Shown piece after piece: positions 1 through 64,000 of a stretch of DNA of 64,000 nucleotides; the first letter of the stretch is position 1, and the number at the start of each line of letters is the position of its first letter. This stretch comes from Rubritalea profundi. Lineage in GTDB: Bacteria; Verrucomicrobiota; Verrucomicrobiia; Verrucomicrobiales; Akkermansiaceae. Both the position numbers and the translations under genes were made by a program. Under the pieces are notes generated by a model. The model made no database searches and had not been told where the DNA came from. It saw only the letters and a program-made list of their open reading frames with translations. The stretch is taken from NCBI RefSeq assembly GCF_002954445.1, contig NZ_MQWA01000001.1:3803780-3867779 (forward strand), given 5' to 3'.

Positions 1-472
1 CACCGCAAAGCATGAGATACAAGAGGTTGGTGTTCTCACTGGCTGAAGGAGTGAATGCCAAGCAGAGCGCTATCGCTAGACCGGCAGCTAATGCAACAAA
101 CCGAGAGAGCGACCACTTCTTCACCATTTTTCCTACGGATGGGATGGATGCTACGATGAGGCCAAAAAACAAAGCTGCGACATAGATCGGGTATTTCTCG
201 AAGCCAACTTCTAACACCTTCGCCAAAGTGAGCACACTGGTTAGTACTCCGACTCCAAGAGCTGCAAGAAACCAGAAGTCCACGTGCGCAATGAATTCCT
301 TAACTTTGAATGAACCGAGTAACTTGATCGCTTTAAAATCAAACGATTTCAATGCGTTGATAAGTCTCTCGTAGATGCCAGTGATGAAGGCAACTGTGCC
401 GCCTGAGACTCCAGGGACAACATTGGCTGCGCCCATGGCAAAGCCTTTTAAAAATACTCCGAATAAGTTCAT
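1..472 (-). CDS. DUF368 family polyprenyl-phosphate transporter (partial, C-terminus outside window)
   Basis: An open frame runs from an ATG at 472 to the window edge, giving about 157 residues with no stop. The N-terminus reads MNLFGVFLKGFAMGAANVVP and continues with GVSGGTVAFITGIYERL, the signature of the DUF368 family. Hydrophobic segments at about residues 65-85, 90-110 and 125-145 fit a polytopic inner-membrane protein. DUF368 proteins (PopT) have been shown in other bacteria to flip undecaprenyl phosphate back across the cytoplasmic membrane, recycling the carrier for peptidoglycan and O-antigen synthesis; that role is transferred here from the family. It lies downstream of sucB on the same strand, separated by a terminator, so it is probably its own unit. 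Confidence 0.85.
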   Translation of the reverse strand, partial: MNLFGVFLKGFAMGAANVVPGVSGGTVAFITGIYERLINALKSFDFKAIKLLGSFKVKEFIAHVDFWFLAALGVGVLTSVLTLAKVLEVGFEKYPIYVAALFFGLIVASIPSVGKMVKKWSLSRFVALAAGLAIALCLAFTPSASENTNLLYLMLCG

Positions 473-487
473 AACGTGGGGATTGCA

Positions 488-522
488 TAAAAACAGCGCA
501 GCTCATTTCGAGTCTGCGCTGT
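488..522 (-). terminator. Rho-independent terminator of sucAB
   Basis: A perfect 9-bp inverted repeat (ACAGCGCAG at 493-501 and CTGCGCTGT at 514-522) has a 12-nt loop and, read on the minus strand, is followed by a short run of U. It lies 27 bp beyond the sucB stop. Confidence 0.8.
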
Positions 523-548
523 GGTAAATTTCAAGGTAAAATGTTGGA

Positions 549-1973
549 TTACATTTCGAGCATCATGCGAGTCGGATTCTCAAGGCATTCTTTGATGCGG
601 ATGAGGAATGTTACTGCTTCTTTGCCGTCTACAAGGCGGTGATCGTAGCTGAGTGCTAGATACATCATCGGACGAATCTCAACCTGACCATTCACAGCAA
701 CTGGGCGTTGCTGAATAGTGTGCATCCCAAGGATGCCAGATTGTGGTGAGTTGAGGATCGGTGTGGAAAGAAGTGAACCGTAGACGCCGCCATTGGAGAT
801 AGTGAAGCTGCCACCCTGAAGGTCGGACATTTCAATTTTCCCTTCACGTGCCTTCGTAGCGTAATTGAGAATGTCCTTCTCAATAGTGGCGAAGCCTTTC
901 TTGTCGCAATCGCGGAGAACTGGAACAACGAGACCTTTATCCGTTCCAATTGCGCAGCCGATATCGATGAAGTTGTTCTGGATGACGTCCGTGCCTTCGA
1001 TGCGACCATTGATGCTAGGCACATCCTTGAGTGCTTGAGAAACTGCTTTCACAAAGATGGACATGAAGCCGAGTTTGCAGCCGTGCTTCTTGACGAAGTC
1101 TTCCTGAACCTCTTTGCGGAGCTTCATAATGGCAGACATATCCACTTCATTGAAAGTAGTAAGAATAGCAGCACTTTGCTGAGCGTTAACGAGATGTGTT
1201 GCAATCTTGCGACGCAACATGGACATCTTCTTGCGCGTTGTGCGACCTTCTGTCACTGCAGCGCCAGCCTTCTCACCTGAACCAGCAGGTGCAGAGAGTG
1301 ATGGCTTTATCGCAGGAGTTGCGACTGCTTTAGCTGGTGCGGCGACTGATACAGGGGCTGCTGCCTTAGCGACAGGTGCAGGTGTTGCGACTACGGCAGC
1401 GGGTGCTGCGGCTCCAACTGTGATCTTAGCGATCAATGTGCCGATACCGACTTCTTCACCTTCTGGGGTGATGATTTCGATAGCGCCAGAAACCTCAGCT
1501 TCGAGCTCAGTGGAAACTTTATCAGTCTCGAGAGTTACTAGCACATCACCTTTAGTGACGACATCACCAGTGGATACTTGCCAGTTGGCAACATTCGCGG
1601 ATGTGACTGACTCACCTGCCGCAGGCACGAGCACTTCTACTACTTCACCGCCAGTGGATACTGGTGCGGCAGCGGCAGGAGCAGCAACTTCAGCCACAGG
1701 AGCTGGTGTTACTGGAGCGGCAGCAGGAGTAGATGCGCCAGCGGTATCGATCTTAGCTACCACTGTTCCGATGGCTACTTCTTCACCTTCAGGGATGAGA
1801 ATTTGAATAGTACCGGATTGCTCAGACTCGAGCTCAGATGAAACCTTATCGGTCTCGATGGTCAGGAGAATGTCGCCTTTTGAGACGCTCGCACCGTCGG
1901 CAACGTGCCACTGGGCGACGTTTGCTGACGTGACTGACTCACCTGCATTTGGGATAATTACTTCGAATGACAT
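549..1973 (-). CDS. sucB: 2-oxoglutarate dehydrogenase E2, dihydrolipoyllysine succinyltransferase
   Basis: E2 core of the 2-oxoglutarate dehydrogenase complex, which moves the succinyl group to CoA in the TCA cycle. The 474 residues show two tandem lipoyl domains, at about 1-76 and 109-185, each with the ETDKVS swinging-arm site (Lys43 and Lys152). A long Ala/Pro-rich linker follows (about 186-240), and then the catalytic acyltransferase domain with the active-site motif SYDHRLVDG (His445, Asp449). Most bacterial SucB proteins have one lipoyl domain and a peripheral subunit-binding domain of about 35 residues before the catalytic core. No sequence resembling that domain is visible here. The gene lies 29 bp downstream of sucA in the same operon. 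The E3 gene (lpd) is not in the window. SucB rather than a pyruvate E2 is assigned from the sucA neighbour. Confidence 0.92.
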
Positions 1974-2002
1974 ATGTCTAGTTGGATAAAGATTTGTGAG
2001 AT

Positions 2003-4834
2003 TTAGATGTTGAACGCCAACTCAAGGAGAGTCTTCTGTTCACGTTTGTGTACAGCCTTGGAGCCTGTAGCGGGGCTAGCAGCGCCCTTGCGCCCTGCGT
2101 AGCGGATACGAGCATCAAAGGTATCCATGAGGAGTGGGCTAATAAAGCTCCACGCACCCATGTTCTTAGGCTCTTCCTGACACCATACGTACTTAGCGGC
2201 GTTGGGGAACTGACTCGAGAGCGCTTTCACCATTTCTTCATGGTATGGGTAAAGTTGTTCAACTCGGAGAATCGCAGTCGTTTCATCACCAGTATCTTTA
2301 CGGTGCTGAATGAGATCGTAGTACACCTTGCCTGAGCAGAAAACGATGCGGTCTACCTTCTCAGGATTGGTGAACACCTTGTCGTCAGGGAGGATCTCCT
2401 GGAAGCAAGTACCATCGGTAATGTCATCAATGCTTGAAACAGCTTCTGCACGTGAGAGCAGGCTCTTTGGGGTCATGATGATAAGCGGCTTGCGGAATGC
2501 GCGCTTTTTCTGACGGCGAAGCGCGTGGAAGTACTGTGCTGGCGTTGTGAAATTGCCAACCTGCATGTTATTGTCAGCACAGAGTTGGAGGAATCGTTCG
2601 AGGCGAGCGCTCGAGTGCTCAGGCCCCATTCCTTCATAGCCGTGTGGAAGTAACATCACAAGCGAACTTGGTGTCTGCCACTTGGATTCAGCGGAAGCAA
2701 TGAATTGGTCGATAATAACCTGCGCTCCATTAGAGAAGTCACCGAACTGAGCTTCCCACATAGTAAGCATGTTAGGGCAACCTAACGAATAACCGTAATC
2801 GAAACCTAACACTGCAAACTCAGACAGAAAGCTGTTGTAGACACAGAACTTCGCCTGATCATTTGAAAGATTTTGTAGTGGGAAGTAGCGATCGCGTGTC
2901 TGGCTATCGTAAAAGACTGCATGACGCTGAGAAAATGTACCGCGACGGCAATCCTGACCAGAGAGTCGTACTGGGTGCCCTTCCATGAGGAGTCCACCCC
3001 AGGCTAGAGACTCAGCAAATGCCCAGTCAATTCCTTCGCCATTTCGAAGCGCTTCTGCACGGCGTGGGACAAAGCGCTTAGCGAGCGTCGGGTGAAGATT
3101 GAACTCAGCGGGCACGTTAGTAAGCGTGTTGCCGATGTGCTTGATTGTGTCGAGTGTGAGACCCGTGTTTACTGGTGCATGTGAATAGGACGCTTGAGGT
3201 TCCGCGGTGGAGCCTGTGAATTTAGAGCGATCCCCTTCCTTCTCGATAGCGCGCATTTTCTGGTAACCTTCTTCAAGTCTATTCCAAATATTGTCTTGGA
3301 CCGAGTCTGCTTGGATTTGTGTTAGCTCGCCAGTCGCAACGAGTTCAGCTTTGTAGGACTGACCGAGAGTTTTGCGCTTGGCTATCTTCCCGTAGATGTG
3401 CGGCGCGGTGAATGCGGCTTGGTCAGTTTCGTTGTGACCTTGGCGACGGTAGCAGTACATATCGAGCACGATGTCGCGACCAAACTTCTGGCGGAATTCG
3501 AGGGCAAATAGTGCGGCCCAGACGAGCTCTTTTGGATCCTCGCCATTGACGTGAAGAATAGGAGCTTCGATCATTTTTGCAACATCAGTCGCGTAAGCGG
3601 ATGAACGAGCGTCTTCCGGCATCGTGGTGAAACCAATTTGGTTATTCACGATGAGGTGGATAGTGCCGCCTGTACGGTAACCTGGAAGCTGTGAGAGGTT
3701 GAGAACCTCAGCAACTGAACCTTGTCCAGCAAAGGCTGCATCACCATGGATGAGTATTGGGAGAACTTGCTTGCGATCAGTCTTTACACCATCGTCACCG
3801 ATGATTCGTTGGCGAGCACGAGCCTTACCTTCAGTAACAGCATTGACAGCTTCGAGGTGGGATGGGTTTGCCGCTAGGCTGAGGCGAACTTCACCGTCAT
3901 CAAGTTGACGCACCTTTTCATATCCAAGGTGGTACTTAACATCGCCATCACCTGCAACGATCGCGGGTACATAGTCTGGAGTGAATTCGTAAAGAAGAGT
4001 AGTAAGCGACTTATGTAGGAAATTACGCAGAACATTGAGTCGGCCACGGTGAGCCATACCAAGTTCAATCTCTTTCACTGAGCTAATCGGGCATTTCTCA
4101 AGGATCGTATTAAGCAGAACCATTAGGCCTTCACCTCCTTCAAGTGAGAAGCGCTTCTCACCGAGGAATTTCTTGCCGATGAATGACTCGAATAACTCAG
4201 ACTCAAGAATCCAACCGAGAATTTTTTCATGTGAATGATCTTGTGCGTAACGCTCTTCAAAACGATGTTCAATTTTTCGGCGAATCCAATTACGCACAAC
4301 CGTATTATGAATGTGCATGAACTCAAAACCGATCTTACTAGAATAACATTCTTCTAGTCCCTGAATCATCTCGCCAAGCTTCATCTTCTGGCCTGCACGG
4401 AAAAACTGTGTGGATGCTTCACGTTGAAGATCAGCATCAGTTAGTCCAAACTGACTCAACTCAAGGCGCGGATTATGCGGTGCCTTATCATGGAGCGGGT
4501 TGATTTGAGCCTGTGTGTGACCAAGTGTACGATAGTTGTACACCAAGCTAACACACTTACCTCGGAAATTTAAGTTATGCTCATCGGATAATGGGCTTTC
4601 AGCAGGAACTGATGCAGCACCGGACTTAGCGGTGCTTACTCCATCCTTTTCTTTTACCTGGGCCGAGCCGAGCTCGAAACCTTCGAAAAATGAGGACCAG
4701 TTTTCCTCAACAGTGCGCGGGTCGTCGCACCACTGTTCATATTTTTGGTCAAGTAGGTCTGCATTGAGTCGAGCAGAGACAGATGATTTCATTTTGGTGG
4801 ATGTGTGGGCTGTAAACTTGTCCGTGCGCAGCAT
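2003..4834 (-). CDS. sucA: 2-oxoglutarate dehydrogenase E1 component
   Basis: Thiamine-diphosphate-dependent decarboxylase of the TCA cycle, cytoplasmic, acting with SucB. At 943 residues it has the usual length for the family. Visible are the N-terminal E2-contact helix region (about 26-56, with [13 protein letters not shown]), [15 protein letters not shown] (221-235), GMAHRGRLN (259-267), the ThDP-binding part [10 protein letters not shown] (363-372) with NNQIGFTT (397-404), and a complete C-terminal transketolase-like region ending TLLELAFNI. An in-frame ATG 14 codons in (4792) would begin [10 protein letters not shown] and is an equally possible start; neither has an obvious ribosome-binding site. 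It is the first gene of a two-gene sucAB operon and is divergent from the ABC ATPase at 4961. Confidence 0.95.
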
Positions 4835-4921
4835 TTAATGCTTGGTCATCACGGAAGATGACTTTACTTAGAAGTCCAGCACGCAAGAGTCAATCGCGCA
4901 TCTGATATTTTCGTCGCAAAT

Positions 4922-4950
4922 TTGACTATATACTCATTATTTATATTAAT
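4922..4950 (+). promoter_or_regulatory. possible sigma70-type promoter for the ABC ATPase
   Basis: TTGACT at 4922-4927 is followed after 16 nt by TATTAA (4944-4949), in the AT-rich divergent region after sucA. If real, transcription would begin only a few bases before the ATG at 4961, so the mRNA would be nearly leaderless. This rests on sequence resemblance only. Confidence 0.3.
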
Positions 4951-4960
4951 TCGCCTCATT

Positions 4961-5893
4961 ATGATCGAAGTTCAAAACCTCACGAAACGCTACGGCCGCT
5001 TTACAGCAGTTAATAATTTAAGCTTCGAAGTGGGGAATGGCCAGGTTGTCGGATTCCTCGGACCTAACGGAGCGGGTAAAACTACCACGTTAAGAATGCT
5101 CACGGGCTTCCTTCCTCCCAGCTCAGGGAGAGCCAAAATCAACGGCTTCGATGTCTTTAAAGAATCCATTCAAGCACGGCGCTCAATCGGTTACATGCCT
5201 GAGAATGTGCCACTCTATGACGATGTTAGAGTTAAAGAATATTTGAGCTTCCGCGCGCACCTTAAGGGCTTGCGCGGCCGTGATGCTCGAAATCACGTAG
5301 GTGAAGCACTCGAGATGTGCGGCCTGCAGCACATGCGCCGTAGAATGATCAAGACTCTATCAAAAGGCTATCGCCAACGCGTCGGGCTCGCTGATGCACT
5401 TATAAATCAGCCCCCCTTACTTATTTTAGATGAGCCAACCAACGGCCTTGACCCCAATCAAATCCGCTCAATTCGTAAGCTCATCAAGCGCCTGGGAGAA
5501 AAACATACGATCTTAATATCCACTCACATCCTCAGTGAGGTGGAAATGGTTGCGGATCACGTTGTGATTATTGACTCAGGTCAAATCAAGGCTTCTGACA
5601 CACCTGAGAATTTAATTCGCAATATGCGTGCAGCTGGACACATCGAACTTGAGGTGCGCGGTGACGCCGCGATTATTCAAGCGGCAATCGAGCGAGTCGA
5701 CAACGTGAAGAAAGTTATAGCAAACCCGACAACTACCGATTGGCTCAACTTCACAATCCTCTGCGACTCAGGAACTGACTCTCGCGAAAAAGTGGCACGA
5801 CTCGCCAACCAATACGGTTGGCCGGTGCGCTCATTGCACCGACATAAATCCACATTGGAAGAAGTCTTCGTGGAGCTCACACGACAAGACTAA
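4961..5893 (+). CDS. ABC transporter ATP-binding protein, GldA-like
   Basis: A 310-residue nucleotide-binding subunit of an ABC exporter. It has Walker A GPNGAGKTT, the signature LSKGYRQRVGLADAL, Walker B LLILDEPTNGLDP and the H-loop STHILSEVE. A C-terminal extension of about 80 residues, ending HRHKSTLEEVFVELTRQD, is typical of the GldA/NatA/CcmA-type subfamily. The start is placed at ATG 4961 (MIEVQNLTKRYG), where homology begins; an in-frame TTG at 4922 would add 13 hydrophobic residues and overlap a promoter-like sequence. The partner permease is normally the next gene, but the next gene here is convergent lpxD only 16 bp away, so the permease must be encoded elsewhere. The substrate is unknown. 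Confidence 0.88.
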   Translation: MIEVQNLTKRYGRFTAVNNLSFEVGNGQVVGFLGPNGAGKTTTLRMLTGFLPPSSGRAKINGFDVFKESIQARRSIGYMPENVPLYDDVRVKEYLSFRAHLKGLRGRDARNHVGEALEMCGLQHMRRRMIKTLSKGYRQRVGLADALINQPPLLILDEPTNGLDPNQIRSIRKLIKRLGEKHTILISTHILSEVEMVADHVVIIDSGQIKASDTPENLIRNMRAAGHIELEVRGDAAIIQAAIERVDNVKKVIANPTTTDWLNFTILCDSGTDSREKVARLANQYGWPVRSLHRHKSTLEEVFVELTRQD

Positions 5894-5909
5894 CACCTCT
5901 AATTAGGGA

Positions 5910-6956
5910 TTAGCCTGCGTCATTTAGACTCTTTTTAAGCTCCTTAAATTCTTTAAGCAATTTCGGTAGTCGAGCAAGGGATGCGAGCTTCTTCTGCTCC
6001 TCTTTTACCGGTCGAGCAGGCATTCCCATATACATCTGGGCACCTGCAAGATTTTTGGCCGCACCAGTGCGACCTAATAAAACCGCTTGATCACCCACTT
6101 TTATGTGGCCCGCGACACCCGCCTGAGCGGCGACGGTCACATAGTTTCCTAGCTCACAACTTCCAGCTAATCCAGTCTGGGCTACGATCAAGCAATGTTT
6201 ACCTGTAACAACATTATGGGCGACTTGCACTAGGTTATCCACCTTAGTCCCCTCGCCTATAATTGTTCTACCGAAGCGCGCGCGATCAATCGCAGTGTTA
6301 GCGCCGATTTCGACATCATTTTGAAGCACAACAATGCCAACCTGATCCACCTTTGTGTGGCGTCCGTCAACAAGCTCGTATCCATATCCATCAGAACCAA
6401 TCACGCAACTAGGCTGTAGGATAACTCGGTCCTCTAGCTCACAAAACTCACGGACGACAACATTTGAGTGAAGGACGCATTCCTCTCCGATAACAACTCC
6501 CTCACCAATTGACACGTTGCTGTTGATCTCGGTTCCATCACCAATACGAGAACCACTCTCGACAACAGCACCAGCTTTGATCGAAACTTTATCTGCGTTA
6601 AAAACAACATCATCCGCGACCCATGCCGCAGGATGCACTCCAGCCTTAAACACCCTTTGTTTTGAAGCTAATTTTTTAACAATGAGTCCAAAAGCGAAAC
6701 TCGGGTTATCAACCTCAATCGCCACTGAGCCACCAGGAAACTCATCTACTATTGAGGGGACTAAAACCACTCCAGCATTAGTCGCTAAGTAATCAGCATA
6801 ATATTTCTCATTACCAAGAAATGACACGTCAGCCGCGCAGGCCTCCTTGAGTGATGCGAGACCGTTGAAGCTACTTGCGCTCCCCTCACTGACGAGCTTT
6901 CCACTCGTTAGTTCAATAATTTCTTCCAATGTTAGTTGCACGTAAATAGAATGCAT
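5910..6956 (-). CDS. lpxD: UDP-3-O-acylglucosamine N-acyltransferase
   Basis: Third step of lipid A synthesis: transfer of an acyl chain from acyl-ACP to the 2-amino group of the UDP-acyl-glucosamine. The 348 residues are the usual length. The N-terminal uridine-binding domain covers about 1-100 and is followed by a left-handed beta-helix of hexapeptide repeats (about 105-310) and a C-terminal helix. The catalytic His lies in VQVAHNVVTG (His247), and SCVIGSDGYGYE matches the family. The gene is separate from the usual lpxD-fabZ-lpxA cluster. With lpxI at 17.3 kb it shows that the organism makes lipid A and is Gram-negative. Convergent with the ABC ATPase; the start ATG at 6956 is followed by MHSIYVQLTLEEI. 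Confidence 0.94.
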   Translation of the reverse strand: MHSIYVQLTLEEIIELTSGKLVSEGSASSFNGLASLKEACAADVSFLGNEKYYADYLATNAGVVLVPSIVDEFPGGSVAIEVDNPSFAFGLIVKKLASKQRVFKAGVHPAAWVADDVVFNADKVSIKAGAVVESGSRIGDGTEINSNVSIGEGVVIGEECVLHSNVVVREFCELEDRVILQPSCVIGSDGYGYELVDGRHTKVDQVGIVVLQNDVEIGANTAIDRARFGRTIIGEGTKVDNLVQVAHNVVTGKHCLIVAQTGLAGSCELGNYVTVAAQAGVAGHIKVGDQAVLLGRTGAAKNLAGAQMYMGMPARPVKEEQKKLASLARLPKLLKEFKELKKSLNDAG

Positions 6957-7123
6957 GGTCTATCAAAATTGTCAGCCACAGTTTACAACCCTTGCTAATT
7001 TAGGGTGTAAAGCACCATCAATCAGGCTGAGGGTATATTCAATTATCGATGCTTCCCTAGCTATATATTGACACTCAGCATTTTTCGGCTTCAAAAATAT
7101 CCCAGTAGCTGCATATTCCTCGT

Positions 7124-7483
7124 ATGTCCGCAGTCAACTACAAGGTCGGTAACGAAAAGCTCATTAAGATACTTGAAGGAGCATCCGGCCACCTACGCCA
7201 ACTCCTTGAAAAACAGGGAAGATCAGATGGAGCGCTCCGCATTGCTGTCGTTGGTGGTGGTTGCTCAGGATTACAATATAAAATGGATTTGGTCGACGGC
7301 CCACGCGATCGCGACATCCTGGTGACCAGTAATTCTGTCAATGTAGTCATTGACCCCAAAAGTGCGCTTTTTGTAGCTGGTAGTGAACTAGATTACTCAG
7401 AAGACCTCCAACAAGGTGGATTCAAAGTGACGAATCCCAACGCACAAGTTACTTGCTCATGTGGTGAAAGTTTTGCTGCTTAG
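7124..7483 (+). CDS. Iron-sulfur cluster carrier, IscA/ErpA/SufA (HesB) family
   Basis: An A-type carrier that takes up a [2Fe-2S] or [4Fe-4S] cluster and passes it to apo-proteins in the cytoplasm. The 119 residues contain the three conserved cluster ligands, Cys47 in GGGCSGLQY and Cys111 and Cys113 in TCSCGESF near the C-terminus. Family knowledge does not separate ErpA, IscA and SufA from sequence by eye, so no symbol is given. No isc or suf genes lie nearby. The stop overlaps the beginning of a longer reading frame that includes the following lipoprotein, whose own start is at 7537. Confidence 0.9.
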   Translation: MSAVNYKVGNEKLIKILEGASGHLRQLLEKQGRSDGALRIAVVGGGCSGLQYKMDLVDGPRDRDILVTSNSVNVVIDPKSALFVAGSELDYSEDLQQGGFKVTNPNAQVTCSCGESFAA

Positions 7484-7536
7484 TGAGTTTTGACTCGCAC
7501 AGCCTCGTTCTATTTTATAAATACATTATCAATCTC

Positions 7537-7842
7537 ATGAAACCAATTTACGTCATTCTCAGCAGCATCTCTCTCCTCACCTTAGCTTCTTGCTCTAGTT
7601 CCACCACAGTAGCGAACAACCTCAATCCGGTGATTGGTGATAAAAATTACCCTGCTGCGTATCAGTACAAAACCAGCACCACTCAGGTCATTAGCCCCTA
7701 CAGGCCACACAATGTAATTGATGTGAAAGGCATGAGACCTGGACACCTCGCCAGAGACACTTCGACAGCTAAGCGAGATAAGGCCGGAAAACCAATCATC
7801 TCAACAGCAAAGATCTTCCGGATCCCTGAGCTTAAGAGCTAG
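7537..7842 (+). CDS. small hypothetical lipoprotein
   Basis: The start is ATG 7537, giving MKPIYVILSSISLLTLASCS, a clean signal peptide with the lipobox LASC, so the mature protein would be lipid-anchored at Cys19. About 83 mature residues follow. They are Ser/Thr-rich at first and then carry a basic, Pro-rich tail with PYRPHNVIDVKGMRPGHLARD and KIFRIP. No enzymatic domain is recognised and no function is proposed. It lies 53 bp after the Fe-S carrier on the same strand and is closed by a strong terminator, so the two may be co-transcribed. Confidence 0.75.
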   Translation: MKPIYVILSSISLLTLASCSSSTTVANNLNPVIGDKNYPAAYQYKTSTTQVISPYRPHNVIDVKGMRPGHLARDTSTAKRDKAGKPIISTAKIFRIPELKS

Positions 7843-7872
7843 TAGCACTACTAGCTAAAACCAATTTATCTG

Positions 7873-7898
7873 AAGCCACCTTACTCAGGTGGCTTTTT
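7873..7898 (+). terminator. Rho-independent terminator after the lipoprotein gene
   Basis: GCCACC (7875-7880), a 7-nt loop and GGTGGC (7888-7893), followed by TTTTT. It ends inside the stop codon of the convergent gene at 7897. Confidence 0.8.
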
Positions 7899-8697
7899 AT
7901 TTGTAAAGATTTCCAGCGTTCGGTGAAGGAATTGGCTCGATACGCTTCACAAGCATCACTGGATATGTGACTCCTCCGATATGTTCGTAGCGCATCTCAC
8001 CGCCTACTTTAACCCAAGTATTTGGCTCAAAAATTGGAAGGTCACCTTCAAACTCCACCGACATAGGAATAGCCTTCATGTCGGCAGCACAGCAAGTGAT
8101 AAACATCCGGTAAAGCCGCATGCGATTCCCTTTAGGGTTTCGATTCGGCTCAGACCGCAGCATCGCTTCGGTCTCAAATTGTAAGCCCGTAAATACGCGC
8201 TCTAACTCAGAATCGCCAGCTGAGTAGAATAGCTCGAGTAAATTCATTTCGTAAAACCCGTCCGCAGCCTTCTGTCTAGTCGCCTCCAAGGTCTCCTTAG
8301 TGAATGGTGGGAGGTCGGCGAGAAACCGCATGGAAGCTGGATCTAGATCTTGAGCTGACTTTTTAGCAAGATGCGTATCATCCAACTTATGCTCAGTCTT
8401 AACGAGGGAGAAAATAAGCGGGAACAAGATAATTGTCAGCGCGACGATAGGATTGAGGTCTGACCCTTCATGATCATGACCACAGTCACCGCCGTGATGA
8501 CAATCGGTGTGGACCCTGAAATTGATCAGATTGAAAAGACCAACTATCGAGCAAGCCAACCCGCCAATCAGTACAGTGATTTGAAAATTAGGCGCCAGAT
8601 AAGCATCCAAATGCACACTCTGGTAGAAGTAGAGCATCACCCCACCCCAAGTGAGTATACAGCACGAGAATAGCACGCGTTGCACGTATTTCCACAT
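7897..8697 (-). CDS. TIGR03943/DUF1980 family putative permease subunit (YcgQ-like)
   Basis: A 266-residue membrane protein with two N-terminal hydrophobic segments (about 8-28 and 38-58), a His/Cys-rich stretch directly after them (HTDCHHGGDCGHDHEG), another hydrophobic segment (about 83-100) and a soluble C-terminal domain with FITCCAADMKAIPM and VKVGGEMRY. This is the pattern of the DUF1980 family, which is regularly found next to a PF03773 permease. That partner lies 3 bp upstream here. In Bacillus subtilis the ycgRQ homologues belong to the zinc-starvation (Zur) regulon, so a role in zinc or related metal handling is likely but is not shown by the sequence. Confidence 0.82.
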   Translation of the reverse strand: MWKYVQRVLFSCCILTWGGVMLYFYQSVHLDAYLAPNFQITVLIGGLACSIVGLFNLINFRVHTDCHHGGDCGHDHEGSDLNPIVALTIILFPLIFSLVKTEHKLDDTHLAKKSAQDLDPASMRFLADLPPFTKETLEATRQKAADGFYEMNLLELFYSAGDSELERVFTGLQFETEAMLRSEPNRNPKGNRMRLYRMFITCCAADMKAIPMSVEFEGDLPIFEPNTWVKVGGEMRYEHIGGVTYPVMLVKRIEPIPSPNAGNLYK

Positions 8698-8700
8698 AAC

Positions 8701-9759
8701 TTACAACCCTCCCTTTCCGTTACCAGAGAGTTGATTGCTCAAACTCTGACTCCATAAAAATAGTGCATCCCACTCAGCCCACGCGATACAGACCCCTCCA
8801 ACTGCCACAAAAAGGAAGATGCAGAAGACGAACAAGAACTTCCCACGCATTACTGTCTGATAGAGAAAGAGCAACTTCACATCAAGCATTGGGCCGAATA
8901 CCATAAATGCCATTTTTGATGCGTAGTTAAATGACCCAAGAGATGCAGCCAGGAAGGCGTCTGAGGTACTACACACACTCAACACAAAGGCCAACACCAT
9001 CAGTAGTGCAGTTCCCTTAAAGGGATCTGAAGCATACGCTGAAATGCTATCGTGATAATCAACCTGTAGAATATTGAACATCGCTGTCAGGCAAACTCCA
9101 ATCGTAAAATACACCGCGACATCTACGAAGTCTTTCATCCCAGAGCGCATAGCAGCCACGACTCTATGCGACGATTCTTCAGGCTTCGGCGCGTGCACAT
9201 GGGAATGTTCTTCTCCGTGATGTGACGAACAGCATTCAGAGGTGTGTTCGTGGTGCGCGTGTGAGCAGGAGCTTTCTGAAGGCTTCAAGGCTTTCACTTT
9301 TTCTAGCAGAGACTTACGTATTACCTTCTCTACTGGGACGAGCATCAGCACGAAACCAACAACAACTGCGATCAAATACCCTATCCCGATCCGAGATAAA
9401 GTGATGTACAGAGCTTGCTGCTCATTGAATGCGCTCCAGGTGCTTAAGATTGTGATTGGATTCACGATGGGGGCGGCAAGCATGTAGGTGAAGGCACACG
9501 AAACGGGGAGACCTTTAGCCACCAACCTCCGAATCACCGGAACGACGGCGCATTCACACACGGGCAACACCAAGCCGAGTAGACCACAGAGTAAAACAGC
9601 GGGCACCTTACGCTTCGGCAAGAAGCGCTCAAACACCCCAGACGGCATGTAAATATCGATGAACCCACTCACCATCGTCCCCAATAAAATGAAAGGTGCA
9701 CCTTCGATCAGAAGGCTTAGAAAGAAATAGGCAAACGTGCTTTGAGAAAAGGATTCCAT
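8701..9759 (-). CDS. PF03773 permease (YraQ/YcgR/ArsP-like)
   Basis: About 352 residues from ATG 9759 (MESFSQSTFAYFFLSLLIEG); an in-frame TTG at 9804 would add 15 residues without membrane character. There are eight or so hydrophobic segments in two halves. The family motif PVCECAVVPVIRRL in the first half is paired with VCSTSDAFLAASLG in the second; both carry Cys. The cytoplasmic loop between the halves is exceptionally rich in His and Cys, including SCSHAHHEHTSECCSSHH and HSHVHAP, a likely metal-binding segment. It forms a two-gene unit with the DUF1980 protein downstream. Transport of metal ions or metal complexes is inferred; the family also includes organoarsenical exporters. Confidence 0.85.
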   Translation of the reverse strand: MESFSQSTFAYFFLSLLIEGAPFILLGTMVSGFIDIYMPSGVFERFLPKRKVPAVLLCGLLGLVLPVCECAVVPVIRRLVAKGLPVSCAFTYMLAAPIVNPITILSTWSAFNEQQALYITLSRIGIGYLIAVVVGFVLMLVPVEKVIRKSLLEKVKALKPSESSCSHAHHEHTSECCSSHHGEEHSHVHAPKPEESSHRVVAAMRSGMKDFVDVAVYFTIGVCLTAMFNILQVDYHDSISAYASDPFKGTALLMVLAFVLSVCSTSDAFLAASLGSFNYASKMAFMVFGPMLDVKLLFLYQTVMRGKFLFVFCIFLFVAVGGVCIAWAEWDALFLWSQSLSNQLSGNGKGGL

Positions 9760-9903
9760 AAAAAAGTGCTCACAAGAACTAGGGAGATAATCCCCATCCG
9801 TCAACTCACCGAAAGGAAATTCCTAGTAAAATTAACACCTCCCAACTTTTAGAGCCAATTACTGATTGCTTCTGCTAAATATTCAACCCACATTGCAGCT
9901 CAC

Positions 9904-11346
9904 ATGTCGACGCAAGCACCTAGTAAATGGACTCCAAAAAATGGCCCTGAACTGCAGAAAGGACCACAGAAAAGTGACGAGGAAGATTTCGCCCAGCGAT
10001 CGCTCCCCAATGCTCTAGGGCCTGAGAAATCTTTGCTCTCCTCGATGCTTCAGGACCCATCTGAATATGTGATGCGCTCCGAGGAACTAGGCCTTACTCC
10101 CGAGCACTTCTACCACCCGTCACACCAGACACTCTATCGAGTTATCAAAGACCTTTCCGAAGGCAGCACTGCAGTCGAGCTCGTCTCACTCACGCAGCTC
10201 CTAATGGATCGCGGAGTTCTAGAAAGTATTGGCGGCCCCTCTGCGTTGACCGAAATTTACACTTACGCCCCAACTGCGGCACATTTCGATCACCACCTCA
10301 CCATAGTTAAGGATAAATACATCCTACGAAACATCATTTCATCCTGCACCGAGGCCATCACGCGCTCGTTCGAGGATCAAGAGGAGGTCGCCGGCCTACT
10401 CGACGAGGTGGAACAAAAGATTTTTTCGATTCGCGAAGGTGCTGATATAGAGCAAGCTCCAACGGTCAAAGAAGACGTCCGAAAAGTAATCGAGAGTTTT
10501 GAGAAGTTCCTTGCGGGCGGTGGTGCCCCAATGGGACTCAAATCCGGCTACAAGCAACTCGACACAATGTGTAATGGCTTGAAAGCGGGTGAGATGTTTG
10601 TCATCGCAGCCCGTCCTTCCATGGGTAAGACGTCGTTCGTGATGAACATCCTTGAGCACGTCTGTCTCGATGCCAAGCTTCCCTCCATGTTCTTCTCCTG
10701 TGAGATGACCTCTGAGCAAATTGTACAACGTCTTCTCTTTGCGCGTGCCCGTTACGCTATCACCAACCTGCGTAATGGCTTCATCCCCACTAAAGCCGAA
10801 TTAGTAAAGATCAAGAATGCAGCTCAGGAGATAGCCGAGTCAAAGCTCTTCATCGACGACACGGCGGGCATTTCAATTTCCGAACTGCGAGCCAAAGCTA
10901 GGCGCAAGAAAAAGGAAGAAGACATTCAGATAATCGCTGTTGATTACCTTCAGCTCATGAGATCGACCTCAAAGCAGGCTCAAAACTCACGTGAACGTGA
11001 AATTGCTGAGATATCATCCGGACTCAAAGCGTTAGCCAAAGAGCTCAGTATTCCAGTCATCGTGCTAGCGCAGCTCAACCGTGGCCCTGAAAGCCGTACC
11101 GGCGGAGCCCCACGTATGTCTGACCTTCGTGAGTCTGGGTCTATCGAGCAGGACGCTGATATGGTGGGACTGCTCTTCCGTACCGCTTACTATGCGGACA
11201 GCCAAGAAGAGCGTGACGAAAAGGACGGTGAAGCCGAACTCAACCTAGCAAAAAATCGTAACGGGCCCACAGGCTCCATCCCCCTCACCTTCATTAAGGA
11301 ACTCATGCGCTTCGAAAATAGCTCGAAGGAAATGGAGCCAGGTTAG
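9904..11346 (+). CDS. dnaB: Replicative DNA helicase
   Basis: Hexameric 5'-3' helicase that unwinds DNA at the replication fork. The 480 residues comprise an N-terminal collar domain (about 37-140, beginning PNALGPEKSLLSSML), a linker helix, and a RecA-like motor with Walker A AARPSMGKTS (about 235-244), SCEMTSEQ, Walker B IIAVDYLQLM, the arginine-finger region REIAEISSGLKALAKEL and LRESGSIEQDADMV. No intein is present. The first 35 residues are charged and poorly conserved. The stop codon overlaps that of the convergent small membrane protein. The gene is transcribed divergently from the permease pair. Confidence 0.95.
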   Translation: MSTQAPSKWTPKNGPELQKGPQKSDEEDFAQRSLPNALGPEKSLLSSMLQDPSEYVMRSEELGLTPEHFYHPSHQTLYRVIKDLSEGSTAVELVSLTQLLMDRGVLESIGGPSALTEIYTYAPTAAHFDHHLTIVKDKYILRNIISSCTEAITRSFEDQEEVAGLLDEVEQKIFSIREGADIEQAPTVKEDVRKVIESFEKFLAGGGAPMGLKSGYKQLDTMCNGLKAGEMFVIAARPSMGKTSFVMNILEHVCLDAKLPSMFFSCEMTSEQIVQRLLFARARYAITNLRNGFIPTKAELVKIKNAAQEIAESKLFIDDTAGISISELRAKARRKKKEEDIQIIAVDYLQLMRSTSKQAQNSREREIAEISSGLKALAKELSIPVIVLAQLNRGPESRTGGAPRMSDLRESGSIEQDADMVGLLFRTAYYADSQEERDEKDGEAELNLAKNRNGPTGSIPLTFIKELMRFENSSKEMEPG

Positions 11347-11654
11347 TGATCCTCCTGTCTCCACGGGTGGAGGATTTGATGCTTGCCGTGAAAGTCCTCT
11401 AGGTAATAGGCGCTAGCTGCTACAGCGGCGATGTACATGGCAGGCAGAACGATCAAAGCCAAACCAAAGGTAGCTAAAGAAAGCCATGCCGTGATGAATA
11501 GCGTCAGCACGTTTCCGCCGATGAGAATTCCCAAGCCGGACACATAGTGATGTTTGTAAAGGTGGCCAACGCCTGGGATGACGCTAAGAATTGCTGCGAT
11601 CTTATTCCTATCCGCATGCGACCACGCATCGTTGATTTCCTGAAGTGTGTTCAT
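11343..11654 (-). CDS. small hypothetical membrane protein
   Basis: 103 residues with a polar N-terminus (MNTLQEINDAWSHADRNK) and then three hydrophobic segments at about 19-33, 39-57 and 60-85. The segment AAILSVIPGVGHLYKHHYV resembles small proteins of the TM2/DUF5683 type that begin with a Pro-Gly-Gly turn, but the family is not certain. The stop TAA overlaps the dnaB TAG, so the two genes are exactly tail to tail. Function unknown. Confidence 0.65.
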   Translation of the reverse strand: MNTLQEINDAWSHADRNKIAAILSVIPGVGHLYKHHYVSGLGILIGGNVLTLFITAWLSLATFGLALIVLPAMYIAAVAASAYYLEDFHGKHQILHPWRQEDH

Positions 11655-11734
11655 ATGTATATGTTGTTTATGTTCAACAAGTAATATAACACACCTCCAG
11701 CTCTCAATCGAGAGTAATCTACCTAGACCTAGAC

Positions 11735-13324
11735 CTAGTCGTAGACATTATTGTATTTATCGGACTCACCTAACTCAGTGTACTCTTTGTCCGATTGATC
11801 GATCTGACTCACCTTCTCAAAGATAATTACAGCAAATTGATCTTTCGTTTGCCCCCCCTCTTTTGGATAGTCGAGCTTCCATCTTTCCACTTCCTTCCAG
11901 TCTTGGCTTTCATGGAAAGAGCTATATTTGAGGCGGTTTTCGTGATCGCAATAGAGCCGATCCCATAGGAAGACTGTGCCGACTGGCATCGTATGCAACG
12001 GCGCGTTCTCTATCCTCTCACGCTGCTTAGTGGCGAGTGTGCCTTGGGTGAAATTGTGAGTCACGTGTTTGGCTAGAATGAGCGTACCCTCAGGATAGTT
12101 GTTTGATGCCCAGAGTGAAGCCTCAGTGAGCTTATTGTTCATCTCCCCTTTCCGCATAGGTCTTGCTGTGATGCCAAAAACGGGCTTTCCATCCCCGTTG
12201 TAGATGACAGCCCAGTTTTGGTGACGAGCTTGATGATGGGTCATGTTGAAGCCTTCAAAAACAACAAGTGCGGGTAAGATCAAACTGAGACAATTCCGCC
12301 AACGCACGTCGCCCTTCCCCACAATGAGAGACAAACCCTCAGCAGCCAAGAGCGCAATGAAGGGTGCCATAGGCATCAGAAAGAGGTAGTAACCACCAGA
12401 GGCAAATGCCCCCTGCCAGTATATCAGAGAGTGGAGGATAAAGTAGAGCGGGTAAGTTGCCAGAAGGAGGCTCCAGTCGCCAAGTCTAGTGCGAATGTTA
12501 AACATGCCTCCAATCGAGAGAATGAAACAAAAAGCGCCAACACCGCTAGCCAGCAAAGGGACGTAATGATAGATCGTCCCGCTTCCATACATGGTGGTCG
12601 GCTCCGATTCAAAGTACACCGAGAATGGGAAAGTTCCGTTGAAGCACAATGCTGCTAGATTGTACAATATAATAGCAGAGACAGTGCTGAGCCCATAAAG
12701 CGCATCGCAACCAAGCTTAGGTAGCGTACTCAAGGCCTTAACTTTCCTTCTAAGAACTAAGATGCACTGCTGACCAAATCCCCCCTCGCTAAAGGTCAAC
12801 CAAATCCCCCAAGCTGCGGTAAGCAAGATGCCCTCATGGCGGATCAATGATAAATAACCAAAGCAAAACCCCGCAAGATGCCAACGCTTTGTCAGCGCTA
12901 ACCAAACTCCCAGTATCCAAAAGAGCATGAAAGGTGTCTGAGTGAGCACTGGGTAGCTCAACTCAGGGAACCATGATTGGAATATCAGCATCAAGGGCAC
13001 CGTCCACAGCAGATTAACCTTCAGTATGCGACCCACTTTGAATGTCACCCACACCGACAACATGGCGAGAACCAATGTAAATATTCTAGTAGCGGTGAAT
13101 CCAAACGGCGCAGCTAGACAGTGCAGTAGATTACGTCCAGGTCGCGTCCAGTGGTTGAAAATCTGATCAGAGTTCTCCCACACGCTCTTTGAAAAGAGGT
13201 AGTGGCTAATTTCGTCATCGAGAATCCAGCCAGTACTCGCAAGCAAGCGATAGAGTATCCAGGCGAGACCCACTAGGATGCTCGACCACATGAGCCAACG
13301 TTCTTGTCTTGTGAGTGGGTTCAT
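11735..13324 (-). CDS. membrane glycosyltransferase, GT-C fold (ArnT/GT39-like)
   Basis: 529 residues with about ten membrane segments and a C-terminal soluble part of about 150 residues. The first extracytoplasmic loop has the acidic pair expected of GT-C enzymes (WILDDEISHYLFSKS, about 33-47). These enzymes transfer a sugar from a polyprenyl-phosphate carrier to an acceptor on the periplasmic side. The gene follows a polyprenyl-phosphate sugar synthase (GT2) and a GtrA protein on the same strand, the classic three-part system that makes, flips and uses a lipid-linked sugar. The acceptor (LPS, protein or other) cannot be told. The stop lies in a short CCTAGA tandem repeat. Confidence 0.78.
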   Translation of the reverse strand: MNPLTRQERWLMWSSILVGLAWILYRLLASTGWILDDEISHYLFSKSVWENSDQIFNHWTRPGRNLLHCLAAPFGFTATRIFTLVLAMLSVWVTFKVGRILKVNLLWTVPLMLIFQSWFPELSYPVLTQTPFMLFWILGVWLALTKRWHLAGFCFGYLSLIRHEGILLTAAWGIWLTFSEGGFGQQCILVLRRKVKALSTLPKLGCDALYGLSTVSAIILYNLAALCFNGTFPFSVYFESEPTTMYGSGTIYHYVPLLASGVGAFCFILSIGGMFNIRTRLGDWSLLLATYPLYFILHSLIYWQGAFASGGYYLFLMPMAPFIALLAAEGLSLIVGKGDVRWRNCLSLILPALVVFEGFNMTHHQARHQNWAVIYNGDGKPVFGITARPMRKGEMNNKLTEASLWASNNYPEGTLILAKHVTHNFTQGTLATKQRERIENAPLHTMPVGTVFLWDRLYCDHENRLKYSSFHESQDWKEVERWKLDYPKEGGQTKDQFAVIIFEKVSQIDQSDKEYTELGESDKYNNVYD

Positions 13325-13351
13325 GGCTGAATCTGGAATGGGTAAATGATC

Positions 13352-14107
13352 CTAGGTGTCGCTGGAGTCGTCGGAGATAACCATAGGGTTTTCATTTCGC
13401 CGAAATAGGCCGTACTTGTAAATACAATAGATTGCGCGAACTCCATCTTTCCAGCCGATATGCTTCCCTTCGACGACTGATCGCGGGTAGTAGGAAACAG
13501 CAACCTCCATAACACGTAATTTACGACGCGCAATTTTTGCGGTCACTTCCGGTTCAAAGCCAAATCGATTTTCTTCGATTGTTATATTTTGAATCACCTC
13601 ACGGCGAAATGCTTTGTAGCAAGTTTCCATATCCGTCACATAGAGGTCCGTCACCATATTCGACAAGGTTGTTAGGAAGCGATTCCCCATAGTATGCCAG
13701 AATCTAAGCACCCGTCGTGGATTATTGCGCAAGTAACGCGAGCCGTAGCAAACGTCGCAGTCATTATCAATCAAAGGCTGCACAACCAATGGGAATTCGT
13801 TCGGATCGTACTCCAGATCTGCATCCTGCACGATCACAAATGGCAAAGTAGCACCTTGGAATCCAGTCCGTAGCGCGGCCCCCTTCCCCTGATTTACTTC
13901 GTGACGCAGTAAACGCACTTTTTCATTTGAGTCTGAAATCGCTTGAACAATATTCGGAGTTCGATCGCTGGAGCAGTCATCCACAACGATAATCTCCCCC
14001 ACCAAGGGGACTGCAAGAACGGCGTCTATAACCTGAGCTACAGTTGCTGCTTCGTTATAGGCTGGAATGACCACAGAGAGTGGTTGATTAGTAGCTGATT
14101 GACTCAT
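13352..14107 (-). CDS. glycosyltransferase family 2, polyprenyl-phosphate mannosyl/glucosyltransferase type
   Basis: A 251-residue soluble GT-A enzyme close to dolichol-phosphate mannose synthase. It has SVVIPAYNEAATVAQV near the N-terminus, IIVVDDCSSDRT, NQGKGAALRTGF, and the metal-binding DAD in IVQDADLEYDP, followed by YGSRYL. There are no C-terminal membrane segments, unlike GtrB/ArnC. It is expected to load a hexose from a nucleotide sugar onto undecaprenyl phosphate. It lies 27 bp upstream of the GT-C gene and 50 bp downstream of the GtrA gene, so the three are probably one operon. Confidence 0.85.
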   Translation of the reverse strand: MSQSATNQPLSVVIPAYNEAATVAQVIDAVLAVPLVGEIIVVDDCSSDRTPNIVQAISDSNEKVRLLRHEVNQGKGAALRTGFQGATLPFVIVQDADLEYDPNEFPLVVQPLIDNDCDVCYGSRYLRNNPRRVLRFWHTMGNRFLTTLSNMVTDLYVTDMETCYKAFRREVIQNITIEENRFGFEPEVTAKIARRKLRVMEVAVSYYPRSVVEGKHIGWKDGVRAIYCIYKYGLFRRNENPMVISDDSSDT

Positions 14108-14157
14108 AAAAGTGTAGGTTTGGAAATCGGGATAGTTGGAATCCTTCTTTCACTAAA

Positions 14158-14676
14158 TTATCGTGAAAATACCAAGAATTTTCTGGCAACAAAATTCACT
14201 AAGGCCGAACTGACAGCAAATGCGCTCGCGGCAATCCAGTTGGGGTAATCTAGATCAATCATCCAGTTTTTACCTAACTCGCCTCCTGTAAAGCTGACTA
14301 TCGAGATGAATGTGAAAACCGCCAATTCACTCCAAAACCCAAATTTACCAGGGGTGAAGACTAACCAACGATTGGTGAAATAGGCGAAAAGATTTGCTGG
14401 AACAAAGGCTGTAAAAAGAGCCACCCGCAGATGACTCTTTCGTGCATCCAACGGTAAATCGTCTGACATGTATTCCGGCGCGTACCACTGAAACATTGCC
14501 AGCACGAGCACTAGGACTGCAGTTGAAAGAACCCCACAAACGCCGTATTTAAAAAACTGAGCCCAAAGCGGCCCTTCCTTGAGCCTAAGTTCATCGAAAA
14601 TAACTTTAGGATGCAAAGGGATTTCCCCAAACACAGGAACGATGAACGATGCTGCGTATTTCCTTGGTGTAGTCAT
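14158..14676 (-). CDS. GtrA family membrane protein
   Basis: 172 residues. A hydrophilic N-terminus of about 40 residues is followed by four hydrophobic segments (about 43-63, 83-103, 118-138 and 145-165). The pattern FFKYGVCGVLSTAVLVLVL with a later FTNRWLVFTPGKFGFW is typical of GtrA, where NR-W-F ends the second segment. GtrA proteins are thought to flip polyprenyl-phosphate-linked sugars or help their transfer. First gene of the glycosylation trio. Confidence 0.82.
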   Translation of the reverse strand: MTTPRKYAASFIVPVFGEIPLHPKVIFDELRLKEGPLWAQFFKYGVCGVLSTAVLVLVLAMFQWYAPEYMSDDLPLDARKSHLRVALFTAFVPANLFAYFTNRWLVFTPGKFGFWSELAVFTFISIVSFTGGELGKNWMIDLDYPNWIAASAFAVSSALVNFVARKFLVFSR

Positions 14677-14682
14677 CTAGAT

Positions 14683-14719
14683 AAAAAACGCCGCTAGCGT
14701 AATGGTTAGCGACGTTTTT
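14683..14719 (-). terminator. Rho-independent terminator after the bactofilin gene
   Basis: An imperfect hairpin pairs AAAACGCCGCTA with TAGCGACGTTTT around a roughly 10-nt loop; the A/T ends provide U-tracts in both directions. It lies between the bactofilin stop and the GtrA start. Confidence 0.7.
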
Positions 14720-14740
14720 GGAAATTGTCATTCGGAGGAA

Positions 14741-15061
14741 TTAACCACCTATGGCTGTGCGGCCACAAAGCACAGCACCTTCTTCGGTGCTAAGCATCTT
14801 AGTGGTGATGTCACCCTTGAGTTCAGAACTGGACTTGAGCTCACAACGCTCGGATGTGATAGTACCCTCTACTTTACCGTAAAGTTTTACCTCACCAGCT
14901 TTGATATCACCCTTGATTCTTGCGTTTTCACCAATGGTGACTTTACCTTTATCTGAAGTGATTTCACCGTCGATCTTACCGTCGATGATCATATCGTTAG
15001 AAAACTTGATCGAACCTATGATTTCGATCCCACTCGCGAGAACATTCGTTGCATTTGCCAT
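14741..15061 (-). CDS. bactofilin (polymer-forming cytoskeletal protein)
   Basis: The start is taken at ATG 15061 (MANATNVLASGIEIIGSIKF), 106 residues. A TTG at 15091 would add ten residues. The body is one bactofilin domain of short beta-strand repeats, with IDGKIDGEITSDKGKVTIG, ARIKGDIKAGEVKLYGKVEG and SSELKGDI. The termini are short, as in the minimal members. Bactofilins self-assemble into filaments on the membrane and organise cell-wall enzymes; in PVC bacteria the partner is unknown. It is a single gene with its own terminator. Confidence 0.9.
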   Translation of the reverse strand: MANATNVLASGIEIIGSIKFSNDMIIDGKIDGEITSDKGKVTIGENARIKGDIKAGEVKLYGKVEGTITSERCELKSSSELKGDITTKMLSTEEGAVLCGRTAIGG

Positions 15062-15130
15062 AACTTCGATAAATTCACCACATATTACCAACTAGAGCAA
15101 TTTAATATTTGTAAATAAAAAATGACTAGG

Positions 15131-15529
15131 TTATTCCTCTTCGTCATTGAGCTGAAATTCAGCCCACTCAACCGCATCATTTAAGGCTGGAACAGCGTCA
15201 TCTAGAAGCGAATCTAGATCAGGTTCATCGGTAGCGTAACGGAACGCAAGCAATGGTCCACCATGCTCAATCTTTGGTTCTTCTTCGTCAATGGTACTCT
15301 CACGCGCAAAGTACCAATCAAGAATGCCTTCTTTGGTATTAGGATTCCAATGAGCAATCAGTTCGATTGTAGCCATTGGGTCATCCTCACCACCTTCGCG
15401 CTGCGAATCGATATCCTCCTCATCGCAGTCAATTCCTCCCACGATTTCAAGCTGTGTACTATCTGGGTGTTCGCCGAGGAGCTCTTCAATAACTGTGTAT
15501 TCCTCACTTGCTTTTTCGATGATTGTCAT
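15131..15529 (-). CDS. hypothetical acidic protein
   Basis: 132 residues with a very high Asp/Glu content, especially at 30-50 and at the C-terminus (LNDEEE). There is no signal peptide or membrane segment. A central part, MATIELIAHWNPNTKEGILDWYF, looks like a folded beta-strand region. No family is recognised. Its neighbours are the bactofilin (downstream) and rex (76 bp upstream), which do not suggest a role. Confidence 0.6.
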   Translation of the reverse strand: MTIIEKASEEYTVIEELLGEHPDSTQLEIVGGIDCDEEDIDSQREGGEDDPMATIELIAHWNPNTKEGILDWYFARESTIDEEEPKIEHGGPLLAFRYATDEPDLDSLLDDAVPALNDAVEWAEFQLNDEEE

Positions 15530-15604
15530 AAGGCATCAGACCATGCCTCATCGGCAATCAGCTGCAAGTCTGATTTTACAAAATTAGCTCGTCCCTACAA
15601 AACT

Positions 15605-16228
15605 CTATTGGTCTATAAAGAAGCTCAGGTTCTCCAACTCCATCGCAAGATCTACACGAGTGACAACCACGTGATCTGGCGTTTGAAGAATCGTTGGAGA
15701 AAAGTTGAGGATACCCTGCACACCGGCCTCCACCAATGTATTAGTCACTTCTTGGCCAAATTCAGCTGGGACACATAGGATAGCCATGCGTACACGGTGT
15801 TTTTTGATGAAATTAGCCAACTCGTCATCTGAATGCAAGGGCACTGGGACTCGAGTGGTATCTATACTTTCTGGGCTTTTGTCGAAGGCAGCTAACACCT
15901 CAAACCCCTCCTTCAGAAACCCTTCGTAACGAAGCAATGCCCGTCCTAGGTTTCCTGCACCAACAAGAATGACCGGCTGTAGGGCGGCACGGCCTAACAC
16001 TTCACGAAAGGCTGTAAGGAGCACCTCAACTGGATAGCCTAGACCGCGTGTGCCAAATTGGCCAAAATAGCCTAAATCCTTACGTAGCTGAGCAGGCTTC
16101 ACCCCAGCAGCGGACGCTAAGGCCGAAGAACTAACGGTCTCAATCCCCTTTTCGCTCAATCGTCTCAAGCATCGACTATAGATCGAGAGACGATAAATCG
16201 CCTTGCGCGGTATTTCTACTTTATCCAC
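15605..16228 (-). CDS. rex: Redox-sensing transcriptional repressor Rex
   Basis: A dimeric repressor that senses the NADH/NAD+ ratio and controls respiratory and fermentative genes. 207 residues: an N-terminal winged helix (about 5-65) with SSALASAAGVKPAQLRKDLGYFG, then a Rossmann domain with the NAD motif VGAGNLGRAL (89-98), and a C-terminal domain-swap helix ending LENLSFFIDQ. The length is typical of the family. It lies 53 bp downstream of the Gfo/Idh gene on the same strand. No clear Rex operator (TTGTGAA with an inverted partner) was found next to its own start. Confidence 0.94.
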   Translation of the reverse strand: MDKVEIPRKAIYRLSIYSRCLRRLSEKGIETVSSSALASAAGVKPAQLRKDLGYFGQFGTRGLGYPVEVLLTAFREVLGRAALQPVILVGAGNLGRALLRYEGFLKEGFEVLAAFDKSPESIDTTRVPVPLHSDDELANFIKKHRVRMAILCVPAEFGQEVTNTLVEAGVQGILNFSPTILQTPDHVVVTRVDLAMELENLSFFIDQ

Positions 16229-16281
16229 AGATTAAATATAGATGTAGTTCTGGATGCTGGCAACAGAATCCACAGTTTGAA

Positions 16282-17199
16282 CTAGAGCGATTGTGCTATT
16301 TTATTGGTTATCTCTAGTGCTACATCTAGAGCTGCAGCTCCTTGAGTGCCAGTAACAGCCGGAGTTTCCCCTTTGGCTACACAGTCAATGAAGGATGCCA
16401 GCTCGAGCTTCAGTGGTTCATCTTTCTCAATTTCCACATCACTCTTCTTGATTTCCATACCCTCTTTCCAATACATCTCACCACTTTGCTCTTGGTAGTC
16501 GAGAGAGAGATAACAATCGCCCTGGAAAACCCGAAGCTTACGCATTTTCTCAGGTGAAATCCGGCTAGCCGTCACGTTCGCCACACAGCCATTTTCAAAT
16601 CGAATACGCGCGTTTGCGATGTCTTCACGGTGAGTCAACACATTGACGCCTACCGCATCAATACTAGCTATCGGGCTTTTGACGAGGTGGAGGATGATTT
16701 CTAGATCGTGGATCATCACATCTAACACCACTCCAATATCCATGCTGCGGTTTGGGAATGGTGAGAGGCGGTGCGCTTCAATGAATTTGGGTTCGGTGAG
16801 GCGTTCTTCAAGCGAGCGCATCACTGGGTTGAAGCGCTCAATGTGTCCAATCTGGAGGATTTTATCCTTTGCGTGCGATGTCTCAATCAAAGCGCGCGCA
16901 TCATCAAGGCTGTTTGCAATAGGCTTTTCCATGAGGACGTCACAACCGAGTTCCATGAGTTTACAGCCTACCTCGCGGTGCACCACTGTAGGTACGGCCA
17001 CGCTCACGGCTTGAGTAAGTGCTGCTAACTCTTCTAATGAAGAAACTGCAACTCCGCCAAATTCTTCGGCAACGGCTTTAGCGCGATCAATATCCTGATC
17101 GTAAATTGCTGTTAGCTCCACATTCTCTAAAAGCGAATAAATACGGGCGTGATTACGCCCCATTGATCCAGTACCCGCTACACCTGCCTTGATTATCAT
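16282..17199 (-). CDS. Gfo/Idh/MocA family oxidoreductase, possible UDP-GlcNAc 3-dehydrogenase (GnnA-like)
   Basis: 305 residues: an N-terminal Rossmann domain with GVAGTGSMGRNHARIY, the EKPIA motif that carries the catalytic Lys, and a C-terminal alpha/beta domain with MDIGVVLDVMIHDLEIILHL (His in the D-x3-H pattern). NAD-dependent sugar dehydrogenase by family. The upstream gene on the same strand is lpxI. In Acidithiobacillus and Leptospira a Gfo/Idh enzyme (GnnA) makes the 3-keto sugar used to build 2,3-diamino lipid A. Location beside a lipid A gene makes this role plausible, but it is inferred; the partner aminotransferase GnnB is not nearby. Confidence 0.8.
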   Translation of the reverse strand: MIIKAGVAGTGSMGRNHARIYSLLENVELTAIYDQDIDRAKAVAEEFGGVAVSSLEELAALTQAVSVAVPTVVHREVGCKLMELGCDVLMEKPIANSLDDARALIETSHAKDKILQIGHIERFNPVMRSLEERLTEPKFIEAHRLSPFPNRSMDIGVVLDVMIHDLEIILHLVKSPIASIDAVGVNVLTHREDIANARIRFENGCVANVTASRISPEKMRKLRVFQGDCYLSLDYQEQSGEMYWKEGMEIKKSDVEIEKDEPLKLELASFIDCVAKGETPAVTGTQGAAALDVALEITNKIAQSL

Positions 17200-17279
17200 G
17201 CGTGGCTTTTATGCCATCAACACACATCTGGCAAGCCGTTAGCTAGGCATTACTAACAATTAACGGATAGCACTCTGCT

Positions 17280-18095
17280 CTATGGCTTGAGAGCATAAAC
17301 GGTAATTTGATGTTCGTCACAGAGTCGCTCAACTTCATCTCGACCGAGGATGAGAGTTTTATGAGCTTCACAAACGATGACGCTCACCCCCGCTTCGCAA
17401 CAAGCATCGATAGTAAGAGCGCCGAGACATGGCACATCAAATCTGAAATCCTGACTAGGTTTAGACACCTTCGCCAGCGTGCAACTTTTCCCTCTTCCCA
17501 GTTCACCACCACGCTTAATACAGGCGTTGGTCCCCTCAAATGCCTCGACTGCCAGCACTGTGCCGTGGCGAACTACAACACTCTGGCCAATATCCATTCG
17601 GCTGGTTTCTTTGGCTGTGCGGAAGCCGAATTCGGCATCCTCTATCGAGCGTTTCTTGAGCTTTGGGCCGCACACATGGCCAGCACTGGGTAATAATTCT
17701 TTGAGGTGGGTGGTGGCATCCATCAACTCGATACCGTCTTTTTGTAGTTCATCGGCGACAGCGCCAAATAAAGTTTCAGCATTCCGCTCCTTCACCCTTG
17801 CTAGCATCATCAGGGTACGCATATCCGGGCGCAGATCGAAGAGATTGCGTGGCGCAATCTGACCAACCATGATGGCCTGGCTCACCCCCTGTTTACTAAA
17901 AAATTTGATCACTCCTCCGAGTTGCCCCACACGAAACCACTCCATCGCCTCAACGAGGTCAGCAACCTCCTCTTTCGTTTCACCGTGAAACCCAGCAACG
18001 ACCAGCTTCACACCCGGCACCTTCTTCCGCGCTGCAGCAATAAAAGTTTCTGGATAGATTCCATTTCCTGCTATGATTCCAATTGTCGTTTGCAT
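17280..18095 (-). CDS. lpxI: UDP-2,3-diacylglucosamine pyrophosphatase LpxI
   Basis: Hydrolyses UDP-2,3-diacylglucosamine to 2,3-diacylglucosamine 1-phosphate in lipid A synthesis; this unrelated enzyme replaces LpxH in many non-gamma-proteobacteria. 271 residues of the former DUF1009 family. The N-terminal domain begins TIGIIAGNGIYPETF, and the C-terminal catalytic domain contains VSKPSQDFRFDVPCLG, with the Asp corresponding to the catalytic one in Caulobacter LpxI. The helix GQIAPRNLFDLRPD is also typical. It lies 80 bp upstream of the Gfo/Idh gene and 71 bp downstream of the uvrD-like gene. Confidence 0.93.
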   Translation of the reverse strand: MQTTIGIIAGNGIYPETFIAAARKKVPGVKLVVAGFHGETKEEVADLVEAMEWFRVGQLGGVIKFFSKQGVSQAIMVGQIAPRNLFDLRPDMRTLMMLARVKERNAETLFGAVADELQKDGIELMDATTHLKELLPSAGHVCGPKLKKRSIEDAEFGFRTAKETSRMDIGQSVVVRHGTVLAVEAFEGTNACIKRGGELGRGKSCTLAKVSKPSQDFRFDVPCLGALTIDACCEAGVSVIVCEAHKTLILGRDEVERLCDEHQITVYALKP

Positions 18096-18166
18096 CTGCT
18101 AGACATTGAAACAATTCCCAGCAGAGATTCAACTCTCGATCTTAAAAGAAAAAATGCGGTGGCTGA

Positions 18167-20161
18167 TTATTCGAGTAGGCTCTTCAGCCCGTCGAAGAAG
18201 CTTTCGGTTTCCTCTTCGGTCGCTTCAGCACCCATGATGTCGTCATAATCTTCCTCTATAATATCATCGAAGGATAATTCCTTGAGAAAGACGCTGGGCT
18301 CACAGCTGGTACGGTCTCCATATTTCGTGCGCCAAGCACAATAGGTCATAGTGAACTCGTCTTGAGCGCGGGTAATCCCGACATAGAGTAGCCGTCTCTC
18401 CTCATCGATTGTCCCCTCTTCTAGCGAGCGCTTATGCGGTAAAATGCCATTTTCTAAGCCGACGAGGTAGACTAAAGGGAATTCGAGCCCTTTAGATGCG
18501 TGGAGGGTAATCATGCAGACTCCTTTTTGCTTCTCAATGTCATCATCCTTGTCGGATTGAAGCGCCATGTGGTCGAGAAACTTCTGAAGTGTCCGTTTCT
18601 TTGAAGTTGCGTGAGCGAGATCCGAGCGCAGGTCATTGAGTCCTTCTCCTCGCTGCTTCTTTTCATTTTCAGTTTTACAATGGCGCCTCATCCAGTCCTC
18701 GTAGCCTACCTCTTCGATGAATTCATGGAACAGAGTCCCCATGCATTCCTCTCCACTGGCAAAGCGTTCGTGGTATTTAAGAATGAGTTCAACAAAAGCA
18801 TTCACGCTATTGCGCACTTTTGTGCTGAGTTGGCTCAACACCTCTTCTACCCCCATCGCTTCCCAAATGCTGCATTCCCGCTCACGACTGGCTTCAGTGA
18901 TCAACAATGCAGAAGCCTGACCAATCCCTCTCGGCGGGGCATTCAATATCCGTAATAAAGGGACGTCTGAAATCGGACTATTAAGAACTTGTAGGTACGC
19001 GATACAGTCGCGCACTTCTTTACGGTCAAAGAAACTCTGAGAACCAACCACTCGGTAAGGGATTTTCATGTCTCTCATTGCTACCTCAAGATTTCGGCTC
19101 TGAGCATTGGTGCGGAAAAGGATAGCAAAATCCTCCCAAGGAGTTTTCTGAGTAGCATTGCGTTCGTGCATTTCCTCAGCAATAAACTCGGCCTCTTCCT
19201 CATCGCCTGGCATGGTGATGAGACGCAAAGGTTTACCTCCGGGTTTGAATGGTTTGAGCTCTTTTTCGCGGCGACCGAGGTTGTGTTTGATAAGTGAGTT
19301 AGCAGTTTTGAGAACTGCCGCGGAGCTTCGGTAGTTTACCTCAAGCAGGATAACCTTAGGGTCTGGGAAGATACGCTCGAACTGCAAAATGTTCGTCACG
19401 TCCGCACCACGCCAGCCGTAGATACTTTGGTCGTCATCCCCCACAACACAAACATTGTAGGGAACTCCAACGAGTTGCTTTAACAATTTAACCTGCAGCC
19501 CATTGGTGTCCTGAAATTCATCCACCGTCACATGAGTGTACTTTTTGCGGATCACCTCACGGACGTCAGAGTGCTCGCGGAGGAGCTTTTCAGCCAATAA
19601 CAACAAGTCGTCAAAATCGACTGCATTCTGAGCCCTAAGCTCGTTATTATAAGCGAGCGCAATTGCACCCACGAGTTCATCCGCTTGATCGTGAGCGGGA
19701 ATGCCTGCGTTCTTATTATTTGAAATAAGGCTAATCACCTGGTTTGCATCGAGGTTGATATCCTTGCCCCCTTTGCGGATAATCAACTGCTTGATCATTC
19801 CGATCTGATCCTGACCTGAATAGATCGTGAAATTCTTTTTGTATCCAAGCTTCTCGATGCCCTCACGCAAGATTCGTACGCAAAGCGAGTGGAATGTACA
19901 AACTGTAATCACCTCGCCAGCGGCTTTAGATACCATCCCGCAAACTCGCTCCTTCATCTCGACCGCGGACTTATTGGTGAATGTCACCGCGAGGATATTT
20001 TCCGGTAGAACACCTTGCTGTAGCATATTAGCGATACGGCAAGTCACTGTACGCGTTTTCCCTGTGCCCGCACCAGCAAGAATGAGTACTGGCCCATCGA
20101 GCGAGTTTACTGCCTCGCGCTGCGCTTCGTTGAGACTGGAAAGAGAGAAACCTGTAGACAT
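18167..20161 (-). CDS. UvrD/Rep/PcrA-type ATP-dependent DNA helicase
   Basis: A superfamily 1A 3'-5' helicase used in repair or replication restart. 664 residues containing the Q-motif NEAQREAV, Walker A LAGAGTGKTRT (28-38), motif Ia VTFTNKSAVEMKER, motif II VDEFQDTN, motif III GDDDQSIYGWRGAD, motif IV VILLEVNYRS, motif V MITLHASKGLEFPLVYLVG and motif VI RRLLYVGITRA. The C-terminal tail is acidic and short (EEDYDDIMGAEATEEETES). Rep, UvrD and PcrA cannot be separated with confidence by eye, so no symbol is given. Confidence 0.92.
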   Translation of the reverse strand: MSTGFSLSSLNEAQREAVNSLDGPVLILAGAGTGKTRTVTCRIANMLQQGVLPENILAVTFTNKSAVEMKERVCGMVSKAAGEVITVCTFHSLCVRILREGIEKLGYKKNFTIYSGQDQIGMIKQLIIRKGGKDINLDANQVISLISNNKNAGIPAHDQADELVGAIALAYNNELRAQNAVDFDDLLLLAEKLLREHSDVREVIRKKYTHVTVDEFQDTNGLQVKLLKQLVGVPYNVCVVGDDDQSIYGWRGADVTNILQFERIFPDPKVILLEVNYRSSAAVLKTANSLIKHNLGRREKELKPFKPGGKPLRLITMPGDEEEAEFIAEEMHERNATQKTPWEDFAILFRTNAQSRNLEVAMRDMKIPYRVVGSQSFFDRKEVRDCIAYLQVLNSPISDVPLLRILNAPPRGIGQASALLITEASRERECSIWEAMGVEEVLSQLSTKVRNSVNAFVELILKYHERFASGEECMGTLFHEFIEEVGYEDWMRRHCKTENEKKQRGEGLNDLRSDLAHATSKKRTLQKFLDHMALQSDKDDDIEKQKGVCMITLHASKGLEFPLVYLVGLENGILPHKRSLEEGTIDEERRLLYVGITRAQDEFTMTYCAWRTKYGDRTSCEPSVFLKELSFDDIIEEDYDDIMGAEATEEETESFFDGLKSLLE

Positions 20162-20210
20162 CTGCTCGAGATGGAAGACCCCAATGGCTAGCGTGTCAAA
20201 TAGCTATTAG

Positions 20211-21977
20211 TCACTTCAGTCTCTTTTGTGACCTGAGTCCTAGTTTATTCTCTTTCCCTACAAATTCTCCCTCTAAGACCTGCATGCTGTTACGGTCCAT
20301 AAGGTAGCCGAATTCTCCATTTGATGAGGCATCACTCTTACTCCACTTCAAGAGATTAATACGCTGAGCGATAAGGCCAGAAAAACGATTCTTGCTTACC
20401 TCGACTCGCTCAGCCGTGAGGCTAGCTCCTAGGCTAAGGTAAATACCGCACTCACGATTGGCTCTGGAATGCACATCCACTAGGGTGACTAGAGACTTCA
20501 TGCCAGAGACCACAACTCCAGATTTAGAGTTTCTTTCTATCACTGAAGACTCAAGCAGAGCAGTCGCTCCCCCCCAAACGTCAACTCCATGGTCGGCATT
20601 CCCCTGAAAAATTGAATCATTCACATGAACGCTACTGGTGGGGCCGAAGACTGCAAGACCATCCCAGTGGTTGCCAGAGAATCTACAATGCTCAATCTTA
20701 GCCAATCCGCCACTGACAGCCATTCCATGGTTGGCTGACCCTGAAATTTCCACATGCGAAAGATCTAGCCGCCCCCCTCTGTGTAGAATAAGCGGATATT
20801 TCCCAGCGTCACTGATGAACCACGCAAGGAGAGATGGGAAACTTTAGAGGTTTTTTTAGGATGAAAAAAATGCAACCCAGACCCATTTACTGTTCTAGAC
20901 TCTATAATAGTGACACCCACTCCAGCCCCCTTGATAACCACAGATTTATTAATTTCTAAATCAACATAAAACACACCCTCACCGAGCACAATAGTCCCCC
21001 CCCTTTTGTAGGAGTGAGTAAGCTTCGTCTAATGTGGGGACACCAGCAGGAACGCGTACTACTTGAGGATGAGAAAGGAGTTTTTGATGCATTAGAATCA
21101 ACTTTGGATGCTCCCCTAGCCGCTTTATCTCAGATTCGACATCCTCTAATAAATGAGCAGAATATTCACCCGAATCTTTTAACTGGATACCCTGAACCAC
21201 GGACGTCACGATTCTGTCGACCTTCCGAAGTTGATCTAACTGCCTAGCCATTTCAGCTAACTCCTCTGGCTTTGTTTCGAGCCATCGCAAAGCACTCAAA
21301 TGTTGAGCGGCCTGCGTTTCAGCCCAACTTGTAATTGCCGTCGAGAATCCTTCTGAGTTCTCTTCTATTTGCTGACGACGCTGAACAGCCGTGTCATGTT
21401 TCTCTTTGAGGGCGAGGTGCGCGACATCTTGCTCCGCTAACTTTGAGTATTTCAGTAAAAGCTCTGAAGCGTCGTTTAGTTGCTCAACTTCGAGTAGTGC
21501 CAATATCGATGACCTTAATTTTTCTAATTCTATCCGATGAGCAATTGCTTGTTTGTTCTGAAATATACGGATTTTCAGTTCGTGTACTTTTGTTAAGAAC
21601 GCGCTATCAGAATCCAGTATACTAGCGCGTCTTAACTCTCGAGTGGCTTCATCGACCTCCTCTAACTCTAGGTGCGTTTGGACTTGAATAAGTCACAATT
21701 GAACATCCTTGCGAAGAGCCAACTGAATCTGTACTGCGCGTTCTACCTGCACCTGACGCGTCCGATCTAATGCGCATCTACGCAACTTAAAGAAGACGCC
21801 AACTCCAGCCACAATGACCAGCAAAAACACCAGCAGTAAACGCGCCTTGCTGAATCCTTGCACGTTATACCAGTTCTGCCGTGAAGAGTTTTTTTCATAG
21901 AGCTTTAACTCATAACACAAATGAGTACGACTAGTCGACAAATCCTTGAACTGTTGGCATTCGCCGACACATCCCAA
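20211..21977 (-). pseudogene. interrupted gene for a membrane-anchored coiled-coil/right-handed beta-helix protein
   Basis: Four minus-strand pieces form one protein of about 590 residues. Piece one (about 21977-21693) has a membrane segment with ARLLLVFLLVIVAGVGVFF. An in-frame TGA at 21693-21695 ends it, yet the same frame continues with LIQVQTHLELEEVDEATREL into a coiled-coil region (to about 21040). After SLLQKGG the frame is broken at a run of eight G (20996-21003, plus-strand C); with seven G it would read on into TIVLGEGVFYVDLEINKSVV, the start of a parallel beta-helix. A second shift between about 20785 and 20830 returns to the first frame, and the helix then runs to 20211 with repeats such as HCRFSGNHWDGLAVFG and SVIERNSKSGVVVSGM. 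The start is also unclear: only TTG codons are in frame, although one more A in the A7 run at 21889-21895 would give an ATG start, MKKNSSRQNW. Either a decayed gene or several sequencing errors. Confidence 0.75.
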
Positions 21978-23571
21978 ATGCCCTCGAAGTCACACGAATT
22001 CCCGGCGGCGCCTGCTGACGCTTCCATTCATTCAAATCAACCTTCCGCTGCACCCATCTCACAGTATTCTCAGCGTAGCCATGGCTATTGATGATATCCT
22101 CGCATGAGAGTTGGTAATTCACGTAAAGCTCTAATATCAAATCCAGCAGAACATAGGGCGGAGCTGTTTCATTTCCATATTTATGAGGCTTCTTGGACGA
22201 TTCTTCTTCAAGTTCAATAAGAGCCTTTGAGATTAGCTCCCTCTCATTGTTAGAGAAATGGGCGAGCTTATGTACAATAATTTTAGGCACATCACTGAGC
22301 ACAGCTAGACCGTGAGAACTATCACCACCCAGTAATTGGTGGCCAACCGATAGATCTGACTTATTTGCTGAGGAGAGTACTAAATAATTATTACTACGCG
22401 CATATGCCATCAACAACATCGCTCTAATCCTAGAGCTAACGCCCTGATCAACTAGAGGGTGGTCAAGATCAGTTAAAATTCCACCTAAGACTAAATCAGC
22501 TGACTGTTTCACAACATCGACAGAGATATTCTTGTGCTCAATCCCCAATTTTTCGGCTAATTCTACAGCTCGACAAACGGATTCGATCGATTGGCACTCG
22601 TCCGGCATAATCAAAACCTTGACCTGATCCGCTCCAAGAGCACGAACTGCAAGACATGCGACCAGCGAAGATTCGATATTTCCATTGAGAATCATAGCAA
22701 TAGCTCCGAATCCAGCCTTGCGAGCGTAATCCTGAATACCTAGCACTAGGCCTTTGTGGACATCCTCCACATCAATACAGCGCATTTTGGGTGCGTCTGT
22801 GCCGCATTTTGAAATGTCGACAACCTTAAAGCATGAGGTGAAGCCTGGCAGGTTAGAAATCTCATTTCCATCAGCATCAAGCACCAGCGAGTTACCATCA
22901 AAAACAAGTTGTTCGTTCATTCCCACAGCATTACAACAGACTAATGGAGCATTTGCACCACACGCAACAACCTCCAGCAAGCTCGCGCGGTGCTTAGGTA
23001 TCCCTTTATAGAAAGGTGACGCACTAATGTTGATGATGAGATCCGCACCATCTTCTTTCAGTTCAGCGATCGGATCTCTTTGGTAAATCGGTCGGCGTAT
23101 GTAGTCTTCCAGCCAAATGTCCTCACCAATAGTAAGGCCAATGCGCCTCCCACCGAAGTTGAACGCCTTACATTCAGATGAGGGCTCGAAATACTTATGC
23201 TCATCGAATATGTCGTATGAGGGCAATAATGTCTTCCAAATCTTTTTACGTATTCTTCCCTGGTGAAGGAATGCGGCAGCGTTACGCAGTGGCTTGCCGG
23301 GCTGAACAAAATCGTGAAAATCAATGTAGCCAACAATCAATGGAATATCACCGGTTTCATCCGCCAGATAGTCTAGTGCTTGTAGACACTTTTCGACAAA
23401 GCGATCCTTAGTGACCAAATCTCGTGGTGGATAGCCCACTAGAGATAACTCTGGAGTCACCACTATTTCAGCCCCTGTATCTACACAGGCTCTATAGGCT
23501 TGCATGATGAGCTTTGCGTTTCGGGGGAAGTCGCCGATGTTAGAATTTATCTGTGCTATACCAATTTTCAT
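21931..23571 (-). CDS. NadE-like protein (glutamine-dependent NAD+ synthetase homologue) with altered active sites
   Basis: 546 residues with the full two-domain layout of glutamine-dependent NAD+ synthetase: a nitrilase-fold glutaminase domain (about 1-265) and an N-type ATP pyrophosphatase synthetase domain (about 275-546, ending QAPPGIRVTSRAFGMCRRMP). In the glutaminase domain the catalytic Glu41 (TPELSLVGYPP) and Lys113 (KTLLPSYDIFDE) are kept, but the nucleophile Cys of the usual CEDxW motif is Gly149 (TIGEDIWLED). In the synthetase domain the ATP-binding SGGIDS loop reads NGNIES (296-301), TTGNKSE reads SSANKSD, and the TLYGDMAGG stretch reads LLGGDSSHG. Normal NAD synthesis by this protein is therefore doubtful. 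Otherwise intact, with a good start (MKIGIAQINSNIGDF). It lies between the CPBP protease and the broken beta-helix gene. Confidence 0.85.
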   Translation of the reverse strand: MKIGIAQINSNIGDFPRNAKLIMQAYRACVDTGAEIVVTPELSLVGYPPRDLVTKDRFVEKCLQALDYLADETGDIPLIVGYIDFHDFVQPGKPLRNAAAFLHQGRIRKKIWKTLLPSYDIFDEHKYFEPSSECKAFNFGGRRIGLTIGEDIWLEDYIRRPIYQRDPIAELKEDGADLIINISASPFYKGIPKHRASLLEVVACGANAPLVCCNAVGMNEQLVFDGNSLVLDADGNEISNLPGFTSCFKVVDISKCGTDAPKMRCIDVEDVHKGLVLGIQDYARKAGFGAIAMILNGNIESSLVACLAVRALGADQVKVLIMPDECQSIESVCRAVELAEKLGIEHKNISVDVVKQSADLVLGGILTDLDHPLVDQGVSSRIRAMLLMAYARSNNYLVLSSANKSDLSVGHQLLGGDSSHGLAVLSDVPKIIVHKLAHFSNNERELISKALIELEEESSKKPHKYGNETAPPYVLLDLILELYVNYQLSCEDIINSHGYAENTVRWVQRKVDLNEWKRQQAPPGIRVTSRAFGMCRRMPTVQGFVD

Positions 23572-23605
23572 GTGTGAGGGAATGAAAGTAACTCGATATT
23601 AGGTC

Positions 23606-24372
23606 TTACCAAAGCCCGAATTCACCAAATTGCAGCGCGTAAATCCCCATCAGCAAATTCGCCACTCCATGCATCACTACGCATGCAGCAAGGCTTTTAG
23701 TTCTATACGCAAGCCAATACATCAGTGAGCCAAACAACAGTGCCCCTAGGTAGTCGACAGGTTGATGAATTAGCACGAATGATGCTGTGATCACAAGGTA
23801 ACTTAGCAGCCGCGGCTTCCCAAAAGGCACCTTCCAATAATTTCCGTTAGGGTTGATCAAGAAGCGCATGAGGAATCCGCGCCAAAAGAGCTCCTCTACT
23901 AAGGCTACAACCACCACTGCGCGTAAAAAACGAAAGATCGTAGCCCCCCAATAACCAGCAACCCCGAACTCCGGGATCAACACACTGGGATCGAACCCAT
24001 CATCACGCGGAGCAAAGCCAAAATATTTCAGCCCCCCAACCGTTTCTTCAGTGTAACCAAGAGCATCGTACAAATAAGATGGCAGAATCCAGAGAGCTAT
24101 CCCGATCACGCCAAGAATCACTCCGAGAAAAATCCCTTTTGAAGGTCGGAAACTATAATTTTTCCAGAAAAAACAAAGAATAGCACCTACGATAAGTGTC
24201 TGCAAAGGATACATCCATTGCTCTGGCCACTCACGCCACCACGCGCATTAGGGTGCGCCCACTCGACACCGCTCTCACAGGCAATCTGCATCAGCAAATT
24301 GAGCACCATGAAAATTGCTAGCGGAGCCACATAGGCGTAGCTCTTGTTATTTCGGATATTAGCTAAATTCAT
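23606..24372 (-). pseudogene. CPBP (CAAX-protease/bacteriocin-processing) family intramembrane protease, frameshifted
   Basis: The gene starts at ATG 24372, overlapping the TGA of the aminotransferase as ATGA, which indicates translational coupling. The first frame encodes MNLANIRNNKSYAYVAPLAI and a membrane segment, then after HPNAR it runs off into a false tail. From about 24240 the protein continues in another frame with WREWPEQWMYPLQTLIVGAI and goes on to the catalytic region: VVALVEELFWRGFLMR (EExxxR), VLIHQPVDYLGALLFG (His) and VVMHGVANLL (His), ending GEFGLW at 23606. One missing base at about 24240-24244 explains the split; repaired, the protein would be about 255 residues with seven or so membrane segments. 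Catalytic residues are intact. Real mutation or sequencing error cannot be told from here. Confidence 0.78.
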
Positions 24373-25547
24373 GCTGGAGTTTCTAGGATTCTAACAAACT
24401 GCTCGATGCGATCCATTGCAATCACAATATCCTCCATGGAAGTGGCATAACAGCAACGTAGGAACCCCTCACCGCATGCACCAAAGGCATCACCGGGAAC
24501 TGCAGCCACGTTTGTAGCCTCCAACAAGCGCATAGCAAATTCCTTGCTCTTGAGTCCAAATTTACTAATTTCTGGGAAAACATAAAATGCGCCACCTGGG
24601 CTATGACAATCGAGCCCCATTGCATTGAGTCGCTTCACCATGAAGTCACGGCGCTGGTGATAACTAGCCTTCATTTTCTCCACCGACTCCGCGCCGTTTT
24701 GTAAGGCTTCTATAGCTGCAGCTTGGCTGGTAATGGGTGCGCACAACATCGAGTATTGATGAATCTTCATCATGGCTTCGATAATCGGTTGAGGCGCACA
24801 TGCGTACCCCAGTCGAAAACCAGTCATCGCAAACGCCTTTGAAAACCCATGGAGCAATATAGTTCTCTCCTTCATCCCTGGGAGACTCGCTATAGAGGTA
24901 TGCTCTGGATCATCATAGCGCAACTCACTATAAATCTCATCGGTGATCACCATGAGATCGTGCTTCACACAGAGTTCAGCAATCTCTTTTAGGTCGTCAT
25001 TTGAGATCGTCGCTCCGGTTGGATTGGTTGGGAAATTCAACATCAGCACCCTGCTCTTAGGTGTAATCACTTTTTCTAAGGCATCAGCCTTGAGAGAAAA
25101 GCCGTCTTTTTTGAAAGTGGGGACGGCCACAGCCTCACCGTAAGCCATCGTGATGCTCGGGCAATAGGAAACATAACAAGGCTCATGGTAGATCACTTCA
25201 TCTCCAGGGTTCAATAACGCGCGCAGTGCTATATCAATCGCCTCACTGACACCTACAGTCACTAACACTTCACTCTCGGCTTTGTAATCGACAGCAAAAA
25301 AATCACTCACATATCCGGAAATAAGTTTTCGCAGCTGGAGTAAGCCTAGATTTGAGGTGTAGCTAGTGTGCCCTTTTTCCAAAGAATAGATAGCTGCTTC
25401 CCTAATATTCCATGGAGTTTGGAAATCTGGCTCACCAACACCGAGTGAGATGACGTCATCTCGCCCCTGCACAAGCTCGAAGAAATCTCGAATCCCGGAT
25501 CGAGGAACGGCAGCTACTTGACGCGCAATTTTACTTGAATAATCCAT
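24369..25547 (-). CDS. PLP-dependent aminotransferase, class I/II (AlaT/PatA-like)
   Basis: 392 residues of fold-type I. The motifs are GVGEPDFQTPWNI, YTSNLGLLQLRK, NFPTNPTGATIS, the cofactor-binding Asp203 in VITDEIYSEL, Lys237 in HGFSKAFAMTGFRLGYA, and the C-terminal Arg in EGFLRCCYA. It closely resembles the family of Bacillus subtilis AlaT (YugH) and PatA. The gene immediately upstream encodes an Lrp/AsnC regulator, the same pairing as alaR-alaT in B. subtilis, which favours an alanine/pyruvate-linked aminotransferase. Substrate specificity cannot be read from the sequence. It overlaps the CPBP gene downstream by 4 bp. Confidence 0.88.
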   Translation of the reverse strand: MDYSSKIARQVAAVPRSGIRDFFELVQGRDDVISLGVGEPDFQTPWNIREAAIYSLEKGHTSYTSNLGLLQLRKLISGYVSDFFAVDYKAESEVLVTVGVSEAIDIALRALLNPGDEVIYHEPCYVSYCPSITMAYGEAVAVPTFKKDGFSLKADALEKVITPKSRVLMLNFPTNPTGATISNDDLKEIAELCVKHDLMVITDEIYSELRYDDPEHTSIASLPGMKERTILLHGFSKAFAMTGFRLGYACAPQPIIEAMMKIHQYSMLCAPITSQAAAIEALQNGAESVEKMKASYHQRRDFMVKRLNAMGLDCHSPGGAFYVFPEISKFGLKSKEFAMRLLEATNVAAVPGDAFGACGEGFLRCCYATSMEDIVIAMDRIEQFVRILETPA

Positions 25548-25554
25548 CTCTAAA

Positions 25555-26040
25555 TTACGGTGAAACTACGAGGCGGCCTTCTGGCTCTTCTTGCTCGAAG
25601 AGGAAACCATGTACTTTATATGCTTTCAATCTAAAGTGTGTTGCCGTGGATAAAACTCCATCAATCGTGCTGAGTTTTTCACTGACGAAGCTAGCAACCT
25701 CTCTCAAGTTAGGTCCCTCGACAGTAACCATGAGGTCGTAACCTCCACTAGCTAAATAACATGCCTCGACCTGTTCAAATCTAGCAATGCGCATGGCAAG
25801 ACGGTCAAATCCACCACCGCGCTCGGGAGTGAGTTTCACTTCAATAAATGCAGACACACTCGTGTCGCCGCTGTGCTCACTATTGATCACAGCGTGATAC
25901 CCTAAAATCGTGCCATCTGTCTCCCAATCCGCCACCTTGTCAGATACTGACTTTTCGTCTAACTGCAGGATGTCTGCGATCTCTTTATGGGAGTATCTGG
26001 CCTTTTGGCTAAGCAGTTGGAGTAGTGGGTCGACTGGCAT
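25555..26040 (-). CDS. Lrp/AsnC family transcriptional regulator (AlaR-like)
   Basis: 161 residues. The N-terminal helix-turn-helix (about 12-60) contains YSHKEIADILQLDEKSVSDKV and a wing GTILGYHAVIN. A C-terminal RAM/AsnC ligand-binding domain (about 75-150) contains AFIEVKLTPERGGGFDR and ASGGYDLMVTVEGPNL. It lies 7 bp upstream of the aminotransferase and probably regulates this unit in response to an amino acid. By family it forms dimers or octamers and may autoregulate. It is the first gene of a minus-strand run that extends to the broken beta-helix gene. Confidence 0.88.
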   Translation of the reverse strand: MPVDPLLQLLSQKARYSHKEIADILQLDEKSVSDKVADWETDGTILGYHAVINSEHSGDTSVSAFIEVKLTPERGGGFDRLAMRIARFEQVEACYLASGGYDLMVTVEGPNLREVASFVSEKLSTIDGVLSTATHFRLKAYKVHGFLFEQEEPEGRLVVSP

Positions 26041-26226
26041 GGTGACTAGGAATTAGCGAATCAAGAGCGGTTTGCCAACAATGGAACGAAAAAAATACAT
26101 ACTGAATGTAAGGTTAGCTTGTGATGAGGCGTTTATCTTATAGAAAACGTACAGCACGTCATCCATTTGAGAACCTCAATAAACTCAATAAACTCAAGAT
26201 TTCCAGCATCCATCCAACCAAAGCCT

Positions 26227-28725
26227 ATGAATAAACTGTCTCATAAGAAACTCACCAGCGTCCTCGCCTACGTAGCCAGCTTGGGGTTACTCCAAGCCAA
26301 TCCAAGTGACCTTGAATTCTCAAGATTCACCGACAACACCCTCACCCCCTCACCTGCTTGCCTAGCCGTTCACGCTAATGGCGACGTCTTTGTGGGTGTC
26401 GACCTCCTCGGGTCGCTGGGAAAAGGACCGGATAAGGGCAGTATCGTTAAACTCAGAGATACCAACAACGATGGTAAAGCTGACGAGCATACAGTCTTCG
26501 CAAAACTAGACCATCCGCGCGGCATTATCGCTATGGGTGACAAGGTTTACGCTCTCCACGCAGACTATGGTGGCGAAATGCCGATGAAAGGCATGTATCT
26601 ATCCGTGCTGGAAGATAAAGACGGTGACGGAGTAGCAGACGGTCCACCGAAGCACCTCATCAAAGATGTTTCGACAATCAAATTTAACCGCAGTCGCGGA
26701 GCCGACCACACAACCAATGGTATCCGCATGGGTATTGATGGCTGGATCTACATCGCTGTTGGTGATTTTGGCTTTGTCGATGCAGAAGGCACTGATGGCA
26801 CAAAGATAACTCAGCTAGGCGGTGGCATCCTCCGCGTCCGCCCTGATGGAGGTGAGATGGAACCCTACACCTACGGACTTCGAAACATTTATGACGTTGC
26901 TATTGATCCATTCATGAACATCTACACTCGTGGTAATACAAACGATGGTGTTGGGTGGTGGATACGTTTTATCGATCATATACAAACTGGTGATTACGGT
27001 TATCCGAGTCACTACATGTACTTTACTAACGAGACTATCCCAGCGCTTTGTGATCTTGGCAAAGGATCAGGCACCGGTGCATTATTCATGGACGAGCCCT
27101 CGTGGCCAACAAAGTATAACAAACAGCCGATGATGGTAGACTGGGGACTCAACCACATCTACATTCATCGCCTCGAAAAAGACGGTCCAACAGTCACTCA
27201 GGAAGCTGAGAATTTCATCAAGTCTTCTCAGCCAACTGATCTAGATGTCGACGGCTCAGGGCGTATGTACATCGCCGCTTGGCAAGGTGCCGGATACAAA
27301 GGTAACCCAAATAAGGGTTACGTTGATCGCGTGGTTCCTGCAGACTGGAAGTATAAGCCATTCCCAGAGCTTTCAAAACTCACACCAACTAACTTAGTCA
27401 AAGGCATCCGGTCTGCCAGTGCCACCGCCAGATTAGCGACACAACAAGAAATCTTGAAGCGTGGTGCTCTAGTGGATCCAACTAAAGTTTTAGCTATCGC
27501 TAAAGATAGCAAGGCAATCCTGGAGGTACGGGTAGCAGCTATCTTCACCTATACTCAAATGACGGGTGTGAAGGGTGTGGATGCCCTCATAGAACTCAGC
27601 GACGATAAACTTATGGGCGAGTTCGCACTGCGAGCAATCGCTGACCGTAAATCTGTAGCTCAGAAATCCCCTCTTGCCCCTTTCCTCAATGGTTTGAAGT
27701 CTGACAATCAACGTGTGCAAGTTGCCTCACTCGTCGGTCTAGGCCGTATAGGTAAGGCTGAAGCAGCAAATGAAGTCGTTAAGTTAGCGGTCACGAAGCC
27801 TCGCAATTTCTCTATTGATTCTCTTAAAAAGGATAAAAGCACAAAAGGCCCACATGCCACACCTAACTCTAAAATCATTGTTCCACACATAGCAGTGCAG
27901 ACGCTTCGTGCATTGAATGGTGTCGATGCATCGCTAGCTGCTATAGACTCCCCTGCACAAGACGGTGCAATTTGGGCGCTTCGTCGTATGCATGACACCA
28001 AGGGGGTTGACGGACTCATTGCCAAATTGAATTCGACCGATGACCAGTCACTGAAGGTGAAACTCATGGACGCGCTTGCCAGACTCTACAGCAAGGAAGC
28101 ACCCTATGACGGGTCATGGTGGTGGGGGACAAGACCTGATCCAAAGGGACCATATTACAAGCCAATCACTTGGTCGGCTTCTGAGAAGATCGCCGCAGCT
28201 TACATTGCTGAAGTGACAAAATCTGATGCTGAACACAAAGCTCTGTACACGGAGATTGCAAAAAACAACAAGGCCTTCATTCCTAAACTAAATGATATTG
28301 CCGTCGTTGCTAAGGGGCCTAAAATCCCCAAAGTGGGTGAACTCTCAATCGAAGACGTTATGCTGGCATTTGAAAAATATAAGCCGAATAGAGCAAACGG
28401 TAAGAAGATACTCAAAACTCAAGCCTGTATCAGCTGCCATAGCATCGAGAAATCACACTCAAAGAAAGGTCCGGATCTCAACAAAATTGGAGCTTCTATG
28501 AACAAGCTGGCAATTGCCGAGTCCATCCTCAAGCCTGATGCTACTATCGCTGACAACTGGGTAGATGCGACGACTAAAGATGGCACTGTTCACAACGGAA
28601 CATTGGTCAAAAAAGATACTACCTCCGTGATCGTTAGAAATATTGCAGGAGTTGAAACTAAACTCAGCGCCTCGGATGTGGTGTCGGTCAAAAAAGCCTC
28701 ATCTACCTCATGGGCCCTCAACTAG
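26227..28725 (+). CDS. PVC-type heme-binding protein (beta-propeller, HEAT repeats, cytochrome c)
   Basis: The start is ATG 26227 (MNKLSHKKLTSVLAYVASLG), with a signal peptide cleaved near LLQA-NPSD; a longer frame from 26167 has no signal character. The mature protein has an N-terminal six-bladed propeller of the PVC heme-binding/glucose dehydrogenase-like type (about 25-395), with GADHTTNGIRMGIDGWIYIA and TYGLRNIYDVAIDP. HEAT-like helical repeats follow (about 400-640), then a C-terminal cytochrome c domain with the heme motif CISCH (bases 28426-28440) and KGPDLNKIG. The stop at 28725 appears premature: the next frame, to 28787, encodes QLVDNLTIQQFVDIVGYLAS, the usual end of this family, with the shift at GGGCCC (about 28709-28714). 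Periplasmic electron-transfer or oxidoreductase role; substrate unknown. Confidence 0.88.
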   Translation: MNKLSHKKLTSVLAYVASLGLLQANPSDLEFSRFTDNTLTPSPACLAVHANGDVFVGVDLLGSLGKGPDKGSIVKLRDTNNDGKADEHTVFAKLDHPRGIIAMGDKVYALHADYGGEMPMKGMYLSVLEDKDGDGVADGPPKHLIKDVSTIKFNRSRGADHTTNGIRMGIDGWIYIAVGDFGFVDAEGTDGTKITQLGGGILRVRPDGGEMEPYTYGLRNIYDVAIDPFMNIYTRGNTNDGVGWWIRFIDHIQTGDYGYPSHYMYFTNETIPALCDLGKGSGTGALFMDEPSWPTKYNKQPMMVDWGLNHIYIHRLEKDGPTVTQEAENFIKSSQPTDLDVDGSGRMYIAAWQGAGYKGNPNKGYVDRVVPADWKYKPFPELSKLTPTNLVKGIRSASATARLATQQEILKRGALVDPTKVLAIAKDSKAILEVRVAAIFTYTQMTGVKGVDALIELSDDKLMGEFALRAIADRKSVAQKSPLAPFLNGLKSDNQRVQVASLVGLGRIGKAEAANEVVKLAVTKPRNFSIDSLKKDKSTKGPHATPNSKIIVPHIAVQTLRALNGVDASLAAIDSPAQDGAIWALRRMHDTKGVDGLIAKLNSTDDQSLKVKLMDALARLYSKEAPYDGSWWWGTRPDPKGPYYKPITWSASEKIAAAYIAEVTKSDAEHKALYTEIAKNNKAFIPKLNDIAVVAKGPKIPKVGELSIEDVMLAFEKYKPNRANGKKILKTQACISCHSIEKSHSKKGPDLNKIGASMNKLAIAESILKPDATIADNWVDATTKDGTVHNGTLVKKDTTSVIVRNIAGVETKLSASDVVSVKKASSTSWALN

Positions 28726-28812
28726 TTGACAACCTCACCATCCAACAATTCGTTGACATTGTTGGCTACCTCGCTTCAAAGAAGTAATAATCTAGAATTA
28801 TAACTACCAAAA

Positions 28813-28845
28813 AGCTCTCACCTATTACTAGGTGAGAGCTTTTTT
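28813..28845 (+). terminator. strong Rho-independent terminator after the PVC cytochrome gene
   Basis: AGCTCTCACCTA, the loop TTAC and TAGGTGAGAGCT form a 12-bp stem followed by six T. It lies just after the stop at 28787 used by the restored reading frame. Confidence 0.9.
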
Positions 28846-28892
28846 GCTTCTTTGCAGATGAGAAAAAAGAGGCTGGAAGCACTCTTCTACGC

Positions 28893-29564
28893 TTAAGATG
28901 TAGCGGTGTAGATTGAGGCGATACCGCCGCTCAAGGGAATGCATGTTACATCTGTATACCCCTGAGCTTCGATCAATTTAACCATGGGGCCGCCACTTGG
29001 GAAATCTCCGATAGATCCTGCTAGATAGCTATAAGCGCCCTCTTCACCGGTCAATAAGCCAGCAATTTTCGGGAGGATGTTATTGAGATAAAAGTCATAG
29101 GGCTTACCGAGGAACCCTTCTGGAGTTGAAAAATCTAACACTAATAAATGCCCACCGGGCCGAATCACTCTACGCATCTCAGTCAATGCTGCTGGGTAGT
29201 CAGCCATATTTCTGAGGCCGAATGCAACAGTGAGCACATCACTCGAGTTGTCCTCAAATGGCATATCCATAGCGTCGACCACCTGCGTATTCTTAACTCC
29301 ACGCTGGGTAGCATGCGCTAACATTTCTGGGCAAAAATCAGAAGCTACGAGGCTTGACTCTGGGCACACCCTTTGCAGTTCTAGCGCCAGATCTCCAGTG
29401 CCAGTTGCCACATCTAGAATATCTTTGGGACTCCAGGACTTTACAATGCGCCCCACTTTTTTCCTCCAAAGGATGTCAGTCCCTAGGCTGAGGACGTGAT
29501 TCGTGACAACATAGCGATCAGCGATCTTACTGAAGGCATTCTTAACAAATGTTGGATCTTGCAT
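28893..29564 (-). CDS. ubiE: demethylmenaquinone methyltransferase (UbiE/MenG)
   Basis: SAM-dependent C-methylation that completes menaquinone, matching the men genes at 44.6-48.5 kb. 223 residues of the UbiE/COQ5 family. FSKIADRYVVTNHVLSLG is at the N-terminus, the SAM motif is DVATGTGDLALELQ, and the second signature is FGLRNMADYPAALTEMRRV followed by VIRPGGHLLVLDFSTP. The length is slightly below E. coli UbiE and typical for MenG. It begins a minus-strand group with a GNAT acetyltransferase and bioD (gaps of 27 and 30 bp). Since the organism carries men genes, menG is an equally good symbol. Confidence 0.92.
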   Translation of the reverse strand: MQDPTFVKNAFSKIADRYVVTNHVLSLGTDILWRKKVGRIVKSWSPKDILDVATGTGDLALELQRVCPESSLVASDFCPEMLAHATQRGVKNTQVVDAMDMPFEDNSSDVLTVAFGLRNMADYPAALTEMRRVIRPGGHLLVLDFSTPEGFLGKPYDFYLNNILPKIAGLLTGEEGAYSYLAGSIGDFPSGGPMVKLIEAQGYTDVTCIPLSGGIASIYTATS

Positions 29565-29591
29565 GAGTAATTTAAATTTTTGTGAAATATT

Positions 29592-30065
29592 CTAACCTGG
29601 GAGAATATCCCGGTAAATACTAGGGTCGCTATTCGGAATTTTCGTAGCTCCTATAGCTTTTTCGTAGAATTCACGAGGCCCCACTCCGCCGATCACTCCG
29701 TAGACATAACCAGATTCCTTCAGAGCCTCCATACAACGAAATAAGAGCGCTTTGCCTATACCTGTTCCACGTGCTTCTTCAGAAACGCCAGTAGGACCAT
29801 AGAATCCCTTTGCTGTGGTTTCGATACAGGCAAAACCGAGGATTTCTTTATCTCTCGTAGCGATAAAGCACGTGACAGGCTGACGACTAAAAGCCACCTT
29901 CACTTCACTTACCCACTTTGGCGAAAAGTGCTCCCCAACCCAGCCAGCCACAATGTGTCTTTCATACGCATTGGCTCTGCGTAGGGTGATGCCCTTATCT
30001 TTAACGCTCTCATAGAGTTCGCCAGAGTCTGGCAGCTCATAAAGATTCACTAACATATCGATCAT
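29592..30065 (-). CDS. GNAT family N-acetyltransferase
   Basis: 157 residues. The acetyl-CoA binding motif is GVSEEARGTGIGKALLFRCM (about 102-121), with the preceding beta-strand ILGFACIETTAKGFYGPTGV and a C-terminal VIGGVGPREFYEKAIGA. The N-terminus, MIDMLVNLYELPDSGELYES, is family-specific and of unknown role. The substrate is unknown. It lies between menG/ubiE and bioD on the same strand, which may reflect co-transcription only. Confidence 0.82.
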   Translation of the reverse strand: MIDMLVNLYELPDSGELYESVKDKGITLRRANAYERHIVAGWVGEHFSPKWVSEVKVAFSRQPVTCFIATRDKEILGFACIETTAKGFYGPTGVSEEARGTGIGKALLFRCMEALKESGYVYGVIGGVGPREFYEKAIGATKIPNSDPSIYRDILPG

Positions 30066-30095
30066 AATTTTAGAATCTAGTGTTAGTCCGAGCGC

Positions 30096-30746
30096 TTACA
30101 AACCTAAAAGTTCAAGAAATGGCCAAGCTTCGATCTCACTTTGCCCGCGGATAACGTCAGTGATGACCTCCACTCCACACATATCTTCGACAATCCCTTT
30201 GTTGGTTATCGTGGCAGTATCGAGCTCTTCGACAAGGTTGTTAAAGATGAGTCCCGCTGGTTCAATACCTCGCGATCGCATAGCTTCAACAGTAAGCAAA
30301 GTATGGTTGAGAGCGCCTAGTTTATTGCCGACTACAAGTAGTACTGGGTCTCCAACCTCTTTTGCTAATTCAGCAACGCTGAAATCTTTGCCGGCTATCG
30401 GAACTAATAGACCACCAACACCCTCGGTTATGACAACCTGATGGGAAACCCCTAGGTCGGCTCGCCCTTGAAGGAGGACTTTTGAATCGATGGGTGCATT
30501 TTCAAACATCGCAGCCACATGGGGAGCGGCTGGCGTCTTCAACCAGAGTGGATTGACTTGATCTGCGGTAACCATGTTGTCGGATGCATCGACTAACTCA
30601 ATCGCATCATTTCTATCGCCGCAGCAGATTGGCTTATAACCCACAGCATCCACACGCTCAGCCCGCAAGGCGCGGATGATCAAAGATGTAACGTATGTTT
30701 TGCCGCAGTCGGTGTCCGTGCCAGTTATAAAAAGTCCCTTACTCAT
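30096..30746 (-). CDS. bioD: dethiobiotin synthetase
   Basis: ATP-dependent carboxylation of 7,8-diaminopelargonic acid to dethiobiotin. The start is ATG 30746 (MSKGLFITGTDTDCGKTYVT), which puts the P-loop GTDTDCGKT at residues 9-17, as in known BioD; a GTG or similar start further upstream would add 19 unrelated residues. 216 residues. GYKPICCGDRNDA carries the substrate Lys, and VITEGVGGLLVPI is the second conserved motif. The other bio genes are not in the window. Confidence 0.92.
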   Translation of the reverse strand: MSKGLFITGTDTDCGKTYVTSLIIRALRAERVDAVGYKPICCGDRNDAIELVDASDNMVTADQVNPLWLKTPAAPHVAAMFENAPIDSKVLLQGRADLGVSHQVVITEGVGGLLVPIAGKDFSVAELAKEVGDPVLLVVGNKLGALNHTLLTVEAMRSRGIEPAGLIFNNLVEELDTATITNKGIVEDMCGVEVITDVIRGQSEIEAWPFLELLGL

Positions 30747-30855
30747 AGATTCAATCTCACGTTGAAGTCTCCCCCTACTGCAGTAAAGTGCAGAAACATG
30801 CAAGCCCAGCTCGTAAGTTTGAATTAATAAGAGTGGTCGCCCCTAGGTAAGCATC

Positions 30856-31725
30856 TCACCGCTGATCAGAAACCATATCACGATCGCTAGGATCAAGGCT
30901 GCTATCTTCGCTATCCAATGTTTCTTCAGCATCATCTTCGTTAATTTTTTGTTCTGGTAAAAATATTTCTTCGAGCATTTCTCTAAATTCAAGCTCACTT
31001 AAATTACGCTTCAAATCACCATTGATAGCCATTGAGATGGCACCAGTCTCCTCGCTAACAACGATAGCTACCGCGTCGGTCTCTTCGGTTAGACCAATGG
31101 CAGCCCTATGACGTAGGCCTAGCGTTCGATCTGCTAACTCTCTCTGACTCACAGGAAACACACAGCCAGCTGAGGCTACGCGCCCTTGTGAGAGAATCAT
31201 GCCTCCATCGTGCAGCGCAGCCTTAGTGTGAAAAATACTTTGGGCTAACTCGGCAGAGAACTCCGCATCGAGTTGGACTCCTGTTTCTTGGTGATCAGTG
31301 AGACTAATTTCCTTCTCGATCGCATAAAGTGCGCCTATACGTTTCTTTGAAAGTTGAATAGCTGAGTCAGCTAGGATAGAAGTAAACTCGAGACGCTGTG
31401 TTTTTGAGAACGTGAAAAACCTACTACTCCCCAACTTTGCTAAGGCACTTCGCAGCTCAGGCTGAAAAATAACAACCAACGCTAACGCTCCATAGATAAC
31501 TGCTCTAGTTAGAATCCACGCAATTACTTTAAGTTGAAAAATGAAAGCGAGTGAGGTAGCTATGGCTAGAATCATCACGATTCCAACTAGAATATTAGCC
31601 CCTCTAGTTGCTCTAAAAGCACGATACAGTTGGTAGACACCAATCCATAGGATGAGTATCTCCACTCCGTCGCGCCAATGATCTTGCAGAAATTGCATCT
31701 CAGACATCATTATCCAGACCCCCAT
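30856..31725 (-). CDS. cdaA: diadenylate cyclase CdaA (c-di-AMP synthase)
   Basis: 289 residues (internal starts at codons 6, 7 and 10 are possible). Three hydrophobic segments in the first 90 residues anchor it, and a DAC domain follows with ALHDGGMIL (DGG at 173-175) and LGLRHRAAIGLTEETDA (RHR at 205-207), the catalytic and ATP-binding motifs for making c-di-AMP from two ATP. The C-terminal tail is acidic and runs beyond the domain (EDDAEETLDSEDSSLDPSD). In Firmicutes cdaA is followed by cdaR and glmM; here the next gene is bioD, so neither partner is adjacent. Confidence 0.93.
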   Translation of the reverse strand: MGVWIMMSEMQFLQDHWRDGVEILILWIGVYQLYRAFRATRGANILVGIVMILAIATSLAFIFQLKVIAWILTRAVIYGALALVVIFQPELRSALAKLGSSRFFTFSKTQRLEFTSILADSAIQLSKKRIGALYAIEKEISLTDHQETGVQLDAEFSAELAQSIFHTKAALHDGGMILSQGRVASAGCVFPVSQRELADRTLGLRHRAAIGLTEETDAVAIVVSEETGAISMAINGDLKRNLSELEFREMLEEIFLPEQKINEDDAEETLDSEDSSLDPSDRDMVSDQR

Positions 31726-31793
31726 TCTTGTGAAGAACTATCTTTATTTAATGTAACTCTCTAGCACATCAACATAACCATAGAGCGCATCCC

Positions 31794-31831
31794 ATAAAAA
31801 AGCGCCCACCGTAGTTGACGGTGGGCGCTTT
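31794..31831 (-). terminator. Rho-independent terminator after ompH
   Basis: A 14-bp stem pairs AAAGCGCCCACCGT with ACGGTGGGCGCTTT. Read on the minus strand, it is followed by more T. It lies 27 bp beyond the OmpH/Skp stop. Confidence 0.88.
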
Positions 31832-31857
31832 GAAAATATGAGTATAATCAGTAAAGA

Positions 31858-32463
31858 TTACTTATCTGTTGAAGCTGGCTTATCGGCAGCAGGTGCATCT
31901 TTATTGAGATCCTTAAGGAGAATAGCTGTAACGTCATACTTATCCTTCATGAAGGCGAAAACTGGTGTGCGTGTTGCACTGCGTGATGACTGGTCTACTA
32001 TCATATCGAAATCGTGCTCACGTGCGTAGACGGAAATCTCATCTTGAATCTTCTCAAGGATAACACGCTTTTCTTCACCAGTTTGCTCTCCGAGAGCTTT
32101 ATTTTGACGTTGAAGCCACTGCCGACGCTCATTGTCCGCAGCATTACCTTCGCTCACCTTAAGCTTAATCTGACGCTCAATTTCGAGACGCTTCTTATCG
32201 CTGATTGTTGCATCACCGCGTTGTTTACTGAGTTTTTCAATTTCAGACTGAAGACCACGAATGTGCTCAAGACGACTAGCGTTGTCCTTCTGGATGCGCT
32301 CCTTATCAACATTCACTTGAATTTGAACTTTCTTTGTCATGTGGAACTCGTTAAAGAGCTTCTCCATGCTTACTGAAGCAATTTTGAGATCTTCGGCACT
32401 TACTGAAGTGAGACTCACAGCGGTAGCGGCGACGACTAGGAAGGATTTTAGGATGTTTTTCAT
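31858..32463 (-). CDS. OmpH/Skp family periplasmic chaperone
   Basis: 201 residues with a signal peptide (MKNILKSFLVVAATAVSLTS, cleavage near VSA-EDL). The start of the mature protein, LKIASVSMEKLFNEFHMTKK, matches Skp, and the long charged helical region (about 45-150) would form the coiled-coil tentacles of the trimer. A final beta-strand part reads DFDMIVDQSSRSATRTPVF. A C-terminal tail of about 20 residues (KDAPAADKPASTDK) is disordered-looking. In Gram-negative bacteria Skp carries unfolded outer-membrane proteins. Usually next to bamA or lpxD; here it stands alone with its own terminator. Confidence 0.88.
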   Translation of the reverse strand: MKNILKSFLVVAATAVSLTSVSAEDLKIASVSMEKLFNEFHMTKKVQIQVNVDKERIQKDNASRLEHIRGLQSEIEKLSKQRGDATISDKKRLEIERQIKLKVSEGNAADNERRQWLQRQNKALGEQTGEEKRVILEKIQDEISVYAREHDFDMIVDQSSRSATRTPVFAFMKDKYDVTAILLKDLNKDAPAADKPASTDK

Positions 32464-32599
32464 AGATACTTGAAACTTTGAGATAAATATAAATCGGAGT
32501 AAATGTGCATGCCGATGACGACTACGTCAACGTCGATTCCTTAATCTTTTTGCTTTATTCTTAGCGATTCTGCCGCCACTTTCCCGCCACCCACACATT

Positions 32600-33454
32600 A
32601 TGGACATTATCACTACTGTAACTGACCTTCTCTTCGCGAAGAAGAAATACCTCACCGCGCCGGTTCTCGTGCCCACTATGGGGGCGCTTCATGATGGACA
32701 CCTCGCTCTAATAGAGAAAGCTAGAGCTATTGCTGGACCAAATGGTTGCGTCGCCGTATCCATTTTTGTCAATCCAATCCAGTTCGACAACCCTGACGAC
32801 CTCAAGAATTACCCATCAACTCTCCAGCGTGATATAGCTATCTGTGGGGAGCGCGGGGTTGATCTACTTTTTACACCAGATACTGGAAGCCTCTACTCAG
32901 CAAATCACTCCACCGTGATCACTGAGGACTGCCTAGCCTCGAAACTGTGTGGAGCCACGCGGTCCGGACACTTTGATGGTGTTTGCACAGTTGTCGCGAA
33001 GCTCTTCAATATATTCACCCCTATCGATGCCGTTTTCGGAAAGAAAGATTACCAACAACTGGCCATCATCAACCGCATGGTGCGCGATCTCAATTTTCAA
33101 GTCATCATTCATGGTGTCGACACTGTCAGGGAGAACGATGGACTCGCCCTCTCCTCGCGAAACGTTCACTTAAGTAGTGACGCTAGAACTCAGGCACCAG
33201 CGATACGCCAAGCGATGCTGTTAGCTCAAAAATCTCTCGCTTCAGGTGTGGATGATAGCGCTAAACTCCTAGAAGCAATGAAGAGCCACCTTAGCACTCA
33301 CGCTCCGCTCGCTGAAATCAACTATTTAGAATGTGTTTGCGCTAACTCCTTGCAACCACAAGTGAGAATCATCCAGAAGTCCCTGATAACAATTGCCGCC
33401 TGCTTTGGCGATGTCAGACTTATTGACAATATCGAGCTTGTCCCAGCTAACTAA
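32600..33454 (+). CDS. panC: pantothenate synthetase
   Basis: ATP-dependent ligation of pantoate and beta-alanine. 284 residues, the usual length. VPTMGALHDGHLALIEKAR (24-42) carries the HxGH-type nucleotide motif, VSIFVNPIQFDNPDDL follows, then DGVCTVVAKLFNIFTP, AVFGKKDYQQLAII (KMSK-equivalent region) and ENDGLALSSRNVHLS. The start MDIITTVTDLL is the only one that fits. The panB and panD genes are not in the window. It is followed after 20 bp by nadB on the same strand, so the two cofactor genes may be co-transcribed. Confidence 0.95.
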   Translation: MDIITTVTDLLFAKKKYLTAPVLVPTMGALHDGHLALIEKARAIAGPNGCVAVSIFVNPIQFDNPDDLKNYPSTLQRDIAICGERGVDLLFTPDTGSLYSANHSTVITEDCLASKLCGATRSGHFDGVCTVVAKLFNIFTPIDAVFGKKDYQQLAIINRMVRDLNFQVIIHGVDTVRENDGLALSSRNVHLSSDARTQAPAIRQAMLLAQKSLASGVDDSAKLLEAMKSHLSTHAPLAEINYLECVCANSLQPQVRIIQKSLITIAACFGDVRLIDNIELVPAN

Positions 33455-33474
33455 GCAACCCACACTCCCCGCAT

Positions 33475-35097
33475 ATGGTTTCTGACTTCCTAGTCCTCGG
33501 TTCAGGCATTGCAGGCCTCTCGTTTGCATTACGCGCAGCAGAGCATGGCTCCGTTACAATTCTCACTAAAGGTGAGGCGCTAGACTCTAACACGGCATGG
33601 GCCCAAGGAGGCATCTCCGCCGTTCTCGATCCCAACTTAAGATCTGAGGGGGATTCCTTTGAGCAACACGTTGCCGACACTCTGGACGCTGGCGCCGGTC
33701 TTTGCAAGGAATCCGTCGTTAGAGATATAGTCAGCGAAGGAACTGCCACGATCGATGAGCTGCTTTCATATGGTGTAACTTTCGACAAGAGCAATCAAGA
33801 CCCAGAGCTCTTTGCCCTTGGGAATGAAGGCGGCCACACTAAACGTCGGGTGCTCCACTCGAAAGACACCACAGGTTACGCCATCGTCTCAGCTTTGATA
33901 AAGAAGGTAAAAGCGCACCCGAGTATCACCTTTCTTGAAAATCACTTTGCTATCGACCTCATCACCACCGGTAAACTGGGTGTCGTAACTGAAGATCGTG
34001 TCCTTGGAGCCTATGTGCTAGATGAGGATTCTGGGGAGGTTAACATTTTCAGGTCTGACCGCATCGTGCTCGCTACTGGGGGGTGCGGCAAAGTCTACCT
34101 TTACACCACTAATCCAGACAGCTCGACAGGCGATGGATTGGCGATGGCTTGGCGCGCAGGAGCGACCATCTCAAATATGGAATTTGTACAGTTTCATCCA
34201 ACCTGTTTTTACAACCCGGCAGCAGTAGGCGCAAAAGCTCGCTCATTCCTCGTCTCGGAAGCTGTGCGCGGAGAAGGTGGACGCCTAGTGAATGCTGACG
34301 GTGAAGAATTCACTCTAGAGCACGACTCCAGAGGCTCGCTCGCTCCCCGCGACATCGTAGCTCGCGCTATTGATCACGAAATTAAGAAAACTGGAGCAAG
34401 TTGCGTATACCTAGACGTTACCCATAAGCCCGTTGGCTTCATGCGCGAGCGCTTCCCTAATATCTATAACACACTGCTGAAATTTGGACTCGATTGCGAA
34501 AAACAACCAATCCCAGTGGTTCCAGCAGCCCACTACCAATGCGGCGGAGCTGTGACTGACGCCAATGGGAAAACGACAATTCGAGGTCTCTTTGCAGTAG
34601 GTGAAGTGGCATGCACTGGGCTTCATGGAGCGAACCGTTTAGCATCAAACTCACTCCTTGAAGGGAATGTGGTTGCCCGCCGAGCCTTGAACTCAATGCT
34701 CAAGAGTTACCCACTGCAACTCGTCTCGCCGAGCTCCCCACCAATTCCAGCATGGGAAGATGGAGATGCGACCTCGATCGATGAACAAGTCCTCATCTCA
34801 CAGAACTGGGATGAGCTGCGCCGATTGATGTGGAACTACGTCTCTATCGTGAGGACTGACAACCGACTCAAGCGTGCCGCTCATCGGCTAAGAAACCTTC
34901 GCAAAGAAGTGCGTGAGTATTATTGGGGCTTTAAAGTAAACTCAGACATCCTCGAGTTGCGCAATCTGGTAACAGTCGCGGCTCTCATCGTAGATTGCGC
35001 CATTCAGCGTAAGGAATCTAGAGGGATTCACTACACATTAGACTACCCAACTAAAAATCCAAAATACCAACGCGATACTGAATTGCGACGATTCTAA
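33475..35097 (+). CDS. nadB: L-aspartate oxidase
   Basis: FAD enzyme that oxidises L-aspartate to iminoaspartate, the first step of de novo NAD synthesis. 540 residues. The N-terminal FAD motif is FLVLGSGIAGLSFALRA, with NTAWAQGGISAVL after it. Further motifs are GGHTKRRVLHSKDTTG, EFVQFHPTCF, SEAVRGEGGRLVNADG and the C-terminal FAD segment VGEVACTGLHGANRLASNSL, then the helical domain of the succinate dehydrogenase/fumarate reductase fold. EFVQFHPT with Glu separates NadB from SdhA. Its stop overlaps that of the convergent MFS gene by 4 bp. nadD is at 49.7 kb; nadA and nadC are not in the window. Confidence 0.95.
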   Translation: MVSDFLVLGSGIAGLSFALRAAEHGSVTILTKGEALDSNTAWAQGGISAVLDPNLRSEGDSFEQHVADTLDAGAGLCKESVVRDIVSEGTATIDELLSYGVTFDKSNQDPELFALGNEGGHTKRRVLHSKDTTGYAIVSALIKKVKAHPSITFLENHFAIDLITTGKLGVVTEDRVLGAYVLDEDSGEVNIFRSDRIVLATGGCGKVYLYTTNPDSSTGDGLAMAWRAGATISNMEFVQFHPTCFYNPAAVGAKARSFLVSEAVRGEGGRLVNADGEEFTLEHDSRGSLAPRDIVARAIDHEIKKTGASCVYLDVTHKPVGFMRERFPNIYNTLLKFGLDCEKQPIPVVPAAHYQCGGAVTDANGKTTIRGLFAVGEVACTGLHGANRLASNSLLEGNVVARRALNSMLKSYPLQLVSPSSPPIPAWEDGDATSIDEQVLISQNWDELRRLMWNYVSIVRTDNRLKRAAHRLRNLRKEVREYYWGFKVNSDILELRNLVTVAALIVDCAIQRKESRGIHYTLDYPTKNPKYQRDTELRRF

Positions 35098-36356
35098 TCG
35101 GTGCTAGACTGCTTCTGATTGTAACCAACTACGAAGTACCCGAGACAGAAGACAATTACCAGCGCCAGAATGGACCAGAAAATCGTCCAACCCAGCCATG
35201 TTTGCCCTGCTTGAGTAGCAGAAAAGAGCAATCCGCAGCTCAGTGCTCCGGTGGTGTGGCCAATACTACCACTCAACAGCCCCAGTAAAGCTTGAGCTTG
35301 GCCACGCATCCCCTCTGAAACTCTACGGTCAACAAACATTTGGCCAGTGATCGAGAAGAACGTGTAGGTTGGTCCATGCAAGGACACCCCCAACCACATC
35401 AAAGTGATCAGCCCATAATGACCGGCCGCCGCGTACAAGGCGAAGCGAGTGAGTCCAAAAACCATAGCCAACACAACGAGCGGTTTCACTCTTGCTCTAG
35501 CGCCCAGCCAACTCATGATGAGCATCGCAACCAACTCAGTGATCTGGCCAAGAGACATTTGGGCCGTAGGCCCTGGCAGCAACCATGTCAGCACACCGGC
35601 TACCACCCCTTCATGACGACCGAGTTCCTCCAATTGCTTAAGCAACATGGGAGCATACATATAATGTGCTGCCAAAGGCGCGGCAAAAAGCATTGAAGTT
35701 ACGAAATACACTCTGAGTGAACGATTTTCAAAAAGACTGAACGCACTCAAACCTAGAGCCTCCTTTAAGCTGCGAGCTCGATTACCCTTAGGTGGAGTGC
35801 GAGGCAGCATAAAACACAGCCCCCCTAAACCCAATCGCACACCCGCCCCTAACTTTCCAGCTAGTGCCGATTCATCAAGCGCAAGCCAACTCACCAAAAC
35901 ACCAGCAAATAACCAACCCAGCGTCCCCCAAATCCTATAGAGAGGGAAGTTTTTCTGAGGGTCATCCGTATTCACCAAAGCAATCTTCGTCAGCAACGCC
36001 CACATTGGCGCCGAAATAAGAGCATTGCAGCCCTGCATAAAAACATACCACCAAGGACTCCACCCCCACGAAAGCACCGAGAACGACAACCACAGGAAAA
36101 CCGATCCTGACAAAGTCAGTATACCGAGCAATTTCTGAGCATCCACCCGCCGATCAGCCAACGAAGTGAACATGAGGCTGGAGAAAATAGCAACAATCGG
36201 CCCAACAGCTGTAGCATAGGGAATCACCCACAACGCATCGTAAGTCTCCAGAATGTTCGGCAAGGCGGGTGACCATAACCCTGGAGGCACTGCAATAAGA
36301 AAAAACACCACACCAATCCAGATGTTGCGTAATGATGATGTGGGCTTAGACTCCAA
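35094..36356 (-). CDS. MFS transporter, nucleoside:H+ symporter-like
   Basis: 420 residues with twelve hydrophobic segments in two groups of six and a cytoplasmic loop with SLKEALGLSAFSLFENRSLR between them. MFTSLADRRVDAQKLLG after segment two matches the usual MFS loop 2-3 motif. The Pro-rich first segment (FFLIAVPPGLWSPALPNIL) and SGSIGHTTGALSCGLLF near the end recall the nucleoside:H+ symporter (NupG/XapB) group, but the resemblance is moderate. The substrate is unknown. Divergent from the unknown gene at 36403 and tail to tail with nadB. Confidence 0.8.
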   Translation of the reverse strand: MESKPTSSLRNIWIGVVFFLIAVPPGLWSPALPNILETYDALWVIPYATAVGPIVAIFSSLMFTSLADRRVDAQKLLGILTLSGSVFLWLSFSVLSWGWSPWWYVFMQGCNALISAPMWALLTKIALVNTDDPQKNFPLYRIWGTLGWLFAGVLVSWLALDESALAGKLGAGVRLGLGGLCFMLPRTPPKGNRARSLKEALGLSAFSLFENRSLRVYFVTSMLFAAPLAAHYMYAPMLLKQLEELGRHEGVVAGVLTWLLPGPTAQMSLGQITELVAMLIMSWLGARARVKPLVVLAMVFGLTRFALYAAAGHYGLITLMWLGVSLHGPTYTFFSITGQMFVDRRVSEGMRGQAQALLGLLSGSIGHTTGALSCGLLFSATQAGQTWLGWTIFWSILALVIVFCLGYFVVGYNQKQSSTD

Positions 36357-36402
36357 GACAAGAAGCTTCTGTCTCTCATCGTCTCATTCATCAAGCCCAA
36401 TT

Positions 36403-36963
36403 ATGCCTCAACAGACAATTCCAGCCTGCCCACATCTACCACAAGTTACCCGGCAGCTACGCATCACTCACGCCCGTGAGCACCGCACAGCATGCCGCGA
36501 AGCTTATTACATCGCCTGCCTCGAGCTCGCCCAATCGTTATGGCAAAATAAAAGACCCGCACAGGCCATACTTCAGCTCGACAAGGCGATGATGGCCAAT
36601 ATCCCCGCTAACTCGACAACGCTAGACACGCATCCCATTCCCTACAGAGCGATGCTTTGGTTTATGATAAACACTCCGACTGGCAGCTTCGTAGGTAATC
36701 CAGTAAGACATTTCCAACATTTAGCGAGCCGGATGAACTTGAAGCAACCTCAGCCAGAACTTCGCACCGCTCGAGCATGGGCATGCCTTCACCTCGCAGA
36801 ATCTGTTTTAAGTCACGAGGATTACCCGCGTGACCAAAGGCAGTTGAATAAAGAGAACCTTGAAATCCCAAATAGATATGCCGTAAAGGCTGCGCTGATA
36901 GAACGCAGTCCGCATCAATTAGAAAAGACATGGTTCGAGCTAGCCATGAGTTTAGCTGTCTGA
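36403..36963 (+). CDS. conserved hypothetical protein
   Basis: The start is placed at ATG 36403 (MPQQTIPACPHLPQVTRQLR), 186 residues; a longer frame beginning at 36253 overlaps the divergent MFS gene and is unlikely. The protein is soluble and largely helical, with TACREAYYIACLELAQSLW and KRPAQAILQLDKAMMANI looking like a TPR-like helical pair, followed by YRAMLWFMINTPTG. No domain is recognised. The composition (Arg, Gln, Ala, His) resembles a genuine gene rather than a chance frame. Function unknown. Confidence 0.6.
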   Translation: MPQQTIPACPHLPQVTRQLRITHAREHRTACREAYYIACLELAQSLWQNKRPAQAILQLDKAMMANIPANSTTLDTHPIPYRAMLWFMINTPTGSFVGNPVRHFQHLASRMNLKQPQPELRTARAWACLHLAESVLSHEDYPRDQRQLNKENLEIPNRYAVKAALIERSPHQLEKTWFELAMSLAV

Positions 36964-37155
36964 CCAAACGGTAAACTCAACGCAAAAAAGACTCCTTCAT
37001 TAACACAAAGTTCGTAATGGTCAGCTCGATGCAATTTATTTCCTCATGATGCAAATCGCTCATAGGTCACAACTTAGAAAAACCCCTCTAAAAAAGCCAT
37101 CTACCAAGTTGACATTTCCTAAGTATTCATCATTATCGCGCTGCACTGAGGAGTA

Positions 37156-37236
37156 GCCGGCGTGGCGGAATTGGTAGACGCGCTCGACTCAAAATCGAGT
37201 TCCTTGTGAGTGCCGGTTCGATTCCGGCCGCCGGTA
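37156..37236 (+). tRNA. tRNA-Leu (anticodon CAA)
   Basis: An 81-nt class II tRNA with a complete cloverleaf. Acceptor GCCGGCG pairs with CGCCGGT, the D arm is GCGGAATTGGTAGACGC, anticodon stem CTCGA/TCGAG encloses the loop CTCAAAA (anticodon CAA), a long variable arm follows, and the T arm is GCCGGTTCGATTCCGGC. The discriminator base is A and CCA is not encoded. The first pair is G1-U72, unlike the usual G-C. Confidence 0.95.
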
Positions 37237-37258
37237 TTTTTTCTACCCCAGTGCACAG

Positions 37259-38368
37259 CTAAACGATTGTCGCCACGTTTATCGCATCAATGAATTGCCT
37301 GAGTCGACCCATATCACCGCGACCATGCCTGAGCACGATCCTCGGCATTTCAGCCATTTCAACCTCATTTTCCTCCTCCGGCAATGCGCCACGCTGCTGC
37401 ATCGTTCCCGACTTTACTATATCGGCAAACTCTGTCGCTAGATTATCGAAAGCATCTGGATCAATAGCATCCTGCAAACGAACCACTAACTTATCCCCAA
37501 CGAAACGATAAGAATGGAAGTTGCGGTAGAAATTTACAATTTCACTCACAGCCTCCTCAATGTCATCAGTCACTTTAAACAAGGCGAAATCTGACTCTGA
37601 AATGAGATTGAGTCGCATGAGGTGCTCTTCAATAAACTGATTCCAGAACTTCCAATACGTCCCCCCCTTCGCATCGAGCAAGACCAATGGGTAGATCACA
37701 GCCTTTCCTGTTTGAATCAAAGTCATCGCCTCAAAAATCTCATCCATTGTGCCGAATCCTCCTGGCATCGCCACTGCCGCATCGGCCTCCTTCACGAAAG
37801 ACAACTTCCTAGTAAAGAAGTAATTATAATCTATAAGCTTCTCATCTCCAGCGATGAATGGATTCGCTGAAGATTCAAAAGGAAGTGATATATTTAAGCC
37901 GAAACTATTTTCTCTCCCCGCCCCCTCATTTCCAGCGGCCATGATGCCAGGGCCCGCACCTGTGATGGTCATGAAGCCCTCCTCTCGCATTCTCTCAGCA
38001 AACTTCACTGTAGTGATGTACTCAACTTCCTCAGGTTTGGTTCTAGCTGAACCAAAAATCCCCACCTTCTTGATGTGTGAATACGGGTTGAAAACTTCAC
38101 TCGAAATACGCATCTCTTTGAGTGCTCGATTCATCATTTTAAAATCTCCCTGACTTACCGCACCACGTGAGATCCTCACGGCCGTAGTCATCAACTCGGC
38201 AAGCAAGCAGAAACCCTCGCTATTATCGATCTCCTTCGCCAAGGCTGAGATCTTCTCGTCTAATGCCTTCTCTCCAGTCGTGCCCACATAAGAGCACGAC
38301 GCTGAATTAATCATCCCCCCAGTGAAATCTTTCTCCTGCGGTACATCTCTATGCTTCCTTTTACTCAT
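37259..38368 (-). CDS. LOG family protein (TIGR00730-like Rossmann fold)
   Basis: 369 residues. The lysine-decarboxylase-like core (about 100-290) begins VGIFGSARTKPEEVEY and contains TGAGPGIMAAGNEGAG and the signature AMPGGFGTMDEIFEAMTL (PGGxGTxxE), as in cytokinin-activating LOG enzymes and nucleotide 5'-monophosphate nucleosidases (PpnN-like). Flanking N- and C-terminal regions of about 90 and 75 residues are longer than in small LOG proteins. A nucleoside-monophosphate hydrolase activity is likely by family; the physiological substrate is not known. It lies 22 bp from tRNA-Leu on the opposite strand. Confidence 0.85.
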   Translation of the reverse strand: MSKRKHRDVPQEKDFTGGMINSASCSYVGTTGEKALDEKISALAKEIDNSEGFCLLAELMTTAVRISRGAVSQGDFKMMNRALKEMRISSEVFNPYSHIKKVGIFGSARTKPEEVEYITTVKFAERMREEGFMTITGAGPGIMAAGNEGAGRENSFGLNISLPFESSANPFIAGDEKLIDYNYFFTRKLSFVKEADAAVAMPGGFGTMDEIFEAMTLIQTGKAVIYPLVLLDAKGGTYWKFWNQFIEEHLMRLNLISESDFALFKVTDDIEEAVSEIVNFYRNFHSYRFVGDKLVVRLQDAIDPDAFDNLATEFADIVKSGTMQQRGALPEEENEVEMAEMPRIVLRHGRGDMGRLRQFIDAINVATIV

Positions 38369-38404
38369 ACCCTAATTTAACCGAGCATATAGATTATCGC
38401 TACA

Positions 38405-38447
38405 GAAAAAGGCTCACACTCCAATATCAGGAGAGTGAGCCTTTTTA
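38405..38447 (-). terminator. Rho-independent terminator after the CysJ-like gene
   Basis: AAAAAGGCTCAC-CTCC and GGAG-GTGAGCCTTTTT form a long stem with small bulges and a short loop, with U-tracts in both directions. It lies 21 bp after the stop of the reductase gene. Confidence 0.85.
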
Positions 38448-38468
38448 TAAATCGATTGAACTAAGTGG

Positions 38469-40208
38469 TTAGTAAACGTCGCGACAGTAGCGCTTTTCTT
38501 TCTTGAGCTGCTTAACGAAGGCCGCCGACGCCTCTTCACTGAGACCTCCGTGCTCTTGAGCGATAGCGTGAAGTGCGGCGTCTACATCCTTGGCCATGCG
38601 TGAAGCATCACCACAAACGTAGAAGCTAGCATTAGCCTCATTGAGCCATTTCCAGAGCTCAGCACCGGCTTCTAGCATACGATCCTGAACGTAGATCTTC
38701 TCTTTCTGATCGCGTGAAAATGCGGTGCTCAACTTTGTGAGAACCCCGTCAGACTGCATCTGCGTGAGTTCGTCCTGATAAAGGAAATCATCCGCTTCGT
38801 GAGGATTGCCAAAGAAGAGCCAATTGCCACCTTTAGCTTCAGCCACCTTACGCTCTTCAAGGAATGCGCGGAATGGAGCAATTCCAGTACCTGGACCAAC
38901 CATGATCACAGGTGTGTCACCATCGGTTGGAAGGCGGAATGCATTGTTCGAGTGAAGGAACACACCAGGGTTTGCTTCGTTAGCGCGATCTGAAAGGAAT
39001 GTGGAGCAAACTCCACCGCGGCTGCGATGCTTGCTTTCATAGCGAACAATTCCGACAGTAAGGTGAACCTCATTCGGGTGTGCATTGGGGCTAGATGAGA
39101 TAGAGTACAGTCTCGGCTGTAATTTCTTGAGTGATCCTACAAATTCCTCAGCATCTGAAAAATCAGCAGGGTGGTCAGTGATCAAGTCAACCACTTCGCG
39201 GCCATAACAGTAGTCGTCATACGCAGCTTTGTCGTCGCTTTCTACCAGCGCACGAAGGTAGGGCGAACCACTACGTTTTTGCCATTTCTGAATGAATGTC
39301 TTATTTATGTTACGGATATCGTAACTATGAATCAGAGCATCACGAAGAGTGGATTCACCGCCACCAGGCAAAGGAACTTCCTCCTTGGCCTTGAAATTCA
39401 CGTTACCAAGGATTTCATCGACTATTGCCTCGTCGTTGCATGGATAGACTCCGAGAGCATCACCAACCTCGTACTTGAGACCTGAACCTTCCAGCGAAAA
39501 CTCGATGTGGTGGGTCTCGCGCGGTCCATTGGTGTTCAGGTTAACGTTCTTGAGGATAGGCGCAGGGAAAGGATTCTTTTTATTGAAACCATCTTCTGAA
39601 GATTCATCTTCCACAACAACCAGCGCAGCTGATGCTCCTAGGGCATCTAGCACACCTTTCTTCCAGGCTTCAAACTCGTCATCAAACTCTACATCACAAT
39701 CAACACGTGGGAATATCCGTGTTGCTCCGAGTTGCTCGAAGCGTTCATCAAATTCGATACCGCACTTGCAGAAGTCTGGGTACTCTGTGTCTCCCAGAGA
39801 AAGGATTGAAAAATTGACTCCTTCAAGGCTTGGTGCTGCATCGCTAAGGATCCACTCGTGGAAGTCAGCTGCATTATCTGGTGGCTCGCCATCACCGTAA
39901 GTAGAGGTGATGATGAGAACATTTTGCTCAGTAGGGAGTTTCTCTTTCTCGTATGATCCTAAATCGACAAGTACTGGCTTAAAGTTCATCTTAGCCATCG
40001 CTTTCGATAGCTTCTTTCCTAGTGCCTCTGAGTTGCCAGTCTGCGAGCCAATAAGGATCGTAACTGGAACCACAGGTGCTGAGTCTTGGCCATTTAGGCC
40101 TCGTCCACTTGTGAGGTCGTTGATGAAATTTGACACGAGGCCATTGAGCCACTGACGTTGTTCGGCAGTGAATGGAGCATCATCAGGAATGTAATTCTGC
40201 TGTGACAT
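38469..40208 (-). CDS. sulfite reductase flavoprotein subunit-like (CysJ-type diflavin reductase)
   Basis: 579 residues. It has an N-terminal flavodoxin domain (about 48-190: ILIGSQTGNSEALGKKL, TSTYGDGEPPDNA, LSLGDTEYPDFCKCG), an FAD-binding domain (about 215-430: RLYSISSSPNAHPNEVHLTV, GVCSTFLSDR) and an NADPH domain (about 435-579: MVGPGTGIAPFRAFLEER, VCGDASRMAKDVDAAL) with the typical ending CRDVY. It passes electrons from NADPH through FAD and FMN to a partner, in CysJ the CysI hemoprotein. No cysI or other sulfur gene is adjacent, so the partner is not proven. Confidence 0.88.
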   Translation of the reverse strand: MSQQNYIPDDAPFTAEQRQWLNGLVSNFINDLTSGRGLNGQDSAPVVPVTILIGSQTGNSEALGKKLSKAMAKMNFKPVLVDLGSYEKEKLPTEQNVLIITSTYGDGEPPDNAADFHEWILSDAAPSLEGVNFSILSLGDTEYPDFCKCGIEFDERFEQLGATRIFPRVDCDVEFDDEFEAWKKGVLDALGASAALVVVEDESSEDGFNKKNPFPAPILKNVNLNTNGPRETHHIEFSLEGSGLKYEVGDALGVYPCNDEAIVDEILGNVNFKAKEEVPLPGGGESTLRDALIHSYDIRNINKTFIQKWQKRSGSPYLRALVESDDKAAYDDYCYGREVVDLITDHPADFSDAEEFVGSLKKLQPRLYSISSSPNAHPNEVHLTVGIVRYESKHRSRGGVCSTFLSDRANEANPGVFLHSNNAFRLPTDGDTPVIMVGPGTGIAPFRAFLEERKVAEAKGGNWLFFGNPHEADDFLYQDELTQMQSDGVLTKLSTAFSRDQKEKIYVQDRMLEAGAELWKWLNEANASFYVCGDASRMAKDVDAALHAIAQEHGGLSEEASAAFVKQLKKEKRYCRDVY

Positions 40209-40269
40209 AATAAAATTTTCGCCCAGGGACTAATTCCCCTAGTGGCGGGAGTGGGTAAATTGCTTCAAA

Positions 40270-40298
40270 CCACCACGCCATGCAAGCATTGATGGTGG
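40270..40298. other. inverted repeat in the leader of the CysJ-like gene
   Basis: CCACCA (40270-40275) pairs with TGGTGG (40293-40298) and encloses a second pair, ATGC with GCAT. It has no T-run, so it is not a terminator. It lies about 60 bp upstream of the reductase start and downstream of the SDR stop; a regulatory or RNA-processing element is possible. Confidence 0.4.
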
Positions 40299-40343
40299 CA
40301 GTATTGCATTATTTTCCCCGATTTTTATGCACCATAGCACAAT

Positions 40344-41153
40344 CTAGCGCTCACGCCTAGGTCGAGTGCCCAGAATGATGCGTAAACCGACGATTGGAAT
40401 CGCCGAAAGAGCCAATGCTACGAGACCAATCTTCCACCCTGGGTAGACACGGGCCTTGTTCGTGCTGAGCCCAGCTAAAGCCTCGCTCACCACTTGAGAT
40501 TTTGGTACGTAGAAGAATTCACTACCAGGAATCTTATTTTTACTTTCATCACGCATCGCCGTCTTACCAAACTCGGTGTGCACGGGCCCCGGGCAAAGAG
40601 CTAGGACATTGATATTGTGGTCTTTTAGTTCCATCCGAAGTGCTTCAGAGAAACTTGTCACATACGCTTTACTTGCCGCATAGACGGCGAAATCGGGTAT
40701 AGGTATGATGCTAGCCAACGAACTCACATTGATAATGTCGCCCTCGCCGCCCTCACACATTGCAGGCAACAATGCGTGCGTCAGGTGAGTCAGAGCATTG
40801 ACATTGAGTTCTAGCATCTGCTCAAGCTTTGGCCAGTCAGCCTTAGAAAACTCACCAAAGTCCCCCATCCCCGCATTGTTAATCAACAAATCCGGACTGG
40901 CACCGTGGTCTTCGATCAGTTGGATAAAGTTTGCGCGCGCATCACGGTCAATCAAATCAACAGCAAAGTGCAACACGTCTAAATGAGGATTCAACTCTTT
41001 CAGATCGCTTGCTAAACCTAGCAAACGTTCTTCTCTGCGTGCGATCAGGATCATCTGATCACAGCATGGCGCTAATTGACGAGCAAACTCTTCACCGAGG
41101 CCCGATGAGGCGCCAGTGATCATCGCCGAACGATAGTGGAGGGAGCTCGTCAT
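40344..41153 (-). CDS. short-chain dehydrogenase/reductase (SDR)
   Basis: 269 residues of the classical SDR type: the cofactor motif ITGASSGLGEEFARQL, LINNAGMGDF, the catalytic Ser in NVSSLASIIPIPDF and the YAASK motif (Tyr, Lys). A C-terminal hydrophobic segment of about 20 residues (IGLVALALSAIPIVGLRIIL) followed by Arg residues suggests membrane association, as in the DltE/YqjQ-like group. The substrate is not known. It lies 21 bp downstream of the DUF6941-like gene. Confidence 0.85.
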   Translation of the reverse strand: MTSSLHYRSAMITGASSGLGEEFARQLAPCCDQMILIARREERLLGLASDLKELNPHLDVLHFAVDLIDRDARANFIQLIEDHGASPDLLINNAGMGDFGEFSKADWPKLEQMLELNVNALTHLTHALLPAMCEGGEGDIINVSSLASIIPIPDFAVYAASKAYVTSFSEALRMELKDHNINVLALCPGPVHTEFGKTAMRDESKNKIPGSEFFYVPKSQVVSEALAGLSTNKARVYPGWKIGLVALALSAIPIVGLRIILGTRPRRER

Positions 41154-41174
41154 TAGCGTGTTTCGGTGAAATGA

Positions 41175-41597
41175 TTAAGCAGTTGGCTGCTCAGCATTCT
41201 GATCCACTTCTACAATGCGAAGTGGGATGCGTGTCATCAACTCTTCGTCGATGCTGATGTCGATGGAGTAGATGCCATCTTCTGGGAACGAAAGGCCCTG
41301 AAGATTGAGGATCAAGTTACGTGTCATGAATGGCACGGAATCTGGAAGCTCGATAGGCATGTCTGCTTCGATCGGCATTTTGTCGTCGAGTGAGTTGCCG
41401 TCAGCATCAATGATGTTTACGCTAAACTTACGCTGACCTGTGTCTTCAGGTGTGATGCAGAGACGGAGTGCTAGACAGCACTGTGGGTGAACCACTGGCA
41501 TCTGTGGAGCTGCGAGTGTGTCGAAGGTGCCGTTTATCACCATCTTACCGTTGTAGTCGGCTGCGAAGTCGCAGAGTGTTGCAATTTGGATATCCAT
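41175..41597 (-). CDS. DUF6941-like hypothetical protein
   Basis: 140 residues, no signal peptide, predicted all-beta. It begins MDIQIATLCDFAADYNGKMV with NGTFDTLAAPQMPVVHPQCC, a pattern shared with a widespread family of unknown function (DUF6941), in which a small immunoglobulin-like beta-sandwich is expected. FSVNIIDADGNSL and GIYSIDISIDEELMTRIPLR complete the fold. The family is recalled from motif memory, with moderate certainty. No function is known. Confidence 0.7.
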   Translation of the reverse strand: MDIQIATLCDFAADYNGKMVINGTFDTLAAPQMPVVHPQCCLALRLCITPEDTGQRKFSVNIIDADGNSLDDKMPIEADMPIELPDSVPFMTRNLILNLQGLSFPEDGIYSIDISIDEELMTRIPLRIVEVDQNAEQPTA

Positions 41598-41742
41598 AAT
41601 ATTCTTTCTTTTAAAAATTGGTTAATCTGCCCCAAAAACGAGGCGGAATACCTATGCCAGATTTATACGCGAGGTAAAGCACCGACTTTCAGGAATTTCG
41701 GACCATTTACAGCACCTTTGAAGTGAGTCTCTAGAGAAGAAG

Positions 41743-43269
41743 CTACAACGAATTGTCGCTAAAGAACTTAAGCCTCTCCTTTTCTGGATCGTATCTATAA
41801 CGAGACGATTCAGAAAGGTCGTCTTGCTGTAAACCTATCGAATGAAGACTATAAGCACCATCCTCCTGGGTTTGGTAGATGAGAGATCCATCGCTGTAAG
41901 GATCATTCACAGCTACTTCGAGCTCTAGATAATCAAGTGACTTGGGGTAACTCCCATTCTCGAGATAACTCTTCTCTAGTCGGCACGCAATAATCGCCAT
42001 GCGCTGTTTAGTAATAGCCTTTAGCAAAGTCTCGTACTGGTTCACATAGGCTTCCAACATGGACTCACCTGAGCTTTCATGCCAAGAAAGATCAGGAACA
42101 TTCTCACGTAGATCACGCAAAACTCTGATGTTCACATCGTTCTCGATGGCCGAGACAAACACATCCAGCATATGCCTATGAGGAATTGCCATGTTATTAA
42201 CCATAACTCCCTCCGGTACAACATGGAGAGCCGCGACCATCATCAACTTTTCAACATCGACCCATGGATCCCCCTCTTCGCTTGCACTTATAGCTTCATA
42301 AATTTCATCAAAAAACCCCTCCACGGCGCCTTGAATTTTGACCATAACAGTCGTGTAGCCATGCTTGCGGTAAAGTTTTACTACTTTTTGCTAATAAACA
42401 AAATCAGCTGAAGGAAACTCCCTGAATGCCTCTGTGGTCTTTTTCAGCACAAAATATTCTTCAATAGCACCAAGTTGCTCCGCACTCCAAACATGATGAC
42501 TCATACCAAAGCTCACAAGGTCTATAACTCCAGCATCAAGTGCTGTATTCACGAGGAATGCAAGTAGTGAGGTGCCATGACTCCCAACGTTCGATAACTC
42601 CATGCAGCGTTGAAGGTCTGAAAATGCCGCGGTGGAATCTCCCATGTGAACATGAAGCTCAGCCCGTGAACTGTAGAATTTGATAAACCCAAGTAAATTC
42701 ATTAGTGATCTCCCGTCTTCTTGAGTGATCACCCCCTCCAAGGTTAACTCTCGGGTAAGAGATGAACTTGTGGTTAGTCGCGACTGGAGGACCTGCGCAA
42801 CTTTTCTAGCATCTTCAGCAAAAGGGTCCAATAATGCTAACAAAGATGAAGCTGCTTCCTTTTTAGTTTCGAACTGTTCATCCGGAATCCACATGCGAAT
42901 GTCTTTTTCATCATATGGAAATGAATCCTCATATTTACTGACAATAATAGTTCTAACGTCATCCATTCCTACCTCGTCAGCCTCCCGCCGCATCAATAGA
43001 TTACTCTTGATGAAAGGATCATCAAAGAAATCCAGTTCAGACGCTACCTCATAAAAACGATTTTCTCGGTCTAAGTCATAGACCTCGGTAGCCGTCATCT
43101 CCAATGCATCCCAGCGATCCCATGCGCACTTATTGTAAAAGTAGCGCGTAAGACAAAAAGTCGATACTAGCACTGCCAGAAGAATAGTAGCACGCAGCAT
43201 AAACTTTTTGCTGAAGACAAATCTGAGAACCCATTTCAGCCCCCTCTTGAAAAACAAAATAATACGCAT
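41743..43269 (-). pseudogene. hypothetical membrane-anchored protein interrupted by one in-frame TAG
   Basis: The reading frame from ATG 43269 has an N-terminal membrane segment (about 23-43, LRATILLAVLVSTFCLTRYF), then a helical soluble part. A TAG at 42391-42393 stops it after 292 residues. The same frame continues without further stops to 41743: QKVVKLYRKHGYTTV and then MVKIQGAVEGFFDEIYEAI onward, ending in RLEKSYLENGSYPKSLDYLE and LIYQTQEDGAYSLHSIGLQQ. That ending is typical of a family of unknown PVC proteins with a C-terminal type-II-secretion-pseudopilin-like motif. With the TAG read as sense it would be a single 508-residue protein. An ATG at 42345 could restart translation. Function unknown. 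Confidence 0.72.
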
Positions 43270-43405
43270 CAGTCACTTGTTAGGTTAAATCACCGATTTT
43301 GACTATTATAAATCAACGCGGAGATCATCTAGCATCCGACTACTCAAGACCCTATAGCCCTAAAGCATAACAACCTAACACGTGAAACAGTGAGCTCCCA
43401 CGAGC

Positions 43406-44518
43406 CTAGTAATTTTCAGGCTTCTGATTGTTATCGTAGTCGATACGATCCGCTAGGTTTCTCGCCTTGATTCTATTATCACGCTTGGCTCGGCGCTCGG
43501 TGATCATTTGGCGCTTTTTTCGGCGCTTGTTGAGCTCTTCGATTTCATCTTCTAGCTTGAGGTAGCTTTCGTAGCGCTCGATCGACAATTCTCCAGACTC
43601 CACAGCGGCATTAATGGCGCAGCCCTTGTCGGAGGCGTGCTTGCAGTCGTGAAACTTACAACGTGACGCAATCGCATCGATATCTAGAAAGCTTTCTCGC
43701 AGGGTGTTCTCATCGGTCCACATCTGGACCTCACGAATCCCTGGGTTATCGATTAGAATTCCACCTTCATCCAGCACTAGCAACTCGCGAGCAGTGGTGG
43801 TGTGGCGGCCTTTCCCGGTGAGTTCATTGACATCGCTGACCCACTGCCACTCGTCGCCGAGAAGCTGGTTCACAAGTGTGGATTTACCAACGCCACTTGA
43901 GCCCACGATGGTGATGCTCACGCCCTTTTTTAAATATTGCTTGAGGACTCCCAAGCCCTCATTTTTCGCGGCGCTGGTGATATAAACATCAGCTTCAGCA
44001 TTAAGTTCTTCGATCTCTTCTTTAGCTGAGGTGTTGAGATCATCTGGGAAAAGGTCACTCTTGTTTACTAGCACCACGGCTTTCGCGCGACTGCGTTCGA
44101 TCAACATGAAGTAGCGCTCCATGCGGCGAGGGTTGTAGTCAGATCCAGCATCCGTCATCACCACGACAACGTTCACGTTTGCCGCCATCACCTGTTCCTC
44201 ACTGCTCTTGCCTGGAAGTTTGCGGGAGAAACACGTCTGACGCGAAAGACGCGCGCGGATCATATTGTCATTATCATCGCCACCCACACCGACTTCTAGA
44301 GCGACCCAGTCCCCCACTGCTGGTAATTCAGCGTCGCTCGTAGCATCGTGATACACCTTACCACTCATGACAACCTCTAGCTCTTTCGGGCCAGCGAGCA
44401 GCGCTCCATACGCGATCTTATTATCACGCACCAAACGTGCTGGAACCCACCCCTTTTTAGCAAAAGGCTTAAACTCTGCAGCAAATTCTTCGTTCCACCC
44501 GATGTCCTCTAGTTCCAT
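43406..44518 (-). CDS. rsgA: ribosome small subunit-dependent GTPase A
   Basis: A GTPase that checks late maturation of the 30S subunit. 370 residues. An N-terminal OB domain (about 35-100) precedes a circularly permuted GTPase domain in the order G4 VLVNKSDL, G5, G1 GSSGVGKSTLVNQLL, G2, G3 LIDNPGIREVQ. A zinc-binding C-terminal domain has CKFHDCKHASDKGCAI and is followed by a basic tail (RRKKRQMITERRAKRD). It is at the end of the men gene run (78 bp after menE) and possibly co-transcribed with it, though functionally unrelated. Confidence 0.94.
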   Translation of the reverse strand: MELEDIGWNEEFAAEFKPFAKKGWVPARLVRDNKIAYGALLAGPKELEVVMSGKVYHDATSDAELPAVGDWVALEVGVGGDDNDNMIRARLSRQTCFSRKLPGKSSEEQVMAANVNVVVVMTDAGSDYNPRRMERYFMLIERSRAKAVVLVNKSDLFPDDLNTSAKEEIEELNAEADVYITSAAKNEGLGVLKQYLKKGVSITIVGSSGVGKSTLVNQLLGDEWQWVSDVNELTGKGRHTTTARELLVLDEGGILIDNPGIREVQMWTDENTLRESFLDIDAIASRCKFHDCKHASDKGCAINAAVESGELSIERYESYLKLEDEIEELNKRRKKRQMITERRAKRDNRIKARNLADRIDYDNNQKPENY

Positions 44519-44596
44519 GTGCGTTGAGTTTAGTCAGCCTTTGGCGGAATTCTACAGCTTTTTCGTGTTCTTTTTCAGCGCCATTTAGTGGTCTCA

Positions 44597-45685
44597 CTAG
44601 AGTTCCAATTGAGCACGTATCGATGCTCTCTGGATTTTCCCTAGTGATGAGCGTGGGAACTTAGGCTGTAAATGTATTGTCTGTAGTGTCTCAACTCCAC
44701 GAAAGCCACTTAAATCAATGGGCTTAGCGGACTCAATCACAGGAATGAGAAGTACTCCTCTACGTTCATCAGCAACTGTCAGAACAATAGCACTACACAA
44801 CGTTTGCTGCTCAATCCGTTGCTCTATGGAAGTGATATCCACCAACTCTCCGAGCACTTTGACCAACGAATCAGCTCTCCCGAGAACCCGGATTCCATCA
44901 CCCTCGAGTTCGACTAAATCTTGGGTGGTGAACCAGCCATCCACTTTTGGGTCCACGAAGGAAAACTCTCCTTCTTCCTCAATCACATACCCACTGAAAC
45001 CAGCCTCGCCTCGCCACTCTAGCACTCCACTAGTATGAACTCGGGTCTCCCAGCCATCAAGGATGCTTAAAAAGCCATCACCTGTATCACCAGTTGCAAC
45101 CTGCGATGCTGCCTCAGTCATGCCGTAGCTGCGCAGCACTGGCCAACCCAAAGCTTTCGCTTTTGCGTAGTGTGCATCGCTCAAGCTCCCGCCACCAACA
45201 ACAACATGCTTCACACAGCAAGGTGCCACACAGCGTGACTCTATGAGGTCAACCACCTGAGTTGGTACTAATGAAATACACTCACAGCTATTCTCATACA
45301 CAAAGCGAGTAAACGCCACTGGAGCCCACTTCTGATGAAATACCTGGCAGTGACCACCACTGAGGAACGAACGTACTAAAACCCCAAAACCACCCACATG
45401 GTGGATAGGTAAGGCTAATCCCCATCGAGCACCAGTCTCAATGCCTAATGTCTGATTTACTACCCTAGCAGAGGCTAACAGTGCAGACTTTGATAGCGCG
45501 ACCCATTTAGCCGCGCAGCTTGAGCCACTCGACTGAAAGAGCACATGATTCTTTAAAACACTCTGCGCTCTCACCCACTGCTCAAGGGATAAAAAATTCG
45601 CGTCAGCCAATTGAGTATTGTGCATTACAAAACATGACTCATCATGCCAGAATGCGGGCTCTAGAAACTGACAATGGCAAATCAT
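44597..45685 (-). CDS. menE: o-succinylbenzoate-CoA ligase (MenE-like, short form)
   Basis: AMP-forming acyl-CoA ligase of the menaquinone pathway. 362 residues, about 100 fewer than E. coli or Bacillus MenE; the start of the large domain is reduced. Motifs: the P-loop-like SSGSSCAAKWVALSKSALL, ALPIHHVGGFGVLVRSFL, RSYGMTEAASQVATGD, GWFTTQDLVELEGDGIRVLGR and the C-terminal Lys in FPRSSLGKIQRA. It overlaps menC by 4 bp, which supports the assignment. The short length and the non-canonical SSGSSC loop (usually TSGSTG) are features of this lineage, by inference. Confidence 0.86.
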   Translation of the reverse strand: MICHCQFLEPAFWHDESCFVMHNTQLADANFLSLEQWVRAQSVLKNHVLFQSSGSSCAAKWVALSKSALLASARVVNQTLGIETGARWGLALPIHHVGGFGVLVRSFLSGGHCQVFHQKWAPVAFTRFVYENSCECISLVPTQVVDLIESRCVAPCCVKHVVVGGGSLSDAHYAKAKALGWPVLRSYGMTEAASQVATGDTGDGFLSILDGWETRVHTSGVLEWRGEAGFSGYVIEEEGEFSFVDPKVDGWFTTQDLVELEGDGIRVLGRADSLVKVLGELVDITSIEQRIEQQTLCSAIVLTVADERRGVLLIPVIESAKPIDLSGFRGVETLQTIHLQPKFPRSSLGKIQRASIRAQLEL

Positions 45686-46644
45686 CTCAGCATTTCCCAG
45701 TTAAGCTCATCAATCAGATCATCAAACCCCAAACCAGTTCCAACTGGCGAACGCCATTCAGGCTGAACTGGTCCCATGCGGTCGATGAAAGCATTTGGCT
45801 CAAATAGGCCATGAGTCATCAGCCCAGCAACGGGATCGAGTAGCCCATAGAATCGTTTTTCTACCTTACCTGCACACCATGCCGCATAACATTGGCCAAT
45901 CGGGTGATCCATGTAGCTCGTGAGAACCAGACGCCAACCTTCTAACATAGCCTTGGCACAGACGGCAGTCACATCATCTAGTGCAGGTTTGATCACGGCG
46001 TAGCGAAACTGATTGCCTGCTATTGGTACATCGCGGTCGATCGCTAACGGCACGCCATAGACCTCACGAATCCCCTGCCAAGCTGGATCATCAGTGCGAC
46101 AAGGGTCTTCTAAAAAGTCGATCTTAGAGCGGAGCGATTCCCCCATGGACTTCACAAATTCGCGCAACTCCCCGCCACCTAAAACATTGTTAAAATCAAG
46201 TCTCCAGCGGAGTTCTGGATGGTCAGCGTGGACCTCATGCATCAACTGCAACTCAGCCGGCGCATCGCGGCCAGCCTTCATTTTCACCACATCAAAGCCA
46301 GCGGTCAGAGCCTCATCGATCTTATCCCTGCCCCCCACGATAGTAGCGTGGCTTCTAGGAACCCTCACACCATCGAACAGGCTAACACCAGCACGCCGCG
46401 CAGCACCATCGACCATCGCACATTTTACAGCAGCTCGCACCAGCGGCCTAAAAAGACGCCGATTCTTTAAGTCATCGAGCACCTCATCCAGCGATGGATC
46501 TCCAAGAACCTCCCATGGATGGATACAGCCCACTCCTCCATTGATAAGGATCAGAAGACCCTCGTGCGCAGTCCTGTCGGATCGGCTATTTAGGCCTCGT
46601 CTGCTGTGCAGTGTGTACCGATGAATGTAGATGGGCTCGCTCAT
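45682..46644 (-). CDS. menC: o-succinylbenzoate synthase
   Basis: Dehydratase of the enolase superfamily that makes o-succinylbenzoate. 320 residues. The C-terminal barrel has the Lys motif VVKMKAGRDAPAEL, metal ligands Asp in RWRLDFNNVLGGG and Glu in DFLEDPCRTDDPA, and then Asp in LAIDRDVPIAG and Lys in YAVIKPALDDVTA. The start (MSEPIYIHRYTLHSRRGLN) has the expected N-terminal capping domain. It lies 12 bp downstream of menA and overlaps menE. Confidence 0.9.
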   Translation of the reverse strand: MSEPIYIHRYTLHSRRGLNSRSDRTAHEGLLILINGGVGCIHPWEVLGDPSLDEVLDDLKNRRLFRPLVRAAVKCAMVDGAARRAGVSLFDGVRVPRSHATIVGGRDKIDEALTAGFDVVKMKAGRDAPAELQLMHEVHADHPELRWRLDFNNVLGGGELREFVKSMGESLRSKIDFLEDPCRTDDPAWQGIREVYGVPLAIDRDVPIAGNQFRYAVIKPALDDVTAVCAKAMLEGWRLVLTSYMDHPIGQCYAAWCAGKVEKRFYGLLDPVAGLMTHGLFEPNAFIDRMGPVQPEWRSPVGTGLGFDDLIDELNWEMLR

Positions 46645-46656
46645 GATCGTTATCCG

Positions 46657-47538
46657 TTAGATAACACAGGCAAGGGTGAAGAGGATAGCAAAAAGGATCA
46701 ACTGGATACCACCTAGAGCTAAAAATTTATTGTACTTCGCACTCGGTGGTTCCTCGCGGACATTCCCCCATATCCTCACCCCGAGAATGATAAACATAGA
46801 ACTCCCGAGCCAAAGGCTCATTTGGCTCATACAGAGCCAAGCTAGCGAGAGAAAAAACGCCCCGAAAATCTCGATCGCGACCACCCGCTTACCCCAACAT
46901 TCACCAAGCTTTACAGCAAGCGTGTTCTTAGAATTTCCAGCGTCCTCTTCACGGTCGCGCAGGTTGTTGATGGAAATCAGCACAGCACTGAGCAATCCAA
47001 GCTGAATACCTAAAAGTAATCCCTCTATTGGCCACCTCCCTAACTGAACAAAAATAGTGCCCATCACAGCGATTACACCAAAAAACAGGATCACAAAGAT
47101 TTCACCTAAACCACGGTAGGCCAGCGGTACTGGCCCACCAGTGTAGCCATAACAAAGGTAGAGCGAGGGCAAGCCGATTGCCACCATCGACCAGCCACGT
47201 GCCTGAAATAAGAACCATCCAAAAACAGCAGCTACTAACAAGCACCCCAGAGCGGCCCCATACACCTGGCCCCGGCTGAGTAGGCCTGATGCCGTAGCGC
47301 GCACTGGGCCGAGCCTGCGCTCAGTGTCGGCGCCCTTGTCGTTGTCGATAGCATCGTTAAAAAAGTTTGTCCCTATCTGGATCCACACCGCTCCCATTAA
47401 AGTACAAAGCGCCAGCCACCCATCAAACTCCCCCTCGAGCTTCCAAGCCAGCATACAACCTAACCACACGGGAACAATCGCCGCAGGCAATGTCTTTGGC
47501 CGTGCCGCTAGAATGCAGGATTTGAGCGTGCTGTTCAT
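46657..47538 (-). CDS. menA: 1,4-dihydroxy-2-naphthoate polyprenyltransferase
   Basis: Inner-membrane UbiA-family prenyltransferase that joins the side chain to the naphthoquinone ring. 293 residues with nine hydrophobic segments. Both Asp-rich motifs are visible: NFFNDAIDNDKGADTERR (first) and NLRDREEDAGNSKNTLAVKL (second). LAARPKTLPAAIVPVWLG at the N-terminus is typical of MenA. Next gene in the menH-menA-menC-menE order; a 296-bp gap separates it from menH. Confidence 0.93.
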   Translation of the reverse strand: MNSTLKSCILAARPKTLPAAIVPVWLGCMLAWKLEGEFDGWLALCTLMGAVWIQIGTNFFNDAIDNDKGADTERRLGPVRATASGLLSRGQVYGAALGCLLVAAVFGWFLFQARGWSMVAIGLPSLYLCYGYTGGPVPLAYRGLGEIFVILFFGVIAVMGTIFVQLGRWPIEGLLLGIQLGLLSAVLISINNLRDREEDAGNSKNTLAVKLGECWGKRVVAIEIFGAFFLSLAWLCMSQMSLWLGSSMFIILGVRIWGNVREEPPSAKYNKFLALGGIQLILFAILFTLACVI

Positions 47539-47559
47539 TGCAGTTGTCTAACCATAGAT

Positions 47560-47822
47560 TACGCAGATTATACAGATTCTTTTTCGTGGACAATCTATCT
47601 ATTCTTCGAGACAGATGGTGCGATGAAGCGATATAACCGCGAAATACGCTAAAAACACGAAAGCTTTGAGAGCCCGCACAATGGAACATCTCTACCACTA
47701 ATCCACACTAACGGCACGAATTTTTGCCTGTGTAACAAATCAAAAAATGATTTCCTAGGTGCGCCACCGCCGGCTTGGCAGTAAACAATTCCCGCAACAT
47801 TTCGCCAATTTCGCGGTCAAAG
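47560..47822. repeat. intergenic region with degenerate repetitive phrases
   Basis: The 296-bp gap between menA and menH holds no gene. It contains AT-rich phrases such as TAGATTACGCAGATTATACA, AACCGCGAAATACGC with AAAAACACGAAAG, and CCGCAACATTTCGCCAATTT followed by CGCGG. These resemble short phrases that recur in intergenic DNA of many unrelated bacteria. No ordered repeat unit could be defined by eye. Confidence 0.35.
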
Positions 47823-47834
47823 AGCTAGATCAAC

Positions 47835-48533
47835 CTAAGCATTAAGAAACTCCTGGACAGCCAAGGCAAACTCCTCTGGTTTCTCCCACGGGACACGATG
47901 TCCACAATCAGGCACAACGACGAGTTTTGCATTGGGGATCGCCTCTACTGCTGCTTTGGCCACCTTCAAAAACTTCGTGTCGCGTTCGCCTACAATCCAG
48001 AGCACCGGGCAAGTTACTTTTTCTAACTGCTGCAATAGATCCTCCTGCACTCCGACAGTCCAATCCATAAAGGAACGAGCTACCGCCTCTCGTCTGGGTT
48101 GGAGAGACCGGCGGTCGGGCATGGTGGCTCCATCCAAAACTCCCTGGGCATTCCATTCGTTGAGAAATGCGCTCCATTCGCCTTTCAGCGCCTTAGCTGC
48201 CCATGCTGCATCCAGCGCCTGCCGTGGTATTTTTCCCTCCTCTGCAATGCCAGTATGAGCCGAGACTATCACCGCTTTGCTCCACTTGGATGGATTCTCA
48301 ATCAACGCATGGAGAGCTAGCCTCCCCCCCATTGAATAACCTAACAACACAGGATTCTTAGCGTGCACTTCTTTATTGAATGCCGCGCCGAACTCACTAA
48401 TCGGCATAGGGCAACAGGCCAAAAATTGCCACAAATCAACACGCGCCAGCGGCACATTGTTTTGCTTCAATGTTACAGCTAAATCTTTCCAATCCGCAGC
48501 CATTCCAACCGCGCCATGTAATGCATATATCAT
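47835..48533 (-). CDS. menH: alpha/beta hydrolase, SHCHC synthase (MenH-like)
   Basis: Candidate for the menaquinone step that removes pyruvate to give SHCHC. 232 residues of the alpha/beta hydrolase fold. The nucleophile elbow is LLGYSMGGRLAL (Ser), with Asp in IVGERDTKFLK and His in DCGHRVPWEKPEEF. GYSMGGR and the short lid are typical of MenH. The start MIYALHGAVGMAADWKDLA carries the HG oxyanion motif at once. Assignment rests on motifs plus the neighbouring menA-C-E genes; some other hydrolase cannot be excluded. Confidence 0.82.
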   Translation of the reverse strand: MIYALHGAVGMAADWKDLAVTLKQNNVPLARVDLWQFLACCPMPISEFGAAFNKEVHAKNPVLLGYSMGGRLALHALIENPSKWSKAVIVSAHTGIAEEGKIPRQALDAAWAAKALKGEWSAFLNEWNAQGVLDGATMPDRRSLQPRREAVARSFMDWTVGVQEDLLQQLEKVTCPVLWIVGERDTKFLKVAKAAVEAIPNAKLVVVPDCGHRVPWEKPEEFALAVQEFLNA

Positions 48534-48541
48534 CTATTCTT

Positions 48542-49717
48542 TTATTGCCAAATTAGTCCACCAGCCACACCCGAAATCAACACCGCAAGCCATGCCGGAA
48601 TCTTGCGCGTCCCGAGAGCTAAGAATATGGGGATCACAATCAACAAATCAAGAGGTTCACTAACTATTTTAGCCTTAAACATGTGGACTAGCGCAGCGGC
48701 CAAAAGACCGACTACGGCGGCATTCGCCCCGATCACAGCTCCTTTCGCCCGTGGCATGGCTTTCAACCAATTCCATAATGGAACACCAACGACCAAGAGA
48801 AGCATTCCCGGCGCGAATATTGCGACAATACCTATGACTCCTCCCAACCAAGGGTTGCCGCCAATCCCCACTGAGGAACCAATGTAAGAAGCCAGAGTAA
48901 ACATCGGGCCAGGCACTGCCTGAGCTGCACCGTAACCAGCGAGGAACGAGTCCTGCTCCATCATTCCACCTCCCACAAAGCTCGTCTCCAACAACGGCAA
49001 CACAACATGGCCGCCGCCAAAAACAAGAGATCCCGCACGTAATAGACCAGCCACGGCATTCGCGCCCGATCCCATTTGCGCTAACAATGGCAAACAGCAG
49101 ATAGCTCCAATGAAAGCTAAAATACCCACCACACTCAGAATCGGTAGCTTACCTCGCTTCTCCCGATCTTCCTTCTTCACATGGACTTTTGATTCAGAAA
49201 ACAAATATGCACCAACGAGTCCACCGAGTAGAATAACTAAGGGTTGAAGCCATGCTTGTGATGCCAAAAGTAACAGCGCTAGTGAACCGAGAGCGACCAG
49301 TAACTGAGGGCGACCAGGACAAAGCTTCTTATACATACCAATGACTGCCAGCGCCACAATAGCAACGGCAGCAAGCTTCAACCCATGAATCCAACCAGTG
49401 CCTAGAGCATCAGAAATAGGCTGTAGTCCTACAGCGAGGAGGATCATCAAAATGGCTGAAGGCAGTGTGAATCCCAGCCAAGAACCTAAAGCTCCGTTCC
49501 AACCACCTTTCTCGTAACCAATAATCGCTCCGAGCTGGCTACTTGCAGGCCCTGGTAAAAACTGGCAAAGTGCCAGCAGCTCAGCAAAGCGTTCCTCACT
49601 GATCCAGCCATGCTTGACGACATAGGCGTCACGGAAATAACCCAAATGGGCTACAGGGCCACCAAATGACGTTAATCCAAGCTTGAGGGCAGCTAAGAAA
49701 CAAGTAATAAATTGCAT
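48542..49717 (-). CDS. chrA: chromate transporter (ChrA, CHR family)
   Basis: 391 residues with two homologous halves, each of five or six membrane segments. The first half has LGLTSFGGPVAHLGYFRDAY and LCQFLPGPASSQLGAIIGY, the second LRAGSLVFGGGHVVLPLLE and GYGAAQAVPGPMFTLASYIG, both signature motifs of the family. Fused long-chain form. It exports chromate by family; related proteins with other anions are known. It lies 8 bp upstream of menH, with no evident functional link, and is divergent from nadD. Confidence 0.92.
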   Translation of the reverse strand: MQFITCFLAALKLGLTSFGGPVAHLGYFRDAYVVKHGWISEERFAELLALCQFLPGPASSQLGAIIGYEKGGWNGALGSWLGFTLPSAILMILLAVGLQPISDALGTGWIHGLKLAAVAIVALAVIGMYKKLCPGRPQLLVALGSLALLLLASQAWLQPLVILLGGLVGAYLFSESKVHVKKEDREKRGKLPILSVVGILAFIGAICCLPLLAQMGSGANAVAGLLRAGSLVFGGGHVVLPLLETSFVGGGMMEQDSFLAGYGAAQAVPGPMFTLASYIGSSVGIGGNPWLGGVIGIVAIFAPGMLLLVVGVPLWNWLKAMPRAKGAVIGANAAVVGLLAAALVHMFKAKIVSEPLDLLIVIPIFLALGTRKIPAWLAVLISGVAGGLIWQ

Positions 49718-49737
49718 AGCGCAAAGCTAGATATTCA

Positions 49738-50331
49738 ATGAACGAATCGCAAATGAAAATATGCCTATTTGGTGGCACCTTCGATCCCATCCACCTAGGC
49801 CACACTTTTATTGCTCATCAAGCAGTCTCTCAACTAGGGATAGATAAAGTCATCTTTCTCCCCTGCAAGCAATCTCCACATAAATTAGAGATGCAATCAG
49901 CGACTGCTGAGGAACGCCTCAAGATGTGTCAACTGGCTACATCCAAGCTGCCATGGGCAGAGGTTAGCGACTATGATCTCACTTCTCCCCCACCATCGTA
50001 TTCATGGCGCACCGCTGAGCATTTCAAGTCACTTTACCCGAATGCCCAGTTATTCTGGTTGATGGGAACCGACCAATGGCAATCAATCTCGCGCTGGGAT
50101 CGAGCCCACCATTTCGCAAATTTGCTAAGAATCATCGTCTACAGCCGCGATTCTGAAGCCATTCCCGTGAATGAATTCGAGTCGACATTACTCAACACTC
50201 TACAACATCCAGCTGCGGCGACGGTCGTCCGCCAGCAAATTGCGGCTAACCTCACTTCCCCCTGGCTCCACCCTCAAGTCGCCAGCTTAATCAAAAAAAA
50301 TCAGCTCTACCTCAAGTCGCCACTTGATTAA
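49738..50331 (+). CDS. nadD: nicotinate-nucleotide adenylyltransferase
   Basis: Adenylates nicotinate mononucleotide in NAD synthesis. 197 residues (192 if the second ATG at 49753 is used, which begins directly at the first strand MKICLFGG). GGTFDPIHLGHTFIA is the HxGH nucleotidyltransferase motif; VIFLPCKQSPHKLEM, MGTDQWQSISRWDRAHH and VYSRDSEAI complete the family. The usual C-terminal ISSTxIR motif is not seen; the C-terminus instead reads AAATVVRQQIAANLTSPWL, somewhat diverged. It comes just before a TPR protein on the same strand. Confidence 0.9.
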   Translation: MNESQMKICLFGGTFDPIHLGHTFIAHQAVSQLGIDKVIFLPCKQSPHKLEMQSATAEERLKMCQLATSKLPWAEVSDYDLTSPPPSYSWRTAEHFKSLYPNAQLFWLMGTDQWQSISRWDRAHHFANLLRIIVYSRDSEAIPVNEFESTLLNTLQHPAAATVVRQQIAANLTSPWLHPQVASLIKKNQLYLKSPLD

Positions 50332-50374
50332 ATCCCAATTCACTCCTCTAATATCAATTATAGAATCCACTCCT

Positions 50375-51196
50375 ATGAAAAAACTCGCTCTAATCGTAGC
50401 CGTCGCTCTGACCGCACCACAATTGATCGCCCAGGAATCAACTCCTACAGAAACCCCTGCTCCAGCTAAGAATGGGCCTACTGAGCGATACAAAAATGCC
50501 ATCAATGCATTTAGCAACTTACCGAAAGAGACCCGCATTGCCTTCGTTAAGCAGAAAAACGAAGCTGGTATCTTGTTCCAAAATAAGCGTATCTTTGAAT
50601 CTCTAGAGGCAACTCGTGAGTTGATTGATATTTTCCCAGATGACCCACAAGTCATCAACCTGCGTGGTGCGTGCTACGTCGAGCTCCGTGATTTCCCAAA
50701 GGCAATGGAACAATTTGTCCTTTCTAAAGACATCACAGGCCCATCACTCAATGTGCTTTTCAACATGGGAGAAGTTGCTTTCGTCTCGCGCGACTGGAAT
50801 AAGTCTATCGAGATTTTCAAACAAGCTCTAGAAATAGCACCCGAGAATGCGCTACAAATGAAGCGCCTCGTTGAGTTCAAAATTCTCCTTTCGCATATTG
50901 GTTTATCCAATGATGGTAAACTTGGCGCAGACGTTCGCAAATCACACGCAGAAACGGTCAAAGCCATGTCCGCCCTCTATGACTATCGTGACGACTCCCC
51001 TTTCTATTACTATGCTAACTCAGCCTTAAATTACTCCCTCGACAATAAAGAGAAAGGCCTACAATTTCTCAATAAAGGACGTCGTGTGTATTCAGGCTCA
51101 GCTCAGACACTTGCTTCATGGGAAGACACCATGACCGAGTTTGGCTACATCAAAAGTTACTATGGTGACGAGCAGAAACCTGCGGTAGAAGAGTAG
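50375..51196 (+). CDS. TPR-repeat protein with signal peptide
   Basis: The start is ATG 50375 (MKKLALIVAVALTAPQLIAQ), with a signal peptide ending near LIA-QE, 273 residues; the longer frame from 50324 has no signal character. A Pro/Thr-rich spacer (ESTPTETPAPAKNG) is followed by about three TPR-like helical repeats, including AGILFQNKRIFESLEATREL, DFPKAMEQFVLSKDITG and NKSIEIFKQALEIAPENALQ. It is expected in the periplasm as a protein-interaction scaffold. Function unknown. It is followed by a clear terminator. Confidence 0.75.
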   Translation: MKKLALIVAVALTAPQLIAQESTPTETPAPAKNGPTERYKNAINAFSNLPKETRIAFVKQKNEAGILFQNKRIFESLEATRELIDIFPDDPQVINLRGACYVELRDFPKAMEQFVLSKDITGPSLNVLFNMGEVAFVSRDWNKSIEIFKQALEIAPENALQMKRLVEFKILLSHIGLSNDGKLGADVRKSHAETVKAMSALYDYRDDSPFYYYANSALNYSLDNKEKGLQFLNKGRRVYSGSAQTLASWEDTMTEFGYIKSYYGDEQKPAVEE

Positions 51197-51220
51197 TCAG
51201 CGACTCACTTAAAAAAATTA

Positions 51221-51255
51221 AAGCCCGCACCGAACATTCGGTGCGGGCTTTTTTT
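51221..51255 (+). terminator. Rho-independent terminator between the TPR gene and clpB
   Basis: AAGCCCGCACCGAA and CGGTGCGGGCTT form a 12-bp stem with a short loop and a long T-run on the plus side; the left A-run makes it usable for clpB also. Confidence 0.9.
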
Positions 51256-51271
51256 ATCTCTAGAATACTAA

Positions 51272-53844
51272 TTAAGCTTTGCTAAAGACCACTTTCTTTG
51301 TGCTATCGAGCTCGGCATGAATCGTGTCACCCTCGACAAACTTCCCGTCAAGAACATCTAAGCTCAAAGGGTCTAGCAAACACCGCTGGATAGCTCGCTT
51401 CAGCGGACGGGCTCCATAGGTGGGATCATACCCTTGTTCCGCGAGGTATTCGCGCACCTCTGCAGTTAAGTCTAGGCCGAGCCCTTGCTTAGCAAGCCGC
51501 TCACACACTCTATCAAGTTGTAGACCAATAATTTTTCCCAGCTCTTCTTTGTTGAGTCTATCAAAAATGAGAGTCTCATCGATACGATTGAGAAATTCTG
51601 GGCGGAAATGTGAGCGTAGTGCTTCATTCACCTTAGCTTCACGTTGTTCAGCATTCGACTCATCTACAATATACTGACTGCCAATATTAGAAGTCATTAT
51701 GAGCACTGTGTTTCGGAAATCTACCGTACGCCCTTGTCCATCAGTGATACGTCCATCATCTAGCACCTGTAGTAAAACATTGAATACATCGGGATGTGCT
51801 TTCTCTATCTCATCAAACAGAACCACACTGTAGGGCTTTCTCCTAACATGCTCGCTGAGCTGACCACCTTGGTCATAGCCGACGTAACCTGGAGGGCCCC
51901 GATTAGACGCGAGACAGCATGCTTCTCCATATATTCGGACATATCTATACGAACCATCGCCCCCTCATCATCAAAAAGGAATTCTGCTAACGCCTTGGAC
52001 AGCTCAGTCTTGCCCACACCAGTAGGACCAAGGAAGATAAAGGAACCAATCGGTCTGTCTTCATCCTGTAATCCTGCACGTGCTCGGCGCACGGCATTAG
52101 ACACTGCAACAATGGCTGGTCGTTGGCCTATGACTCGCTCACCCAGACGGGTTTCCATCTGCACTAACTTTGAGCGCTCACCCTCTTGTAGACGGCTTAC
52201 GGGGATGCCAGTCCAGCTAGCGACCACACCGGCGATATCCTCCTCCGTAACTTCTTCCGTTAAAATGCGTCCAACTTTCTGAATTTCATCTAACTTTAGC
52301 TTTGCCTCCTCAGCTTTTGTTTCAGCTTCCGGGATGCGACTATACGTTATTTCTGATGCTTTTGTCAGGTCTCCTTCACGCTTTGCTTGTTCCGCATCAT
52401 TTTTCAATGACTCTATGCTTTCCTGCGCGCTATTGACGATGGTAATGATCTCTTTCTCATTTTTCCATTGAGCCATAAGTCCATCTGACTTCTCCTTAAT
52501 ATTAGCCATTTCCTCCTTCACCTTTGCTAGCCGCTTTGCACTAGCTGGATCAGATTCTTTTTCTAAGGCTTGGCGCTCCATCTCTAACTGCATGACCTGG
52601 CGCTGCATTTGATCAATCTCTGTAGGCACCGAATCAAGCTCAATTTTCAGTCGTGATGCAGCCTCATCAACAAGATCTATAGCTTTATCAGGTAGGAATC
52701 GGTCCGAGATATAGCGATCGCTCAATGTGGCAGCCGCCACAATAGCACTATCTTGAATACGCACTCCATGGTGTACTTCATAGCGCTCTTTTAAGCCGCG
52801 TAGGATTGCGATAGTGTCCTCAACACTAGGTTCGCCCACTTTGACGGGTTGGAACCTCCGCTCAAGTGCTGCATCTTTTTCGATGTACTTGCGGTACTCA
52901 TCAAGCGTGGTTGCACCGATCGTACGGAGCTCACCACGAGCCAATTGTGGTTTAAGTAAATTAGAAGCATCGACAGCGCCTTCACTAGCACCGGCACCGA
53001 CTATGGTGTGTAGCTCGTCAATGAAGAGAATGATCTCGCCATCAGATTCACTTACCTCTTTGAGGAAGGCTTTGAGACGCTCTTCGAATTCACCGCGGAA
53101 TTTAGCCCCTGCTACCATTGCTCCAATATCCATAGATATGAGTCGTTTCCCTTGCATCGATGTTGGTACATCCCCACTGACAATACGGCGGGCTAGACCC
53201 TCTGCAATAGCCGTCTTGCCCACACCTGGGTCACCAATCAGTACAGGGTTGTTTTTGGTGCGCCTACTTAACACTTGCATCAACCTTCGGATTTCATCAT
53301 CCCGTCCAATCACCGGATCGATTTTTCCTGCCCGAGCTAGGGCTGTTAGATCCGTGCCATATTTCTCCAGAGATTGGTACTTACCTTCTGGGTCCTCATC
53401 AGTGATTTTTTGGCTCCCGCGGACCACTTTCAGAGCTTGCTCTAACGTTGGCGCATCTAGACCATTCTCTTGCAACATTTCACCCGCTGGACCGCCTGAT
53501 TTGAGAGCGCCAATGAGGAAGTGCTCCACACTGATGAAATCGTCCCCCATAGATTTACGTGCTTGGTCAGCCTCATCCAAAATGGAGCGTAATCCATAAC
53601 TTGGTTGTGGCTGAGCATTACTGCCCTTCAAACTAGTCTCTGACGCCAGAGTACTAACGACTCCCGCTTTGAGCTTCACTAAATCAACCCCTGCTGATTC
53701 TAAAATAGGAACCACTATTCCTCCCTCTTGTTGGAGTAACTCCAACAAAACGTGCACGTCTTTTAACTCTGGGTGTGAAGAGCGAGTGGCTGTTTGTTGT
53801 GCTTGCTGCAATGCTTCCTGCAGCTTGATTGTCAATTTTTGCAT
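51272..53844 (-). pseudogene. clpB: ClpB disaggregase, interrupted by a single-base frameshift
   Basis: Hsp100 AAA+ chaperone that rescues aggregated proteins with DnaK. The first frame (53844 to about 51895) gives the N-domain (about 1-140), AAA-1 with Walker [18 protein letters not shown] (204-220), the coiled-coil middle domain (about 400-520) and AAA-2 with FLGPTGVGKTELSKALAE, then [12 protein letters not shown]. There it should read [19 protein letters not shown], but the frame shifts and ends 29 residues later. The correct sequence continues in the next frame from [20 protein letters not shown] to the end at 51272. The gap is a run of three G at 51894-51896 where four are needed. Repaired, the protein would be about 858 residues, the standard length. 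An assembly error is the simplest explanation because ClpB is strongly conserved. Confidence 0.9.
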
Positions 53845-53934
53845 TTGTTTTATTATAAAAATTTCCAGGCTCTCTGCGAGATCTATTTAATAGGATGTTT
53901 ACTTGAGTACCTTCTTTGGCGTACTATAACCTAT

Positions 53935-54927
53935 ATGCCACTAGACTACACCTCCCATCCTGATAAATATGACGGTCGCATGCCGTATAATCGATGTGGA
54001 AAAAGCGGCCTCAAGCTACCAGCCATCTCACTTGGCCTCTGGCATAATTTTGGGAAACCCAACAGCTTAGACATGGCGCAAGCAATCTTGAAGAATTCTT
54101 TTGATGCTGGCATCACCCATTTTGATCTAGCCAACAACTACGGACCACCTCCAGGTCGTGCCGAGATCAATTTTGGTAAAATATTCCATACTCATTTCAG
54201 TAATCACCGCCACGAACTCATCATTTCCACCAAAGCTGGATACCTCATGTGGGATGGTCCCTACGGAGAATGGGGCTCACGCAAGTACATCCTCAACTCG
54301 CTAGACCAATCACTGCAACGCATGCAGCTAGACTACGTGGATATCTTTTACCACCATCGCCCAGACCTGGACACGCCATTGGAAGAATCTATGGGAGCAT
54401 TAGCCACTGCGGTGCAGCAAGGAAAAGCACTCTATGCAGGCATATCTAACTACCCAGCAGACAAAGCCGCCGAAGCAATCAAGATCCTCAAGGAGATGAA
54501 TACACCCTGCTTGATCCACCAGCCAAGATACTCACTCCTCGACCGCGGGATTGAGGACGGACTCACAGACGTACTAGACGAGCACGGTGTCGGATGCATC
54601 ACATTCTCACCGCTAGCTCAAGGTCAACTCACGAACCGCTATCTCGAAGGAATCCCTGCTAATTCTCGTGCCGGAAAAAAAAACGGTTTCCTAACGGTGA
54701 ACCAAGTGAATGAAAATATTGGTAAGGTCAGGCAGTTAGCCAACATAGCCGATGCTCGTGGCCAATCGCTGGCTCAAATGGCCTTAGCCTGGACAATATC
54801 CAACCCGACAGTCACATCCACCCTGATCGGCGCTAGCAGCGTAAAACAACTACAAGAGAACCTCAAGTGCCTCAACAACTGCGAATTTTCCCACGAGGAA
54901 CTAGCACTTATCAATGGGATCGTTTAA
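53935..54927 (+). CDS. aldo/keto reductase, YghZ/GPR-like (L-glyceraldehyde 3-phosphate reductase type)
   Basis: The start is ATG 53935 (MPLDYTSHPDKYDGRMPYNR), 330 residues; the longer frame from 53794 overlaps clpB and is not used. The TIM-barrel AKR residues are Asp64 and Tyr69 (THFDLANNYGPPPGRAE), Lys in LIISTKAGYLMWDGPYGEWG and His in YVDIFYHHRPD, with the NADPH-binding part LIGASSVKQLQENL near the C-terminus. Strong resemblance to E. coli YghZ (Gpr), which detoxifies methylglyoxal and reduces L-glyceraldehyde 3-phosphate. Divergent from clpB, convergent with dinB. Confidence 0.9.
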   Translation: MPLDYTSHPDKYDGRMPYNRCGKSGLKLPAISLGLWHNFGKPNSLDMAQAILKNSFDAGITHFDLANNYGPPPGRAEINFGKIFHTHFSNHRHELIISTKAGYLMWDGPYGEWGSRKYILNSLDQSLQRMQLDYVDIFYHHRPDLDTPLEESMGALATAVQQGKALYAGISNYPADKAAEAIKILKEMNTPCLIHQPRYSLLDRGIEDGLTDVLDEHGVGCITFSPLAQGQLTNRYLEGIPANSRAGKKNGFLTVNQVNENIGKVRQLANIADARGQSLAQMALAWTISNPTVTSTLIGASSVKQLQENLKCLNNCEFSHEELALINGIV

Positions 54928-55979
54928 AACATCTCCAATTGGGTTTCATCCTCCTCATCTGCGAGCCTGATCCCCACACCTAACAAACGCACGGCTTTAC
55001 CCCCACCACGTGCATGACCATCTATCAATAAGGCCTCTGCTAGGATTTCATCAACACTTGACGAAACCTTTTCTATGGTGGTTCTCGAGAAGTCAGCAAA
55101 CTTAAGCTTCACCACGACGCTCTTGATGGTACGCTCGGTGTAGCGCGCCTGATAGCTTTGCTCCACCTCAGCAACCAAACGGCGCAACTCAGGAACTAAA
55201 GCTAGATCTCCGACTACATCTTCGCTGAAGGTTGTCTCTTTGCTGATAGACTTGCGCACTCTGTGGACCTCCACCTCACGCGCGTCGCCCCCCCTACACA
55301 ACTCGTAAAGCTCTACTCCCCATCGACCATAGCGCCTAGACATGGCTATTTTATCTAGTTTTTGCATATCCCCACAGGTGACAATTCCATGCTGACTTAA
55401 CTTTTCCTGCATTTTCTTCCCCACCCCCCAGAGTTTAGCTACAGGCAGGGTACGCATAAACCCATCCACATCGTTAGCAGTGACTACCCATTGACCATTT
55501 GGCTTATCTAGGTCGCTCGCGATCTTAGCAATCAACTTGTTCGGCCCAATCCCCGCTGAAGCAGTCAGCCGAGTCTCTTCAAAAATCTGACGCCGAATCT
55601 CACGTGCAATCACCGAGGCATCAGACCGCCAATGGCTCACATCGAGGTAGGCTTCATCTAGGGACAGCGGCTCAATAAGATCTGTGAACCTTCCAAAAAT
55701 CGCACGAATCTGAGCCGACACCGATTGGTATACCTCAAAACGCGTCGGCACTAAAATCAACTGTGGACACCTCTCAAGCGCCATGAATCCTGGCATCGCA
55801 GCGCGCACACCGAAAACGCGCGCCTCGTAGCTCGCCGTACACAACACCCCCCTCCTGCCACTGCCACCGACACCAATCGGCTTCCCCCTGAGTTCCGGAA
55901 AATCACGTTGCTCAATCGCAGCATAGAAACAATCCATGTCGATATGTATGATTTTCCGCTGTTTCTCCTGCTCACTCAT
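54924..55979 (-). CDS. dinB: DNA polymerase IV
   Basis: Y-family translesion polymerase. The start is ATG 55979 (MSEQEKQRKIIHIDMDCFYA), 351 residues; an earlier ATG adds six residues. The active-site motifs are HIDMDCFYAAIEQRDFPELR, VGGSGRRGVLCTASYEARVF and SLDEAYLDVSHW with Asp and Glu. The thumb helix-hairpin-helix region is VAKLWGVGKKMQEKLSQHG. The little-finger domain begins KSISKETTFSEDVV. It ends ETQLEMF, matching a clamp-binding motif (QLEMF at the C-terminus). No lexA box is obvious upstream. It overlaps the aldo/keto reductase by a few bases. Confidence 0.93.
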   Translation of the reverse strand: MSEQEKQRKIIHIDMDCFYAAIEQRDFPELRGKPIGVGGSGRRGVLCTASYEARVFGVRAAMPGFMALERCPQLILVPTRFEVYQSVSAQIRAIFGRFTDLIEPLSLDEAYLDVSHWRSDASVIAREIRRQIFEETRLTASAGIGPNKLIAKIASDLDKPNGQWVVTANDVDGFMRTLPVAKLWGVGKKMQEKLSQHGIVTCGDMQKLDKIAMSRRYGRWGVELYELCRGGDAREVEVHRVRKSISKETTFSEDVVGDLALVPELRRLVAEVEQSYQARYTERTIKSVVVKLKFADFSRTTIEKVSSSVDEILAEALLIDGHARGGGKAVRLLGVGIRLADEEDETQLEMF

Positions 55980-56025
55980 TCTGTGTGCTTGCAGCAAAGC
56001 CTAGGCTGAGGTATTTGTCCACACG

Positions 56026-56715
56026 ATGAAACAACTCACACTCTTATTACTCGCCACTTTCTGTGTCATTTTCACTGCCTGCAACCAGCAAAAACCCGAA
56101 GTCCCTAAGAAAGATATTAGCCACACCCACACGGAGGAAGGTGATATCGAAGCCTCAAAGCAAGACATTCGCATCATCATCCATACAGATAACGGTGATA
56201 TTGAAGCCTCCATCTTTGCTTCGAAAACGCCTATCACTGCTGCCAATTTTCTCAACCTAGCCGATCGCGGTTATTACAATGGAGTCAAATTCCACCGTGT
56301 CATTCCCAACTTCATGGTCCAAGGCGGCGACCCGACCGAGACTGGCCGCGGCGGTCCTGGCTATAAATTCGAAGACGAATTTGTCGACGAGCTCAAGCAC
56401 GATAGTGCGGGCACATTCTCGATGGCAAATGCGGGGCCTGGCACGAATGGATCTCAATTCTTCATTACCCACAAAGCCACTCCCCACCTCGATCAACGGC
56501 ACACAGTGTTTGGCAAAGTTACTAAAGGTCTAGACATCGTGAACAAAATAACCGGGAAACTCTCAGGCCCAGGTTGGAAGACCGATGGAGTGGGTAACAA
56601 AATCACCTCAATCGAGATCCTCGATAATTGTGATGCTCTCTACAAATTGCAATCCCAACGTATCGCCGATTGGAATTCCGTGCTCGATGTCCGCTACCCA
56701 CGCAAAGACAAGTAA
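56026..56715 (+). CDS. peptidyl-prolyl cis-trans isomerase, cyclophilin type, lipoprotein
   Basis: 229 residues. The N-terminus [19 protein letters not shown] is a lipoprotein signal with the lipobox FTAC (Cys19). A charged linker with [15 protein letters not shown] precedes the cyclophilin domain (about 52-200): [55 protein letters not shown] and [17 protein letters not shown], with the catalytic Arg in FHRVIP. It speeds proline isomerisation of envelope proteins. It is followed by a terminator. Confidence 0.92.
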
Positions 56716-56741
56716 CACCCACCACTAACGACCACTCAATA

Positions 56742-56773
56742 AGCTCAGGAGATTCTCCTGAGCTTTCTTTTTT
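56742..56773 (+). terminator. Rho-independent terminator after the cyclophilin gene
   Basis: AGCTCAGGAGA, loop TTC and TCCTGAGCT, then TTCTTTTTT. Confidence 0.88.
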
Positions 56774-56832
56774 CACCTCTAAGGTATATTGGGAATGACA
56801 TTTGCTCACACTCTCCTAGACTTAATAGCGTA

Positions 56833-57546
56833 ATGCCAATCTGGATGCCACCCATCATCGCCTTCTTACTAGGCTCTATCCCCTTCGGACTACTCATAGC
56901 AAAGTCCCAAGGTGTCAATATCCGCGAGCATGGTTCGGGGAACATCGGCGCTACCAATGTGCTTCGCGTTGTTGGGAAGAAATACGGGATCACTTGTTTT
57001 GTTCTAGATTTTTTCAAGGGGCTCATACCTACGTTCATAGCGATAAATTTCATTCGTTTTGATCAACCTGCTGATATCGTCGCAAAAAATTTTATGCTAC
57101 TTCCCAGTCTGCAGGATCACGCCAGCATACTCAGTCAAATCAATGCACAGGGCCTACACATACTGACTGGGCTTTGCGCTGTCATGGGGCACAACTATTC
57201 CCCCTGGGTTTCATTTAAAGGCGGTAAAGGGGTCGCGACCTCAGCTGGAGTGATCACCGCCCTCGCACCATTTGGACTACTCATCCTAGGCTTCATTTGG
57301 TTTGTGAGCTTTAAGCTTACACGCTACGTTTCTGTCGCCAGTATTCTAGCTTCAGTCTCTCTTCCATTTGTCGTGATATACGGCTCATGGCGTCATGGTA
57401 AATTAGCCAATGACACATGGAATAAACCACTATTAGCCTTCGCTATTTTCATCGCTCTTATGTCCGTCTGGAAACATCGGTCCAATATCGTTAAATTAAT
57501 GAATGGCACCGAAAACCGCTTCACCCCAAAAAGTAAAAAATCTTAA
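56833..57546 (+). CDS. plsY: acyl-phosphate glycerol-3-phosphate acyltransferase
   Basis: Inner-membrane enzyme that makes lysophosphatidic acid from acyl phosphate and glycerol 3-phosphate. 237 residues, five or six membrane segments. The family motifs are LGSIPFGLLIA, REHGSGNIGATNVLRVVGKK, CAVMGHNYSPWVSFKGGKGVATSAG and KHRSNIVKLMNGTENRF. An insertion of about 25 polar residues at 80-105 (NFIRFDQPADIVAKNFMLLP onward) is longer than in most PlsY. It is followed after 3 bp by gpsA, which makes the substrate. Confidence 0.93.
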   Translation: MPIWMPPIIAFLLGSIPFGLLIAKSQGVNIREHGSGNIGATNVLRVVGKKYGITCFVLDFFKGLIPTFIAINFIRFDQPADIVAKNFMLLPSLQDHASILSQINAQGLHILTGLCAVMGHNYSPWVSFKGGKGVATSAGVITALAPFGLLILGFIWFVSFKLTRYVSVASILASVSLPFVVIYGSWRHGKLANDTWNKPLLAFAIFIALMSVWKHRSNIVKLMNGTENRFTPKSKKS

Positions 57547-57549
57547 GCC

Positions 57550-58560
57550 ATGCCATTCGATTCATCCCAAACCGCAGTTGTACTAGGTTCTGGCTCATGG
57601 GGCACAGCCCTAGCTATGGTGCTTTCTGAGCACTTTTCTAAAGTCACACTCATTGGCCGCAACATTGAGCAGTGCGCAGAAATTAATGGATTTCACACCA
57701 ACGCAAACTACCTGCCACGCATTGACTTACCGAAAAACATCGAAGCTTCAGTCGATTATAAGGATGCAGTCGATGCCTCCCTCATCCTCTTTGTTCTGCC
57801 CACTTCAGCTACACGCTCTGCCGCAACTGAGCTTGCCTCAATTGGGATATCTACCGATGTTCCGCTGGTTTCGTGTTCCAAAGGTATTGAACGAGGCTCA
57901 GGTATTCGCATGAGCGAAATCATCACGGAACTCATGCCGCACAACCCAATAGCTGTGCACTCTGGCCCAACACACGCGGAAGAAGTCTCGACTCATCTCG
58001 CATCTGCGGCGGTAGTCGGCTCCACTAACAACGATCTAGCAGAAGGCCTTCAATCAGTCTTCACCACAGCGTACTTCCGCACCTACACCAGCGACGATGT
58101 AGCCGGCATCGAACTCGGTGGAGCGCTGAAGAATGTCTTCGCTATTGCAGCCGGAATCATCTCCGGTATTGGTCTAGGTGATAATGCTATCGCCGCGCTT
58201 GTCACACGTGGGCTCGCTGAAATGACCCGCTTAGGCATCGCTCTCGGTGGCAGACCCGAAACTTTCTCTGGGCTCTCTGGTATTGGTGACCTGATGGTGA
58301 CTTGTTATTCACCTCATTCACGCAACAACCGCGTGGGCAAAGCTCTCGGTAGTGGTGAGACTCTGGAAGAAGTCACCGAACGACTAGGAATGGTTGCCGA
58401 AGGTGTTCCCAACACCCTCTCGATCTATGAAGCAGCACGTAAACATGGGATAGAAACCCCTATCATTGATGCTGTCTATCAGATCTTATATGAAGATAAA
58501 TCAGCTCAGGAAGCCCTCGTTGATCTTCTCACTAGAGACCTAAAGCCTGAAATGGGCTAA
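57550..58560 (+). CDS. gpsA: glycerol-3-phosphate dehydrogenase [NAD(P)+]
   Basis: Reduces dihydroxyacetone phosphate to glycerol 3-phosphate for phospholipids. 336 residues. The dinucleotide motif is VVLGSGSWGTALAMVL, and VSCSKGIERGSGIRMSEI, SGPTHAEEV and the catalytic Lys in GIELGGALKNVFAIAAGI follow. GLSGIGDLMVTCYSPHSRNNRVG completes the C-terminal domain. The plsY-gpsA pair is a common operon and couples substrate and acylation. Confidence 0.95.
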   Translation: MPFDSSQTAVVLGSGSWGTALAMVLSEHFSKVTLIGRNIEQCAEINGFHTNANYLPRIDLPKNIEASVDYKDAVDASLILFVLPTSATRSAATELASIGISTDVPLVSCSKGIERGSGIRMSEIITELMPHNPIAVHSGPTHAEEVSTHLASAAVVGSTNNDLAEGLQSVFTTAYFRTYTSDDVAGIELGGALKNVFAIAAGIISGIGLGDNAIAALVTRGLAEMTRLGIALGGRPETFSGLSGIGDLMVTCYSPHSRNNRVGKALGSGETLEEVTERLGMVAEGVPNTLSIYEAARKHGIETPIIDAVYQILYEDKSAQEALVDLLTRDLKPEMG

Positions 58561-58593
58561 AGCTCACCTCATACTTCCTATAGACACAAAAAT

Positions 58594-58620
58594 GCGAAGC
58601 CTTTTGGGCTTCGCTTTTTT
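58594..58620 (+). terminator. Rho-independent terminator after gpsA
   Basis: GCGAAGCC, a short loop of T and GG, and GGCTTCGC followed by seven T. Confidence 0.88.
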
Positions 58621-58629
58621 TGCAAGAAA

Positions 58630-58703
58630 TACACCTGAAGGGAGTCGAACCCCTAACCTTCTGATTCGTAGTCAGATGCTCTATCCAATTGAGCTACAGG
58701 TGC
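58630..58703 (-). tRNA. tRNA-Arg (anticodon ACG), copy 1
   Basis: A complete cloverleaf on the minus strand: acceptor GCACCTG with CAGGTGT, D arm GCTCAATTGGATAGAGC, anticodon stem TCTGA/TCAGA with loop CTACGAA (ACG), T arm GGGGTTCGACTCCC and discriminator A. No CCA encoded. Acceptor pair 6-67 is U-A and pair 1-72 is G-U. A34 would be converted to inosine by TadA. Confidence 0.95.
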
Positions 58704-58757
58704 TTTAGATTGCTTGCTGCACCACTTTTGTGTTTCGTGTATTTTCCAGAAAAGAAA

Positions 58758-58831
58758 TACACCCGAAGGGAGTCGAACCCCTAACCTTCTGATTCGTAGT
58801 CAGATGCTCTATCCAATTGAGCTACGGGTGC
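58758..58831 (-). tRNA. tRNA-Arg (anticodon ACG), copy 2
   Basis: Nearly identical to copy 1 and 54 bp from it, apart from the acceptor stem, which is GCACCCG with CGGGTGT, so pair 6-67 is C-G here. The rest of the body matches copy 1. No CCA encoded; pair 1-72 is again G-U. The tandem pair lies between gpsA and the ABC-F gene. Confidence 0.95.
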
Positions 58832-59133
58832 TTTTGAAACACATGCTGTGTTGCGCTGCGGGCGCAGAAAACCACAAGACCCCCTATCCGTCAAGGAAAC
58901 GCTGCACTTTTTTTATTAGGTAATCTGAAGCATTCTCCGCAACACCCTTGCCAAGAAGTAGCTAGATACAAATATCTTTGTTCTATTTTTCCAATGCCAA
59001 GGGTGCAGAGAACGATAACTCTACGATGAATCCTCCCATCTTTCTGCGACGCTCTACAAACTTAGCGAAACATTTGGCTATTCCAGATGAGTTTTAGGTT
59101 GAAAATCCCGCAAATTCACGGCACTGATCAAAC
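58832..59133. other. gene-free region between tRNA-Arg and the ABC-F gene
   Basis: 302 bp with no credible coding frame. There is a run of T at about 58910 and an imperfect inverted pair (CACCCTTGCCA and TGCCAAGGGTG). Presumably it holds the promoters of tRNA-Arg and the ABC-F gene, but none is clear. Confidence 0.4.
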
Positions 59134-60741
59134 ATGTTAACGATCCGCAACCTCACTAAGACGATTGGTGGGAGAACACTCTTTGAAGAAGCCAAGATGA
59201 CCATCAACTGGGGTGAGCGCGTTGCTCTCGTCGGGCCTAATGGCGCAGGCAAGTCCACCCTATTCCGCATAATCCTCAATCAAGAGGACCTTGATTCGGG
59301 CAAAGCTGATATAGATGAATACGCCATCACTGGCTACCTAGCACAGGAATCTGGCGACCCTGGTCCTGAGTCCATCCTCGAACTCGCAATCGGCATCACA
59401 CCTGAAATGGCAGCAGCAATCAAAACGATGCGTGAGTGCGAAACTGCAGGCACAACTGACCTGCCAGAATTCGCGGAAGCCCAAGACACCTTTGACGCCA
59501 ACAATGGCTACGCTCTAGAGCCTAAGGCTAAAAAAATTCTCGCTGGCCTCGGCTTCAAGCAAGATCAAGTCAACGAGCCAGCCAGCACCTTCTCTGGCGG
59601 TTGGGTCATGCGTGCTAACCTCGCGCGCCTCCTCGTCCAAGAGCCAGACCTCCTCATGCTGGATGAGCCGACGAACCACCTAGACCTCCTTTCACTCATT
59701 TGGCTCCAGCGTTATTTACAGAGCTACCCAGGCGCCTTGCTAGTCATCTCTCACGACCGTGATTTCATGGATGAAATCATCGAGACAGTCTACGAGATCG
59801 ATGAGCAAAAGCTCGTTAATTACACTGGCAACTACAGCTCTTACGAAAAACAACGTGAAAAGCGTTACGACCAAAAAGTGCAGCGCTATCGCTCACAACA
59901 AAAAGAAGTCGAGCGTATTCAAGAATTTGTCGATAGATTCCGCAATGTTGGCTCAAAGTCATCGCAGGTAAACGAGCGGATGAAAATGATTGCAAAGCTC
60001 AAAGCTGAGATCGTCAAGCCGATGGCTCCACGCAAAGTATTCCGCTTCAATATCCCTGAGCCACCACGATCTAACCAGATTCTAGCAGAACTCAAGGGTG
60101 TGCGTAAGGCATACGGCGACAAAGTCATCTACGATAAAACCGACTTCATGGTCGAGCGCGGTGACCGCACAGTACTCGTCGGGCCTAACGGCGCAGGTAA
60201 ATCAACATTGATGAAGATCATTGCTGGGTTCGAAGACGTGCAAGAAGGCTCCTGCGAACTCGGTTACGCCACAAAGATGGGCTACTTCTCCCAGCACCGT
60301 GCACTCACACTCAATGAGTCTAACACAGTGCTCGACGAGGTTATGGCAGCCAATCCTGAACTACGCGAAGATGAAGCCCGCTCCATCCTCGGCTCCTTCC
60401 TATTCCGCAAGAACGATGTACTCAAGCGCGTCCGCGTACTCTCTGGTGGTGAGAAATCACGACTCAACTTGGTGAAATTCTTGGTGAATCCACCGAACCT
60501 CCTGCTTATGGATGAGCCGACTACTCACCTTGATCTCCTTTCTATCGAGGCTCTGGTTCAGGCACTAAAGTCTTACAAAGGAACATTGCTCTTCATCTCC
60601 CACGATGTGCACTTCATCCGCAACCTTGCGGAAACCACAGTTCACGTCGCAGACGGCAAGCTCACCAAATACAGCGGCGGCTACGACTACTTCCTCGAGA
60701 AGTCGGGCCTAAACGACGATCGCTCAGCGGTGACTTCGTAG
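59134..60741 (+). CDS. ABC-F family ATPase (ribosome-associated, Uup/EttA-like)
   Basis: 535 residues with two ABC domains and no membrane segment. Domain 1 (about 1-255) has Walker A LVGPNGAGKSTL, signature SGGWVMRANLARLL and Walker B LLMLDEPTNHLDLLSL. A linker of about 80 residues follows, rich in charged residues (YEKQREKRYDQKVQRYRSQQ). Domain 2 (about 320-520) has LVGPNGAGKSTLM, LSGGEKSRLNLVKFL and LLMDEPTTHLDLLSIEAL. Such proteins act on the ribosome E site in translation; the subgroup (Uup, EttA, YbiT, YheS) cannot be fixed. The C-terminus has no Uup-type coiled-coil extension. Confidence 0.9.
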   Translation: MLTIRNLTKTIGGRTLFEEAKMTINWGERVALVGPNGAGKSTLFRIILNQEDLDSGKADIDEYAITGYLAQESGDPGPESILELAIGITPEMAAAIKTMRECETAGTTDLPEFAEAQDTFDANNGYALEPKAKKILAGLGFKQDQVNEPASTFSGGWVMRANLARLLVQEPDLLMLDEPTNHLDLLSLIWLQRYLQSYPGALLVISHDRDFMDEIIETVYEIDEQKLVNYTGNYSSYEKQREKRYDQKVQRYRSQQKEVERIQEFVDRFRNVGSKSSQVNERMKMIAKLKAEIVKPMAPRKVFRFNIPEPPRSNQILAELKGVRKAYGDKVIYDKTDFMVERGDRTVLVGPNGAGKSTLMKIIAGFEDVQEGSCELGYATKMGYFSQHRALTLNESNTVLDEVMAANPELREDEARSILGSFLFRKNDVLKRVRVLSGGEKSRLNLVKFLVNPPNLLLMDEPTTHLDLLSIEALVQALKSYKGTLLFISHDVHFIRNLAETTVHVADGKLTKYSGGYDYFLEKSGLNDDRSAVTS

Positions 60742-60763
60742 ATAACCCTAATAATATTTCTCA

Positions 60764-60794
60764 ATGGGAGCTCACTTCGAGCTCCCATTTTTTT
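60764..60794 (+). terminator. Rho-independent terminator after the ABC-F gene
   Basis: ATGGGAGCTC, loop ACTTC and GAGCTCCCAT followed by a run of eight T. Confidence 0.92.
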
Positions 60795-60809
60795 GTTGCT
60801 ACAGAACTA

Positions 60810-61013
60810 ATACCACTCAGTGTTTCGAAAAAGACTGATGCTTGAGTGATTCCCTTAGAAATCAAGACTAGAAGAAGGAGCGATGCGAGCATCGTAACTG
60901 AGGATAAACGCTGATTCAGAAGGAAAACACCCAGCCCCTCACTTCTTCCGTGAAGCGCACATTTCTAGAACCTAAAAAACAACATCTGTCTCTTTTGAAA
61001 TGCTAAGTGGTAT
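60810..61013. mobile_element. MITE-like element with imperfect terminal inverted repeats
   Basis: The left end reads ATACCACTCAGTGTTTCGAA and the right end, reverse-complemented, reads ATACCACTTAGCATTTCAAA. Over about 34 bases (60810-60843 against 60980-61013) about three quarters match. The 204 bp between the ends holds no gene; its centre has a perfect short hairpin CGATGC-GA-GCATCG (60881-60894). This is the architecture of a non-autonomous transposable element or REP-like repeat. It lies between the ABC-F terminator and fabH. No transposase is in the window and no clear target-site duplication is visible. Confidence 0.55.
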
Positions 61014-61083
61014 AATAAATCAGTTGATTCAGGGGGCAGTCAAAGGTTGACCATAGAAACGATCACGGCTATCACCAATCGCG

Positions 61084-62085
61084 ATGAGTGAATCTGCATC
61101 TGAATATCCCGTAATGATTGCTGGCACTGGTAGCTATGTGCCTGAGAAAGTTGTCACTAACGCCGACCTTGCTAAAGTTATTGACACCACAGATGAGTGG
61201 ATCACATCGAGAACTGGCATCAAGCAACGCCATATTGCCGCTGATGACGAGTTCACTTCTCACCTTGCCACCAACGCGGCAAGAAAAGCGCTTGAGCAAT
61301 CAGGCATTGCTGCAGAAGACATACAGCTCATCATTGTAGCTACCATTTCACCTGACACTATCACACCTGCGACGGCGTGCTATGTTCAGCATAATCTTGG
61401 AGCTAATAAAGCTATCGCGTTTGATATATCAGCCGCTTGCTCCGGCTTCCTCTACGCTTTGAAATTGGCCAAGCGCATGATTTCTGACGGAGCATTCGAG
61501 AATGCCCTCATCATCGGAGCTGAGAAGCTCTCCTCATTCGTAAACTGGGAAGACCGCAATACTTGCGTGCTCTTCGGTGACGGAGCTGGAGCTGCAGTGC
61601 TTCGCCGTTCAAAAGAAGGTGAAGGCCGCATCTTAGCGACTGAAATGGGAACTGATGGCAAACACACTGGCATCCTGAACATCCCAGGTGGCGGCTCAGC
61701 CTGCCCTACCACTCCAGAAAATGCTGCTGAAAAGCTCGCTTCACTCAACATGTCTGGCCGCGAAGTATTCAAGCTCGCCGTCAACGCCATGAAGAAAGCC
61801 TCCGAGGCGGTGATTGAGCGCGCCAACCTCACTGCGGATGACATCAAACTCGTCATCCCGCACCAAGCGAATCTGCGCATCATCGATGCCATCGCTGACC
61901 GCCTCACCATCCCCAATGAAAAAGTCTTCGTCAACCTTCACAAGTACGGCAACACTTCAGCTGCAGCTGTCGCCATCGCCCTAGACGAAGCGCACCGCGC
62001 AGGAAGATTCGAACGCGGTGACAAGATTATCTTAGTCGTCTTCGGCGCCGGCCTCACCTGGGCTGCTACCGCAATCGAGTGGTAA
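61084..62085 (+). CDS. fabH: 3-oxoacyl-[acyl-carrier-protein] synthase III
   Basis: Starts fatty-acid synthesis by condensing acetyl-CoA (or a branched acyl-CoA) with malonyl-ACP. 333 residues of the thiolase fold. Catalytic residues: Cys119 in DISAACSGFLYALKLA, His260 in VIPHQANLRI and Asn290 in LHKYGNTSAAAVAIAL. The N-terminus has GTGSYVPEKVVTNADL and TDEWITSRTGIKQRH. A single gene; plsX and rpmF, often adjacent, are not here. It lies just after the MITE-like element and ends at a terminator. Confidence 0.95.
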   Translation: MSESASEYPVMIAGTGSYVPEKVVTNADLAKVIDTTDEWITSRTGIKQRHIAADDEFTSHLATNAARKALEQSGIAAEDIQLIIVATISPDTITPATACYVQHNLGANKAIAFDISAACSGFLYALKLAKRMISDGAFENALIIGAEKLSSFVNWEDRNTCVLFGDGAGAAVLRRSKEGEGRILATEMGTDGKHTGILNIPGGGSACPTTPENAAEKLASLNMSGREVFKLAVNAMKKASEAVIERANLTADDIKLVIPHQANLRIIDAIADRLTIPNEKVFVNLHKYGNTSAAAVAIALDEAHRAGRFERGDKIILVVFGAGLTWAATAIEW

Positions 62086-62112
62086 CTTCTTCTCCACTTG
62101 CAAACTTTTTAG

Positions 62113-62150
62113 AAACTCCGCATAGTCAATTTATGCGGAGTTCTTTTTTT
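62113..62150 (+). terminator. Rho-independent terminator after fabH
   Basis: AACTCCGCATA and TATGCGGAGTT form an 11-bp perfect stem with a 7-nt loop, then C and seven T. The T-run touches the start codon of the next gene. Confidence 0.92.
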
Positions 62151-62976
62151 GTTAGCTTGTCTCACATTCTCGACTAGCTGGTTAGCCGCGGACACACTTG
62201 ACGCCCCTAACATGGATGCTCAAGTAATCGATCAAGTGCCGATCCACGAACTTGCATGTGGCCCAGTAGCCCTGCTCAATGCCTATCAATTCAGCTCCGA
62301 TGACTGGCGTGGCTCCACTCGTAAAATGACTGGCAGCCCACAGGAAAAATTCCACTACTTCACCAAGACTTATTGCTCACGATTTTCACGCAATGCGTAC
62401 ATGAAGAGACGGTGGGATGATAAGAATGGTATTCGCCCAGACGACCTAACTGAAGCAATCAACGAGCTACACAAAAAAGCTCATCTCCCCACGGTGCGCC
62501 TGGAGAGACTTTTCCTAACTAAAGATCAAACCCACCGAGAGCTTCTAGTAAAACTTCACGCTAGCATTACACAGTCACTGAAGAACGGGTTTCCTCCTCT
62601 CCTTTACATATCGAGATTTGTTAAAATCACCTCGGCCACTGGCGGACACCGATGGTCCGAAGTCAGTAGTCACTTCATCACAATCACCAGCACCCCCCAG
62701 AAGCTAGAACCAGATAGCCGAAGTTGCAGCTTCAGCTGTGTCGACCCATGGGGAGGCCGTAAAGGCTGCACGAGCTTCACCATTAGCGAATCTACATTCT
62801 TCGCCAATGACATCACCAATCGGAAAAATAAACAGCTCCGCAAAAATCCCACACTCGTGGTTCCTCGAAACGCTTTTGGAGTTGGAGCTAGTTTCGTGGC
62901 CTCAAATCTACCTCAAGTGGTAGCTACAACTCATCTACTAGTGGCGGAGTCCGCGCCAACCGCTATAGCTCCCTAA
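62149..62976 (+). CDS. secreted C39-like (papain-fold) peptidase-like protein
   Basis: 275 residues from TTG 62149, which has GGAG nine bases upstream, inside the fabH terminator arm. The N-terminus (MLACLTFSTSWLAADTLDA) is a short signal-peptide-like segment. With one T fewer in the T7 run (62144-62150) an ATG at 62133 would give MRSSFLLACLTFSTSWLAA, a textbook signal peptide. The catalytic triad of a cysteine peptidase is suggested by Cys37 in ELACGPVALLNAY, His175 in SSHFITIT and Asp199 in CVDPWGG. The C39 family processes or degrades peptides; the substrate here is unknown. The end is Ala/Pro-rich. Confidence 0.6.
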   Translation: MLACLTFSTSWLAADTLDAPNMDAQVIDQVPIHELACGPVALLNAYQFSSDDWRGSTRKMTGSPQEKFHYFTKTYCSRFSRNAYMKRRWDDKNGIRPDDLTEAINELHKKAHLPTVRLERLFLTKDQTHRELLVKLHASITQSLKNGFPPLLYISRFVKITSATGGHRWSEVSSHFITITSTPQKLEPDSRSCSFSCVDPWGGRKGCTSFTISESTFFANDITNRKNKQLRKNPTLVVPRNAFGVGASFVASNLPQVVATTHLLVAESAPTAIAP

Positions 62977-63136
62977 AGGAACCTATGGCAACTACCGCCC
63001 ATCGGAGTGCTCTGCAAAAGGATACTAAAAGCGATCCGTGAAAACTTGTGTAATTAGTGGTAAAAAAAACAGTTCCATCAACCACACAAGCTTTCGAACA
63101 TTTTGCAACTTTCGCGATAAAAAAACTCGAGTAGGC

Positions 63137-64000
63137 CTAGAATTCTCCGTGCCACTGCAGGTAGATATTTGCGAAATTTGTGCCTCCAGAAATATCACCA
63201 AATGCTGATGAGCTTTCATACATCCCTGAGCGATGGTGAATACCATAACCTAACCAAAGGTCTTCAAGTTTGTTAGATTTAAACACATCACCGATATTGA
63301 GGTCCAGTGTGAGGTCTAGGTAGTTCATCAATTTACTCTCTTCGAAACCTTTTTGCTCTAACTCGGAGCTCTCATAGTAGGTGAGTGAATCAGCATAGGA
63401 AATACCCTCTGCGATACCGAGACGCAATCTCCAAGGTGTAGGGAATGTGTAGAACCCTTTGAAAGCCAACACCCACTCCGTGGAAGAGTCCTGAACATCC
63501 GATGAATAATGGTAAGAAAAACCTGGTGTGATGTACATTTCGATAGGCACTCCAAAAATACTATCTGCAAGCGGATGTCCGTAGAAAATAGAAGTCACAT
63601 TGACGTCTGCGCCATCGTCAGTCTTGTGCTCACCAAAGATCATGTTTTGGAAATCCGATGACGTACCCCAGCCTTGGGAAAGACGCCAATAAGGTTTCGC
63701 TTCCAGTGTGCTCACCTCAGCTCGCTCATCTCCATCATAAAACCCGAAACCTAAATAAAGTTCGTAGGCAAAATCATCTTCGACAGCGCGGCTCTTAGAT
63801 GCCTCTGACCCAAGCCAAGCGCCTTCGACTCGCCCTTCGAGGTGGAGGTTGCTGACTACACGGCGGCGAGCCTTGAATCGAGCACGCGCTTCGATTCCCT
63901 CACTCAAGTCGTAGGTGTCCACACCATAGTAGTGGGAGTTAAATTCTGAACCAGTGAAGCGGATCTCTAACTCAGGGAAGAACCTCCAGTTAGGTTTACT
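63137..64000 (-). CDS. outer-membrane beta-barrel protein (partial, N-terminus outside window)
   Basis: A reading frame open to the right edge gives 288 codons with no start in view. It consists of alternating amphipathic strands with many Tyr, Trp and Gly: YELYLGFGFYDGDERAEV, EMYITPGFSYHYSSDV, WVLAFKGFYTFPTPWRLRLG and LWLGYGIHHRSGMYESSSAF. It ends with a strand closing on Phe (IYLQWHGEF), the BAM recognition signal. Periodic Asp/Glu turns fit a transmembrane barrel of 12 strands or more. It may belong to the MipA/OmpV-like or lipid A deacylase-like group, but this is not certain. Confidence 0.7.
   Translation of the reverse strand, partial: SKPNWRFFPELEIRFTGSEFNSHYYGVDTYDLSEGIEARARFKARRRVVSNLHLEGRVEGAWLGSEASKSRAVEDDFAYELYLGFGFYDGDERAEVSTLEAKPYWRLSQGWGTSSDFQNMIFGEHKTDDGADVNVTSIFYGHPLADSIFGVPIEMYITPGFSYHYSSDVQDSSTEWVLAFKGFYTFPTPWRLRLGIAEGISYADSLTYYESSELEQKGFEESKLMNYLDLTLDLNIGDVFKSNKLEDLWLGYGIHHRSGMYESSSAFGDISGGTNFANIYLQWHGEF

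Follow-up and report, generated by a model that had tools for sequence, protein, structure and literature searches.

NadE is an essential vitamin-B3 enzyme. In the 64,000-nucleotide stretch of Rubritalea profundi DNA analyzed here (the window), an earlier note made from the sequence alone had described a full-length NadE homolog with both active sites degenerate, raising the questions (i) whether these changes are genuine and shared by relatives; (ii) whether a working NadE is encoded elsewhere; and (iii) what the altered protein might be kept for.

A full-length NadE homolog altered at both active sites

The gene is an intact open reading frame that starts with ATG and encodes 546 amino acids (Table 1). 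Pfam recovered both domains of a type 2 NadE in the usual order, a nitrilase-like glutaminase (CN_hydrolase, residues 2–245, 64 bits) followed by NAD_synthase (residues 275–521, 123.8 bits). The fold agrees with this assignment: it is predicted to be intact in the AF2 model (pLDDT 89.6, pTM 0.91), whose best PDB match is 3n05 (Z 38.2, rmsd 2.4, 498 residues). The type 2 structures 4f4h, 5kha and 3n05 (29–34% identity) are the best solved relatives by both sequence and structure, and the B. thailandensis NAD synthetase is classed as type 2 in one report (PMC7196632). While the window protein resembles these enzymes and the NCBIfam equivalog NF010588 in domain order, length and fold, it differs from them in its nucleophile cysteine, in its ATP/NaAD motifs and in its NF010588 score, which at 452.8 bits over residues 1–544 falls below the cut-off of 479. 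The loop region also bears a weak profile likeness to LarE and other PP-loop ATP pyrophosphatases (TIGR00268); at 23 bits this is far below the cut-off of 150 and lends no support to a LarE function.

Table 1. Features of the nadE-like gene and its surroundings
Feature	Position in window	Strand	Basis
NadE-like protein gene	21931..23571	-	ORF, Pfam, NCBIfam, AF2 model, PDB match
Residues 1–90, best conserved part in degenerate relatives	23302..23571	-	kept fractions, AF2 model
Glu41, kept glutaminase-triad residue	23449..23451	-	codon GAG
Lys113, kept glutaminase-triad residue	23233..23235	-	codon AAG
Gly149 replacing nucleophile Cys	23125..23127	-	codon GGT
NGNIES replacing SGGIDS PP-loop, residues 296–301	22669..22686	-	AAT GGA AAT ATC GAA TCT
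SSANKSD replacing TTGNKSE, residues 400–406	22354..22374	-	motif reading
LLGGDSSHG replacing YGDMCGG stretch, residues 413–421	22309..22335	-	motif reading
Residues 453–473, degenerate counterpart of KPPSAELRPDQKDQDTLPPY	22153..22215	-	alignment
CAAX-protease (Rce1-like) family, conserved nadE neighbor	23606..24214	-	gene-order comparison
Class I/II aminotransferase, conserved neighbor	24369..25547	-	gene-order comparison
Lrp/AsnC-type regulator, conserved neighbor	25555..26040	-	gene-order comparison
Beta-helix protein gene remnant, split across two reading frames	20211..21503	-	gene-order comparison

The reported lesions were confirmed. In the glutaminase domain the Glu-Lys-Cys triad has lost its nucleophile to Gly149, while Glu41 and Lys113, which we take to be the other two members, are kept, and the glutamine pocket is intact except for the cysteine; it is mostly kept in Rubritalea marina too. 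The proposed single-base change from TGT to GGT fits, the closest relative that keeps the cysteine (G007) having TGT. All four synthetase motifs (the SGGxDS PP-loop, TTGNKSE, YGDM and PSAEL) are altered, three of them exactly as previously read. The DKPPSAELR region, which had been thought to lack a counterpart, does have one: the KPPSAELRPDQ stretch aligns with ELEEESSKKPHKYGNETAPPY, which retains 3 of the 13 canonical-invariant residues. Among 169 columns that do not vary across 20 canonical relatives, 93 of 118 outside the motif blocks are unchanged in the window protein, versus 26 of 51 within the blocks (Fisher p 4.4e-4), and the motif losses are thus not due to chance. Pseudoenzymes generally conserve the fold under purifying selection and have lost the catalytic residues. 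The window protein, an enzyme homolog that lacks catalytic residues, has presumably lost activity, and of the suggested "regulatory pseudoenzyme" the noun is therefore borne out at the level of sequence, the adjective not.

The gene occupies the ancestral nadE locus

Rubritalea marina DSM 17716 carries an intact ortholog with the same lesions, including Gly149 and the altered PP-loop, which the note had proposed might be shared within a clade; a sequencing error or assembly artifact is thereby excluded. Gene order around the gene is the same in G000, G010, G006, G007, G003 and the canonical G022, which in Rubritalea rules out a paralog in place of the original gene; the window gene is at the ancestral nadE locus. 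Unlike pseudoenzymes in general, then, the window protein is a displaced original and not a duplicate. In several relatives nadE is followed by a beta-helix gene; this gene carries a frameshift in the window and gave no tblastn match in the R. marina stretch, and in both the nadE-like frame is still open.

As noted earlier, nadB (33451–35094, plus strand) and nadD (49720–50328, plus strand) lie within the window, and the working NadE expected elsewhere was found. The genome encodes one other NadE (C1:3753637–3755595, 653 amino acids), a Cytophaga-type protein with intact CED, SGGADSS and PTAELRP motifs, closest in the PDB to 3ilv (596 bits). The Cytophaga-type (3ilv) and Mycobacterium-type (type 1, octameric, 3dla) enzymes share both domains with the window protein, but they form separate subfamilies with intact motifs, and the long NadE is 23% identical to the window protein.

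All five motifs are present in 49 of 56 type 2 loci and CED in 52, the exceptions for the latter being G000, G010, G006 and G024. A second long NadE accompanies 5 of 5 strongly degenerate type 2 loci versus 8 of 44 others (Fisher p 7e-4, uncorrected for relatedness; this covers the 49 loci within the family, for which a long NadE was looked for as well, and not the seven outside it). However, in at least seven genomes a type 2 NadE with intact motifs occurs together with a second long NadE, so that displacement does not force motif loss. In a profile scan of the collection, the best 80 of 493 relatives were examined for motifs: 61 have all five, 14 differ at TTGNKSE alone, one locus is cut off and one unreadable, and five motifs are missing in R. 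marina, four in G003 and three in G007. None of these 80 is a degenerate Akkermansia locus. Three loci from records titled Akkermansia muciniphila (L184, L190 and L200) have all five motifs and 50–51% identity, and by these measures do not belong to the Akkermansia genus that holds the degenerate relatives described below.

Rubritalea may offer a natural stage-by-stage record of how, within a single genus, an essential enzyme was displaced and became a non-enzymatic protein. G007 is mostly intact: its cysteine is present, 40 of the 51 invariant residues in the motifs remain, the PP-loop reads TGGVDS and the PSAEL stretch is changed; in G003 the cysteine is kept and the PP-loop reads SGGIGSS; in the window and R. 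marina both sites are gone; and G006 has a very divergent copy, whose 467 codons would be free of stops in random sequence of the same composition with a probability of about 4e-12. The synthetase site was therefore probably altered first and the glutaminase nucleophile second. Of 12 Rubritalea genomes, seven (including one with a completeness of 58%) showed no such gene, and neither did any of 27 genomes of genus g9 or nine of 76 Akkermansia genomes, so that many lineages either can do without the function or have a protein too divergent to find.

Constraint on the Rubritalea gene

Between Rubritalea species dS has reached saturation, giving negative or error values and no reliable dN/dS for the window gene, and we therefore compared divergence by codon position. 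Between the window and R. marina, positions 1/2/3 differ by 0.29/0.18/0.64 in the degenerate copy and by 0.28/0.19/0.61 in the working NadE, with dN at 0.29 and 0.27, respectively. For the window clade, maintenance by selection is supported through this comparison only; in Akkermansia it is supported by dN/dS. In other Rubritalea pairs the degenerate copy evolves faster than the working NadE (dN 0.49 versus 0.34 for window–G003, 0.55 versus 0.37 for R. marina–G003 and 0.78 versus 0.23 for window–G006).

More degenerate relatives in Akkermansia

A still more degenerate relative is present in 67 of 76 Akkermansia genomes, none being found in the other nine. The frame is open in 65 of the 67 (414–634 amino acids, no inner stops); in G171 it is split, and in G224 it lies at a contig end. 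In A. muciniphila the relative lies at about bases 196,424–197,827 (plus strand) of the 2,664,102-bp genome. The relative coexists with a different, Mycobacterium-type NadE, whose best PDB match in A. muciniphila is 3dla (445 bits). The dN/dS of the relative is 0.10–0.55, below 1 in 15 of 15 pairs and significantly so in all seven pairs tested (p 4e-5 to 3.5e-38); in 10 of 11 pairs it is higher than the value for the working NadE. One Akkermansia relative was modeled (pLDDT 89.1, pTM 0.88) and matches NadE 3n05 (Z 29.6, rmsd 2.8, 444 residues). Among the Akkermansia proteins scanned against Pfam, those of G068, G168 and G108, which include two of the more divergent ones, matched no family, so that the gene is easily overlooked.

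The part best kept in degenerate relatives is residues 1–90, predicted to form a strand and two helices (15–31 and 58–72): the kept fraction is 0.96 in the window, 0.79 in G006, 0.63 in Akkermansia and 0.61 in G024. The same positions are kept in Akkermansia and in G006 and G024, which the fold core alone may explain.

In a wide protein tree G006 groups with Akkermansia and G024, contrary to gene order, which we read as long-branch attraction: without the long rows, the five Rubritalea rows form one starred group. Since the full tree also weakly rejects a single Rubritalea clade (AU p 0.0345), independence of the Rubritalea and Akkermansia cases is not proven.

What the altered protein may be kept for

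A protein that is folded and under purifying selection must do something that needs its shape. We consider it probable that the window protein is a maintained pseudoenzyme, a displaced NadE that lost its chemistry but would still serve in binding or as a scaffold, the best-kept part for this being residues 1–90. The ancestor would have made NAD via a type 2 glutamine-dependent NadE encoded at this locus, which a second, Cytophaga-type NadE gained by the lineage would have left free to lose its chemistry; in Akkermansia the outcome would be the same, with a Mycobacterium-type replacement and a protein altered further. Most likely it would either sense a metabolite of the pathway, such as glutamine, NaAD or NAD+, or bind another protein; residues 1–90 and, in the window, the glutamine pocket are the best candidates for the part involved. 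A hetero-complex with the replacement NadE is less favored, as the replacements differ in subfamily between the two genera. That altered versions are kept in relatives, including the gut bacterium Akkermansia, suggests that the old enzyme has a chemistry-free second job. If both genera keep the protein for the same reason, type 2 NadE would have a second, non-catalytic function; in the literature searched we found neither a description of one nor any NadE pseudoenzyme.

An unlikely alternative is that the nitrilase-like or the PP-loop domain catalyzes another reaction through new residues, much as the earlier note had suggested an amidase or ligase with another substrate. Constraint is strong in the window and R. 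marina, both of which retain Glu41 and Lys113 along with the larger part of the glutaminase pocket, and this would accord with such a reading. However, the nucleophile is gone in the window (Gly149), R. marina, G006 and G024, and Cys-to-Ala mutants in this superfamily are generally described as inactive. Furthermore, 34 aligned rows, 30 of them from Akkermansia, reveal no active-site-like set: the ten invariant residues (Gly, Gln, Arg, Pro, Ser, Leu, Glu) are scattered throughout the structure, Cys and Asp come close to invariance only at positions 30 and 32, within the first helix, and Lys and His do so nowhere. Thus the note's interpretation stands as regards maintenance, shared lesions and a second NadE, and is disfavored as regards an amidase or ligase.

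Somewhat less probable still is a PII-dependent regulator, in which those parts of type 2 NadE that bind PII and sense NAD+ would be retained and would either compete for PII signals or pass them on. In the report cited above, NAD+ is described as an inhibitor of type 2 NadE whose effect PII relieves (PMC7196632). All five Rubritalea genomes examined for PII have it, whereas none of eight Akkermansia genomes, each with the protein, gave a PII family match (of 14 control genomes, 13 matched). PII binding therefore fits Rubritalea and was rejected as the general reason.

We also regard as improbable the slow decay of a redundant copy whose frame is open by chance and which has no present function. 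Its absence from several Rubritalea genomes, the divergent G006 copy and the split frame in G171 are in its favor; against it stand the comparison of the window with R. marina, where codon positions 1 and 2 have diverged about as much as in the working NadE, the Akkermansia dN/dS values, and the open frames of Akkermansia and G006.

It would be quite speculative to regard the Akkermansia protein as a glutamine/NAD+ sensor that replaces PII and controls a NifA-type sigma-54 activator, with Rubritalea at an earlier stage. In 7 of 33 Akkermansia stretches the gene immediately upstream, in the same orientation, encodes a GAF-AAA-Fis activator, whose G168 copy scores 481.8 bits against the NifA profile, under the cut-off of 528.85. 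Neighbors vary between Akkermansia species groups and indicate no firm function.

Least credible is that the window protein still makes NAD via unusual motifs: although G007, with changed motifs, has no other NadE found in its 93% complete assembly, so that the motifs tolerate some change, G007 keeps its cysteine and far more of the motif residues than the window protein, which has NGNIES for SGGIDS and little of the PSAEL stretch left, and whose genome encodes another NadE with intact motifs.

Both active sites are degenerate in a full-length NadE homologue

The type 2 NadE homologue of the window (pseudo-NadE; see the table) contains both Pfam domains of glutamine-dependent NAD synthetase, and among solved structures it is closest to 3n05, 4f4h, and 5kha. 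It aligns end to end with the equivalog NF010588 (cut-off: 479 bits), scoring 452.8 bits; the scores are 427.7 for Rubritalea marina DSM 17716, 527.4 and 606.8 for two other Rubritalea genomes, G003 and G007, and 697.2 for the canonical enzyme of G017. Codon reading and alignment confirmed the claim of the earlier note that residue 149, the Cys of CEDIW in relatives, is Gly (GGT) and that Glu41 and Lys113 are retained. The altered ATP-site motifs described there also proved correct: NGNIES replaces SGGIDS, SSANKSD replaces TTGNKSE, and GGDSSHG replaces YGDMCGG; in addition, the PSAEL stretch is nearly lost. The AlphaFold model of the protein (mean pLDDT 89.6, with short weak segments) matches complete NadE structures.

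Besides pseudo-NadE, a PF02540 search of the whole genome returned one long NadE and two weak, partial hits, each covering about 70 positions. The long NadE has the Cytophaga enzyme 3ilv as its nearest match (596 bits) and retains CED, SGGADSS, TSNRSE, DGDTSGG, and PTAELRP, as expected from the prediction that a working NadE is encoded elsewhere. The nadB and nadD genes, correctly placed in the window by the same note, are located roughly 10 and 26 kb away from pseudo-NadE.

Coordinates of the features discussed (window positions unless a contig or locus is named)
Feature	Position	Strand	Length	Remark
pseudo-NadE	21931-23571	-	546 aa	open frame
beta-helix gene beside nadE	20211-21503	-		split over two reading frames in the window
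nadB	33451-35094	+		
nadD	49720-50328	+		
long NadE	C1:3753637-3755595		653 aa	PF02540 match
NifA-like sigma-54 activator, Akkermansia	L120:6591-8138			GAF, AAA, Fis HTH

Degeneration is graded within Rubritalea

A sequencing or assembly error can be rejected as the source of these lesions, since the full-length R. marina orthologue (65% identical) also has Gly149 (GGA) and an altered PP-loop. Of the two changes that the earlier note proposed to compare across a clade, Gly149 is common to both species, while the exact NGNIES is not, R. marina having MNGSIES.

The type 2 locus is present in five of 12 Rubritalea genomes (the window's, R. marina, G003, G006, and G007); six show only the long NadE, and neither form was found in the remaining one, an assembly that is 58% complete. 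All five loci, together with the canonical locus of G022 from another genus, have a CAAX-type protease, an aminotransferase, and an Lrp/AsnC regulator as neighbors, and at least one of two further genes, for a UvrD helicase and a beta-helix protein, on the other flank. The G007 protein retains Cys and TGGVDS, and no other NadE was found in that 93% complete assembly; as apparently the sole NadE there, it may be functional despite its unusual motifs. Its residues 290-473 include TGGVDS and a changed PSAEL stretch. G003, which also encodes a long NadE, keeps Cys but has SGGIGSS and TVNKTD instead of the canonical motifs; the window and R. marina proteins have lost both active sites; and the G006 copy (467 aa, 28% identical) keeps 10 of 51 motif residues at an unchanged locus position.

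The pseudo-NadE frame is open although the adjoining downstream beta-helix gene is split in the window. In seven relatives the beta-helix gene encodes 583-768 aa; tblastn did not find it in the stretches from R. marina and G003.

The window clade retains conserved residues outside the motifs

Between the window and R. marina, the fractions of differing sites at codon positions 1/2/3 are 0.29/0.18/0.64 for the dead copy and 0.28/0.19/0.61 for the working NadE, with dN (NG86) of 0.29 and 0.27, dS being saturated, and amino acid identities of 65% and 70%. This near-equality, along with the intact frame, bears out the earlier view that the gene is maintained rather than decaying. The dead copy is faster in pairs with G003 (dN 0.49 vs 0.34 and 0.55 vs 0.37) and far faster in the G006 pair (0.78 vs 0.23).

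In 20 canonical rows, 169 columns are invariant, 118 of them outside and 51 inside the motif blocks. The window protein keeps 93 outside and 26 inside, R. marina 92 and 20, G003 94 and 33, and G007 105 and 40; the degenerate G024 protein keeps 41 and 14, with no significant difference between the two classes. Since invariant residues are mostly kept outside the motif blocks and far more often lost inside them, the window clade, judged by its sequences, has retained the fold and lost the chemistry.

Strong motif loss is associated with a second NadE

We read five motifs in 56 type 2 loci, which were those returned by our searches rather than a random sample. All five are present in 49; a single letter of one motif differs in G029, four motifs are altered in G007 and in G003 (Cys kept), and all five in the window, R. 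marina, G006, and G024. For 49 of these loci, all within the family, a long NadE was also sought; one was found with all five strongly degenerate loci (the last four and G003) and with eight of the 44 others (G017, G029, G033, G072, G091, G109, G129, and G152; Fisher p 7e-4, kinship ignored). Two loci from 1.5-1.6 Mb genomes of another genus of the family (G015 and G027) encode divergent type 2 proteins (36% identity) with all five motifs present. In a further genus, g9, no type 2 gene was found in 27 genomes, 23 of which match only inside the long NadE and four not at all.

Pseudo-NadE is widespread in Akkermansia

A profile built from nine degenerate relatives detected pseudo-NadE in 67 of 76 Akkermansia genomes (50 of the 55 better ones); the genus was identified by Amuc_1100 in G140, which matches PDB 6lad and 6kny. 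The frames span 414-634 aa without an inner stop, except in G171 (split, 439 + 149) and G224 (214, contig end). Fourteen Akkermansia rows keep 109 of 714 invariant motif residues, vs 529 of 1652 elsewhere. Pfam matches the proteins of G204, G192, and G177, and gives no match at E 0.001 for those of G068, G168, and G108; the AlphaFold model of the G068 protein, from the A. muciniphila group (mean pLDDT 89.1, short weak segments), matches complete NadE structures.

The dN/dS (NG86) of pseudo-NadE is 0.10-0.55 in 11 Akkermansia pairs, one including the split G171, where the long NadE has 0.08-0.20; four further pairs give 0.13-0.33 for pseudo-NadE. Synonymous changes are in significant excess in all seven pairs tested (p 4e-5 to 3.5e-38); in six of these (all but G090/G076), residues 1-90 have the lowest ratio.

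In A. muciniphila, the other NadE resembles the Mycobacterium enzyme (3dla, 445 bits), and therefore the replacement differs from that in Rubritalea. Given the different replacement enzymes and the Cys still present in G007 and G003, the two cases appear to be independent. The full tree weakly rejects a single Rubritalea clade, probably a long-branch effect. A background to such displacement is given in PMC3376133, which describes how forms of NAD synthetase have been lost in particular lineages and transferred horizontally.

Possible roles of pseudo-NadE

Beyond what is demonstrated here (destroyed motifs, orthology within Rubritalea, an intact frame, constraint, a predicted fold, and a second NadE), we infer from the sequences that catalysis is absent and that the role requires a folded protein. 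Our best guess is that pseudo-NadE would act as a metabolite sensor or scaffold. Conservation is highest in the N-terminal 90 residues (0.63 of conserved positions kept in Akkermansia, 0.79 in G006, 0.61 in G024), and little is left of the Lys/Cys part (0.11, 0.17, and 0.26); the N-terminal pattern would suit a contact face that has been retained, but could reflect the fold core alone. Type 2 NadE is, according to PMC7196632, a dimer whose feedback inhibition by NAD+ at an allosteric site is relieved by PII. PII (PF00543) is present in all eight non-Akkermansia family genomes tested and in none of eight Akkermansia genomes (G140, G068, G168, G206, G192, G122, G183, and G219); PII binding may therefore be relevant in Rubritalea, but is ruled out as the common reason for keeping pseudo-NadE.

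Papers on a NadE or NAD synthetase pseudoenzyme were absent from the literature searched, with most subscription journals outside it, and among the matches listed for inactive NAD synthetases, for nitrilase pseudoenzymes, and for Akkermansia with NadE, no title concerned pseudo-NadE; this is weak evidence of absence.

Genomic neighbors in Akkermansia are suggestive only. Of 35 clustered stretches, 33 carry pseudo-NadE in one cluster. The gene immediately upstream, in the same orientation, encodes a NifA-like GAF-AAA-Fis activator in seven stretches (domains checked in the G168 copy) and, in ten, an LptD-like protein named by eye, the scanned copy of which had no match in Pfam or NCBIfam. In the A. 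muciniphila group, pseudo-NadE precedes an mlaE gene (domain checked in G068).
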